Shown here one piece after another: positions 1-47,316 of a stretch of DNA of 47,316 nt. The notes below the pieces were generated by a model. It ran no database searches. It saw nothing but the letters and a program-made list of their open reading frames with translations, and was not told where the DNA came from. Both the position numbers and the translations under genes were made by a program. Positions within the stretch are counted from its first letter, which is position 1. Every line of letters starts with the position of its first letter. The DNA is from Natronospirales bacterium (lineage in GTDB: Bacteria > Pseudomonadota > Gammaproteobacteria > Natronospirales > JAIVGZ01): assembly GCA_020201335.1 (NCBI GenBank), contig JAIVGZ010000038.1, positions 1 through 47,316 on the forward strand, read 5' to 3'.

Positions 1-1011
1 CTGCAGCGCATCGAGCGCCTGCTCATGCATCTGTCTTTCGATGTCACGGCGTTCGACATTAAGCGTGTCGAGTTGCGCAGCGAGTCCGGCGGCGGACTCA
101 GCGTCGTCCGCCAGCAAACACGCAATGCCGACCGACATGTCCTCGAGTCGGCCGGCCGCGTTCAAGCGCGGCGCGACCCCGAAACCGATGTCGGACGCAC
201 ACGCGCGCGCCGGGTCGCGACCCGCGGCGCGCAACAATGCGGTGATGCCGGGCCGGCACCGGCCGGCGCGTATGCGCTTCAGCCCCTGCGCGACCAGGAT
301 GCGGTTGTTGTGGTCGAGCGGGACGACATCCGCAACGGTGCCGACTGCAACCAGGTCGAGCCAATCCGCGAGCCGCACCGCCTCGCCGACGGCGCCGAGT
401 GCGTTACGGAGCGCGAGCAACAGGTAGAACACGACGCCGACGCCGGCGAGCGCTTTGCTCGGGAAGCCGTCATCGGCCAGGTTCGGGTTCACGATTGCGT
501 CGGCAGCGGGTAGCGTGCGCCCAGGCAGGTGATGGTCCGTGACGAGTACCTTGATACCGCGTGCATGTGCGGCATCGACGCCTGCGTGGCTCGACACGCC
601 GTTGTCGACCGTGACGATCAGGTCCGGCGAGAACTTTTCAGAGGCGAGCGCAACAATTTCCGGCGTGAGGCCATAACCGTATTCGAAGCGATTCGGTACG
701 AGGAAGTCCACGTGCGTCGCACCGAACGCGCGCAGCACGCCGACCGTGAGCGCCGCGCTGGTGGCGCCGTCCGCGTCAAAATCACCGACAACGAGAATCC
801 GCTGATTGGCGCCGAGCGCGTCGACAAGCAGCGCGACTGCGCGGTCGATGCTGCCGAGCGCCGCCCAATGGGCTAGCGCGCCAAGCGCATCGTCGATCTC
901 TGTCGCGTCCGCTATGCCGCGCGCCGCATACACGCGCGCGAGCACCGGGTGCAGCCCGGGGAACGCCACAACCGGCCCGGCTGCGCGGCGTTCAATCCGC
1001 TTCCAGGCCAT
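1..1011 (-). CDS. recJ: Single-stranded-DNA-specific exonuclease RecJ (3' end cut by window edge)
   Basis: RecJ is a Mn/Mg-dependent 5'-3' single-strand exonuclease used in RecFOR recombination and in mismatch and base-excision repair. The minus strand reads MAWKRIERRAAGPVV at the start. It then shows the DHH-family motif GDFDADGATSAA (about residues 75-85), VTVDNGVSSH, and the DHH signature LVTDHHLPG near position 525. A later segment, GFGVAPRLNAAGRLEDM, is the conserved RecJ R-x-NAAGR region. About 337 codons are present; the C-terminal half lies beyond base 1. The ATG at 1009-1011 lies inside the 3' end of the upstream RpfE-like gene (20-base overlap), suggesting translational coupling. 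Identification is from motifs and is firm. Confidence 0.95.
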   Translation of the reverse strand, partial: MAWKRIERRAAGPVVAFPGLHPVLARVYAARGIADATEIDDALGALAHWAALGSIDRAVALLVDALGANQRILVVGDFDADGATSAALTVGVLRAFGATHVDFLVPNRFEYGYGLTPEIVALASEKFSPDLIVTVDNGVSSHAGVDAAHARGIKVLVTDHHLPGRTLPAADAIVNPNLADDGFPSKALAGVGVVFYLLLALRNALGAVGEAVRLADWLDLVAVGTVADVVPLDHNNRILVAQGLKRIRAGRCRPGITALLRAAGRDPARACASDIGFGVAPRLNAAGRLEDMSVGIACLLADDAESAAGLAAQLDTLNVERRDIERQMHEQALDALQ

Positions 1012-1975
1012 GCTCCCCCCGCCAGAATCGCCACCGCATCAGCGGCCGCAGTGTGAACCGGTTACCCGCACAATCCAGAACCACGAACTCTTCGAGAGCG
1101 CCGTCGGCGAGCATCGCACGCGCCGGCGCGAACCAGTCGCGTTCAAGTCCGGCTAACGCACTCAGCCAGCGTTCGACATCCCCGAGGCGCGTCGCTTCGT
1201 ACACCTCGTCGAGACGCACCAGGTTGTGCCCGGTCGTCGGCACCTGCGCGAGCCCGCGTGGGCCCGCGCCCGCCTCCCCACCGTGCCGCAACGCAAGGCC
1301 GACCAGTGCTGGGTCGTCGGCCAGCGTCATTGAATAGCTCCAGCGACCGGGCGCACCGAGCTTACCGCCGCCCCATGGCCAGATGCTGTTGATGGCGTGC
1401 TGGCCGCGGTCCGCGCGGCGCAGGTTCACCGGATGCGCGTGCAACAACATTTGCACTTCGTTCAGCCAGCGCCTGAGCGCGTCGCCATCCGGTCCGGACG
1501 GCAGCAATGGCTCGATGCGGCGGCCGAGCACCGCCTCCGGCCGGTGCGTGTCCGCTGCGAACGGTTCGCGTTCCAGATACCAGTGCGTCGGCGTTGCGCG
1601 GCGCAATGGCAGCTCGAGTTCGGTCGCGAGAAACACTGTCAATGACGCCGCCTCGTCATCGGTGACTTCGAGCACTTCACCGTGCACGAGCCGCAGCCCA
1701 TCCGCGTCGGCCGCGAGGTGGACCGGGTCGACCCGCAGCCACCAGCGGTCGCCGGGAATTTCTTCCGCCGCAAGGGCGGTCAGCGCACCGGCCGGCAGCG
1801 TCTCCAACTCCGCCAGCGAAGCAATCGTTGCGCAGATTCCGTTTATAGGGAGTGTGTCGTGGTCGGCTTGCGCAAGCATGCGCCGCAGCGCGGGCGTGGG
1901 CGGCAGGGCCGCGGCAAGTTCGGCGAGCGGTGCCGGCGGTGCCAGCAAGCCGGGGATGAGCAGCGTGAGCTTCAA
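992..1975 (-). CDS. RpfE-like conserved protein (COG4255 type)
   Basis: A 327-residue soluble protein of the family that includes Xanthomonas RpfE. It begins MKLTLLIPGLL, has alternating Leu/Ala-rich helices, and contains the family hallmark INSIWPWGGG (about residues 194-203). Its biochemical role is not established; the family is sometimes called 'regulatory protein' because rpfE lies in the Xanthomonas rpf cluster, where it also neighbours recJ. The start codon is TTG at 1973-1975 and overlaps the stop of the preceding Mth938-domain gene as TTGA, a coupling form seen again at arsC-acr3. The end overlaps recJ by 20 bases. Family membership is judged from motif and gene neighbourhood, not from a search. 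Confidence 0.8.
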   Translation of the reverse strand: MKLTLLIPGLLAPPAPLAELAAALPPTPALRRMLAQADHDTLPINGICATIASLAELETLPAGALTALAAEEIPGDRWWLRVDPVHLAADADGLRLVHGEVLEVTDDEAASLTVFLATELELPLRRATPTHWYLEREPFAADTHRPEAVLGRRIEPLLPSGPDGDALRRWLNEVQMLLHAHPVNLRRADRGQHAINSIWPWGGGKLGAPGRWSYSMTLADDPALVGLALRHGGEAGAGPRGLAQVPTTGHNLVRLDEVYEATRLGDVERWLSALAGLERDWFAPARAMLADGALEEFVVLDCAGNRFTLRPLMRWRFWRGEHGLEAD

Positions 1976-2343
1976 GAAGGCGCGATCAGCGCGGCGACCA
2001 CGCGCCGACCTTCCCCGACCAGCACGTTATAGGTGCGCGCGGCTGCGAGCGTGTCCATCACTTCGACGCCGACGCCGCGGCGCGCGAGCGCCTGCATCAA
2101 TGCGGGCGCGAGGAAGCGCTGGCGCGCACCCGTGCCGACCAGCAGCACCTCCGGGCGCAGCGCGAGCGCCGGCTCGAGCGCGGCCTCATCGAGGGACTCC
2201 GCGGAGCCGAGCGTGACCCGCAGCAGCGTGTCGGCGGAAACCACCACGTCGCCGGCAACCGTGTCATCGTTGATGCGCAGCGCACCCGCCTCCCAGCCGC
2301 GGATCAGGTTGGCATCGCCGGTGGATTCGAGGGTGAATTTCAC
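1972..2343 (-). CDS. Mth938-like domain protein (DUF498/NDUFAF3 family)
   Basis: A small protein of about 123 residues matching the Mth938/NDUFAF3 fold family: N-terminal strand KFTLESTGDANLIRGWEAG, a central PEVLLVGTGARQRFL loop and a C-terminal GVEVMDTLAAARTYNVLVGEGRRV segment. The mitochondrial relative is a complex I assembly factor; the bacterial role is unknown. I chose the GTG at 2343. The longer frame to 2403 would begin inside a REP palindrome, and family members begin at this beta strand. A TACAAT hexamer lies 6 bases upstream of this GTG and could be a -10 element. The last four bases overlap the next gene (TTGA). Confidence 0.75.
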   Translation of the reverse strand: MKFTLESTGDANLIRGWEAGALRINDDTVAGDVVVSADTLLRVTLGSAESLDEAALEPALALRPEVLLVGTGARQRFLAPALMQALARRGVGVEVMDTLAAARTYNVLVGEGRRVVAALIAPS

Positions 2344-2388
2344 GTTGTCATTGTAAGCGATGCGGTCCGGGGCGGTGAGCGTCCCAAC

Positions 2389-2457
2389 GGAATCGCGAAT
2401 CACAGATTCGCTCCCACAGGCCAGAGGGCCGCTCCCACACGGAGCACCGCTCCCACA
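2389..2457 (-). repeat. Composite of three REP-type palindromes
   Basis: Read on the minus strand, three modules follow each other: TGTGGGAGCGGTGCTCCG (family A, 3' half missing), TGTGGGAGCGGCCCTCTGG plus CC (family B, 3' arm cut), and an intact family C copy with stem GCGAATC/GATTCGC around TGT. The 51 bases at 2389-2439 recur exactly at 41761-41811. The element lies between rpoS and the Mth938-domain gene. Confidence 0.9.
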
Positions 2458-2471
2458 ACATCGGGCGGGAA

Positions 2472-3344
2472 TTAGCGCAGAGAATCCTCGTCGAGCCCTT
2501 CAGCCGCGAGTATCTCCCGCAGGCGTTTGAGTGCATCGAGCTGGATCTGCCGCACGCGCTCGCGCGTGACGCCAATACGGGTACCCACTTCCTCGAGCGT
2601 CGCGTGTTCGTTGCCGTGCAGACCAAAACGCAGCTCGACGACTTTCCGCTGTTTATCGGAAAGCCGGTCGAGCCACGATTCCATCACCTCATGCAGGCTC
2701 TCAGCTTGCAAGATATGCGATGGGTCCGGATTGTTTTCGTCCGGGATCGCGTCGATCAGCAGCATCTCTCCGCCGCGAGCGAGCGGCGCGTCGACAGAAG
2801 TAATGCGCTCGTTCTGCTGCAGCACGCGCTCGACCTCGACCAATGGCCGTTTCAGGTGCGCAGCAACCTCCTCCAGCGTCGGGTCGCGGTCCAACTGCTG
2901 CGCGAGCGAACGCGCCGCCCGCAATACCGCGTTGATCTCCTTGATGACATGTACGGGCAGGCGGATGGTGCGGGTCTGGTTCATCAGTCCCCGCTCGATG
3001 GTCTGGCGGATCCACCAGGTCGCGTAGGTCGAGAAGCGGAAACCGCGCTCAGGGTCGAACTTCTCGACCGCGTGGATCAGGCCGAGGTTGCCCTCCTCGA
3101 TCAGGTCAAGCAGCGGCAGCCCCCGGTTCAGGTAACGGCGTGCAATCCGCACCACGAGGCGCAGGTTGCTCTCGATCATCCGACAGCGGGCGGCCTGGTC
3201 GCCGCGCAACGCAGCGCGCGAGTACTCAACTTCTTCCTCGGCGGTCAGTAGCGGGCTGTAACCAATCTCCGACAGGTACATGCGCGTGGCATCGAGCTGC
3301 TCATCGCTCGCATACGCGTCATCGTCGGCTTCCGGCTGGGACAT
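2472..3344 (-). CDS. rpoS: RNA polymerase sigma factor RpoS
   Basis: Stationary-phase and general-stress sigma factor of the sigma-70 family, 290 residues. Region 1.2 is seen as [20 protein letters not shown], region 2 as [30 protein letters not shown] with [19 protein letters not shown], region 3 as [15 protein letters not shown], and region 4 as [10 protein letters not shown] and [20 protein letters not shown]. It lacks the long acidic N-terminus of E. coli RpoS (about 330 residues) and has a short one ([16 protein letters not shown]). The assignment as RpoS rather than RpoD or RpoH rests on the [11 protein letters not shown] motif, the size, and the position directly after nlpD in surE-pcm-yqaA-nlpD. 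The gap from nlpD is only 6 bases; as in other gammaproteobacteria, a promoter inside nlpD is likely but not visible to me. Confidence 0.93.
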
Positions 3345-3350
3345 CGATCA

Positions 3351-4085
3351 TCAGCGAGGCGGGAGATGTTGCAGCGGGTCGACGGCCAGGCCGTCTATCC
3401 GGATTTCGAAATGCAACATGGTGCGCCGCCCCGGACCTTCCCCCATCGTGGCGATGCGTTGCCCGGCGCTGACCTCGTCGCCTTCCTGCACGAGGATTCG
3501 TTGATTGTGCGCGTAGGCGCTGAGCAACTGGTTGTTGTGTTTGACGATGATAAGCTCGCCATATCCGATCAGTCCACTACCAGTGTAGACGACCCGTCCC
3601 GCCGCCGCTGCGCGTACCGCCTGACCGGAACTCCCGGCAATCGCAATACCCTTTCCATTCCCTCGCGCGATCAGCTCACCATCCGCCGGCCACTGGAACG
3701 ATACGCCGGTGGTCGCCGCAGGCGATGGTCGCGGCGTGACGGGCGTCACCGGTCGCTGCGCCGTCGTGCCGCTCGGTTCGCTACGCGTAGCGGTGCGTGG
3801 CGTCGATGCGGTTTGCGGTGCGCCTTGCGATGCGCCGTGCAATTGCAGCACCTGCCCGGGGCGAATCAGGTAGCCCGGCCCGTCGATGCCGTTCCAGCGC
3901 GCGACATTCCGCCAGTCGAGCCCGTGACGGAATGCAATTGAATAGACGGTGTCGCCCGAGCGGACGGTGTAGCTGGGTGCATCCCGCCAGTGCCCGGGTT
4001 GCGCTGCACACGCGACAAGGACCGCACACGCCAGCGCAAGTGCGGCGCCGCGTGCCGCGTATTTCAGCCCCTGAGCAGCAGCCAT
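3351..4085 (-). CDS. nlpD: NlpD-like lipoprotein, LysM plus degenerate M23 domain
   Basis: Envelope lipoprotein of the EnvC/NlpD family, whose members activate periplasmic amidases during cell separation. The 244-residue product starts MAAAQGLKYAARGAALAL, with a lipobox ending VLVAC|A near residue 24. A LysM domain follows (YTVRSGDTVYSIAFRHG ... LIRPGQVLQL), then a Pro/Thr-rich linker and a C-terminal LytM/M23 domain (GVSFQWPADGEL ... GQRIATMGEG ... MLHFEIRIDG). The usual first zinc ligands (HxxxD) are replaced around GNGKGIAIAG, so this is likely a regulator rather than a hydrolase. The ATG at 4085 lies within the end of the yqaA-like gene (22-base overlap); a longer frame upstream is only a shadow of that gene. 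Confidence 0.9.
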   Translation of the reverse strand: MAAAQGLKYAARGAALALACAVLVACAAQPGHWRDAPSYTVRSGDTVYSIAFRHGLDWRNVARWNGIDGPGYLIRPGQVLQLHGASQGAPQTASTPRTATRSEPSGTTAQRPVTPVTPRPSPAATTGVSFQWPADGELIARGNGKGIAIAGSSGQAVRAAAAGRVVYTGSGLIGYGELIIVKHNNQLLSAYAHNQRILVQEGDEVSAGQRIATMGEGPGRRTMLHFEIRIDGLAVDPLQHLPPR

Positions 4086-4642
4086 GCGACGAGCACGGCG
4101 GCCACGACGAGCCAACCGATCAGGTCGATGTAGCGGCGGAGCAAGGGCTCGATGCGCGGACCGACCGCACGAACCAGTGCGGCGACCAGGAAGAAGCGGC
4201 AGCCGCGCCCGACCAGAGACGCAGCCGCGAACGGCAACAGCGCCATCGCAGCTGCACCGGACGCAATGGTGAACACCTTGTACGGTATCGGCGAGAACCC
4301 GGCCAGGAACACTATCCAGACGCCCCATTCGTCGTACAGGATGGTCGCGCGCAGGTATCCGTCCCACCACCCGACACGCTGCAGCAGCGGCGTGACCGCC
4401 TCGATCGCAAAGTAACCGATTGCGTAACCGAGCAGGCCGCCGGCCACCGACGCCAGCGTTGTAATCAGCGCGAAGCGCCACCAGCGCTCCGGCCGCGCTA
4501 GCGTCATCGGTGCGAGCATCACATCCGGCGGGACCGGAAAGAACGAGGATTCCGCGAAGCTCAACACACCGAGGTACCATGGCGCGTGACGGTGCGCAGA
4601 CCACGCGAGCGTCCGGTCATAGAGCTGCGCGAAGATGCGCAT
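4064..4642 (-). CDS. yqaA: YqaA-family inner-membrane protein (VTT/DedA-like)
   Basis: A 192-residue multi-spanning membrane protein with a SNARE-associated (VTT/DedA) domain. Typical motifs are the SFAESSFFPVPPDVMLAPM segment near residues 28-46 and VFLAGFSPIPYKVFTIASGA near residues 113-132, including the re-entrant FSPIPYK loop. The last helix is GWLVVAAVLVAWLLLRG. DedA-type proteins are linked to lipid scrambling and membrane homeostasis; the exact substrate of YqaA is unknown. The gene begins with an ATG that shares its A with the pcm stop (TGATG) and overlaps nlpD at its end, so it sits inside the pcm-nlpD-rpoS unit. Confidence 0.85.
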   Translation of the reverse strand: MRIFAQLYDRTLAWSAHRHAPWYLGVLSFAESSFFPVPPDVMLAPMTLARPERWWRFALITTLASVAGGLLGYAIGYFAIEAVTPLLQRVGWWDGYLRATILYDEWGVWIVFLAGFSPIPYKVFTIASGAAAMALLPFAAASLVGRGCRFFLVAALVRAVGPRIEPLLRRYIDLIGWLVVAAVLVAWLLLRG

Positions 4643-5298
4643 CAGGCCGTGCCTCCGAGCAGCGGCACGAAGCTGACCGAGCCGAGCACCTCCTGTTCAT
4701 AGCCTTCTTCGCTGCGGCGGATGCGTAACAAGTCCTGGCGGCCCGACGGCCCGACCGGGATCACCAGCACGCCGCCGATGTCCAGTTGTTCCAGCAGAGC
4801 TGGCGGTACTTCGGGTGGCGCGGCAGTCACGACGATGCCGTCGTACGGCGCGTAGTCCGGCCATCCCCACCCGCCGTCGCTGTGCTTCAGTTTTACATTG
4901 CGGAAGCCGAGCGTGCGCATACGCGCACGCGTTTGAATCAAAAGCGGGTTGATCCGCTCGACCGAATATACCTGCGGCACGAGCCCTGCGAGCACCGCAG
5001 TCTGGTAGCCGCAGCCGGTACCGACCTCGAGCACGTTCTGCGGCAGCCGGTGCTCGATCAACGCCTCGGTCATCTTCGCGACCACCCAGGGTTGTGAAAT
5101 CGTCTGTCCGTGACCGATTGGAAGCGCGGTGTCCTCGTACGCCCGTGACGCGAGCGCCTCATCGACGAACACGTGTCTAGGCACCTGACGGATGCGCTCG
5201 AGCACGCGCTGGTCGCGGACCCCGTTGTCGGAAAGGCGCTGGATCAGCCGCTCGCGCGTGCGCGCGGAGGTCATGCCGATGCCGCGTGTATCGCTCAA
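4642..5298 (-). CDS. pcm: Protein-L-isoaspartate O-methyltransferase
   Basis: Cytoplasmic SAM-dependent repair enzyme that methylates L-isoaspartyl residues in damaged proteins. The 218-residue product shows [28 protein letters not shown] (in pieces: [20 protein letters not shown]), the SAM-binding [16 protein letters not shown] near residues 89-104, VYSVERI, and the late motif [14 protein letters not shown]. These match the PCMT family closely and the length is normal. The first four bases overlap the surE stop (ATGA); the end shares one base with the yqaA start. A second Met at residue 9 ([10 protein letters not shown]) is an alternative start, but the overlap favours the first. Confidence 0.96.
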
Positions 5299-6056
5299 CG
5301 CTTGATCCCCGTCAGCCAGCCGGCGACCTTATCAAGCGCGCTGTAGCGCGTCAGGTCCACCTGCAGCGGCGTCACCGAGACAAAGCCGTTCGCGACGGCA
5401 TGGAAATCAGTGCCGGGGCCCGCGTCCGCTTCCTGGCCGGACGGCCCGACCCAGTAGATGGTGCGGCCTTTGGGGTCTGCGGCGCGGATCACCGGCGCCG
5501 AGCGGTGTCGATTACCGAGCCGTGTCGCCTCAAACCCGGCGAGGCCTTCCCACGGCAGGTCGGGCACGTTGACGTTCAGGATGGTGTCCGCCGGTAGCGG
5601 GTCGCGCACCAGGTGCTGGATCAACAGGCAGACTGCGCGCGCTGCAGTGGTGAAATGTTGCGGGTCGAGCGATACCAGCGAGACGGCGATTGCGGGCAGC
5701 CCCAGATACCGGCCTTCCATCGCAGCGGCGACCGTGCCGGAGTACAACACATCGTCACCGAGGTTCGCACCGTCGTTGATGCCGGATACCACCATGTCGG
5801 GCTCGTCGTCGAGCAGGCCAGTGATTGCGAGGTGCACGCAATCGGTGGGTGTGCCGTCGACCGCGTAAACGGCATCGCCTTCGGCACGCAGTCGGAGCGG
5901 ATTGTCGAGTGTCAGCGAGTTCGAAGCGCCACTGCGATTGCGGTCCGGAGCGACCACCACGACCTCGCCGAGCGCCTTCAGCTCGCGTGCCATCGTGCGC
6001 AGTCCCGGCGCGTTGTAACCATCATCATTGGAGAGCAGGAAGCGCACCGACGGCAT
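5295..6056 (-). CDS. surE: 5'/3'-nucleotidase and exopolyphosphatase SurE
   Basis: Metal-dependent survival protein SurE that dephosphorylates nucleoside 5'- and 3'-monophosphates. The start [19 protein letters not shown] holds the N-terminal metal-binding NDD motif. Later come [32 protein letters not shown] and [26 protein letters not shown] (in part [10 protein letters not shown]), all family signatures. The length is 253 residues. I placed the start at 6056 because the family begins right at this beta strand; the open frame further upstream overlaps the divergent smr gene. Only 14 bases separate the two divergent start codons. surE heads surE-pcm-yqaA-nlpD-rpoS. Confidence 0.96.
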
Positions 6057-6070
6057 GATAACATCGGGCC

Positions 6071-6610
6071 ATGCCGCGCCGCCCCCGCCTGAGCGACGAA
6101 GAACGCGCACTGTTCCGCGAATTCGTCGCGGGCACGCGGCCGCTGCCCCCCGGTGAACCCCCGCCAACACAAAAGCGCCGCCCGAAACCGATTCCGCGCC
6201 AGACGCTCGACGACGAGCGTGCGGTGGTCAAGGAACTCGCCGACGCGCTGCCCGACCTCGACACCGAGACCGGCGACGAAGTGGCCTGGCGGACGCCGGG
6301 CGTACAGGACTCAGTACTCCGCAAGCTGCGGCGCGGTCACTTCCGCATCGACCGCAATCTCGATTTGCACGGCCATACCTCCGCGACCGCGAAGGTCGAG
6401 GTCGCCGACTTCCTGCGCAGCGCGCGCGAAGAGGGAATGACCTGCGTGCGCATCGTGCACGGCAAGGGCCATGGTTCGCGCGAGGGGCGCGCGGTGCTCA
6501 AGCACCGGGTCGCAAACTGGTTGATGCACCACGCCGGCGTACTCGCGTTCGTATCCGCGCGCCCAGCCGAGGGCGGCACCGGGGCTGTGCTTGTGTTGTT
6601 AAGAAAATAA
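6071..6610 (+). CDS. Smr/MutS2-domain protein (putative endonuclease)
   Basis: A 179-residue protein ending in an Smr domain. The N-terminus is charged and proline-rich ([18 protein letters not shown] ... [16 protein letters not shown]). The Smr core has [16 protein letters not shown] near residue 96, [15 protein letters not shown] near residue 125 and the closing [12 protein letters not shown]. These LDxHG, HGKG and GGxGA(V/L) signatures define the family, members of which are nicking nucleases in DNA repair or mRNA cleavage at stalled ribosomes; which applies here is unknown. It is divergent from surE and lies 14 bases upstream of nhaC, so the two may be co-transcribed. Its promoter must overlap the surE 5' region. 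Confidence 0.88.
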
Positions 6611-6624
6611 AACGGGGATAAGGC

Positions 6625-8229
6625 ATGACCGGAACTTGGATTTCCATCCTGCCACCGCTGGTGGCAATCGTCCTCGCCCTCGCCTTCCGGCAGGTTCTCA
6701 TCGCGTTGTTCGCCGGTTTGTGGCTCGGCGCCTTCTTCGTCAATGGTGGTGACCTCGCCGCAGCGTGGACCGGCCTGCTCGACACCTTCGCCGTGTACCT
6801 GCGCGACGCACTTGCCGACGCGGACCACGCGGCGATCATCCTTTTCTCGCTGATGATCGGCGGGATGGTCGGCATCATTTCCCGCAATGGCGGCATGCTG
6901 GGTGTCGTCGACCGCATCACGCGCTGGGCCTCGACGCCGCGCCGCGGCCAGCTCGCGACGACCGGGCTCGGCGTCGGCATCTTCTTCGACGACTACGCGA
7001 ACACGCTGATCGTCGGCAACACCATGCGCGCGGTTACCGACCGGCTACGCGTGTCGCGCGAGAAGCTTGCGTACCTTGTCGACTCGACTGCAGCCCCGAT
7101 TGCTGCGGTTGCGCTGGTTACCACCTGGATCGGCATGCAGGTCGGGCTGATTGGTGAAGCCGTAGGGCGGATCGATGGCTACGACGAATCCGCGTACTCA
7201 ATCTTCCTCAACTCACTCGCGTACAGCTTCTACCCGCTGCTCGCGCTCGCGTTCGTCGTGATGGTCGCGTGGAGTGGGCGTGATTTCGGTCCAATGCTGG
7301 CCGCTGAGCGCCACGCCCGTGAGCACGGCGTCGGCACAGCAACCGGTGCGCGCAACATGCGCCTCGCCAATGAACTCGAAGCGCTGATGCCGGATGCCGG
7401 CACCGCGCGCCGCGCGCGCAACGCGGTCGTGCCGATCGCGGTGCTGGTCATCGCGACGCTGGGCGGGCTGTGGGTAACCGGGCGCGCCGATGCCGGTGCC
7501 GATGCGCCGCTGCGCGAAGTGATCGGCAGCGCGGACTCGTACCGCTCGCTGCTGTGGGGCTCTCTACTCGGCGTGGTCACCGCGCTCGTGATGACCGCCG
7601 CGCAACGGCTGATGCCGCTCGAGGATGCACTTGACGCGTGGCTCGCCGGCATCAAATCGGTACTGCCTGCGATGTTGATCCTGATGCTTGCCTGGGCGCT
7701 GTCGGCGGTTTCGGAACAACTCGGGACAGCGGCGTTCCTGACCTCGGCTCTTGGCGACACGATCAGCCCCACGGTGTTGCCGACGCTGGTATTCGTGATG
7801 GCGGCAGTCACTGCTTTCTCGACCGGCACCAGCTGGGGAACGATGGGCATCCTGATGCCGCTCGTCGTACCGCTCGCTTGGGCGGTACTTGGTGCCGACG
7901 GCATTACCGGCGACGCGGCTGACCTTCAGGTGCTGTATGCATCGGTGGCCGCAGTACTTGCCGGCGCCGTCTGGGGCGACCACTGCTCGCCCCTGTCCGA
8001 TACCACCATCCTCAGTTCGATGGCGTCCGGCTGCGACCACATCGCGCATGTGCGTACGCAGCTGCCGTACGCCTTGCTCGTGGGCGGCGCGGCCATCGTG
8101 CTCGGCCTGCTGCCGGTCGGCCTCGGTGTGCCGTGGTGGATTTGTTTGCCAGTTGCAATGATTGTGCTCGCTATCTCCTTGCGCCTCTTCGGGCACAAGG
8201 CCGACGGAGAGGCCTCATTTGGTCACTAA
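6625..8229 (+). CDS. nhaC: NhaC-family Na+/H+ antiporter
   Basis: A 534-residue inner-membrane antiporter of the NhaC/Na+:H+ antiporter superfamily. The hydrophobic segments begin SILPPLVAIVLALAFRQVL and GLWLGAFFVNGG. Conserved family motifs include GGMVGIISRNGGMLGVV, GIFFDDYANTLIVGNTMR, LVDSTAAPIAAVALVTTWIG, STGTSWGTMGILMPL and GAVWGDHCSPLSDTTILSS. The protein has roughly a dozen membrane spans. Substrate cannot be fixed from sequence: relatives exchange Na+ for H+, and some take up amino acids or malate. The ribosome binding site GGGGATAAGG precedes the ATG closely. The last 15 bases overlap the convergent putP gene tail to tail. Confidence 0.9.
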   Translation: MTGTWISILPPLVAIVLALAFRQVLIALFAGLWLGAFFVNGGDLAAAWTGLLDTFAVYLRDALADADHAAIILFSLMIGGMVGIISRNGGMLGVVDRITRWASTPRRGQLATTGLGVGIFFDDYANTLIVGNTMRAVTDRLRVSREKLAYLVDSTAAPIAAVALVTTWIGMQVGLIGEAVGRIDGYDESAYSIFLNSLAYSFYPLLALAFVVMVAWSGRDFGPMLAAERHAREHGVGTATGARNMRLANELEALMPDAGTARRARNAVVPIAVLVIATLGGLWVTGRADAGADAPLREVIGSADSYRSLLWGSLLGVVTALVMTAAQRLMPLEDALDAWLAGIKSVLPAMLILMLAWALSAVSEQLGTAAFLTSALGDTISPTVLPTLVFVMAAVTAFSTGTSWGTMGILMPLVVPLAWAVLGADGITGDAADLQVLYASVAAVLAGAVWGDHCSPLSDTTILSSMASGCDHIAHVRTQLPYALLVGGAAIVLGLLPVGLGVPWWICLPVAMIVLAISLRLFGHKADGEASFGH

Positions 8230-9627
8230 GTAAATCGCAATCCAGCTGAACAGGAATCCGGGCACGAGCTCGTACAGGTCGAAGATGCCGCCCGGGCCGC
8301 CCGACAGCATCTCCCACACAACCACCGTGATGCCACCGGTCAGGATGCCGGCGAGCGCAGCGCGGCCGGTCATCCGCTCCCAGTACAGCGACAGAATGAT
8401 TGCCGGGCCGAACGCGGCGCCGAAACCTGCCCATGCATACGCGACCAGGTCGAGTACGCGGCTTTCTGGGTTCAGCGCGAGCACCCACGCGACGCCCGCA
8501 ATCGCGAGCACCGCAAAGCGGCCGAGCCACAGCGTTTTGCGGTCGTCGGCCGCGCGGCTGATCATGCCGCGGTAGACATCCTCGGTCAGCGCCGACGAGG
8601 CCACCAGCAGCTGCGCTTCGGCTGTGCTCATGATTGCTGCGAGAATTGCGGCAAGCAGCACGCCGGTGACGAGCGGGTGGAACATCAACTCGGCCATCCG
8701 CATGAACACCGTCTCGGTCGCCGCACCTTCGAGGCCGGGAACCAGGCCGACGCCGACGATACCAATCACGAGCGCCGACCCCAGGCACAGCGCTGTCCAG
8801 CTGACCGCGATGCGCCGCGCCTGCGGGAGCGCCGCTTCGTCTCGAATCGCCATGAACCGGATGATGATGTGTGGCTGGCCGAAGTAACCAAGCCCCCAAC
8901 CCACCAGCGAGAGCAGCGCGATGAGGCCCATCGTCGCGCCGCCGCCAGCGTTGAACGGGTCGAGCAAATCGGGGTGTTGTGCACCGAGCGCGGCAAAGCC
9001 ACCGTCCAGCGCCATAGAACCTGCGACTGCAATCACCACCAGCGCCAACAGCATCAAGAGGCCTTGAAACAGGTCAGCCCAGCTGATTGCAAGGAAGCCG
9101 CCGAAGAAAGTGTACAGCACGATCGACAGCGCGCCCGCCGCGACCGCCCAGTGATACGGCAGCTCGAACACGATTTCGAAGAGCCTGCCGGCGGCGACGA
9201 GGCCGGAGCTCGTGTAGAAAGTGAAGAAGCCGAGGATCATCGCCGCGGCGACAAGGTTCAGCGCGCGCCGAAAATCCGGGAAGCGCCGCGAGAAGTACGC
9301 GGGCAGCGTCAGCGCGTCATCAAGCGCCTCGGTGCGGCGCCGTAGCGGACCGGCAACCACACGCCAGTTCACCCAGGTACCGACCAGCAGGCCGAGCGCC
9401 ATCCACCCGGCTCCCAGACCCGCGGCGTACGCGAAGCCCGGCAGGCCGAGCATCAACCAGCCGCTCATGTCGGATGCGGAAGCGGCCAGCGCGGTGACCC
9501 AGGTGCCGAGGCGGCGCCCCCCGAGCAGGTAGTCGGACAGGTTCGCGGTCCGCGACCACGCATACACCGCGATTCCGAATAGCACAATTAGGTAACCGCC
9601 GAACGAAATCGCAATCGATGATGTCAT
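8215..9627 (-). CDS. putP: Sodium/proline symporter PutP
   Basis: Sodium:solute symporter (SSS family) for L-proline uptake, 470 residues. Signatures: SDYLLGGRRLGTWVTALAAS, ASDMSGWLMLGLPG (Na+ site in TM2), FYTSSGLVAAGRLFE, YTFFGGFLAISWADLFQG, GYFGQPHIIIRFMAI and AAIMSTAEAQLLVASSAL. The ATG at 9627 is preceded by GGAGAG at good spacing. An in-frame GTG at 9639 abuts a REP element and is less likely. The C-terminus stops after FSWIAIYLVTK, about 30 residues earlier than E. coli PutP, within the overlap with nhaC. It could be a natural short tail. A related SSS substrate cannot be excluded, but the TM2 and TM8 motifs fit PutP well. Confidence 0.9.
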   Translation of the reverse strand: MTSSIAISFGGYLIVLFGIAVYAWSRTANLSDYLLGGRRLGTWVTALAASASDMSGWLMLGLPGFAYAAGLGAGWMALGLLVGTWVNWRVVAGPLRRRTEALDDALTLPAYFSRRFPDFRRALNLVAAAMILGFFTFYTSSGLVAAGRLFEIVFELPYHWAVAAGALSIVLYTFFGGFLAISWADLFQGLLMLLALVVIAVAGSMALDGGFAALGAQHPDLLDPFNAGGGATMGLIALLSLVGWGLGYFGQPHIIIRFMAIRDEAALPQARRIAVSWTALCLGSALVIGIVGVGLVPGLEGAATETVFMRMAELMFHPLVTGVLLAAILAAIMSTAEAQLLVASSALTEDVYRGMISRAADDRKTLWLGRFAVLAIAGVAWVLALNPESRVLDLVAYAWAGFGAAFGPAIILSLYWERMTGRAALAGILTGGITVVVWEMLSGGPGGIFDLYELVPGFLFSWIAIYLVTK

Positions 9628-9639
9628 TTCGCTCTCCAC

Positions 9640-9665
9640 ATCGCGGCCAGAGGGCCGCTCCTACA
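9640..9665 (-). repeat. REP-type palindrome, family B
   Basis: Minus-strand reading TGTAGGAGCGGCCCTCTGGC continuing CGCGAT; stem GCGGCC/GGCCGC around CTCT. It lies between the isomerase gene and putP, ending one base before the alternative putP GTG. A fragment resembling half of another copy (GCACCGCTC) follows at 9669-9677. Confidence 0.88.
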
Positions 9666-9684
9666 CTGAAGCACCGCTCAACCG

Positions 9685-10440
9685 CTACTTTTTCTTCGCG
9701 GCCAGTTGGGCTAGAACGGCTTTCATCGTGCTTTGCGTTTCGTCGCTGAACCAGCGCTCGTTCATTGAATCGGCGAACGATGCCCCGACACGGTCGAACT
9801 CAGCGGCCAGGTCCGCGCGGCATAGCGCGCGCGTGTTGGTCATCGCCTTCGGCGGCAGCTTCAACAACGCCTCGCAGCGTGCGACAGCACGGGCGACCAC
9901 CTGGTCCGGCGGCACGAGCTCATCGACCAAGCCGATTCGCAGCGCCTCTTCCATCTGCACGAGCAGGCCACCGACGCACAGTCGCTCCGCCTGCCGTGCA
10001 CCAACGAGGCGCACCATCGCGGAATGGATCAGCGCGGGCATCGTCAGCCCGACCTGGACCTCGTTTACGCCGATAACGAATTCGCCTTCTGCACCGACGC
10101 GTTCGTCGCAGAAAATCGCCATCACCGCGCCGCCGGCGGGGCTATGGCCGGTGATTGCGGCGACGACCGGGATCGGCGATGTCGCCAGCGTACGGAGCAG
10201 CGATTGGAATGACTGCCAGAACTCGCCGAGTTGCGCGCGGTCCAGCGCGAGCAGCGCTTTCATGTCCAGTCCAGCCGAGAACAGGCCCGGGTTGCCGGAC
10301 AGGACAACTGCGCGCGCTTCGCTGGCTGCACCGGAAATAGCCGCATCCAGCGCTGCGACAAGTCCGGGGTCCAGTGCGTTCACCGGCGGCCGATTCATGT
10401 GGACTTCGCGTACCGCCCCGTGGTCAATCATCTCCAACAT
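9685..10440 (-). CDS. Delta3-Delta2-enoyl-CoA isomerase (crotonase superfamily)
   Basis: A 251-residue crotonase-fold protein. It shows VHMNRPPVNALD at the N-terminus, the first oxyanion-hole segment GLFSAGLDMKALL near residues 51-63, and the second at GHSPAGGAVMAIFCDERV near residues 98-115, then IGVNEVQVGL. The PAGGAVMA, CDER and NEVQVGL patterns resemble mitochondrial ECI1-type enoyl-CoA isomerase, used for unsaturated fatty acids in beta-oxidation, more than classical enoyl-CoA hydratase. The ATG at 10440 overlaps the end of truD by 17 bases and has an ideal AAGGAG ribosome site. It lies between truD and putP, where other gammaproteobacteria have surE next to truD, and so looks like a local addition. 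Confidence 0.8.
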   Translation of the reverse strand: MLEMIDHGAVREVHMNRPPVNALDPGLVAALDAAISGAASEARAVVLSGNPGLFSAGLDMKALLALDRAQLGEFWQSFQSLLRTLATSPIPVVAAITGHSPAGGAVMAIFCDERVGAEGEFVIGVNEVQVGLTMPALIHSAMVRLVGARQAERLCVGGLLVQMEEALRIGLVDELVPPDQVVARAVARCEALLKLPPKAMTNTRALCRADLAAEFDRVGASFADSMNERWFSDETQSTMKAVLAQLAAKKK

Positions 10441-11452
10441 CGAGGTCTCCTTCGAGCTCTTCTCCAGGCACCCGCCACTCTACCAGTTGGTCGAGCAGCG
10501 TGGTCGCGTAAGCACCGGACGGCAATTCGAACTCCAGCACCAGCGTGCCTGCATCGACGACGGTTGAAGTCAGCGCCCGGGGCATTACGCGGAACGAGCG
10601 GCGCTCCGCGTCGGCCACCCGCTCAAGCCCATCGGCGAGTGCGCGGTGTCGCGCGACGACCGCCTGCTCACACGCGGCTGCTTCGCCGGTAGCGTCGCTA
10701 CCGCCCTTACCCCACAGCGGCCCGCTGGGATGGATCTCGCCGGCGGCGCAGCGCGGTTCCAGCGTCGGGTCCGAGAAGTCGACGGCGAAGCGACTACCGC
10801 GTCCGTCGAGCATCATCACGTCGCCATCTATCGGCGTTGCCCAGGTCTCCGCGGCGATCCGCAGGTCGAGGATCGCGTTGAACACCGCGGCACGGGCCGC
10901 GGAAATAAGCATGCCGCGTTGCATGCGGTCACGTGGTTCGGCGCCGCCGGCAAACCAGCGCTGCGCGCGCAGCAAGTTGCGACCACCACGACCGAAGCGT
11001 TGCGGACCGAAGCGGTTAGGCACGCCGATAGCGATGCGCGGGACCGCCAGCGCCACGCTCGCAGCATTCTCGGTGAGTTCGCGGAGAACGATGCGGAAGC
11101 GATTACCGGCCAGCGCACCGCGCCGCAATTTACGTGAATGCCGGTGCAGTTCGAGCAATTCGACACCATCGACTTCGAAAGTATCGGGGTCGGGCTGCGC
11201 GTCCATGCAATGGATGCTGTACCACTGCTCGGTCACCGCGCGGCGGTCTTTCAGGCCGGCCCAGCTGACAGCGCGTGCCGGCACACCCGCCCAACGCGCA
11301 AGCTGCGTCGCGACCCACGGCGTATTCGCGTCGCGCTTGCGGATGCGCACCATCAGGTGCTCGCCTTGGCCGTCGGGCACTACCTTCGGTATTTCGACGA
11401 CGAGGAAATCGTCGGCGGTCTGGCGAATCAGCGCAGCCGGACGGTTAGCCAT
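10424..11452 (-). CDS. truD: tRNA pseudouridine(13) synthase TruD
   Basis: Converts U13 to pseudouridine in tRNA-Glu. The product of about 342 residues shows the TruD signature [17 protein letters not shown] (catalytic Asp in LKDR) near residues 65-81, and [17 protein letters not shown] near residues 145-161. The variable insertion domain lies between, and the end is [18 protein letters not shown]. Start: ATG at 11452, which overlaps the ispF stop by 8 bases; a TTG two codons earlier is also in frame. The neighbour order ispD-ispF-truD is standard for gammaproteobacteria. Confidence 0.96.
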
Positions 11453-11924
11453 CGTCAATCAGCACCACGGCGAGCGCGCATAGCCCGTCGCCGCGGCCGG
11501 TGAATCCAAGCTGCTCAGTGGTTGTTGCCTTTACACTCACCGCACCGATGTCGATGCCGAGGTCTGCTGCGATGTTCGCGCGCATCGCGTCGGCGTGCGG
11601 CGCAACTTTCGGCGCTTGCGCGACGACCGTGATATCGACGTTTACTGTGCGCCAACCGCGCTCTGCCAGCAGCTCATTGCAGCGCCGCAACAGGCCACGG
11701 CTATCCGCACCGCGCCATGCGTCGTCGTTGTCAGGGAAGTGGCGGCCGATATCGCCGAGCGCCGCGGCGCCGAGCAGTGCGTCGCATAGCGCGTGGAGCG
11801 CCGCGTCGCCGTCGGAATGCGCTACCAGGCCGTGCGTGTGGGGAATGCGGACGCCACCGAGCACGATATGGTCGCCGGTTCCGAACGCGTGCACATCGAC
11901 GCCCTGCCCGATGCGGACGGTCAC
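11445..11924 (-). CDS. ispF: 2-C-methyl-D-erythritol 2,4-cyclodiphosphate synthase
   Basis: Fifth step of the MEP isoprenoid pathway, making MEcPP from CDP-ME-2-phosphate with CMP release. The 159-residue product carries [17 protein letters not shown] (metal ligands D and H), [29 protein letters not shown] and the C-terminal [19 protein letters not shown]. These are the IspF hallmarks and the length is normal. It starts at a GTG whose first four bases overlap the ispD stop (GTGA). The end overlaps truD by 8 bases. Confidence 0.97.
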
Positions 11925-12616
11925 CGTGTTTGCGCCCGCATCGCGAACAGCGCCTCTGCCATCACGAGGTCGTTGAGGGTTGTGATCTTCAGATTGGTCG
12001 CGCTGCCCCGCACGATAGTCGGCTTCATTCCGGCTTTCTCCATTGCCATCGCTTCATCGGTCACTTCGGGGCCCGCTCGCTCGAGCGCATCACGGAGCGC
12101 GCCGAGCCGGAACATCTGCGGCGTCATGGCGCGCCACAGCTTGTCGCGCGGAATGGTCTCGCTGACCATGCCGTCGTCGGCGTGCTTAATCGTATCGGCG
12201 ACCGGTACGCCCAAGAGCGCGCCGTGCCCATTTTGCTCGCTTTCGTGCACGAGTGCATTGAGGTCGTCACGCGACAGGAGTGGCCGCGCTGCGTCATGGA
12301 CCAGCACCCAGTCGTCCTCGCGTGCGGGGCCGTCGTGCAGCCACTGCAATGCGGCCGCAACCGACGCTGCGCGCGTCTCCCCGCCGACTACCGTGTGAAC
12401 CGGGGCCGCCGGCCGCCACAACCGCGCGAACCTGTCGTCGTCCGACGCGACAGCGACGACGATCCCGGCCAGCCGCTCGAGGCCATTGAAGCAGGCGAGC
12501 GCGTGCTCGAGCACCGTCTTGCCGGCGACCACTGCGTACTGCTTCGGCAAAGAAGCACCGAAGCGTTCCCCGCGGCCGGCGGCGGGGATCACAACCCAGC
12601 GGCGTGCGTTAGCCAT
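11921..12616 (-). CDS. ispD: 2-C-methyl-D-erythritol 4-phosphate cytidylyltransferase
   Basis: Third step of the MEP pathway: CTP plus MEP gives CDP-ME. The 231-residue product has the nucleotide-binding start [20 protein letters not shown], then [49 protein letters not shown] and the end [10 protein letters not shown] and [12 protein letters not shown]. Start ATG at 12616 lies inside the end of ftsB (8-base overlap); the longer open frame upstream is out of the family and crosses ftsB. In most proteobacteria ispD follows ftsB and is joined to ispF, as here. Confidence 0.97.
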
Positions 12617-12914
12617 CGTCTCGGTCCTCATTCGTAACGGGTGTGGGTTCGACGACGTGGTAGAAGGTCTCGCCGTCGCGCACCATGCCGAGGTCCGCAC
12701 GCGCGCGCTCCTCGATTGCTGCAAGCCCACTCTTCAGGTCTTCGACTTCTGCGGCGAGGGCCGCATTACGCTCGGCAAGGCGCTCGTTTTCCAGCTGCTG
12801 TGCGCGCAACTCCTGATGCAACGACCATGCCTCCCGAGCCCCGCCGTCGGCGACCCACAACTGGTATTGCAGGACGAGCAGCGCGGCTGCAAGGATTCCG
12901 ATCAGCCAGCGCAT
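12609..12914 (-). CDS. ftsB: Cell division protein FtsB
   Basis: Small bitopic divisome protein that joins FtsL and FtsQ at the septum. The 101-residue product has an N-terminal membrane span (WLIGILAAALLVLQYQLWV), a Leu-rich coiled coil (LHQELRAQQLENERLAERN to VEDLKSGLAAIEERAR) and the conserved C-terminal ERARADLGMVRDGETFYHVV. The context eno-ftsB-ispD is the standard one. It starts 18 bases after the enolase stop. Confidence 0.93.
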   Translation of the reverse strand: MRWLIGILAAALLVLQYQLWVADGGAREAWSLHQELRAQQLENERLAERNAALAAEVEDLKSGLAAIEERARADLGMVRDGETFYHVVEPTPVTNEDRDDG

Positions 12915-12932
12915 TGGGTCACGAGGAAGGAC

Positions 12933-16771
<3,839 letters not shown>

Positions 16772-16802
16772 CTACGGTAACCGGGAGGCAATTGTACGCG
16801 TT

Positions 16803-18110
16803 TTAGCGGAGCACCGCCCGTACAGCCTGCTCGCCTTCGCTTGCGGCCCAGTCGGCGTCGACGAACAGGTCGCCGACCGCGACCAGCTGGTCGCCGGCAA
16901 ACAGGAACGGAATCCGCCCACGCCGCCACGGCGGCACGCCGGCTTCGGCAAGCAGGTCCTTGACCACTCGGTGTGGGCCGAGCGGATGCGTGCGCAGGCG
17001 CTCGCCGCCGGAGCGGAACGCCACGCGCAGGGTGACACCCGCCAGCTTCGCCGCTGCGATACCCTCTTTTGCGTGGGTTAGTTCGATAACCATAGATTTA
17101 TCGGGCAGTTGCAGCGCATTCTTGCCATCCCACGCGATAGCCCAGCCACTCTGCGGCTCGGGCTGCGGCCGTTCGGCAAAGAGCCTTCCTTGCCAACGTC
17201 TGAGGACCGCGCCCGGCCATTCGACCGTTGGTACTCGGTCGTCCCCGGCTTCGCGCAACTGCCGCTCCGCTTCGAGCAGCCGTTCATAAGGTGCAACCGG
17301 CAGGTCCAGGCGCGCGATCCATCGGCGCAATACATTGCGGGCGCGCACCGGGCCGAGCGCGCTAACGCCGTCGGCATCCAGCTCGGTCCCGTCGGACAGC
17401 GCTTCAAGGTCGAGGTCCGCGAACGCGGCAAGCAGCGTGTCCGCTTCTGCAGCGAGCGAAGCGCTGCGTGCGAGCGACTCTGCGACCGCGGGCCAGCGCT
17501 CGTGCAGCGCCGGCATGACCCGCTGGCGCAGGAAGTTGCGCGCCAGCCCGGTGTTCGCATTCGATGGGTCATCGATCCACTCGAGCGCGAGCTCTCGTGC
17601 CCAGGCCGCAAGCGTGTCTCGGCTGCAGCCAAGCAGCGGGCGCACCAGCAGGCCGGCTCCCAGTGGCGCCGACTCCGGCATTGCGGCGAGCCCGGCCGGC
17701 CCACTGCCACGCAACAGCGCGAGCAGCACGGTCTCCGCCTGGTCGTCGGCATGCTGCGCGGTCAGCAATCCCTCGTCGGGGTCGAGCTCCAGCGCGAACG
17801 CCGCGTAACGCGCGTCACGCGCAGCCGCTTCCGGACCGCTACCGCCGCGCGCATCCACCGCTACGCGCAGCACGGTACACGGGATGTCCAACGCCGCAGC
17901 GGTACGGATACAGTGCGTCGCCCACGCCGCCGAGTCCGCGTGCATGCCGTGGTCGACGTGCAGCGCTCGCAGCGCGTAGGGGTGCTCGTCGCGCAGGCTC
18001 GCCAGCGCATGTAGCAATACAGTGGAATCAAGCCCGCCGCTAAATGCGATGCACCAGCGCCGTCCGGGGTGTCGGTCGAGTACCGCGCGGACGTGGTCGG
18101 GGACCGGCAT
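16803..18110 (-). CDS. tilS: tRNA(Ile)-lysidine synthase TilS
   Basis: Adds lysine to C34 of the AUA-reading tRNA-Ile, changing its codon and amino acid identity. The PP-loop motif FSGGLDSTVLLHAL is near residue 22, followed by LRALHVDHGMHADSAAWA, LTAQHADDQAETVLLALLRGSGPAGLAAM and WIDDPSNANTGLARNFLRQRVMP. The C-terminal TilS domain includes GGERLRTHPLGPHRVVKDLLAEAGVPPWRR. I chose the ATG at 18110; a GTG at 18134 overlaps the accA stop (GTGA), but its ribosome site AAGGAG would run into the start codon. The product is about 435 residues, a normal length. Confidence 0.94.
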   Translation of the reverse strand: MPVPDHVRAVLDRHPGRRWCIAFSGGLDSTVLLHALASLRDEHPYALRALHVDHGMHADSAAWATHCIRTAAALDIPCTVLRVAVDARGGSGPEAAARDARYAAFALELDPDEGLLTAQHADDQAETVLLALLRGSGPAGLAAMPESAPLGAGLLVRPLLGCSRDTLAAWARELALEWIDDPSNANTGLARNFLRQRVMPALHERWPAVAESLARSASLAAEADTLLAAFADLDLEALSDGTELDADGVSALGPVRARNVLRRWIARLDLPVAPYERLLEAERQLREAGDDRVPTVEWPGAVLRRWQGRLFAERPQPEPQSGWAIAWDGKNALQLPDKSMVIELTHAKEGIAAAKLAGVTLRVAFRSGGERLRTHPLGPHRVVKDLLAEAGVPPWRRGRIPFLFAGDQLVAVGDLFVDADWAASEGEQAVRAVLR

Positions 18111-18130
18111 CACGGGACGGGGCCCTCGTG

Positions 18131-19087
18131 TCACTCCTTGAAGTTACCGAACGACATCAGCTTTTCGTAGCGCGCCGCGAGCAGCTCATCGAGCGGCATG
18201 TGCTCGACCTGATCCAGGCTCGCGGTCAACATCGCCTTCAGTGACTCGGCCATCGCTTCGGGGTCACGGTGCGCGCCGCCGAGCGGTTCATCGATGACCT
18301 CGTCAATCAACCCAAGCGAGTGCAGGCGCGTCGAGGTAATACCCATCGCGTGGGCGGCGTCGGCAGCTTTCTCGGCGCTCTTCCAGAGGATCGACGCACA
18401 GCCCTCGGGGGAGATCACCGAATAGATCGCGTACTGCATCATCATCATCCGGTCGCCGACGCCGATTGCCAGCGCCCCACCGGACCCACCCTCGCCGATG
18501 ACCGTGCACACCAGCGGTGTACGCAGATTCGACATCTCGAACAGGTTGCGCGCGATTGCCTCGCTTTGGCCGCGCTCCTCCGCGCCGATGCCCGGGTACG
18601 CGCCCGGCGTATCGATCAGCGTGATGATCGGCAGCGAGAAACGCTCGGCGAGCTTCATCACGCGCAGCGCCTTGCGATAGCCCTCCGGCTTCGGCATGCC
18701 GAAGTTGCGCTTCAGCTTCTCTTTCGTGTCGCGCCCCTTCTGGTGCGCGATCACCGCAACCGACCGACCATCGAGCCGCGCGAGCCCGCAGACGATCGCT
18801 GGGTCGTCGCGGTACGCGCGGTCGCCGTGCAGTTCCTGGAAGTCGGTGAAGATGCGCTGGATGTAATCGAGCGAATACGGGCGGTGCGGGTGGCGCGCGA
18901 GTTGCGCGACCTGCCAGGCCGTCAGGTTGGAAAAAATCTGCTTCGTCAGCGCGCGGCTTTTGTCCTGTAGCCGGGTGATCTCCTCGGAGATATTGACCTC
19001 GGAGTCATCACCAACGAAGCGCAGCTCTTCGATTTTCGCCTCCAGTTCGGCGATTGGCTGCTCGAAATCCAGGAAATTCATATTCAT
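18131..19087 (-). CDS. accA: Acetyl-CoA carboxylase carboxyltransferase subunit alpha
   Basis: Alpha subunit of the carboxyltransferase of acetyl-CoA carboxylase, the first committed step of fatty acid synthesis; works with AccD. The 318-residue product has [18 protein letters not shown], the crotonase-like core with [74 protein letters not shown] and [15 protein letters not shown]. It ends SFGNFKE. The position after dnaE is standard. Two near start codons exist (19087 and 19081); there is no strong ribosome site. Confidence 0.97.
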
Positions 19088-19126
19088 TGGGGCAGTTTAC
19101 CGTAAGGCGCTCAAAAATCCCCAGCC

Positions 19127-19202
19127 ATCGCGGTGCGGAGCACCGCTCCTACACTGAAGGGACTCGGACGCCAATGTAGGAGCGGTGCTCCGCACCGCGA
19201 TT
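19127..19202. repeat. REPIN: two inverted family A palindromes
   Basis: Two complete family A copies in opposite orientation, at 19127-19153 (minus) and 19175-19202 (plus), separated by a 21-base spacer. The heads (TGTAGGAG) face each other across the spacer. This REP doublet form is the unit mobilised by RAYT transposases in pseudomonads and xanthomonads. It fills most of the 120-base gap between dnaE and accA and could fold as one long hairpin in the transcript. Nothing else is seen in the gap. Confidence 0.9.
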
Positions 19203-19207
19203 AAAGC

Positions 19208-22183
19208 TCAGTGCCAGACCACCGCCCCACCGGCATAGACCACCCGCACCGCGCCTGGCCCGGCGATGCCGGCCAGCTTCTCCAGCAGGAGGTCGTCGGG
19301 GCGGACCCGCCATTGCGCGCCGAGTTCAACGGGCACGGCCGCGGACCAGCCGCGGTAGTTGATGAACACCGGGCAACTGCCGTTCCGGAACGGCGTCAAC
19401 GCGCCGCGCAGTGCAGCGACGAATTCTGCGCCCGCGTCCGGCCCCGCCCAGTCGACCTCGATGTGCCGGCTCCATTCCTCGCGCGCCTGCGTAAGGTCGT
19501 ACAACTGCTTCTGGTTGATCCGGTATCCGCCGCTGAAGTCGTCGAAGCTGAGCTTGCCCTCGACGATGAGCAGCTGGTCGCGCACGACCAGGTTGCGGTA
19601 GCGCTGCGCGACATCATCAAAGAGCGGCAACTCGACGCGCCCGCTGCGGTCGTCAAGCGTGATTGCGACTCGGCCGTTGCGTTTCTTTACATCGACAACC
19701 AGACCCGCGAGCGTTACCTGCTTTTGCGGACCCTGCCGCCAACGCTCGCCGTTGTTGCCGTTGTGACCGCCGCCCTCGCCCACCTGCTCCGACAGCTCGG
19801 CAATCTTTCCGCTGACGAACTGCGCGAGCTCCGCTTCGTAGCGCTGGATCGGGTGCCCGGTCAGGTACAGCCCAAGCGTTTCTTTTTCGCCAGCCAGCCG
19901 TTCTTGTTCGCTCCACTCGACCGCGGCGGTATCAGAAACCGATAACGCGGCAGGCGCGGCGACCGCGCCACCGCCGAGGCCGAACAGGTCTTCCTGGCCG
20001 GTTGTCACCGCAATTCCGTGCTGTTCCGCGAGACGCACTGCTTGCGGCAACGCCGCCATCAACGCCGCACGGCTGCCGCCGAGCCCGTCGAGCGCGCCGG
20101 ACTTGATCATCGCCTCGAGTACCCGTTTGTTCATGCGGTGCAGGTCGACGCGGCGGCACAGGTCGGCGAGGTCGGTGAATGGGCCGTTCTGCGTGCGCTC
20201 AGCAACCAGGCTCTCGACCGCGCCCTGACCGACGCCGCGGATCGCACCGAGCCCGTACCGGATCTCCTGCGGACCTGACACCGTGAACCCGAAATCCGAC
20301 TCGTTGATGCCCGGCGGGCGCACCGCGATGTCCAGCTTCGCGCACTCGTCTATCAGCATCACCACCTTGTCGGTGTTGTCCATGTCGGTCGACAGCACCG
20401 CAGCCATGAATGCAGCCGGGTGGTGCGCCTTCAGCCACGCGGTCTGGTAGCTGAGCATCGCGTACGCAGCCGAGTGCGAACGGTTGAAGCCGTAACCGGC
20501 AAACTTCTCCATCAGGTCGAAGATGTGTGTCGCCTGGCGCTCGCTTACGCCACGCGCGACCGCACCCTCCGTGAAGATGCTGCGCTGTAGCGCCATCTCT
20601 TCGGGCTTCTTCTTGCCCATCGCCCGGCGCAGCAGGTCCGCGGCGCCAAGCGTGTAGCCGGCGAGCACCTGCGCAATCTGCATCACCTGTTCCTGATAGA
20701 GGATGACGCCGTAAGTCGGCTTTAGAATCGGCTCCAGCTTTGGGTGCGGGTAGTCGACCTTCTCGCGCCCGTGTTTGCGGGCGATGAAGTCGTCGACCAT
20801 CCCCGACTGGAGCGGCCCCGGCCGGAACAGCGCGACCAGCGCGATGATTTCCTCAAAATGGTCGGGCCGCAGGCGCTTGATCAGGTCCTTCATGCCGCGC
20901 GACTCAAGCTGGAACACCGCAGTCGTGCTGCAGCGCTTCAGTAGCGCATAGGTAGCCTCGTCATCGAGCGGGATTCGGTTGATATCGACCTTGGTCGCGC
21001 GCACCGCCCTGTCGATGACCGTCAGCGTGCGCAGCCCAAGGAAGTCGAACTTCACCAACCCAACCGCTTCCACATCGTCCTTGTCGAACTGCGCGACGCG
21101 TTGTGAAGAGTTCTCCTCGCAGTAGAGCGGCAGGAAATCGGTGAGCCGCGACGGCGCGATGACGACGCCACCCGCGTGCTTGCCAGCGTTGCGGGCGAGC
21201 CCTTCGAGCTTCATCGCGAGGTCAATCAGCGCGCGCACTTCGTCCTCGGACTCGTATTCGCGCTTCAGGTCCTCGTCCTCGATTGCGACGGCGAGCGTCA
21301 TACCGAGCTCGAACGGCACCAGTTTCGCGATGCGGTCGACGAAACCGTATGGGTGCCCGAGTACGCGACCGACGTCGCGCACGACCGCGCGCGCGGCCAT
21401 CGTGCCGTAGGTAATAATCTGGCTGACCTGTTCACGGCCATAGCGTTCGGCCACGTAATCGATCACGCGGTCGCGGCCGTCCATGCAGAAATCGATGTCG
21501 AAGTCAGGCATTGAGACGCGCTCAGGATTCAGGAAGCGCTCGAACAGCAGGTCGTAACGGATCGGGTCGAGGTCGGTGATACCGAGTACCCAGGCGACCA
21601 GAGAGCCTGCGCCGGAGCCACGGCCCGGCCCAACCGGCACGCCGTTGTCGCGCGCCCAGCGGATGAAGTCCGCGACGATCAGGAAGTACCCGGCGAAGCC
21701 CATGCCGTCGATCACGTCGAGCTCATGGCGCAGACGCTCGTCGTACACACTGCGCGGCGCGGTCGGCGTTTCGGCTGCCAGCCGCGCCTCGAGGCCGACG
21801 CGTGCGCTGTCGTGCAGGTAGCCGCCAGTGGTCTGGCCTTCTGGAACCGGGAAGTTCGGCAGGCAGGTGCGCCCGAGCTCGAGCGTGAAACTGCAGCGGC
21901 GCGCGATGCCGAGCGCGTTGTCGAGCGCCTCGGGGATATCGGAAAAGAGCGCAGCCATTTCGTCGCCAGTCTTCAAAGACTGCTCCGGCGAATAGCGCTT
22001 CGGCCGGCGCGGGTCGGACAGCGTGCGCCCTTCCCGGATGCAGACGCGCGCCTCGTGCGCATCGAAATCGGACGCAGAGAGGAAGCGTACGTCGTTGGTT
22101 GCGACAACCGGCACGCCACGGCGGGCGGCGAGCGCGACCGACGCATGCACGCACGCCTCGTCTCCCGGTCGCCCGGTCCGCAT
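19208..22183 (-). CDS. dnaE: DNA polymerase III alpha subunit, main body (interrupted dnaE)
   Basis: Replicative polymerase catalytic subunit, 991 residues from the ATG at 22183. It starts [19 protein letters not shown], part of the PHP domain, then GPGRGSGAGSLVAWVLGITD and the catalytic PDFDIDFCMDGRD. Its aspartates, residues 227 and 229 here, correspond to E. coli D401 and D403, with the third Asp in VKFDFLGLRTL. Then come RPGPLQSGMVDDFI, GVILYQEQVMQIAQ, GYGFNRSHSAAYAMLSYQTAW, and an OB-fold and C-terminal tail-binding region. The first 139 residues are in another frame (22183-22602). The segment that should join them, about 28 residues in E. coli, is absent. The two pieces meet as TGATG. 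Either an assembly error, a disabling deletion, or a coupled split gene; see findings. Confidence 0.9.
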   Translation of the reverse strand: MRTGRPGDEACVHASVALAARRGVPVVATNDVRFLSASDFDAHEARVCIREGRTLSDPRRPKRYSPEQSLKTGDEMAALFSDIPEALDNALGIARRCSFTLELGRTCLPNFPVPEGQTTGGYLHDSARVGLEARLAAETPTAPRSVYDERLRHELDVIDGMGFAGYFLIVADFIRWARDNGVPVGPGRGSGAGSLVAWVLGITDLDPIRYDLLFERFLNPERVSMPDFDIDFCMDGRDRVIDYVAERYGREQVSQIITYGTMAARAVVRDVGRVLGHPYGFVDRIAKLVPFELGMTLAVAIEDEDLKREYESEDEVRALIDLAMKLEGLARNAGKHAGGVVIAPSRLTDFLPLYCEENSSQRVAQFDKDDVEAVGLVKFDFLGLRTLTVIDRAVRATKVDINRIPLDDEATYALLKRCSTTAVFQLESRGMKDLIKRLRPDHFEEIIALVALFRPGPLQSGMVDDFIARKHGREKVDYPHPKLEPILKPTYGVILYQEQVMQIAQVLAGYTLGAADLLRRAMGKKKPEEMALQRSIFTEGAVARGVSERQATHIFDLMEKFAGYGFNRSHSAAYAMLSYQTAWLKAHHPAAFMAAVLSTDMDNTDKVVMLIDECAKLDIAVRPPGINESDFGFTVSGPQEIRYGLGAIRGVGQGAVESLVAERTQNGPFTDLADLCRRVDLHRMNKRVLEAMIKSGALDGLGGSRAALMAALPQAVRLAEQHGIAVTTGQEDLFGLGGGAVAAPAALSVSDTAAVEWSEQERLAGEKETLGLYLTGHPIQRYEAELAQFVSGKIAELSEQVGEGGGHNGNNGERWRQGPQKQVTLAGLVVDVKKRNGRVAITLDDRSGRVELPLFDDVAQRYRNLVVRDQLLIVEGKLSFDDFSGGYRINQKQLYDLTQAREEWSRHIEVDWAGPDAGAEFVAALRGALTPFRNGSCPVFINYRGWSAAVPVELGAQWRVRPDDLLLEKLAGIAGPGAVRVVYAGGAVVWH

Positions 22184-22602
22184 CAATTCAAGACATCCCC
22201 GAAACGCCCGCCGGACAGCGCGATGAGCCCGGCGCTGTGGCCTTCGAGCCATTCGCGGTGGATGCGTGGCTCGCCGCGGTGTTGGCCTTCGATGTAGCTG
22301 CGGGACACAAGCGAGGTCAGGTTCAGGTAACCGGCCTCGTCCTGCGCGAGCAGCACGAGCCGCGTCGGCGCTTCCGCGTCGTCTGCCTGCTCGACCAGCA
22401 GGTCTACGCCGAGGATGGGCTGCACGCCGGCAGCAAGCGCCGCCTTCTGGAACTTTACCGCGGCGAACATGTTCGACTGGTCGGTCAGCGCGACCGCTGG
22501 CATGCCGGCTGCAACCGCGGCCTCGATGAGGCGGTCGATGCGCACGACGCTGTCGACCAGCGAAAACTCGCTGTGCAGGTGCAGGTGGACGAACGGCGTC
22601 AC
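22183..22602 (-). CDS. dnaE: DNA polymerase III alpha subunit, N-terminal PHP fragment (interrupted dnaE)
   Basis: The true 5' end of dna[21 protein letters not shown], the PHP-domain start. It continues with [31 protein letters not shown] and [13 protein letters not shown], then stops after LN. The GTG start overlaps the rnhB stop by four bases (GTGA), the normal arrangement. After GGRFGDV the family continues for roughly 28 more residues before LELxRTGRP. Here LEL-MRTGRP follows at once, but one base out of frame, so the frame ends at TGA 22183-22185. The PHP domain binds the proofreading epsilon subunit in E. coli. Confidence 0.85.
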
Positions 22603-23228
22603 GGCATGCCGACCAAGTCCAGGCAGCGCTGGACAGGCGCGAATGAGCGCCGGTGGACCGGGCTCGGGCCATGCTCCGCGAGCGCGGCAAGGTGTGCCGG
22701 GGTCGAATAACCCTTATGAATGGAAAAGCCCCACTGGGGGTACTGCGCGTCGAGCGCGCACATCTCGGCATCCCGCACGGTCTTGGCGATGATCGACGCG
22801 GCGCCGATCGCGCGCACGCGCGCATCGCCGCCGATGATGCACTCCGCCGCGCACGGCAGGTGCCGCGGTAGCCGGTTTCCGTCGACCAGCACGCGCTCAG
22901 GCACGCAGCCGAGCGCCGCAACCGCGCGCTCCATCGCGAGCAGCGTCGCCTCGAGGATGTTCAGCCGATCAATTTCTTCGTGGTCGGCGCGCCCGACGCC
23001 CCAATACAGCGCCCGCTCGCGGATGCGTGCCGCCAGCGACTCGCGCTGGTCGGCGGTCAGGAGCTTGGAGTCGCGGATGCCGTTGATGCGGGGACCGTCG
23101 GGGTCGAGGATTACCGCAGCCGCGACAACCGGCCCGGCGAGCGGACCCCGGCCCGCCTCGTCCACGCCAGCGAGCAGGCCTGCCGTTGATATCGCGATTA
23201 ACCCCAAGACGACCCCCGTGAAACTCAC
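22599..23228 (-). CDS. rnhB: Ribonuclease HII
   Basis: Removes ribonucleotides misincorporated in DNA and RNA of RNA-DNA hybrids. Motifs: [24 protein letters not shown] (catalytic D and E, cited in part as [13 protein letters not shown]), [46 protein letters not shown] and [18 protein letters not shown]. The product has about 209 residues from GTG 23228. A TTG at 23207, giving [17 protein letters not shown], would fit the usual short N-terminus better. A TAAAAT hexamer lies just upstream of the GTG (23232-23237), so the gap of 39 bases after lpxB may hold a promoter. The end overlaps dnaE by four bases. Confidence 0.95.
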
Positions 23229-23267
23229 CCGATTTTACACAATGTGGGGCTCACGGCCTCGGACCAC

Positions 23268-24425
23268 TCAGACTTTTGCGACCCGCACCACCTCCGCGGC
23301 AGCGCGCGCGCTCGCGCCCGCCTTCAGCACACCACGCAGTGCAGCGAACGCGGTGCGCTGCGCGGCCGCTGTATCGGGATGGTCCAGCAGCGTACCCATC
23401 GCTGCAGCGAGAGATTCTGCGGTGCACGCTTCTTGTATCAGCTCGGGCACGATGTCGCCGCCGGCAAGCAGGTTCGGCATCGCGAACGCCCGGATGCGCA
23501 GCAACCCGAAGGTCCGCAGGATCCACGCGGTCAGCGGCGCAACCCGGTAACCCACCACCATCGGGCGGTCGAGCAACAGCGCCTCCAGCGACGCAGTGCC
23601 GGACTTGGTCAATACGAAGTCGGCCGCCGCGAGCACGCGGCGCGAGTCCTCGCGCACGAGTTGCACCGGTACACCTGGCGCGTACCGCTCGCACATGCGT
23701 GCAAACTGCGCGGCGTGCGTGTCGCTTAGCATCGGCGCGATGAAATGCGGGACCGGCCCAGCTCGCCGCGACAGCGCACCGATTGCGCCCGCGAACGCCG
23801 GCCCAAGGTTTGTGAGTTCGCTGCGGCGGCTGCCCGGCAGCACCGCAAGCACCACGCCGTCCGGGTCGAGCCCAAGCGATTTCCTGAGTTCGACACGCTC
23901 CTCGGCGCCCGGCGGTACCAACTGGTCGGCCAATGGGTGGCCGACGAACACCGCGTCGGTGCCACTGCCTTCGTAATGTGAAGGTTCGAACGGGAACAGA
24001 CACAGCACGCAATCGACCGCGCGGGCGATGCCTTTGACGCGGCCGGGGCGCCACGCCCACACCGTCGGACTCACATACTGCACGGTGTGCATCCCGGCCC
24101 CGCGTAGCTTGCGCGCGACCGGGAGGTTGAAATCCGGGGAATCGATGCCGACATACACATCCGGCCGCCATTCGCACAACGCTGCGACCAGTTCGCGCCG
24201 TACCTTGAGCAGGCGCGGTAGGCGCCCGAGCACTTCGGCGAGCCCGAGAACGGACAGCTCGTCGGCGGCGAACAACGCGTCGACGCCGACTGCCTGCATG
24301 CGGGGTCCGGCGATGCCGCGGAACTCGGCGTCCGGGTCCAGCACGCGGATTGCATCGACCAGGCCGGCGCCGAGGATGTCGCCCGATGCTTCGCCGGCAA
24401 TGACCGCTACGCGTAGCCCGGCCAC
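23268..24425 (-). CDS. lpxB: Lipid-A-disaccharide synthase
   Basis: GT19 glycosyltransferase joining UDP-2,3-diacylglucosamine and lipid X to make the lipid A disaccharide at the inner membrane. The product has about 385 residues. Motifs: LRVAVIAGEASGDILGAGLV, FRGIAGPRMQA, VLGRLPRLLK, GIDSPDFNLPVARKL, HTVQYVSPTVWAWRPGRV, LPGSRRSELTNLGP, LTKSGTASLEALL, MVVGYRVAPLTAW and LPNLLAGG-like MPNLLAGGDIVPEL. The GTG at 24425 (MAGLRVAV...) lies four bases after the lpxA stop and fits the family; the open frame upstream runs into lpxA in another frame. Confidence 0.95.
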   Translation of the reverse strand: MAGLRVAVIAGEASGDILGAGLVDAIRVLDPDAEFRGIAGPRMQAVGVDALFAADELSVLGLAEVLGRLPRLLKVRRELVAALCEWRPDVYVGIDSPDFNLPVARKLRGAGMHTVQYVSPTVWAWRPGRVKGIARAVDCVLCLFPFEPSHYEGSGTDAVFVGHPLADQLVPPGAEERVELRKSLGLDPDGVVLAVLPGSRRSELTNLGPAFAGAIGALSRRAGPVPHFIAPMLSDTHAAQFARMCERYAPGVPVQLVREDSRRVLAAADFVLTKSGTASLEALLLDRPMVVGYRVAPLTAWILRTFGLLRIRAFAMPNLLAGGDIVPELIQEACTAESLAAAMGTLLDHPDTAAAQRTAFAALRGVLKAGASARAAAEVVRVAKV

Positions 24426-24429
24426 GCGG

Positions 24430-25203
24430 TCAGCGCACGATGCTGCGGGTCGCGCGCACGAAGAAAGGCACGAACGGCGCAAGTTCAGGGTGGGTCGCGG
24501 CGAGCGCCTCGATACGCGTGCGAGCCTCGTCGAGCTTCAGCCCGTCGCGGTACAACAACCGGTAAGCCTGCTTGATCGTCCGAATCTGTGCGGCGGTGAA
24601 GCCGCGCCGCTTCAAGCCTTCGCTGTTGATGCCGTGCGGCTCGGCCGGGTGGCCGGACACCGTCACATAAGGCGGGACGTCGCGCGTGACGCCGCAGTCC
24701 ATCCCGCAGAACGCGTGCGTACCGACGTGGCAGAACTGGTGCATCTTCGCGAAGCCGCCGAGTATCGCCCAATCGTCGATGTGTACGTGGCCGGCCAGCG
24801 TCGCGCAGTTTGCGAGGATGACGTTGTCGCCGACCACGCAATCGTGCGCGATGTGCACGTACGCCATAATCCAATTGTCGTTTCCGATGCGCGTCGTACC
24901 CGCATCCTGCGGTGTGCCACGGCTGATGGTGCAGTATTGGAAAATGGTATTCCGGTCGCCGATCTCGAGCGTGGTCTGCTCGCCGGCATACTTCTTGTCC
25001 TGCGGCGCGATACCCAGAGACGAGAATGAGTGGATGGTGTTGTCGCGGCCGATGCGCGTCGGCCCCTCAATAACGACGTGTGGCCCGATCGTCGTACCAT
25101 CGCCGATTTCGACACCGGCACCGATTACGCTGAACGGGCCTACCGTCACGCCCGTACCGAGCTTCGCGCCCGCGTCGACGACCGCGCGCGGGTCGACGCT
25201 CAC
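24430..25203 (-). CDS. lpxA: UDP-N-acetylglucosamine O-acyltransferase
   Basis: First lipid A step: transfer of a 3-hydroxyacyl chain from ACP to UDP-GlcNAc. The 257-residue product is a left-handed beta helix of hexapeptide repeats ([19 protein letters not shown] and so on). It has the active-site region [15 protein letters not shown] (catalytic His of the HIAHD segment), [16 protein letters not shown] and [18 protein letters not shown] at the start of the C-terminal helical domain. It starts at a GTG overlapping the fabZ stop (GTGA). Upstream residues in the open frame belong to antisense of fabZ and were not counted. Confidence 0.96.
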
Positions 25204-25643
25204 TCGAAGCGGCTCGCCGCGCACATCAGCTGCGCGTCGCACACAATCTCGCCATCCACAGTCGCGACGCACTCGAACTTCCAGATCGTGCGCATGCGTC
25301 GCAACACCTTGACCTCCATGCGCAGCTGGTCGCCCGGCTCCACCGGCTTGCGGAAGCGCGCACTATCGACACCGGCAAAGTAGTACAGCGACTTCTCGTC
25401 CGGTGTGCCGATGCTGGCGAACGCCAGGAGCCCGGTGGCCTGCGCCATCGCTTCGAGGATCAACACGCCCGGCATCACAGGGCGGCGTGGAAAGTGCCCC
25501 GGAAAGAACGGCTCGTTCATCGTCACATTCTTGATCGCGACCAGCGACTCACCCGGCGTGTAATCGAGCACGCGGTCGACGAGCAGGAACGGATACCGGT
25601 GCGGCAGCTGCTTGAGAATTTCATGTATGTCCATGGTCGGCAT
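25200..25643 (-). CDS. fabZ: 3-hydroxyacyl-ACP dehydratase FabZ
   Basis: Dehydrates (3R)-hydroxyacyl-ACP in fatty acid elongation and competes with LpxA for the same substrate pool. The 147-residue hot-dog-fold protein has [34 protein letters not shown] (His of PGHFP in the active site), [15 protein letters not shown] (active-site Glu) and [11 protein letters not shown]. The ATG at 25643 has AAGGA upstream; a second ATG is three codons in. It lies between lpxD and lpxA as in E. coli. Confidence 0.97.
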
Positions 25644-25646
25644 CGT

Positions 25647-26609
25647 TCAGTCCTTGTCGCTCTTCTTTTCCAGCGCCTTCACGCGCTTCGCGAGCTCGTC
25701 AAGGTGGCGGAAGCGTGCACCGTTCCGGCGCCAGTTGGCCAGCGAGTCGAGCGGCAAGCCGCTCGCGTACTGGCCAGCCTGGTGGATGTCGCTGGTAACC
25801 ATCGACATCGCCATGATCATCACATCGTCGGCAATGTTCAGGTGCCCGGAGATACCGGACGCGCCGGCTATCAGGCAGCGCTTGCCTATCCGCGTGCTAC
25901 CGGCAATTCCGACGCAACCGGCAACCACCGTGTGGGCGCCGATATGTACGTTATGCGCAACCATGATCAGGTTGTCGAGCTTCACGCCCTCCTCGAGCAC
26001 CGTGTCCTCGAGCGCTCCACGATCGATCGTCGTGTTCGCGCCGATCTCGCAATCGTCGCCGACCAACACCGTGCCGAGCTGCGGAACCTTAATCCAACGA
26101 CCCGCATCCTGCGCGATGCCGAAACCATCGGCTCCGATTACCGCGCCCGGGTGCACGATTACGCGCTTACCGATTTGCACGCGCTCGAGCACGGTCACAT
26201 TCGCGACCAGCCAGCTGTCATCGCCGATTACCGCGCCGGCGCCGACCACGCAGCCGGGTCCCACGGTGACGCCGCTGCCGAGCGTCGCGCCTGGGTCAAC
26301 GACTGCAGAAGGGTGTACGCCGGGCGCCCGCGCCGCCGGCGCGAGCCGCTGCGCGACCTTGGCGTAGGCAACATACGGGTCTGCCGCGACCAGTGCGGCC
26401 ACGGGGCACGCGTCCGCGTCGGCCGCGCCGACGATAACCGCCGACGCCTTGGTGGCCTCGAGGTACTTGCGGTACTTTGAATTGGAAAGGAAAGTGATCT
26501 GGCCGACACCCGCGCCGGCAAGTGTGCCGACGCCGGTGATCGCCAGGTCCGGGTCGCCGCGCAACTCGCTGCCGGTGATTGCGGCGAGATCAGCGAGGCT
26601 GACGCCCAT
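25647..26609 (-). CDS. lpxD: UDP-3-O-(3-hydroxyacyl)glucosamine N-acyltransferase, one coil short
   Basis: Third lipid A step, adding the N-linked 3-hydroxyacyl chain. The 320-residue product has the N-terminal uridine-binding domain (MGVSLADLAAITGSELRGD, GQITFLSNSKYRKYL), the hexapeptide helix with IGADGFGIAQDAGRWIKVPQ, IGANTTIDRGALEDTVL and DNLIMVAHNVHIGAHT (catalytic His in MVAHN), and a C-terminal helix rich in Lys. Between VHPSAVV and the WLVANV segment it is 18 residues shorter than E. coli or Pseudomonas LpxD, exactly one beta-helix turn. The start ATG 26609 fits the family; longer frames cross skp. Confidence 0.94.
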   Translation of the reverse strand: MGVSLADLAAITGSELRGDPDLAITGVGTLAGAGVGQITFLSNSKYRKYLEATKASAVIVGAADADACPVAALVAADPYVAYAKVAQRLAPAARAPGVHPSAVVDPGATLGSGVTVGPGCVVGAGAVIGDDSWLVANVTVLERVQIGKRVIVHPGAVIGADGFGIAQDAGRWIKVPQLGTVLVGDDCEIGANTTIDRGALEDTVLEEGVKLDNLIMVAHNVHIGAHTVVAGCVGIAGSTRIGKRCLIAGASGISGHLNIADDVMIMAMSMVTSDIHQAGQYASGLPLDSLANWRRNGARFRHLDELAKRVKALEKKSDKD

Positions 26610-26619
26610 TACGCGAAGC

Positions 26620-27156
26620 TCAGCGGCGGCCGCCGCCCGCGCGCTGCAGACGCTGCAGGATGCGGTCGGTGACGTCGACGCGCTCGCTGTGGTACAGCAC
26701 GCCCTGCGCGAGCACCACATCGAAGCTCTCTTCGCGCGAGAAAACCTGAATCTCGTCGAATACCTGCCGCTGGAAGCGTGCGAGCTCCTCATTGCGGCGG
26801 ATGTTCAGGTCCTCTTCGAACTGCTGAGCGTTGCGCTGGAAGTCGCGCTGGCGCGTGCGCAGATCACGCTCAAGGCGCGCGGCCTCAGCGGGGTCGGCGA
26901 TGGTGTCGGCTTCGCGCTGCAGGCGTTCCTGCAACTGCGTAACCGCACGCTGCTCCGCGAGCAAGTCACGCTGACGGTCGGCGAACTCGCGCTCGAGTGT
27001 CGCTTGCGCGGCCTGCGCCTGCGGCGCCTGCTCCTGTAAGCGATTCAGGTTGACCACACCGATCTTCATATCTTGCGCGACCGCCGCCATAGGCGCCGCG
27101 GCCAGCAAAGATGCTGCAAGCAGCCCGGTCGTCGAAATCTTTAGCTTTGTAAACAC
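26620..27156 (-). CDS. skp: Periplasmic chaperone Skp (OmpH family)
   Basis: Periplasmic holdase that carries unfolded outer-membrane proteins towards BamA, encoded next. The 178-residue precursor starts at GTG 27156 with a GGAGG site upstream. A signal peptide (FTKLKISTTGLLAASLL, cleavage near AAVAQD) is followed by MKIGVVNLNRLQEQAPQAQA and a long charged coiled coil (REFADRQRDLLAEQRAV ... LERDLRTRQRDFQRNAQQFEE), the Skp tentacle. It ends in ESFDVVLAQGVLYHSERVDV. The bamA-skp-lpxD order is conserved. Confidence 0.93.
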   Translation of the reverse strand: MFTKLKISTTGLLAASLLAAAPMAAVAQDMKIGVVNLNRLQEQAPQAQAAQATLEREFADRQRDLLAEQRAVTQLQERLQREADTIADPAEAARLERDLRTRQRDFQRNAQQFEEDLNIRRNEELARFQRQVFDEIQVFSREESFDVVLAQGVLYHSERVDVTDRILQRLQRAGGGRR

Positions 27157-27170
27157 GTGACCTCCATAAA

Positions 27171-29534
27171 TCAAAATGCCGACCCGATCGAGAACTGTAA
27201 CCTTTCCAGCCTGTCGCCGGGCTTGTCGTTCAGCGGAACCGCGTAACTGATTTTCATCGCGCCAATCGGGGCCAGCCATGTCGCGGCCAAGCCTGCCGAC
27301 ATACGCATCTCGTCAAACGATACCGAATCCCGCCCCTGGAATACGTTGCCCGCGTCGACGAACAGCCCGATGCGCGAACTGTTCCGGAGCTTCTCGGACG
27401 GTGGCGGTATCATAATCTCTATTTGGCTGAACATGCGAACGTTGCCGCCGACGGGGAAGCCCGCATCGTCCTGCGGACCGAGCCAGTTCTCACGATAGCC
27501 ACGTATCGACTCTGGGCCGCCAGCGAATACGAATTTGTACGGTGGCAGCCCGCTCGTGTCTCTGTAACCCCTGCCTGCAGTCAGCTCGGTCCGGAACGAA
27601 AGGACCGTATCGCCCCGGAGCGTCCAATAAGAGTGGTTGAAAAGCGTGCCCATGTAGTAGCTGATCTCGCTCGGCGGCACCGAAATCTCGCCGCTTACGC
27701 CGAGGCGCGAACCAGCGGACGGAAAAATTGCCCGGTTGCGCGTATCGCGTGACCAGCCGAGGTTCAGCTCAATCGTGCGGAAACGCGTGCCCGATACGTT
27801 GGCAAGCGGGTTGTCGGGAAACAGGTTCTCGAAGTTTTCGCCGTGGTTCGGGTTGCGCACCCACGCCTGCAGATACGGAGTTGAGTTAAACGAGGCAATC
27901 AGCTCATGTTGTGCGAGCGTCGCGCCGACGTTGATGAACATGAACTCGGACAGCGGGATGCCGAACCCGATGTTCCCGCCCCAGGTATTGATGAACATCG
28001 GCGAACCCTGCGCGAACAACTGGTCGGCCTCGCGGAAGAACACACCCCAGTTACGGCTGATTCCGTTAACCGTCCAATATGGTTCGGTGAAACTGAGGTT
28101 ATAGGTCTGGCTGAACTCGCTGCGTGCGAGGTTTATCTGGACGCGTCGACCTTCACCGAGGAAGTTGCTGTGCGTGACGCCGGCATTGAGCATCACGCCG
28201 AACGCGCCCGAGTAGCCCGCCCCAAACTGGAAATGCCCGGGCTCGCGCTCCTCGATCTCAATGTCGATGTCGACGAACTCGTCGGAGCCCGCCACCGGCG
28301 TCGGCGTAATCTCGACTTCTGCGACGAACGGCAGTCGCTGCAGACGGGTCTTCGACCGGTCAATCGCGGAGTTCTGCAACCAGCTGCCTTCCAGCTGGCG
28401 CATCTCACGGCGGAAGGTCTCGTCGTTGGTCGCCGAGGCGCCCACGAAATTAATGCGGCGTACGTACACGCGGTTTCCGGGCTCGAAGAACAGCGTGATG
28501 TCGACGATGTCATCCTCTTCGCCGAAGTCCGGTAGCGGTGCAACCTCAGCGTTCGCATAGCCTTCTTCGCCAAGCCGGCGCGTCATCAGCTCGGTGGACA
28601 AGGTGATCGCACGGTGGTGGAAGCTGTCACCGGTGTTGAACAGCACCAGCCGCCGCATCTCCGGCTCGTCGAGGATGAGGTTGCCGGCAAGACGGATTTC
28701 GCCGATGCGGTACTTGCCACCTTCTTTGATGTTGACCGTGATGAACACATCACGCTTGTCGGGCGAAATCGCGACCTGCAGCGATTCGACCTCGAACGCC
28801 GCGTAACCCTGGTCCATGTAGAAGGAGCGCAGCGACTCCAGGTCGCCCTGCAGCTTCTCACGCGAGTACTGGTCGTCCTTGCGGTAGAACGACAGCCAGT
28901 TCGACCGGCGCAGTTCGAGTATGCCGGCAAGCTCGCGGTTGCTGAACGAATGGTTACCGACGAAGTTGACCTCACGGATGCGCGCGACTTGACCTTCGGC
29001 GATCGTAATCGCGATTTCGACAAGGTTGCCGGGTACCTCGCGGACCTCGGTGTCGACCGTAACCGCGTACTTGCCACGGTTGAAGTACTGGCGGCGCAGC
29101 TCCACCTCTACGCTCTCGAGCACGCCGCGGTCGAAGATGCGACCTTCGGCGAGACCGACGCCGCGCAGCACGCCGCGCAAGTCGTCGTCCTTGATGTCTT
29201 TGTTGCCGGTAACCGTGAAGCTCGCAATCGTCGGCCGCTCGGTGACGGCGACCACCAGCGTGTTGCCGTCGCGCCGTAACTCTACGTCGTGGAAGAACTG
29301 GGTCGTGAACAGCGCGCGCAGCGCCTGGGCCGTGCGATCCGGCGTCAGCGTGTCGCCGATATTGACCGGAAGGTAGTTGAACAGTGTGCCCTCGGTGATG
29401 CGCTGCAACCCGACGACCTCGATGTCCTCGACGACGAAACGCCCGGTCTCCTGCGCGGCGCCCAATGGGGGCCACGCCAGGGCGATGATCATCGGCAGCC
29501 ACCACAGCGGCCGCAGCGTGCTGCGGTAGTTCAA
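27171..29534 (-). CDS. bamA: Outer membrane protein assembly factor BamA
   Basis: Central subunit of the beta-barrel assembly machine. The product has about 787 residues: a signal peptide (PMIIALAWPPLGAAQ), five POTRA domains starting FVVEDIEVVGLQRITEGT, then a 16-strand Omp85 barrel from about residue 410. The loop 6 motif reads GPESIRGYRENWLGP, an IRGY variant of the usual VRGF. The C-terminal strand ends LQFSIGSAF with terminal Phe. I prefer the TTG at 29534, preceded by AGGATGGA. A TTG at 29564 overlapping the rseP stop is also possible and would add ten residues before the signal peptide. Confidence 0.95.
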   Translation of the reverse strand: MNYRSTLRPLWWLPMIIALAWPPLGAAQETGRFVVEDIEVVGLQRITEGTLFNYLPVNIGDTLTPDRTAQALRALFTTQFFHDVELRRDGNTLVVAVTERPTIASFTVTGNKDIKDDDLRGVLRGVGLAEGRIFDRGVLESVEVELRRQYFNRGKYAVTVDTEVREVPGNLVEIAITIAEGQVARIREVNFVGNHSFSNRELAGILELRRSNWLSFYRKDDQYSREKLQGDLESLRSFYMDQGYAAFEVESLQVAISPDKRDVFITVNIKEGGKYRIGEIRLAGNLILDEPEMRRLVLFNTGDSFHHRAITLSTELMTRRLGEEGYANAEVAPLPDFGEEDDIVDITLFFEPGNRVYVRRINFVGASATNDETFRREMRQLEGSWLQNSAIDRSKTRLQRLPFVAEVEITPTPVAGSDEFVDIDIEIEEREPGHFQFGAGYSGAFGVMLNAGVTHSNFLGEGRRVQINLARSEFSQTYNLSFTEPYWTVNGISRNWGVFFREADQLFAQGSPMFINTWGGNIGFGIPLSEFMFINVGATLAQHELIASFNSTPYLQAWVRNPNHGENFENLFPDNPLANVSGTRFRTIELNLGWSRDTRNRAIFPSAGSRLGVSGEISVPPSEISYYMGTLFNHSYWTLRGDTVLSFRTELTAGRGYRDTSGLPPYKFVFAGGPESIRGYRENWLGPQDDAGFPVGGNVRMFSQIEIMIPPPSEKLRNSSRIGLFVDAGNVFQGRDSVSFDEMRMSAGLAATWLAPIGAMKISYAVPLNDKPGDRLERLQFSIGSAF

Positions 29535-29556
29535 TGCAATTCCATCCTGAGCGTGA

Positions 29557-30927
29557 TTATCCAAAGATGCGGGCCAGGTCGTTGTAGAACGCGAGGCCCA
29601 TCAGCATCGCAAGCATTCCGAGGCCGATACGCTGCCCGACGATTTCTGTCTGCTCAGAAACCGGGCGGCCCTTGACCAACTCGACGAGATGATACACGAG
29701 ATGCCCGCCATCCAAAATCGGAATCGGCAGCAAGTTGATGATTCCAAGGCTGATACTGACGATCGCCAGGAACGCAAGGAACGGTACCAGCCCGACCGAG
29801 GCGCTGTAACCGGCGTACTGCGCGATGTTGATGGGGCCGGAGATGTTCTTCACCGAAACGTCGCCGACGACCATGCTCCCGAGCATCTTCACCGTGAGCA
29901 CCGACATTTCGACCATCCGCCGAGCGGCGCGTGGCAGCGCGGCGACCGGCCCGTAGCGCAGTTCGGATTCCATCCCTGCGAACAGGTCCGCCGGCACCGA
30001 TACCCCGGCGCCCACCCGGCCGATGACCCCGCCGCCTGCTTCACCCGAATCGATTGCGCCGACCTGGACCGGCAATTCAAGCAGCGCGCCGGCTCGCTCG
30101 ACCTGGAACAAGACCCGCTCGCCCGGACGCGCGCGGATGTGACCGACCAGCGCCTCCCAGTCGGCGACTGGTTCGCCGTCGAGCGCCAGCACGTGGTCAC
30201 CGCTACGCAGGCCTGCCGCATCAGCGGCACCGCCGGCCTCAATGTCGCCGAGGAACGCGGGAACGCGCGGGCGCCACGGTGCGATGCCGATGCCGGGCAA
30301 TAACGAGCCGGGCTCCGTCAGCGGTCGCGCCGCGCCCGCCGCCAGCATGTGCTGGCGCGCGTAACCATCCGTGTCGACGACCTCGACTTCGAACGGCTCG
30401 TTCGTAATCACACCTTCAAGCAATGCGAGCAGCGCAGCTTCCCAGGTCGGCGTGTCGCTGCCGTCTATACGCACGAACCTGTCGCCCGCCTCGAGGCCCG
30501 CGTGCGCCGCCGGTGAATCCGGCGTCACCGCACCAACGACCGGCTGCAACCCGGGTATGCCGATTACGAACATCATCCAGTACGCGAAGATCGCAAACAG
30601 GAAATTGGCGGCAGGTCCCGCGAGCGTGATTGCAACCTTTCGCAGCGGCGTCGTGCGGTTGAACGAGCGCTCTACGTCCGCCGATGCCGGCATATCCGGG
30701 TCGCGCTCGTCGAGCATCTTCACGTAGCCGCCGAGCGGTATCGCAGCAATTACATACTCGGTACCGTCGCTCGCAGTGCGCGACCAGATGGGGCGGCCGA
30801 AGCCGACCGAGAAACGCAGCACCTGCACACCGGCACGGCGCGCGACCCAGAAGTGTCCGTATTCGTGCACCGTGACCAGGATGCCGAGCGCGACGATGAA
30901 CGATGCAAGCGCAATCAGGAAACTCAC
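29557..30927 (-). CDS. rseP: RIP metalloprotease RseP
   Basis: Site-2 intramembrane zinc protease that cleaves anti-sigma factor RseA in the sigma-E envelope response and clears signal peptides. The 456-residue product has the active-site helix [17 protein letters not shown] near residues 18-34, [15 protein letters not shown], two PDZ domains ([20 protein letters not shown] and [20 protein letters not shown]), and the second catalytic motif [14 protein letters not shown] near residue 400. It starts at a GTG overlapping the dxr stop (GTGA), with GGAGG upstream. Confidence 0.96.
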
Positions 30928-32090
30928 AGCGCAGCCTCCGCGGCGGCGCGCGCGTCGCGGTCGACCGCGAGAATCTCATCGAGGCCGTCCGCGCTGCGCG
31001 AAGCCAGCGCATCAAGCGCGGTCCTGATCACACGCGAGATGTCGGTGAAGCGGATACGCCGCGCGAGGAATGCGCCGACTGCAATTTCGTTTGCAGCGTT
31101 CAGCACCGCGGGCGCGGCGCCACCAGCAGCCTGTGCGTCGAACGCGATTTGCAGGCACGGGAAACGCTCGTGGTCCGGCGCGCGGAAATCGAGCCGCGCG
31201 AGTTCGGTAAGGTCGAGGCGGGCAACGCCGGCGTCGATGCGGTCGGGCCACGCCAGTGCGTGCGCGATTGGCGTGCGCATGTCAGGGTTACCCAACTGGG
31301 CGAGCACCGAGCCGTCGGCAAACTCGACCATCGAATGCACGATGCTCTGCGGATGCACGACGACCTCAACCTGCTCCGGCGAGGCGTCGAACAACCAGCA
31401 TGCCTCGATCACCTCGAGACCCTTGTTCATCATCGTCGCCGAATCCACTGAAATCTTTTTCCCCATGACCCAGTTCGGGTGTGCAACTGCCTGTTCGGGC
31501 GTAACCGCGTCGAGCGTGCCGACCGGCGCGTCGCGGAACGGACCGCCGGATGCCGTCAGCACGATGCGCCGGATGCCAGCGCCGGCGAGGCCGTTCGGGC
31601 GCGGGTGCGGCAGGCACTGAAACACCGCGTTGTGTTCCGAGTCGATTGGCACGAGTTCTGCACCGTGCTTATGGACGGCATCCATGAACAACGCGCCGGA
31701 CATCACCAACGCCTCCTTGTTAGCCAGCAGCACGCGCTTGCCGGCCCGCGCGGCCGCGAGCGTCGGTAGAAGCCCGGCCGCGCCCACAATCGCTGCCATC
31801 ACCGCATCGACTTCGGGGGCCGCGGCCACCTCGGCGAGCGAATCTGCGCCGGTCCGCACCTCGGTTGTGAGCCCGAACTCCCGCAACCGGGCCGCGAGCG
31901 GGGCGACCGCGTCCCCTTTACCAATGACCGCGACGGACGGCCGATGTTCCCGGCAAAGTTCAGCGAGGCGTTCCCAATCGGAGTGTGCGGTCAGCGCATG
32001 GACGGTGAAACGGTCCGGGTGGCGGGCGACCACATCCAGCGTATTGCGCCCGATTGTGCCTGTGGCGCCTAGGATCGTCAGACACTTCAT
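30924..32090 (-). CDS. dxr: 1-deoxy-D-xylulose 5-phosphate reductoisomerase
   Basis: Second enzyme of the MEP isoprenoid pathway, NADPH-dependent conversion of DXP to MEP; target of fosmidomycin. The 388-residue product has [18 protein letters not shown] (NADPH site), [64 protein letters not shown] (in part [13 protein letters not shown]) and [18 protein letters not shown]. Start ATG 32090 shares its A with the cdsA stop (TGATG). The position after cdsA rather than before uppS is the pseudomonad-like order. Confidence 0.97.
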
Positions 32091-32905
32091 CAGAACTGTC
32101 CGGCGAACAGCAAACCGCCCGTGAACGCGGGCGCGGCCGAGGTGAGGCTGTCGATGCGGTCGAGCATGCCGCCGTGCCCCGGCAGCAGCGTGCCACTGTC
32201 CTTGACCCCCTGCTGGCGCTTGAACATCGATTCGGCAAGGTCGCCGATGATTGAGATTGCGACCGTCAGCAAGCACACGAGCGCGAAGTACCACACCGGC
32301 CCGAATGCGAGGCCTGCCGCCCAGCCGGCGACGACCACAAACGCAGTTGCGACGTAAGCGCCGACAACGCCTTCCCAGGTCTTGCCGGGACTCACCTGCG
32401 GCGCGAGCTTGTGGCGGCCGAACGCCCGGCCGAAGAAATAGGCACCGACATCGGCAAGCCAGACGAGCGCAAGCAGGAACAGCACCAGCCACGCACCTTG
32501 GTCGCGGTGCAGCATCGACACCGCGGCAAACGCGGGCACCAGCGTCAACAGACCGCACAAGCCCTTCAAGCCATATACGGAATGCGATGGCGCGCGTTGC
32601 GGATGGAATACGAGCCATGCGAGCACGAACGCCCACCACGCGAGCGCGAGCGCGATCAGCGCCGGCAGCACGCCCGCCCATTCCCGCAACGCCCACGAAG
32701 TAGCGGCGAGCAGCGCGGCGACCAGCAGCGCGTATAACCCGCGCGTGCGGCGACGGGTACATGACATCAACGCGCCCCACTCCCACGCAGCGAATGTGAA
32801 CGCGACGCCGACCAGCAACTCGAACGCCCACGCCGGCGCGAAGAACATCACCGCGAGCACCGGAGGCGCAAGGAGCAGCGCTGTCAGAATGCGTGTGCTA
32901 AGCAC
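32090..32905 (-). CDS. cdsA: Phosphatidate cytidylyltransferase (CDP-diglyceride synthase)
   Basis: Inner-membrane enzyme making CDP-diacylglycerol from CTP and phosphatidic acid. The 271-residue product has about eight membrane spans and the C-terminal family signature [20 protein letters not shown], then [15 protein letters not shown]. Other motifs are [28 protein letters not shown] (seen as [18 protein letters not shown]). I chose the GTG at 32905 ([15 protein letters not shown]), which overlaps the uppS 3' end by 8 bases; upstream residues in the open frame are antiparallel to the family and come from uppS in another frame. Confidence 0.94.
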
Positions 32906-33447
32906 CGGTACCTGCGTCAGGCACGCCGCCGAAGCGCCGCTCTCGCTCGGCGAATGCTTCGAGTGCGGCATGGAAATCGTCGGCGCCGAAGTCGGGCCAC
33001 AGCGTGTCGGTGAAGTAGAGCTCGGTGTACGCAAGGTGCCACAACAGGAAGTTCGACAACCTCTGGTCGCCACCGGTCCGGATGAAGAGGTCCGGCTTCG
33101 GCCCGGTCCATTTCGCGCTGCAGCCCATTGCCGAACGCGGCACGGTCGCCGATGAATCGCACGCGGATGCCATTCTCGTGCAACTTCTGCACTTCACTGC
33201 CGAGCGTCGACAGGAACAGTTCCATCAACCGGCTGACCTCGCCTGCCGGTCGGCGCCAGTTCTCGCTCGAGAACGCGAACAGCGTCAGCGCACCGACGCC
33301 GGCCTTGGCGCTCGCCTCGATCACGCTCCGCGTCGATTTGACCCCGGCCTGGTGGCCGGCATGGCGCGGCAAGCTGCGCTTCCGCGCCCAGCGACCGTTT
33401 CCGTCCATGATGATCGCAACGTGCGCGGGTACGGGCCCTTCCATCAT
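32898..33447 (-). pseudogene. uppS: Undecaprenyl diphosphate synthase with internal deletion and frameshift
   Basis: UppS makes the C55 carrier for peptidoglycan and O-antigen. The first part (33447 to about 33094) reads [20 protein letters not shown] (catalytic Asp in MDGNGRWA), HAGHQAGVKSTR, LTLFAFSSENWRRP and [20 protein letters not shown] up to residue 118. The last part, in another frame, reads [38 protein letters not shown] and RERRFGG, ending at 32898. About 65 residues between them, including the conserved NYGGRxD region, are missing. The junction GCCGAAGCCGGAC fits both sides (CCGAAGCC), as expected for a deletion between short repeats or an assembly collapse. Product would be inactive as read. 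Flanking frr and cdsA are intact. Confidence 0.9.
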
Positions 33448-34004
33448 CAGATCTCGATCAGCTCCGCTTCCTTCGCGGTGAGCATCTGGTCGACTTCAGC
33501 GATGTGCCGGTCGGTGAGTTTCTGGATGTCGTCCTGCGCGCGACGCTCCTCGTCCTCGGTGACCTCCTTATCCTTCAGCAACGCCTTCAATTCATTGTTC
33601 GCATCACGGCGGATATTGCGGATCGCGACGCGCGCACCCTCACCTTCGCTCTTCACGACCTTGACGAGCTCGCGGCGACGTTCCTCGGTAAGCACCGGCA
33701 GCGGTACGCGGATTATCGTACCTGCGGTCGCCGGTGTGAGACCCAGATCGGAAGTCATGATCGCCTTCTCGATTGACGAGACCATGCCCTTCTCCCACGG
33801 CTGGATCAGCAGCGTGCGTGCGTCTGGCACGCTGATGCTGGCGACCTGGTTCAGTGCCATCTGCGAGCCGTAGTAATCAACCGTAATGTGGTCGAGCAGG
33901 CTGGTGTGCGCACGCCCGGTCCTGAGCTTTGTGAGTTCATGCTTCAGGCTTTCGATGCTCTTCGCCATGCGCGTTTCCGCGTTGCGGCGTGTTTCATTAA
34001 TCAT
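33447..34004 (-). CDS. frr: Ribosome recycling factor
   Basis: Splits post-termination ribosomes together with EF-G. The 185-residue product reads [43 protein letters not shown] ([13 protein letters not shown] is the family signature), [32 protein letters not shown] and a C-terminal helix. It starts four bases inside the pyrH stop (ATGA) and its TGA shares a base with the uppS ATG (TGATG). Confidence 0.98.
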
Positions 34005-34741
34005 GCAGCTTCCCCGTTGTCGACTATCGTCCCCACCGTCTCGTCGCCGCGGATGATGCGCATCAGGTCGCCCTGCCGGTTCATGTCGAAAATCCGCAGC
34101 GGTACGTTGTAGTCGCGGCACAGCACGATGGCCGTCGCGTCCATCACCATCAGCTTGTCGTTGATCACGCGGTCGTACGTAAGGCGCTCGTAGCGTTTTG
34201 CATTCGGGTCTTTCTTCGGGTCGGCGGTGTAGACGCCATCGACCTTCGTCGCCTTCAGCAGCAGGTCGGCGCCGATTTCCACCGCGCGCAGGCTCGCCGC
34301 GGAGTCGGTCGTGAAGAATGGGTTGCCGGTGCCGGCGGCGAAGATGATTACGCGGCCTTTTTCGAGGTGGCGTACCGCGCGGCGGCGGATGTAGTCCTCG
34401 CAGACCTCGTTGATGCGCAGCGCCGACATCACGCGTGCGTTGATGCCAAGACCCTCAAGCGCGTCCTGGAATGCCAGCGCGTTCATCACGGTCGCGAGCA
34501 TGCCCATGTGGTCGGCGGTCACGCGGTCCATACCGCCCCGGGCCAGGCCCGCGCCGCGGAAGATGTTCCCGCCGCCGACCACCACCCCGACCTCGACCCC
34601 TATTGCGGCGACATCACGGATCTCGGCGGCCAGGCGCTTGATGACCTTCGGGTCGATGCCGTAATCAGCATCGCCCATGAGAGCCTCGCCGCTGAGCTTC
34701 AGCAGGATGCGTTTGAAACGGGGCGGCGCGGGGTCGGTCAT
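34001..34741 (-). CDS. pyrH: UMP kinase
   Basis: Phosphorylates UMP to UDP in pyrimidine synthesis; amino-acid-kinase fold. The 246-residue product has [71 protein letters not shown] and [20 protein letters not shown]. Start ATG 34741 has GAGGAC just upstream. A 121-base gap separates it from tsf and holds one REP palindrome; otherwise the operon runs on. Confidence 0.98.
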
Positions 34742-34822
34742 GTCCTCGGGTTCCTTGAAGAATCCGGGCGATTGTACCTCAACGCCCACGCCGCGGACCC
34801 GCTGGGCGGGGCCAAGACACCC

Positions 34823-34848
34823 TGTGGGAGCGAATCTGTGATTCGCGA
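34823..34848 (+). repeat. REP-type palindrome, family C
   Basis: TGTGGGAGCGAATCTGTGAT continuing TCGCGA; stem GCGAATC/GATTCGC around TGT. It lies in the transcribed spacer between tsf and pyrH, where it could act on mRNA stability or attenuation within the operon. Nothing else is seen in this 121-base gap. Confidence 0.88.
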
Positions 34849-34862
34849 CAACCTTCGACCGG

Positions 34863-35738
34863 CTATACCTGCGAGGCCTTTCTTACCTCTTCGGCGAAAT
34901 CCTCGGACTTCTTCTCGATGCCCTCGCCGACTTCCATTCGCATGAACGCGTGGACGGTCGCGCCGGCAGCCTTCACCAGCTGGCTAACGGTCTGGTCCGG
35001 GTTCTTCACGAACGGCTGCCCGAGCAGCGTGATTTCCGCGAGGTATTTGCGCAGGCGCCCTTCGACCATCTTCTCGATGATCGCAGCTGGCTTGCCTTCC
35101 TGCTGCGACTGCGCGGCGATGATCTCGCGCTCCTTCGCCAGCAGGTCGGCCGGCACGCCCGACTCATCGACGCAAACCGGACGGCTCGCAGCGATGTGCA
35201 TCGCGAGGTCACGCGCCAGGTCGTCGTCACCGCCGGCGACATCGACGAGGACGCCGATGCGGGTGCCGTGCAGGTAAGTGCCGATGCGGTCGCCCGCACG
35301 CTCGACCAGTGCAAAGCGGCGCACGGTGATGTTCTCACCGATCTTCGCGACGAGTTCGCGCCGGCTTTCGTCCAGCGTCTTGCCACCGGTGCCCGATGCC
35401 ATCAGGGCATCCACGTCAGCGGCTCCGGACTCGAGCGCAGTGCGCGCGACGCCTTCGGCGAACGCGCGGAACTCCGCACCGGTCGCTACGAAGTCGGTCT
35501 CGCAGTTCACTTCGACCATCACCGCACGCTTGCCGTCACCGGATTGCTCGATGATGATTGCGCCTTCAGCGGCAATACGGCCGGCCTTCTTGTCGGCCTT
35601 CGCGAGCCCCTGCTTGCGCATCAGCTCGACTGCGGCATCGAGGTCGCCGCCGGTTTCCACCAGCGCCTTCTTGCATTCCATCATCCCCGAGCCGGTGCGC
35701 TCGCGGAGTTCCTTCACCATCTGTGCAGTAATCGACAT
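34863..35738 (-). CDS. tsf: Translation elongation factor Ts
   Basis: Guanine-nucleotide exchange factor for EF-Tu. The 291-residue product begins [20 protein letters not shown] with the N-terminal UBA-like domain and [23 protein letters not shown], then [31 protein letters not shown] (core contact), and the dimerisation part with [14 protein letters not shown]. The ATG at 35738 is preceded by GAGGTGAT at good spacing; a GTG one codon earlier is less likely. It follows rpsB by 13 bases. Confidence 0.98.
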
Positions 35739-35751
35739 CACATCACCTCAT

Positions 35752-36825
35752 TTATTTGGTGGTGGTTTTCTTTTTCGCCACCGCCTTCTTCTTCTTCACC
35801 ACCGCCTTCTTCTTAACCGTGGCCTTCTTTTTCTTCGGAGCCGCGGCAGCGGTCGCACCGAGGACGGTCTCGTCTTCCGGTCCAGCCACTTCAGCCTTCT
35901 TCTCAGCGGCCTTCTTCGCGGTCTTCGGCGCCTTCTTCACCTCGGCTGCCGGTTCGGCGGCTGCCGGTTCGGCGGCTGCAGGCTCGGCCGGCTTTTCCGC
36001 GGCCTCCGGCGCTTCGACCTTCTTCGGCGCTGCCTTGCGGGTGACCGGCTTCGGCGCGCGGCGCTGCTGCGAGGCCTTCATCTTCGGGTTGCCGGCCTCA
36101 TCGAGTTCGACGAACTCATCGGTGCTGTCGGCGAGCTGCGGAAGCGAATCCTTGCCGTTCAACACTGCGTCGGCGATACCGGTCGCGTAGAGGTCGATTG
36201 CACGGATCGCGTCGTCGTTGCCGGGGATTATCCAGTCGGCGCCGTCGGGCGAGTTGTTGGTATCGACGATGGCGATGACCGGGATGCCGAGCTTGCGCGC
36301 TTCGGCGACCGCGATCTTCTCGTGGCCGACATCGACGACGAACAACGCGTCGGGCAAGCTGGTCAGCTGCTTGATGCCACCAAGGCTCTTCTCAAGCTTC
36401 TCCATCTCGCGGCGCAGCGTCAGCACTTCGCGCTTACCGAAGCGTTCGAAGCCGCCTTCCTTGTCCATCTCCTCAAGGTCGATTAGGCGCTTGGTGGATA
36501 GCTTCACCGTCTTGAAATTGGTGAGCATGCCACCGAGCCAGCGCTGCGTTACGTACGGCATGCCGCAGCGAATTGCTTCGCGCTGCATGACGTCGCGCGC
36601 CGCGCGCTTCGTGCCGACGAACAGGATCTTGCCGCGGTTACCGATGAGGCTGCCGACGAAATTCTGCGCGTCGCCGAACATCGGCAACGTCTTCTCGAGG
36701 TTGATGATGTGAATCTTGTTGCGATGTCCGAAGATGTACGGTTTCATCTTCGGGTTCCAGAAACGGGTCTGGTGTCCGAAATGGACGCCCGCTTCCAGCA
36801 TTTGCCGCATGGAAATGCCAGCCAT
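35752..36825 (-). CDS. rpsB: 30S ribosomal protein S2 with long Lys/Ala-rich C-terminal tail
   Basis: Ribosomal protein S2, 357 residues. The first 245 or so are the normal S2: [72 protein letters not shown] and [20 protein letters not shown]. Residues about 246-357 form an extra tail: a basic segment ([20 protein letters not shown]), Ala/Pro/Glu repeats ([16 protein letters not shown]), then KKAP, KKKK and KKK clusters ending KKKTTTK, reminiscent of histone H1. E. coli S2 has 241 residues. The start ATG 36825 has AGGAT upstream. A promoter and an approximately 119-base leader lie ahead. Confidence 0.97.
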
Positions 36826-36944
36826 GGTGTAAATCCTCATTTTGGGGGTTGAGCCTCCATGCGCCCTCACCCGACGACCCGTTCGCCTCTCGGCGGCGGG
36901 CACCCCGTGGGTGTGCCGGCGCATGTGTGGTTTGCCTTTATGGC
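36826..36944 (-). promoter_or_regulatory. rpsB mRNA leader with hairpins
   Basis: Untranslated leader expected from the promoter at 36951-36979. It holds two possible hairpins on the minus strand: GGCACACCCACGGGGTGCC (36897-36915) and the CGCC-GAGA-GGCG type next to it. In E. coli the rpsB leader mediates feedback by S2; a similar role here is inference from position and structure only. Confidence 0.4.
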
Positions 36945-36950
36945 GCGCGC

Positions 36951-36979
36951 TTTATACCATAGCGGGCCTTGCTCCTCAA
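36951..36979 (-). promoter_or_regulatory. Sigma-70-type promoter of rpsB-tsf operon
   Basis: On the minus strand TTGAGG (-35, 36974-36979), a 17-base spacer and TATAAA (-10, 36951-36956), followed by the GC-rich discriminator GCGCGCGCC. This is the best consensus promoter in the window; a GC-rich discriminator is typical of stringently controlled ribosomal genes. Confidence 0.7.
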
Positions 36980-37021
36980 GGGTTTAGTGGCTTAATCGCC
37001 TACACTGGTGGTTTGGAAAGC

Positions 37022-37789
37022 ATGGCAATTTCAATTAAATCTCCTGCGGAACAGGACAAGATGCGCGTGGCGGGCCGGCTGGCCGGCCAGGCGCTGAAGT
37101 TCATCGAGCCGCATGTCCAGCCCGGGGTTACCACCAACGAGCTGGACCGGCTGTGCCATGAGTACATCACCGGCGAGCTCGACGCCGTCCCGGCGCCGCT
37201 CAACTATAAGGGCTTCCCGAAGTCTATCTGTACGTCGGTGAACCATGTCGTCTGCCACGGCATCCCGGGCGAGAAGCGTCTCAAGAACGGCGACATCATC
37301 AACATCGACATCACCGTCATCAAGGACGGGTGGCACGGCGACACGAGCATGATGTTCTTCGTCGGCGAGCCGTCGGTCCAGGCGCGCCGCGTCACGCAAG
37401 TCGCCCGTGAAGGCCTGATGCTCGGCATCGACATGGTACGGCCGGGTGTCCGCCTCGGCGACATCGGCAACGCCATCCAGCGCCATGTCGAGTCGCACAA
37501 CCTGTCGGTGGTGCGCGAGTACTGCGGCCACGGGATCGGCCAGGTGTTCCACGAGGACCCGCAGGTGCTGCACTACGGCTCACCGGGCACCGGCGAAGAA
37601 CTCGTCGAGGGCATGACCTTCACGATCGAACCGATGGTCAATGCCGGGCAACGGCATGTGAAGCTGCTCGGTGACGGCTGGACGGTCGTCACCAAGGACC
37701 ACTCGCTGTCAGCGCAATGGGAACACACGATACTGGTCACCGCCGACGGTCACGAAATCCTGACCCGCCGGCCGGGCGACGAAGTCTGA
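37022..37789 (+). CDS. map: Methionine aminopeptidase, type I
   Basis: Removes the initiator methionine from nascent proteins. The 255-residue product reads MAISIKSPAEQDKMRVAGRL, PLNYKGFPKSICTSVNHVVCHGIP, DIINIDITVIKDGWHGDTS (metal-binding Asp pair), REYCGHGIGQVFHEDPQVLH (metal His), MTFTIEPMVN (metal Glu) and SAQWEHTILVT (metal Glu). It is divergent from rpsB, the usual partner arrangement. Start ATG 37022 has GGAAAG close upstream. TACACT at 37001-37006 may be a -10. The 3' end overlaps the glnD frame. Confidence 0.97.
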   Translation: MAISIKSPAEQDKMRVAGRLAGQALKFIEPHVQPGVTTNELDRLCHEYITGELDAVPAPLNYKGFPKSICTSVNHVVCHGIPGEKRLKNGDIINIDITVIKDGWHGDTSMMFFVGEPSVQARRVTQVAREGLMLGIDMVRPGVRLGDIGNAIQRHVESHNLSVVREYCGHGIGQVFHEDPQVLHYGSPGTGEELVEGMTFTIEPMVNAGQRHVKLLGDGWTVVTKDHSLSAQWEHTILVTADGHEILTRRPGDEV

Positions 37790-40392
37790 ACCGAACGACC
37801 CTTCCGTTACGCGAGTCACTCGCGGCCCTGAACGCCGAACAAGCCGAGCGCTTCCAGAACGCGGAGCGCGCGTCGGTACTTGTAAGGGAGCGGGCGGAGG
37901 CTGTTGATGGGATTTGTCGTAGTGCCTTTGCGGAATTTTTCGGGAGCGAGTGTGGGAGCGGCCCTCTGGCCGCGATTTCTTTAATCGCGGTCGGTGGCTA
38001 CGGCCGCGGTGAGCTGCACCCCTGCTCCGATGTCGACCTGATGCTGCTCGTCGCCGAAGACGCGACCGATGAATTGCGCGGGCGAATCGAGTCGCTGGTC
38101 GCTTTCCTCTGGGACTGCGGGCTCGAAGTCGGCCACTCAGTGCGTACGGTCGCGCAATGCGTGACCGAGGCCGAGCGCGACATTACGGTCGCGACGAACC
38201 TGATGGAGTCGCGGCCGGTGGCCGGCTCGACGCAGCTTTACCACGAGATGCGCGCCGTTACCGGGCCCGACCGCGTTTGGCCGGGCCGCGCGTTTTTCGA
38301 AGCGAAGTGGGCGGAGCAGCAGGCGCGCCACGCGCGCTACCACGACACCGCGTACAAGCTCGAGCCGAATGTGAAGGAGAGCCCGGGCGGGCTGCGCGAC
38401 ATCCAGATGATTGGTTGGGTGGCGAAACGCCACTTCGGCGTTGCAACGCTCGCCGAGCTGGTCGGTCAGGGCTTCCTGACCGAGGGCGAGTACGAGCAAC
38501 TGAGCGCTGGCCAGGACTTTCTATGGCAAGTGCGCTTCGCGCTGCATGTCATCACCGGCCGCCGCGAGGACCGGTTGCTGTTCGACCACCAGCAGAAGCT
38601 CGCGAAGACCTTCGGCTACCGCGACGCCGGGCATTCGCTCGCAGTCGAGCAATTCATGCAGCGCTACTACCGCGCCATCATCGACCTCAGCCGCCTGAAC
38701 GAAGTGTTGTTGCAGCTTTTCCAGGAGGCCATCCTGCACGCCGGCGAGCGGCAGGAACCCGCGCCGATCAACCCGCGCTTCGAGGAGGTGAACGGCTTCC
38801 TGCAGATTACGCACCCGCGCGTGTTCGAGGACACGCCATCGGCGTTGCTGGAAATCTTCCACCTGTTGCAGCAGAACCCGCACCTGAAGGGCGTACGCGC
38901 CGAAACGATCCGGCTGCTGCTGCGCGCGCGTGACTCTATAGATGACGCGTTTCGCGCCGACCCGGCCAACCGTGAGCTGTTCATGGCAATCCTGCGCGAA
39001 CCAGTCGGAATCACGCACGAGCTGCGGCGCATGAACCGCTACGGCATCCTCGGCCGCTACATCCCGGTGTTCGGCCGCATCGTCGGCCGTATGCAGTACG
39101 ACTTGTTCCACGCCTACACGGTGGACGAGCACACGCTGTTCGTCGTCAGCAACCTGCGCCGCTTCGCGTTGCCCCGCTTCGACTCGGAGTTCCCGTTCGC
39201 CAGCAGCGTGATGCAGGGTTTGGCGAAGCCGGAACTTGCGTACATCGCCGGCCTGTTCCACGACATCGCAAAGGGGCGCGGGGGCGACCACTCCGAGCTC
39301 GGCGCCAGTGACGCCGAAAACTTCTGTGCCGAACACGGCTTGTCGCGCTACGACACGCGGGTCGTTTCGTGGCTGGTCCAGAACCACCTGCTGCTATCAA
39401 TCACTGCACAGAAGAAAGACATCTCGGACCCAATCGTAATCCACGGCTTCGCCGCCGCGATCGGCGACCAGGCCCACCTGGACTACCTGTTCGTACTGAC
39501 CTGCGCCGATGTGCGCGGCACCAACCCGGACCTCTGGAACTCCTGGAAGCGCTCGCTGTTCGAAGACCTGTACCGGCAGACACGGCGGGCGCTGCGGCGC
39601 GGCCTCGAGAACCCCATCGACAAGGACGAACTCGTCGCGGAGACGCGCAACTCGGCGCGCGCGTTGTGCGCGCTGCAAGGGTTTGACAGCACGGTGCTCG
39701 ACGAACTGTGGTCCGGCTATTCCGACGACTACTTCCTGCAGCACACGCCCGACGAGATCGCGTGGCACGCGTCGGCGCTGGTCAGCGACCACGACCCGGA
39801 CGCAACGGTGGTGCTCGTGCGCCAGACGATAGAGCGCGGCGGCACTGCAGTGTTCGTCCACGCGGCGCACGACCCCGGTGCGTTCGCGCGCGCGACCGCA
39901 GTGCTCGACCAGCTGCGGCTCACCGTGATGGACGCGCGGCTCGTACCAGACCGCAGCGGCCGCAGCCTCGCCACCTACATCGTGCTGGAAGCGGACGGCG
40001 AGCCGATTACCGGCCGTCAGCGCATTGAGGAGATTCAGTACACGCTGCACGACGCGATGCGGCAGCGCGGCGCGGCACCCCGACCGGTCACGCGCCGGGC
40101 GCCCCGCAAGATTCGCGCTTTTCAGACACCCACGCAGGTCACTTTCACTGCCGATGCGCGCAACGACCGCACCGTCGTTGAACTGGTGTCCGGCGACCGG
40201 CCGGGCCTGCTCGCCGAGATCGGCAAGACTTTCGCCGATAACGGCGTGGCCGTTCAGACCGCAAAAATCACGACAGTCGGAGAGCGCGTCGAGGATGTGT
40301 TCTTCGTCACGGGCCCTGCCGGCCGCGCACTGGATGGCGCCGCCGAGGCGCGCCTCGAGCAGGCATTGCTTACAACCCTCACAGCGAGCTGA
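37717..40392 (+). CDS. glnD: Bifunctional PII uridylyltransferase/uridylyl-removing enzyme GlnD
   Basis: Nitrogen-sensing enzyme that uridylylates PII at low glutamine and reverses it at high glutamine. The 891-residue frame shows the nucleotidyltransferase motif AVGGYGRGELHPCSDVDLML near residues 90-109, LEPNVKESPGGLRDIQMIGW, the HD domain GLFHDIAKGRGGDHSELG near residue 513, and two C-terminal ACT domains (the second starts TVVELVSGDRPGLLAEIGKT). ATG 37717 is the only standard start in frame but overlaps map by 73 bases. A CTG at 37786, overlapping the map stop, would give a more usual N-terminus. Residues 79-87 (CGSGPLAAI) are encoded by an exact family B REP palindrome. Confidence 0.94.
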   Translation: MGTHDTGHRRRSRNPDPPAGRRSLNRTTLPLRESLAALNAEQAERFQNAERASVLVRERAEAVDGICRSAFAEFFGSECGSGPLAAISLIAVGGYGRGELHPCSDVDLMLLVAEDATDELRGRIESLVAFLWDCGLEVGHSVRTVAQCVTEAERDITVATNLMESRPVAGSTQLYHEMRAVTGPDRVWPGRAFFEAKWAEQQARHARYHDTAYKLEPNVKESPGGLRDIQMIGWVAKRHFGVATLAELVGQGFLTEGEYEQLSAGQDFLWQVRFALHVITGRREDRLLFDHQQKLAKTFGYRDAGHSLAVEQFMQRYYRAIIDLSRLNEVLLQLFQEAILHAGERQEPAPINPRFEEVNGFLQITHPRVFEDTPSALLEIFHLLQQNPHLKGVRAETIRLLLRARDSIDDAFRADPANRELFMAILREPVGITHELRRMNRYGILGRYIPVFGRIVGRMQYDLFHAYTVDEHTLFVVSNLRRFALPRFDSEFPFASSVMQGLAKPELAYIAGLFHDIAKGRGGDHSELGASDAENFCAEHGLSRYDTRVVSWLVQNHLLLSITAQKKDISDPIVIHGFAAAIGDQAHLDYLFVLTCADVRGTNPDLWNSWKRSLFEDLYRQTRRALRRGLENPIDKDELVAETRNSARALCALQGFDSTVLDELWSGYSDDYFLQHTPDEIAWHASALVSDHDPDATVVLVRQTIERGGTAVFVHAAHDPGAFARATAVLDQLRLTVMDARLVPDRSGRSLATYIVLEADGEPITGRQRIEEIQYTLHDAMRQRGAAPRPVTRRAPRKIRAFQTPTQVTFTADARNDRTVVELVSGDRPGLLAEIGKTFADNGVAVQTAKITTVGERVEDVFFVTGPAGRALDGAAEARLEQALLTTLTAS
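37951..37976 (+). repeat. REP-type palindrome, family B, in frame inside glnD
   Basis: TGTGGGAGCGGCCCTCTGGC then CGCGAT, identical to the copy at 46295-46320; stem GCGGCC/GGCCGC around CTCT. It is translated as CGSGPLAAI just before the GlnD active-site motif. Confidence 0.95.
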
Positions 40393-40403
40393 GACACTTT
40401 CGG

Positions 40404-40409
40404 TAGAAT
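40404..40409 (+). promoter_or_regulatory. Possible -10 element of dapC
   Basis: TAGAAT lies seven bases before the dapC ATG, so transcription starting at the usual distance would begin at or next to the start codon, giving a leaderless mRNA. No convincing -35 is seen. The same layout occurs at dapD. Confidence 0.35.
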
Positions 40410-40416
40410 CCGCGTG

Positions 40417-41616
40417 ATGAACCCCGACCTCTCGAAGCTTCACCCGTACCCGTTCGAGCGCCTCGCAACGCTGAAGGAAGGCGTCACGCCGCCGGCCGCG
40501 CTCCCGCACATCGCGCTGTCGATCGGCGAGCCGCGACACACGCCGCCGGCTTTCGTGCTCGACGCGCTGCGCAACAAGCTCGAAGGGCTCGCCAGCTACC
40601 CGATGGCGCTAGGGCTGCCGGAACTACGGGAGGCGATTGTTGGATGGGCAACGCGCCGCTTCGGCCTGCGCGCGAGCATGCTCGACCCGGCACGGCATGT
40701 GCTGCCGGTAAGTGGAACACGTGAAGGCCTGTTCGCGTTCGCGCAGGCGGTGGTCGACCGTATGCAGCGCGCGCCGGTCGTGATGATGCCGAACCCGTTC
40801 TACCAAATATACGAAGGCGCCGCGCTGCTCGCCGGCGCCGAGCCGTACTACCTCAACACAACCGCCGCCAATGGCTTTGTGCCCGACCTCGACACGGTTA
40901 CGAAAGATATCTGGCGCCGGTGTCAGCTCGTGTACGTCTGCTCGCCGGGCAACCCGACCGGCGCGGTACTGGAGCGCGGGTTCTACCGGCGGCTGCTCGA
41001 ACTCGCCGATGAACATGACTTCATTGTCGCGTCCGACGAGTGTTATTCGGAGCTGTACGATGACGAGGCCACCCCGCCGCCGGGGCTGCTGGGCGTCTGC
41101 GCAGAGCTCGGCCGCGACGACTTCAGCCGCTGCGTGGTATTCCACTCGCTGTCGAAACGCTCGAATGTTCCGGGCCTGCGCTCGGGCTTCGCCGCCGGCG
41201 ACGCGGAAGTGATGGCGAAGTTCCGGCTCTACCGTACTTACCACGGCTGTGCAGTTCCGGTGCCGACGCAGTTCGCATCGATCCCGGCGTGGAACGACGA
41301 GGCGCATGTGGTGGATAACCGCGCGCTGTACCGGCGCAAGTTCGATGACGCGCTACGCATCCTCACGCCGGTCCTCGAAGTGCAGCGTCCGCCTGCCGCG
41401 TTCTACCTGTGGCTCCCGGTGCCGGGCGGCGATGACGAGGCATTCGTGCGCGAGCTCTTCCGCGCGCAGAACCTGACGCTGCTGCCGGGCTCGTACCTGT
41501 CGCGCATGACGCCGGACGGCGACCCCGGCGCCGGCTTCGTACGCGTGTCGCTAGTGCCGTCGATCGACGAGTGCGCAGACGCGATGCGCCGCATCGCCGC
41601 ATTCGTCGGCGTGTAG
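40417..41616 (+). CDS. dapC: Succinyldiaminopimelate transaminase DapC
   Basis: PLP-dependent class I/II aminotransferase converting N-succinyl-2-amino-6-ketopimelate to N-succinyl-LL-diaminopimelate in lysine and cell-wall synthesis. The 399-residue product has LHPYPFERLATLKEG at the start, PHIALSIGEPRHTPP, LPVSGTREGLFAFAQA, YVCSPGNPTGAVL, IVASDECYSELYDD (Asp binding the pyridine N) and FHSLSKRSNVPGLRSGFAAG with the Schiff-base Lys in SLSKRS. Adjacent dapD and dapE support the call. ATG 40417 is preferred over the GTG before it. The stop codon TAG is the third to fifth base of a REP palindrome (family A). Confidence 0.94.
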   Translation: MNPDLSKLHPYPFERLATLKEGVTPPAALPHIALSIGEPRHTPPAFVLDALRNKLEGLASYPMALGLPELREAIVGWATRRFGLRASMLDPARHVLPVSGTREGLFAFAQAVVDRMQRAPVVMMPNPFYQIYEGAALLAGAEPYYLNTTAANGFVPDLDTVTKDIWRRCQLVYVCSPGNPTGAVLERGFYRRLLELADEHDFIVASDECYSELYDDEATPPPGLLGVCAELGRDDFSRCVVFHSLSKRSNVPGLRSGFAAGDAEVMAKFRLYRTYHGCAVPVPTQFASIPAWNDEAHVVDNRALYRRKFDDALRILTPVLEVQRPPAAFYLWLPVPGGDDEAFVRELFRAQNLTLLPGSYLSRMTPDGDPGAGFVRVSLVPSIDECADAMRRIAAFVGV

Positions 41617-41638
41617 GAGCGGTGCTCCGCACCGCGAT
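41612..41638 (+). repeat. REP-type palindrome, family A, supplying the dapC stop codon
   Basis: TGTAGGAGCGGTGCTCCGCA then CCGCGAT. The TAG of the TGTAGGAG head ends the dapC frame, so the element forms the immediate 3' boundary of the gene and could act as an mRNA end structure. Confidence 0.93.
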
Positions 41639-41679
41639 GGCAGAGCTTTCTAGTGGCACCGCGCCCGCCGCACCGCTCG

Positions 41680-41732
41680 CTCCTATGGGTTCACCGGCTT
41701 TTACAGAGCCGGCTGAAACCCATAAGTCGCTT
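41680..41732 (+). repeat. Long palindrome, family D
   Basis: Outer stem TATGGGTT (41684-41691) with AACCCATA (41717-41724) and inner stem CCGGCT (41694-41699) with AGCCGG (41707-41712), followed by AGTCGCTT. It matches the element at 46783-46840 on the other strand, with paired changes in the stems. Confidence 0.85.
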
Positions 41733-41760
41733 CGCGCTTGCGCCGGGACGCGGTACTCAA

Positions 41761-41811
41761 TGTGGGAGCGGCCCTCTGGCCTGTGGGAGCGAATCTGTGA
41801 TTCGCGATTCC
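41761..41811 (+). repeat. Composite REP: truncated family B joined to family C
   Basis: TGTGGGAGCGGCCCTCTGGC plus C, lacking its closing CGCGAT arm end, runs directly into a full family C copy ending GATTCGCGATTCC. The 51 bases are identical to 2389-2439 (opposite strand). Confidence 0.92.
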
Positions 41812-41890
41812 TTTGGCCTAGGACCGGCTCGCCGCACCGGGCGCCCGGGACAAGTGCGCGCCGCCGGCAGGCGTCGCCGACATGGATGAC

Positions 41891-41945
41891 AGCGGTGCTC
41901 CGCACCGCGATGGCAGAGGTCGCCAATCACAGATTGGCTCCCACA
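41891..41945. repeat. Headless family A palindrome and inverted variant family C palindrome
   Basis: 41891-41911 is AGCGGTGCTCCGCACCGCGA plus T without the TGTAGG head. 41919-41945, read on the minus strand, is a family C element with stem GCCAATC/GATTGGC instead of GCGAATC/GATTCGC: both arms changed together and pairing is kept. Confidence 0.88.
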
Positions 41946-41959
41946 GGAGGAGTTTGGCT

Positions 41960-41965
41960 TAGAAT
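41960..41965 (+). promoter_or_regulatory. Possible -10 element of dapD
   Basis: TAGAAT six bases before the dapD ATG. The only GGAGG in the neighbourhood (41946-41950) is about 20 bases from the ATG and too far to be a ribosome site, which fits a leaderless transcript. No clear -35. Confidence 0.35.
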
Positions 41966-41971
41966 TGCGCG

Positions 41972-42796
41972 ATGACCGAACTACAGCAAACCATCGACAC
42001 CGCGTTCGAGCGCCGCCAGGAATACAGCCCCGTCGCCTGCCCGGACGAGGTCCGCGCCGCAGTCGACGCGGTGCTCGCGGGGCTCGACGACGGCTCACTG
42101 CGCGTCGCTGAGAAATCCGACGGTGCATGGCATGTCAATGAATGGGTGAAGAAGGCGGTACTGCTCAGCTTCCGCATCACGCCGAACCACATGGTTGATG
42201 GCGGCTTCACGCGCTTCTGGGACAAGGTTCCACTCAAGTACGAGGACTACGACGCTGAAGCGTTCACCCGTGATGGCGTACGCGTCGTGCCGCACGCGGT
42301 CGTGCGCCGCGGCGCGTACATAGAACCCGATGTGGTGCTGATGCCCTCCTATGTAAACCTTGGTGCGCGCATCGGCCGCGGCACTATGATCGACACCTGG
42401 GCGACGGTCGGCTCGTGCGCGCAAATCGGCGCGAATGTGCACATCTCGGGTGGCGTCGGCATCGGCGGCGTACTGGAACCGCTGCAGGCGGCGCCGACAA
42501 TCATTGAAGACAACTGCTTCATCGGCGCCCGCTCGGAAATCGTCGAAGGCGTTATCGTCGAGGAAGGCGCAGTCGTGTCCATGGGTGTGTACATCGGCCA
42601 AAGCACACGCATCTATGACCGCGAACGCGACGAGGTCAGCCACGGGCGCGTACCCGCCGGCGCCGTCGTCGTGCCCGGCTCGTTGCCATCGAGCGAGGGC
42701 CGCTGCAGCCTCTACGCGGCAATCATCGTGAAGCGCGTCGATGAAAAGACGCGCGCGCGTGTCGGAATAAATGAGCTGCTCCGCAATGCCAAATAA
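41972..42796 (+). CDS. dapD: 2,3,4,5-tetrahydropyridine-2,6-dicarboxylate N-succinyltransferase
   Basis: Succinylates tetrahydrodipicolinate in the lysine/diaminopimelate pathway. The 274-residue product has [31 protein letters not shown], then a left-handed beta-helix with [60 protein letters not shown] and [20 protein letters not shown]. It ends with [20 protein letters not shown]. Length and motifs are those of the succinylase branch. It sits between dapC and dapE. Confidence 0.98.
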
Positions 42797-43916
42797 CACG
42801 CTTGATCTCGCCTGCGAGCTCATTCGTCGAGAATCCGTCACGCCCGACGACGCCGGCTGCCTCGACCTCATCGCCGCGCGGCTCGAGGCCATCGGTTTCC
42901 ACTGCGAGCGCATGCGCTTCGCTGAGGTGGACAATCTGTGGGCGCGGCGCGGTACCGCGAAGCCGCTGTTCGCGCTCGCAGGCCACGTCGATGTCGTTCC
43001 GAGCGGCCCGGTCGAACAATGGTATACCCCGCCCTTCGAGCCGGTGATTAAAGACGGCTGGTTGCACGGCCGTGGCGCGGCCGACATGAAGGGCGGCCTC
43101 GCCGGCCTTGTCACTGCAACCGAACGCTTCATCGCGCGCCACCCGGACCACAAAGGCTCGCTCGCGTTTCTGCTGACTGCAGACGAAGAAGGAGTCGCGG
43201 TCAACGGCACGCGCAAGGTCATCGAGGCGCTCGACGCGCGCGGCGAGAAAATCGACTGGTGCCTGCTCGGGGAGCCATCGAGCCGCGCGCGCGGCGGCGA
43301 TGTGTTGCGCAACGGGCGGCGCGGCTCGCTGAACGCGCTCCTGACCGTGCACGGTGTACAGGGCCATGTCGCGTACCCGGAGCTCGCCGACAACCCGGTC
43401 CACAAGCTCGCGCCGGCGCTCGCTGAACTCTGCACGGTCGAGTGGGACCGCGGCAACGAGCATTTTCCTCCGACGAGCTTCCAGGTCGCGAACCTGAACG
43501 CAGGTACCGGCGCCGACAACATCATCCCCGGCGCTGCAGTGCTGATGTTCAATATCCGCTTCTCGACCGAGTGGACCGTCGAAACGCTGCAGGCCCGCAT
43601 CGTTGAACTCCTCGAACGCCACGGCCTCAAGTACGACATCGAGTGGCGCATCTCCGGTCTCCCTTTCCTCACCGCCGGCGGCCCGCTGCTCGACGCAACC
43701 TGCGACGCATTGCGTGAGGTAATGGGCATCGAGCCGGAACTCAACACCGGTGGCGGCACTTCGGACGGTCGGCACATCGCGCCATCCGGCGCCGAGGTCA
43801 TCGAGCTCGGCCCGGTGAACGCGACGATCCACAAGCTGAACGAACGCGTGCGGGTCGCCGAGTTAGACGAACTGTCCGCGACTTACGAGCGCATCCTCGA
43901 AAAACTACTCACCTAA
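42786..43916 (+). CDS. dapE: Succinyl-diaminopimelate desuccinylase DapE
   Basis: Di-zinc M20 peptidase-family hydrolase releasing LL-diaminopimelate and succinate. The product has about 376 residues: [36 protein letters not shown] (first zinc ligand His), [17 protein letters not shown] (bridging Asp in ADMKGG), [16 protein letters not shown] (catalytic Glu and ligand), [32 protein letters not shown] and the late HKLNERV His ligand. ATG 42786 overlaps the dapD end by 11 bases; an ATG five codons earlier (42771) is also possible. A functional DapE fits the DapD succinyl branch. Confidence 0.96.
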
Positions 43917-43936
43917 GCGGCACTCGCAAATCACCC

Positions 43937-43963
43937 TGTGGGAGCGAATCTGCGATTCGCGAC
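43937..43963 (+). repeat. REP-type palindrome, family C
   Basis: TGTGGGAGCGAATCTGCGAT then TCGCGAC; stem GCGAATC/GATTCGC with loop TGC instead of TGT. It lies between dapE and the acetyltransferase gene. Confidence 0.9.
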
Positions 43964-43985
43964 TTTTGGGTGATAATGACGCTTG

Positions 43986-44591
43986 ATGGCCAAGGCAATC
44001 CGCAGCGAATTCGACTGGACCCTCCGCGATGGAACGCGGCTGCACATGCGTCCGGTGGCTACAGACGACAAGGACCTGCTCGCCGGCGCGCTGCCGTTCA
44101 TCTCCGCCGAGAACCTGTACCGCCGTTTCTTCATGCCAGTCGCGCGCCTGTCCGCGCAACAGCTACGCTTCCTGACCGAGGTGGACCAGGTCCACCATGT
44201 CGCGTGGCTCGCGCTCGCCGTCGACCATCCGGAGCAGCCCTTGGCGGGCGTGTGCCGCTGCGTGCAGTTCAGCGATCAGCCGGAAGTCGCGGAGTCCGCG
44301 TTGCTGGTTGTCGACAACTGGCAGCACCGCGGCGTCGGTACGCTGCTGCTCGCGACGCTTTCGGTCGTCGCCGCGCACCATGGAATCACCACGCTGCGCT
44401 CGTTTGCGCTCGAAGAGAACCTGCCATTTCTGAACACGATGATGCGGCTGGGCGCGCGCTCGCGCTGGGAATACGCGAACGTACGACGCGTCGATCTGCC
44501 GGTGCACGCAGACCCGGCCGACGTGCCCGACGCAGCCGGCACCGATGCATTCCGCCGCGTACTCGCCGAAGTGCGGGCACTGCTGGCATAA
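43986..44591 (+). CDS. GNAT-family N-acetyltransferase
   Basis: A 201-residue acetyltransferase. The start (WTLRDGTRLHMRPVATDDKD) and ISAENLYRRFFMPVARLSAQ resemble the GNAT domain found alone or fused to ADP-forming acyl-CoA synthetases (Pat-type protein acetyltransferases). The acetyl-CoA loop is VVDNWQHRGVGTLLLATL (Q-x-x-G-x-G) near residue 116. Substrate is unknown. A GATAAT hexamer at 43972-43977 lies shortly before the ATG. Its stop overlaps the possible -10 (CATAAT) of dsbB seven bases ahead. Confidence 0.82.
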   Translation: MAKAIRSEFDWTLRDGTRLHMRPVATDDKDLLAGALPFISAENLYRRFFMPVARLSAQQLRFLTEVDQVHHVAWLALAVDHPEQPLAGVCRCVQFSDQPEVAESALLVVDNWQHRGVGTLLLATLSVVAAHHGITTLRSFALEENLPFLNTMMRLGARSRWEYANVRRVDLPVHADPADVPDAAGTDAFRRVLAEVRALLA

Positions 44592-44592
44592 T
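44587..44592 (+). promoter_or_regulatory. Possible -10 element of dsbB
   Basis: CATAAT preceded by TGG (extended -10 form TGN) and placed six bases before the dsbB ATG, overlapping the stop of the acetyltransferase gene. Would give a near-leaderless transcript; no -35 recognised. Confidence 0.35.
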
Positions 44593-44598
44593 CGCCCG

Positions 44599-45096
44599 AT
44601 GAACCGCGACCCGTTGCCGCTACCCCGTACGCTGTTTGGCATTGCGGCTGCGTTCTGCGCCGCCCTGCTCGCCTACGCTTACTACACCCAGTACGGGCTC
44701 GGCTACGAGCCTTGCCCACTGTGCATCCTGCAGCGCATCGCGGTGTTTGCCACCGGGCTCGTCTTCCTGTTGGCCGCGGTACACGCACCGCAAGCAACCG
44801 GGCGCCGTGTGTACGGCGTGCTCGGCTTTCTGTTCGCCGGCGCAGGCGCGGTCATCGCTGCGCGGCATGTGTGGCTGCAGAACCTGCCGCCCGATCAAGT
44901 TCCGGATTGCGGACCGGGTCTCGAGTACATGTTCGATGTGTTCCCGGCATGGGACGCGCTGCGCATGGTGTTCGCCGGTTCTGGCGAATGCGCCGACATC
45001 GACTGGGCGTTGCTCGGACTCAGCATGCCCGGCTGGGTGCTGATCTGCGTAGTATCCCTGAGTGTTTTCTCTATATGGAACGGGTTCCGTAAGTAA
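44599..45096 (+). CDS. dsbB: Disulfide bond formation protein B
   Basis: Inner-membrane oxidase that reoxidises periplasmic DsbA and passes electrons to quinones. The 165-residue product has four membrane spans. The first redox pair is in YEPCPLCILQRIAVFATG near residue 41, and the second pair is formed by the Cys in VPDCGPGLEYM and the Cys in GSGECADIDW. AARHVWLQNLPPDQ lies between. Start ATG 44599 (MNRDPLPLPRTLFG) lies just after the acetyltransferase stop. Confidence 0.95.
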   Translation: MNRDPLPLPRTLFGIAAAFCAALLAYAYYTQYGLGYEPCPLCILQRIAVFATGLVFLLAAVHAPQATGRRVYGVLGFLFAGAGAVIAARHVWLQNLPPDQVPDCGPGLEYMFDVFPAWDALRMVFAGSGECADIDWALLGLSMPGWVLICVVSLSVFSIWNGFRK

Positions 45097-45097
45097 C

Positions 45098-45123
45098 AAA
45101 ACCCGACGCGGGTAACATTGTTT
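45098..45123 (+). terminator. Possible terminator after dsbB
   Basis: Short hairpin ACCCG-ACG-CGGGT after AAA, followed by AACATTGTTT. The stem is only five pairs and the T run is poor, so this is a weak candidate. The remaining bases to 45250 hold no visible gene. Confidence 0.3.
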
Positions 45124-45250
45124 CCGAAGCGGTATTTAGCCTAATTCTAATGGTGGTCATGCGGTCGCTATGGTCGAACCATGCGATTGCAATCCATCAC
45201 TTCACTCTTTGCGTCATTCTTGGAGCAGTTCCGTCACCGGCTCGCGTGCC

Positions 45251-46333
45251 TCAGCGTTGGTCTGCGGCGAACCATCTCGATTTAAGCCACAAAGCGACGC
45301 TGACGAGCCCGATCAATACCGGTACTTCCACGAGCGGGCCGATAACTGTCGCGAACGCGACCCCCGACCCAAGCCCAAATGCCGCAATCGCAACGGCAAT
45401 CGCGAGTTCAAAGTTGTTGCTGGCCGCAGTGAACGACAGGCTGGTCGTCCGTTCGTAATCTGCGCCAATCCACTTGCCCATCGCGAAGCTGACCAGGAAC
45501 ATGACCACGAAGTAGATTGCGAGCGGTACCGCGATGCGCAGCGCATCCAGCGGCACCTCGATGATCATCCCACCCTGCAGGCTGAACATCGCGATGATTG
45601 TGAAGAGCAGCGCGAACAGTGTCACCGGCGCGATGCGCGGCACGAACACCGTGTCGTACCACTCGGCACCCTTGCGTGGGCGCAGCCAGTGCCGCGTCGC
45701 CCAACCGGCGAAGAACGGGATACCCAGATATACGAATACCGCGTAAGCGATCGTGCTGAACGGCACGTCGATTACGCTGCCCTCGAGCCCGAACAACGGC
45801 GGCAGCACGGTCAGGAAGAACCACGCGTACACTGAGAAGAATGCCAGCTGGAACACGCTATTGAACGCGACCAGTCCGGCGACGTACTCATTACTTCCGC
45901 GGGCGAGCGTGTTCCACACAATTACCATCGCGATGCAGCGCGCGAGCCCAATCAGAATCACGCCGGTCATGTACTCGGGATAGTTGCGCAGGAACAACAC
46001 CGCCAACAGAAACATCAGCACCGGTCCAATCAGCCAGTTCTGCAGCAGCGAAAGCGCCAGCACCCGGCGGTCCGCGAATACCTGCGGGAGCGCCTCGTAG
46101 CGCACGCGTGCGAGCGGCGGGTACATCATCACGATCAGGCCGACCGCGATCAGCAGGTTTGTGTCGCCGATGGCCGCACGGCCGAGTACCGCAGGCAGAT
46201 TCGTGAAGTAGTGGCCGAGCGCCGTACCGAGCGCCATCGCCGCGAAAATCCATAGAGTGAGATAACGATCCAAAAAACCAAGGCGCTGTGTCTGTGTGGG
46301 AGCGGCCCTCTGGCCGCGATTCTCCAAGCTCAA
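45251..46333 (-). CDS. acr3: ACR3-family arsenite efflux transporter
   Basis: Inner-membrane arsenite exporter of the bile/arsenite/riboflavin transporter fold, 360 residues with about ten spans. Signatures: [70 protein letters not shown] (the conserved Cys of ARCIAMV), [11 protein letters not shown], and [19 protein letters not shown]. The TTG at 46333 overlaps the arsC stop as TTGA and has GGAGG five bases upstream, so this start is likely real. Residues 5-13 (NRGQRAAPT) are then encoded by a REP palindrome before the first helix. It forms an operon with arsC. Confidence 0.92.
46295..46320 (+). repeat. REP-type palindrome, family B, inside the acr3 5' coding end
   Basis: Exact copy of the glnD element, here antisense to acr3. 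It encodes about residues 5-13 of the predicted transporter if the TTG start at 46333 is used. Confidence 0.93.
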
Positions 46334-46716
46334 AGTGCCTCCAACAACGTCAGAACCCTCTGCTCGATTTCATCCCGCACCGCGCGGAAACCGTCATCGT
46401 CGAGGTGCTTCGGGTCTTCGAGCTGCCAGTCGGCACGGTGCGCGGCATCGACCAGCGGGCACTCATCACCACAGCCCATCGTGATCGCGTAGTCGTAACG
46501 GCCCTGCGGGATGTCGTCGAGGCCTTTCGAGTGGTGCGTATTGAGGTCGTAACCCCGCTCCGCCATGAACTGGATTGCACGCGGGTTCACCTGTCCCGAC
46601 GGGCGGCTGCCTGAGCTGACAGCCTCGACGTCGGACGGCGCGTGCAGGCGGAGGAACGCCTCCGCCATTTGCGAGCGGTTGGAGTTTTCGATACACACGA
46701 AAAGGACGCGTTTCAA
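46330..46716 (-). CDS. arsC: Arsenate reductase ArsC (low-molecular-weight phosphatase fold)
   Basis: Reduces arsenate to arsenite for export by ACR3. The 128-residue product has the P-loop CX5R motif [18 protein letters not shown] (Cys8, Arg14), [20 protein letters not shown], and a Cys pair in [14 protein letters not shown] (Cys82, Cys86), as in thioredoxin-coupled ArsC. It ends [20 protein letters not shown]. The start is TTG 46716 with GGAG at good spacing. Its stop overlaps acr3. Two palindromes separate it from phoU. Confidence 0.92.
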
Positions 46717-46731
46717 GCCAAATCTCCTGCC

Positions 46732-46757
46732 ATCGCGGCCAGAGGGCCGCTCCTACA
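46732..46757 (-). repeat. REP-type palindrome, family B
   Basis: Minus-strand TGTAGGAGCGGCCCTCTGGC then CGCGAT, with TGTAGG head rather than TGTGGG. Located 16 bases upstream of the arsC start. Confidence 0.9.
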
Positions 46758-46782
46758 TTGCCACGGTCGGGCACAGCTGCGC

Positions 46783-46840
46783 AGCGACTTGTGGGTTACA
46801 GCCGGCTCCCGAAGAGCCGGTGAACCCACCGCTCCTACAT
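46783..46840 (-). repeat. Long palindrome, family D, downstream of phoU
   Basis: On the minus strand ATGTAGGAGCGGTGGGTTCA leads into CCGGCTC-TTCGG-GAGCCGG, then CTGTAACCCAC and AAGTCGCT. The outer GTGGGTT/AACCCAC and inner stems pair. It starts three bases after the phoU stop and could form the transcript end or protect the 3' end of phoU mRNA. Confidence 0.85.
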
Positions 46841-46842
46841 TA

Positions 46843-47316
46843 CTATTTTTCTTCGCCGACCTCGCGGGTCATTTGCTCGATCGAGATGTGGCGCACATCC
46901 TTGCCCTCGACGAGGTAGATCACGTACTCGCCGATGTTGCGCGCGTGGTCGCCGATGCGCTCCAGCGCCCGCGCCGCCCACATCACGTCGAGCGCCCGGC
47001 GGATGTTCCGGGCGTCTTCCATCATGTAGGTGATCTGCTGGCGCAGAATCGCCTCGTACTCGCGGTCCACCTTCGGGTCCTCGCTGGCGACCTTGAGCGC
47101 CGCGCGCGAGTCCATGCGTGCGAATGCGTCGAGCGCGTCGCGCACCATCTGGCGCACGTGGTTGCCGAGGTTCTCTATCTCGACATAGCCGTCCTGCGGC
47201 GCTTCGACCTCCGCGAGTTTCGACGCGAGCCAGCCAATCTTCTCCGCTTCGTCGCCGATGCGCTCAAGGTCGGTGATGGTCTTCGAGATGGTCAGTATGA
47301 GCCTGAGGTCGGACGC
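46843..47316 (-). CDS. phoU: Phosphate transport system regulator PhoU (5' end cut by window edge)
   Basis: Adaptor that shuts down PhoR/PhoB signalling and modulates the Pst phosphate transporter. The available 157 codons read KTITDLERIGDEAEKIGWLA (first metal-binding E/DxxxD repeat), HVRQMVRDALDAFARMD and the second repeat RALERIGDHARNIGEYVIYL, ending EVGEEK. These helices are the PhoU duplicated three-helix bundle. The N-terminal third lies beyond the window. Upstream pst genes are likely but not visible. Confidence 0.95.
   Translation of the reverse strand, partial: ASDLRLILTISKTITDLERIGDEAEKIGWLASKLAEVEAPQDGYVEIENLGNHVRQMVRDALDAFARMDSRAALKVASEDPKVDREYEAILRQQITYMMEDARNIRRALDVMWAARALERIGDHARNIGEYVIYLVEGKDVRHISIEQMTREVGEEK

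Follow-up and report, generated by a model that had tools for sequence, protein, structure and literature searches.

Why would the same fusion of two short repeats, one of them broken off at the same base, stand at two distant loci of a single contig? The window analysed here is a stretch of 47,316 nucleotides, contig C47 of a MAG of a Natronospirales bacterium (1,829,008 bases in 77 contigs, 84.75% complete). An earlier reading, made from the letters alone (the sequence-only reading), had reported in it a 51-base composite in which a truncated B element is fused to a C element, with a truncated A element added at one of the two sites. It proposed that the composite itself had moved or that the truncation point is used by the mechanism. 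Both proposals are followed here through the window, the rest of the genome and other bacteria.

Results

A search of the window allowing up to three mismatches returned two copies of the 51-mer, both exact (41761-41811 on the plus strand and 2389-2439 on the minus strand), and the 51-mer was absent from all 100 dinucleotide-shuffled versions of the window. The identity reported for the two distant loci was thus borne out. The same holds for the truncated A unit, A′ (TGTGGGAGCGGTGCTCCG), which lies directly 5′ of the minus-strand copy at 2440-2457, and for the common end point of the B unit, which in both copies stops after GGCC and lacks the arm GCGAT (Table 1). Beyond the 51 bases, the likeness between the two copies was lost within about 11 bases on the left and about 5 on the right. 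The composite reads as a stacked REP: a B unit (B′) that stops just past the tip of the B hairpin and, immediately after it, the head of a complete C unit. Since the GCGATT at the 3′ end of the composite is common to the tails of B and C, it could alternatively be described as a B hairpin holding a C unit between GGCC and GCGAT.

Each REP is laid out as a head, TGTRGGAGCG, followed by a hairpin and then by a tail, GAT or GAC. The hairpins are GCGGTGC-TCC-GCACCGC in class A, GCGGCC-CTCT-GGCCGC in class B and GCGAATC-TGT-GATTCGC in class C, and all three fold as strong DNA hairpins of 6-7 bp. A GTAG-like tetranucleotide directly 5′ of a short palindrome, as expected of GTAG/GTRG REPs, is found in this head and its 6-7 bp hairpins, and the copies are many and dispersed. 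The window holds 16 heads (0.26 expected) and the genome 327 exact heads (158 + 169) in 1.83 Mb, against 29 (13 + 16) in the reversed control. On these features A, B and C are classed as three sequence classes of one GTRG-tagged REP family, predicted to be non-autonomous hairpin elements of the kind served by RAYTs (REP-associated Y1/HUH transposases). They are too short for a gene, whereas an IS200/IS605 element would carry tnpA within its own ends. The sequence-only reading left unstated that A, B and C are ordinary REP palindromes.

In the genome stretches examined, 36 complete A, 34 complete C and 21 complete B units were counted. Inverted pairs whose heads are intact numbered only five in these stretches, and one of the five is a fused form of 45 nt. 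At short spacing, such pairs were frequent in Pseudomonas and in loci of the relatives G010 and G054. The A′ unit of an A′A stack folds into an alternative hairpin, GGAGC-GGT-GCTCC, and inspection by eye of the other classes disclosed no such hairpin. Some hairpins (L036, L048 and L001) combine a 5′ arm and a 3′ arm from different classes, the exchange lying in the loop, and A/B loop chimaeras occur in both directions (GCCCTCCGCACC and GTGCTCTGGCC).

Three proteins of the genome matched the Y1_Tnp model. Two of them scored 108.3 and 132.7 bits against NCBIfam NF047646 (REP-associated tyrosine transposase; cut-off 80), and 22.0 and 22.7 bits against the IS200 model (cut-off 55). Their genes stand beside REPs of the matching class: the one on contig C63, at around 6433-6756, is flanked by C-type arrays, AATTCTTCC half-units among them, and the one on contig C56, at around 3842-4114, adjoins a B-type array and a B REPIN. 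No RAYT gene for class A was found in this 84.75% complete genome. The third Y1 protein (L010:1138-2376; G000 C64:23951-24277) falls below the RAYT cut-off and has a DnaA-like C-terminal part; no complete REP was seen beside its gene. Next to the B-type RAYT gene, two more tandem arrays were recognized by eye at L011:1000-1460, one of a repeat holding GATCCATGCACCTCGGTGTGA and one of a TGTGGTCCCGAA repeat, the latter of which may consist of very old half-units.

Within the window, several REP copies are intergenic and one, of class B, lies inside glnD (Table 1). The gap between dapC and dapD (41617-41971) is mostly REP mosaic, and the TAG stop codon of dapC is supplied by the head of an A REP. 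The B REP inside glnD leaves the reading frame unbroken and is situated immediately ahead of the nucleotidyltransferase motif. A second, longer palindrome, ATGGGTTCACCGGC...GCCGGCTGAAACCCATAAGTCGCT, is present between REPs (46761-46839 and 41680-41753), one copy being located directly 3′ of a REP head.

Table 1. REP units and half-units located in the window.
Unit	Positions	Strand	Details
A′, truncated A unit	2440..2457	-	TGTGGGAGCGGTGCTCCG
B′, truncated B unit	2419..2439	-	cut identical to that at 41781
C, complete REP unit	2389..2418	-	
B′, truncated B unit	41761..41781	+	head TGTGGGAGCG + GCCCTCTGGCC, without the last arm GCGAT
C, complete REP unit	41782..41811	+	hairpin GCGAATC-TGT-GATTCGC, tail GATTCC
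A, complete REP	41612..41638	+	head includes TAG stop codon (41614-41616) of dapC
C-like REP, inverted	41918..41945	+	closes the mosaic on the right; minus strand reads TGTGGGAGCCAATCTGTGATTGGCGACC
C, single complete REP	34823..34849	+	
C, single complete REP	43937..43963	+	one base different
B, single complete REP	37951..37976	+	inside glnD reading frame
B, single complete REP	46295..46320	+	
B, single complete REP	46732..46757	-	
B, single complete REP	9640..9665	-	
A, single REP	15087..15110	-	
A, single complete REP	19127..19153	-	head to head with the A REP at 19175
A, single complete REP	19175..19201	+	

Stacks of this kind recur throughout the genome. Heads in tandem at a gap of 3-25 nt numbered 75 (34 + 41) in the whole genome and 0 + 0 in the reversed control, and a search with a fixed spacing of 25 nt gave no match. 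The window and the other stretches examined cover all 75. Forty-one of 43 arrays ended in one complete A, B or C hairpin after at least one cut 5′ unit; the other two, L048 and L053, end in no complete class, and L037, L024 and L067 (odd form) stand outside the count. There were one to five leading units per array. Among 78 leading units at a spacing of up to 40 nt, 63 were of 23 nt or less and 15 were of 24-40 nt, five of these (24-27 nt) being half-units with extra bases and ten measuring at least 30 nt. As a rule, the upstream unit retains its 5′ arm and loop and is without most of its 3′ arm.

The place of the cut was located in 46 de-duplicated units of up to 23 nt, longer ones being excluded and the apex being measured on the next REP instead of on the class of the unit itself. 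The cut fell 0-5 nt past the apex in 44 of them, 2-5 nt past it in 42 and 0-7 nt past it in all 46. The commonest unit ends were CTCCG (A′), GGCC (B′) and GAT(T) (C′), and CTCCAG, CCCCAA, CCAAC and TTCTTCC were also found. Fusion points other than that of B′C, which the sequence-only reading had suggested looking for, exist as units cut at a similar place with different letters. Thirteen units in this genome and 43 in other genomes are exact prefixes of the next REP, whose head follows without an extra base; many others carry extra bases before the next head (CAA, CAG, CC and others). The search required a head, and the start of the junction there is in part a consequence of this. In 30 of 40 arrays the first unit's end had no base in common with the left flank, 31.2 being expected by shuffling. 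No fixed tetranucleotide before the head, as in IS608, was apparent by eye; the bases before the heads vary, and C, G, T and A all occur. Full-full tandems are present as well (L027, L044 and L046, and L036 with a chimaeric first hairpin).

The composite of the window belongs to a dispersed set. When the genome was searched for it, as the sequence-only reading had advised, the 31-base junction of B′ with the following head was present at eight exact places, four of them with the full 51-mer. A B′ unit ending in GGCC was followed by C 11 times, by C′ twice and by B′ three times, and never by A or a complete B in the genome stretches examined. A′ units ending in CTCCG had A as the next unit in ten cases, A′ in three and B′ in one, namely the window site at 2389. 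Complete A and B units are common, yet C, C′ and B′ were the only successors of B′, which fits a single formation with later spread. Nine B′C copies with exact heads and a flank of at least 60 nt fell into seven left-flank and six right-flank groups, the left "flank" in multi-unit arrays being another half-unit and the source of a few of the left groups. Among the 36 pairs of these copies, none had both flanks in common, five had one and 31 had neither. Outside the nine were L020 (locus end), L047 (CGTGGG head), the B′C′ arrays (the first array of L003, and L039) and the A/B chimaera of L001. Ten A′A copies gave six left-flank and eight right-flank groups, and both flanks were common to none of their 45 pairs.

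The B′C core has many left and many right neighbours, which therefore suggests that B′C was formed once and later dispersed. The proposal that the composite itself had moved is supported by the same nine flanked copies in unrelated contexts. Left flanks that group with no other copy (L002, L004, L055 and L038) stop exactly where the first half-unit begins with its T, so that the half-unit seems to act as the terminus of the mobile piece. A recent segmental duplication of one composite locus, with shared flanks, was the finding that the sequence-only reading named as fatal to its interpretation. The identity of the two window copies across 51 bases agrees with such an event, but the two are alike in neither flank beyond about a dozen bases and none of the 36 B′C pairs has both flanks in common; on this comparison it was rejected as extremely improbable. 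The facts reported for the composite stand and its movement is supported, while the idea of a truncation point used by the mechanism survives in a looser form: a similar place past the apex is cut across units, but the exact base recurs mostly by descent.

Two pairs of paralogous loci set a stacked REP against a simple one. L042, with a single A, and L004, with A′A, are alike on both sides and differ by 18 nt. L011, a B REPIN, matches L055 between the B head and the B′ cut, and the likeness resumes in the right half of the REPIN and runs about 20 nt past it; at the B′ cut of L055, a 36-nt C unit replaces 18 nt of the 3′ arm of B and spacer, and the outer left flank differs. Since the rest of the 3′ arm of B is missing, L055 represents a replacement and no clean insertion. 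Both pairs show a head joined beyond the tip of a REP already in place. As the loci are paralogues, gene conversion between REP copies could be the source of both pairs.

Half-units are also found in other bacteria. Tandem heads at a gap of 5-15 nt were detected in 8 of 56 genomes, our own included, with a control total of 1. The scan of the genome_contigs set returned at least 115 stretches, of which 80 loci were retained, and most of these were by eye a half-unit cut near the tip and followed by a complete REP. The matches listed include half-units of Pseudomonas, Rhodoferax, Methyloversatilis, Lysobacter, Alcanivorax and others, and the letters at their ends vary by lineage: GGGCTTG in Pseudomonas, GGCGCC(C/T) in Rhodoferax and GGCTTCT in Lysobacter. 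Among the matches listed, 96 of 105 units were cut 0-5 nt past the apex, in a set preselected by gap length (6-11 for the named loci, 5-15 for the relatives) that bounds the unit lengths. The loci of this set include some that by eye are not REPs (for example L081, L094, L095, L109, L110 and L126) and duplicate records (L061/L105 and L062/L125). In the arrays among these matches, flank and unit end had at least three bases in common in 19 of 108, about 3 being expected; older decayed half-units account for part of this excess. Inspection of G010 by eye showed a half-unit of the other class of the pair in L064, L066 and L059 and of the same class in L058 and L065. The exact composite junction was absent from genome_contigs and viral_contigs, sets from which our own genome is possibly missing.

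The Pseudomonas loci permitted a comparison of the two ends of the REPINs. Among the loci listed, 18 of 30 REPINs with an intact half-unit had another one at the opposite end (16 of 30 at the strictest threshold), a count based on a hand-made list of 40 of 42 loci, with L072 and L085 (other hairpins) excluded. In 14 neighbouring Pseudomonas REPINs, a decayed half-unit was present at 6 of 28 ends, at one end each, and at both ends in none. REPINs with an intact half-unit and their neighbours differed (Fisher p 0.004; 0.016 at the strictest threshold), the ends being not fully independent, and shuffled flanks attained the half-unit score in 22 of 8800 trials. Without the ascertainment split there was no excess, 18 of 46 REPINs being both-ended against 17.0 expected. 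The association between the two ends may be partly due to age, and several of the loci come from one genome.

One REPIN site could be compared between two Pseudomonas species (L079/L132). Only one of the two has the left half-unit of 16 nt, together with two bases of an A run; the right half-unit is kept in both, and the difference on the left fits gain or loss alike. There was no clean empty site at L079a/L132a, and the pairs L079c/L132c and L089/L119 were excluded for poor alignment. The outer halves of L138 match each other but not the inner REPs; in its orthologue L077, however, the left side is of the inner type, and in L150 the outer halves are unlike each other. Because L077 and L150 conflict with L138, the letter symmetry of outer halves was not used as proof. 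A search for the double-ended nested pattern with exact heads gave no match in 369 genomes of the class, and among the matches listed this form was confined to Pseudomonas loci.

Discussion

The A, B and C elements are ordinary members of the known REP/REPIN-RAYT kind. In the available parts of their description, GTAG-tagged REPs (Di Nocera et al. 2013, PMC3733652) have, as here, a short hairpin behind a GTRG tag, many copies and several classes per genome, with hybrid pairs of different classes and some tandem reiteration; the present genome differs in its frequent direct-orientation stacks, built of 5′ half-units that are cut at a recurring point. The available text on REPINs (Bertels and Rainey 2011, PMC3116915) has the head open an inverted pair, as it does in the Pseudomonas, G010 and G054 loci, whereas few REPs stand in intact inverted pairs in the genome stretches examined here. 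It also notes tandem REP arrays and core-deleted palindromes, as well as excision reads whose first base is that of the conserved 16-mer and which stop within the other REP; however, its spaced tandem arrays alternate classes at 72 and 112 bp, while the half-units here measure 15-21 nt. The pairing of each RAYT gene with REPs of one class recalls the RAYT/TnpAREP system (Corneloup et al. 2021, PMC8266576), here with two proteins that pass the NCBIfam cut-off. According to the available sections of that paper, the E. coli TnpAREP requires the attacking strand to carry a 3′ C and cleaves between C and T, and the enzymes tested cut between C and T or between C and A; the varied bases before the heads of this genome do not match these rules. 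BIMEs (bacterial interspersed mosaic elements of E. coli) are, like the arrays described here, mosaic intergenic blocks of REPs with recurring spacers, although the E. coli REPs are longer and bulged, as far as the available text of PMC3686654 goes. Direct half-unit stacks with a recurrent cut point are undescribed in the available parts of PMC3733652, PMC3116915 and PMC8266576, and we found no title on truncated, nested or composite REP stacks in a literature search that left subscription journals mostly out of scope.

How did the junctions arise? The reading that we prefer, with a probability of roughly 0.47, is that a REP or REPIN was joined head first into the hairpin tip of an older REP and that the stack then spread; it fits the cut point, the mixing of classes and the two paralogous pairs. 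The older REP would fold as single-stranded DNA and expose its hairpin tip, and into this tip a new REP or REPIN (an inverted pair) would insert or be joined with its head leading. What is left of the older REP, its severed 5′ half, would then stay outside the new element, the stack would spread as the end of the new element and, in places, slippage would expand the short direct repeat to as many as five half-units. RAYT cleavage and strand transfer would be the likeliest agent of the joining, an attribution weakened by the fact that heads are joined to varied bases. RAYT is a transposase of single-stranded DNA and cleaves close to the edges of REPs, which makes it the natural candidate. Insertion of REPIN into REPIN is argued mostly from other genomes, since only five inverted pairs with intact heads are present in the stretches examined of our own. 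More doubtful is the broader proposition that half-REP stacks are the footprint of REPIN insertion in many lineages, with RAYTs targeting single-stranded hairpin tips and the outer halves recording successive self-targeted insertions.

Slippage or template switching at the hairpin could also form the junction, the nascent strand leaving past the tip and restarting at its own or another REP head, with the RAYT uninvolved. Restarting at its own head would give A′A and C′C, and at another copy B′C; the cuts are concentrated shortly after the apex, at the point where hairpin formation is expected, homotypic arrays of two to five like half-units resemble slippage products, at least in their expansion, and A/B loop chimaeras exist in both directions. 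The presence of a half-unit in only one species at L079/L132 is explained as easily by slippage, and sharing between flank and unit end exceeded chance among the matches listed from other genomes. In this genome, however, the first junctions have no homology beyond chance, slippage alone predicts no restart specifically at the head, and half-units that differ in class from the next REP, as in B′C and in L064, L066 and L059 of G010 (but not in L058 and L065), are no copies of the local end. We consider that slippage very likely expands the arrays and may also start them; as the origin of the junctions without RAYT it is rather unlikely. For the same reason of class, plain tandem duplication of the own end of each REP was rejected as the sole cause.

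Still less probable is a deletion between neighbouring complete REPs, running from the tip of the first to the next head or just before it, that leaves a half-unit behind and yields composites that spread. Full-full tandems that could serve as its substrate do exist, and several of the junction bases (CAA, CAG and CC) look like the left flank of the next REP. However, the deletion would have to hit the same two end points, shortly after the apex and at the head, again and again in many genomes, the leading units are mostly short (63 of 78 at 23 nt or less, only ten of at least 30 nt), and the difference between L042 and L004 is a gain of 18 nt on a single A and no loss from a full tandem. Because the search itself partly fixes the exact start of a junction at a head, and flank bases are present at some junctions, the weight of joining at the tip was lowered slightly and that of deletion raised.

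Two of the works cited above (PMC3116915 and PMC8266576) describe the way in which REPs and REPINs arrive at new sites as unresolved or poorly understood. If half-REP stacks mark an insertion target, this target is the hairpin tip of existing REPs, and tip-targeted insertion, if true, would help to account for the clustering of REPs. If slippage makes the stacks, they still record errors provoked by hairpins and the way in which composite REPs form and spread.
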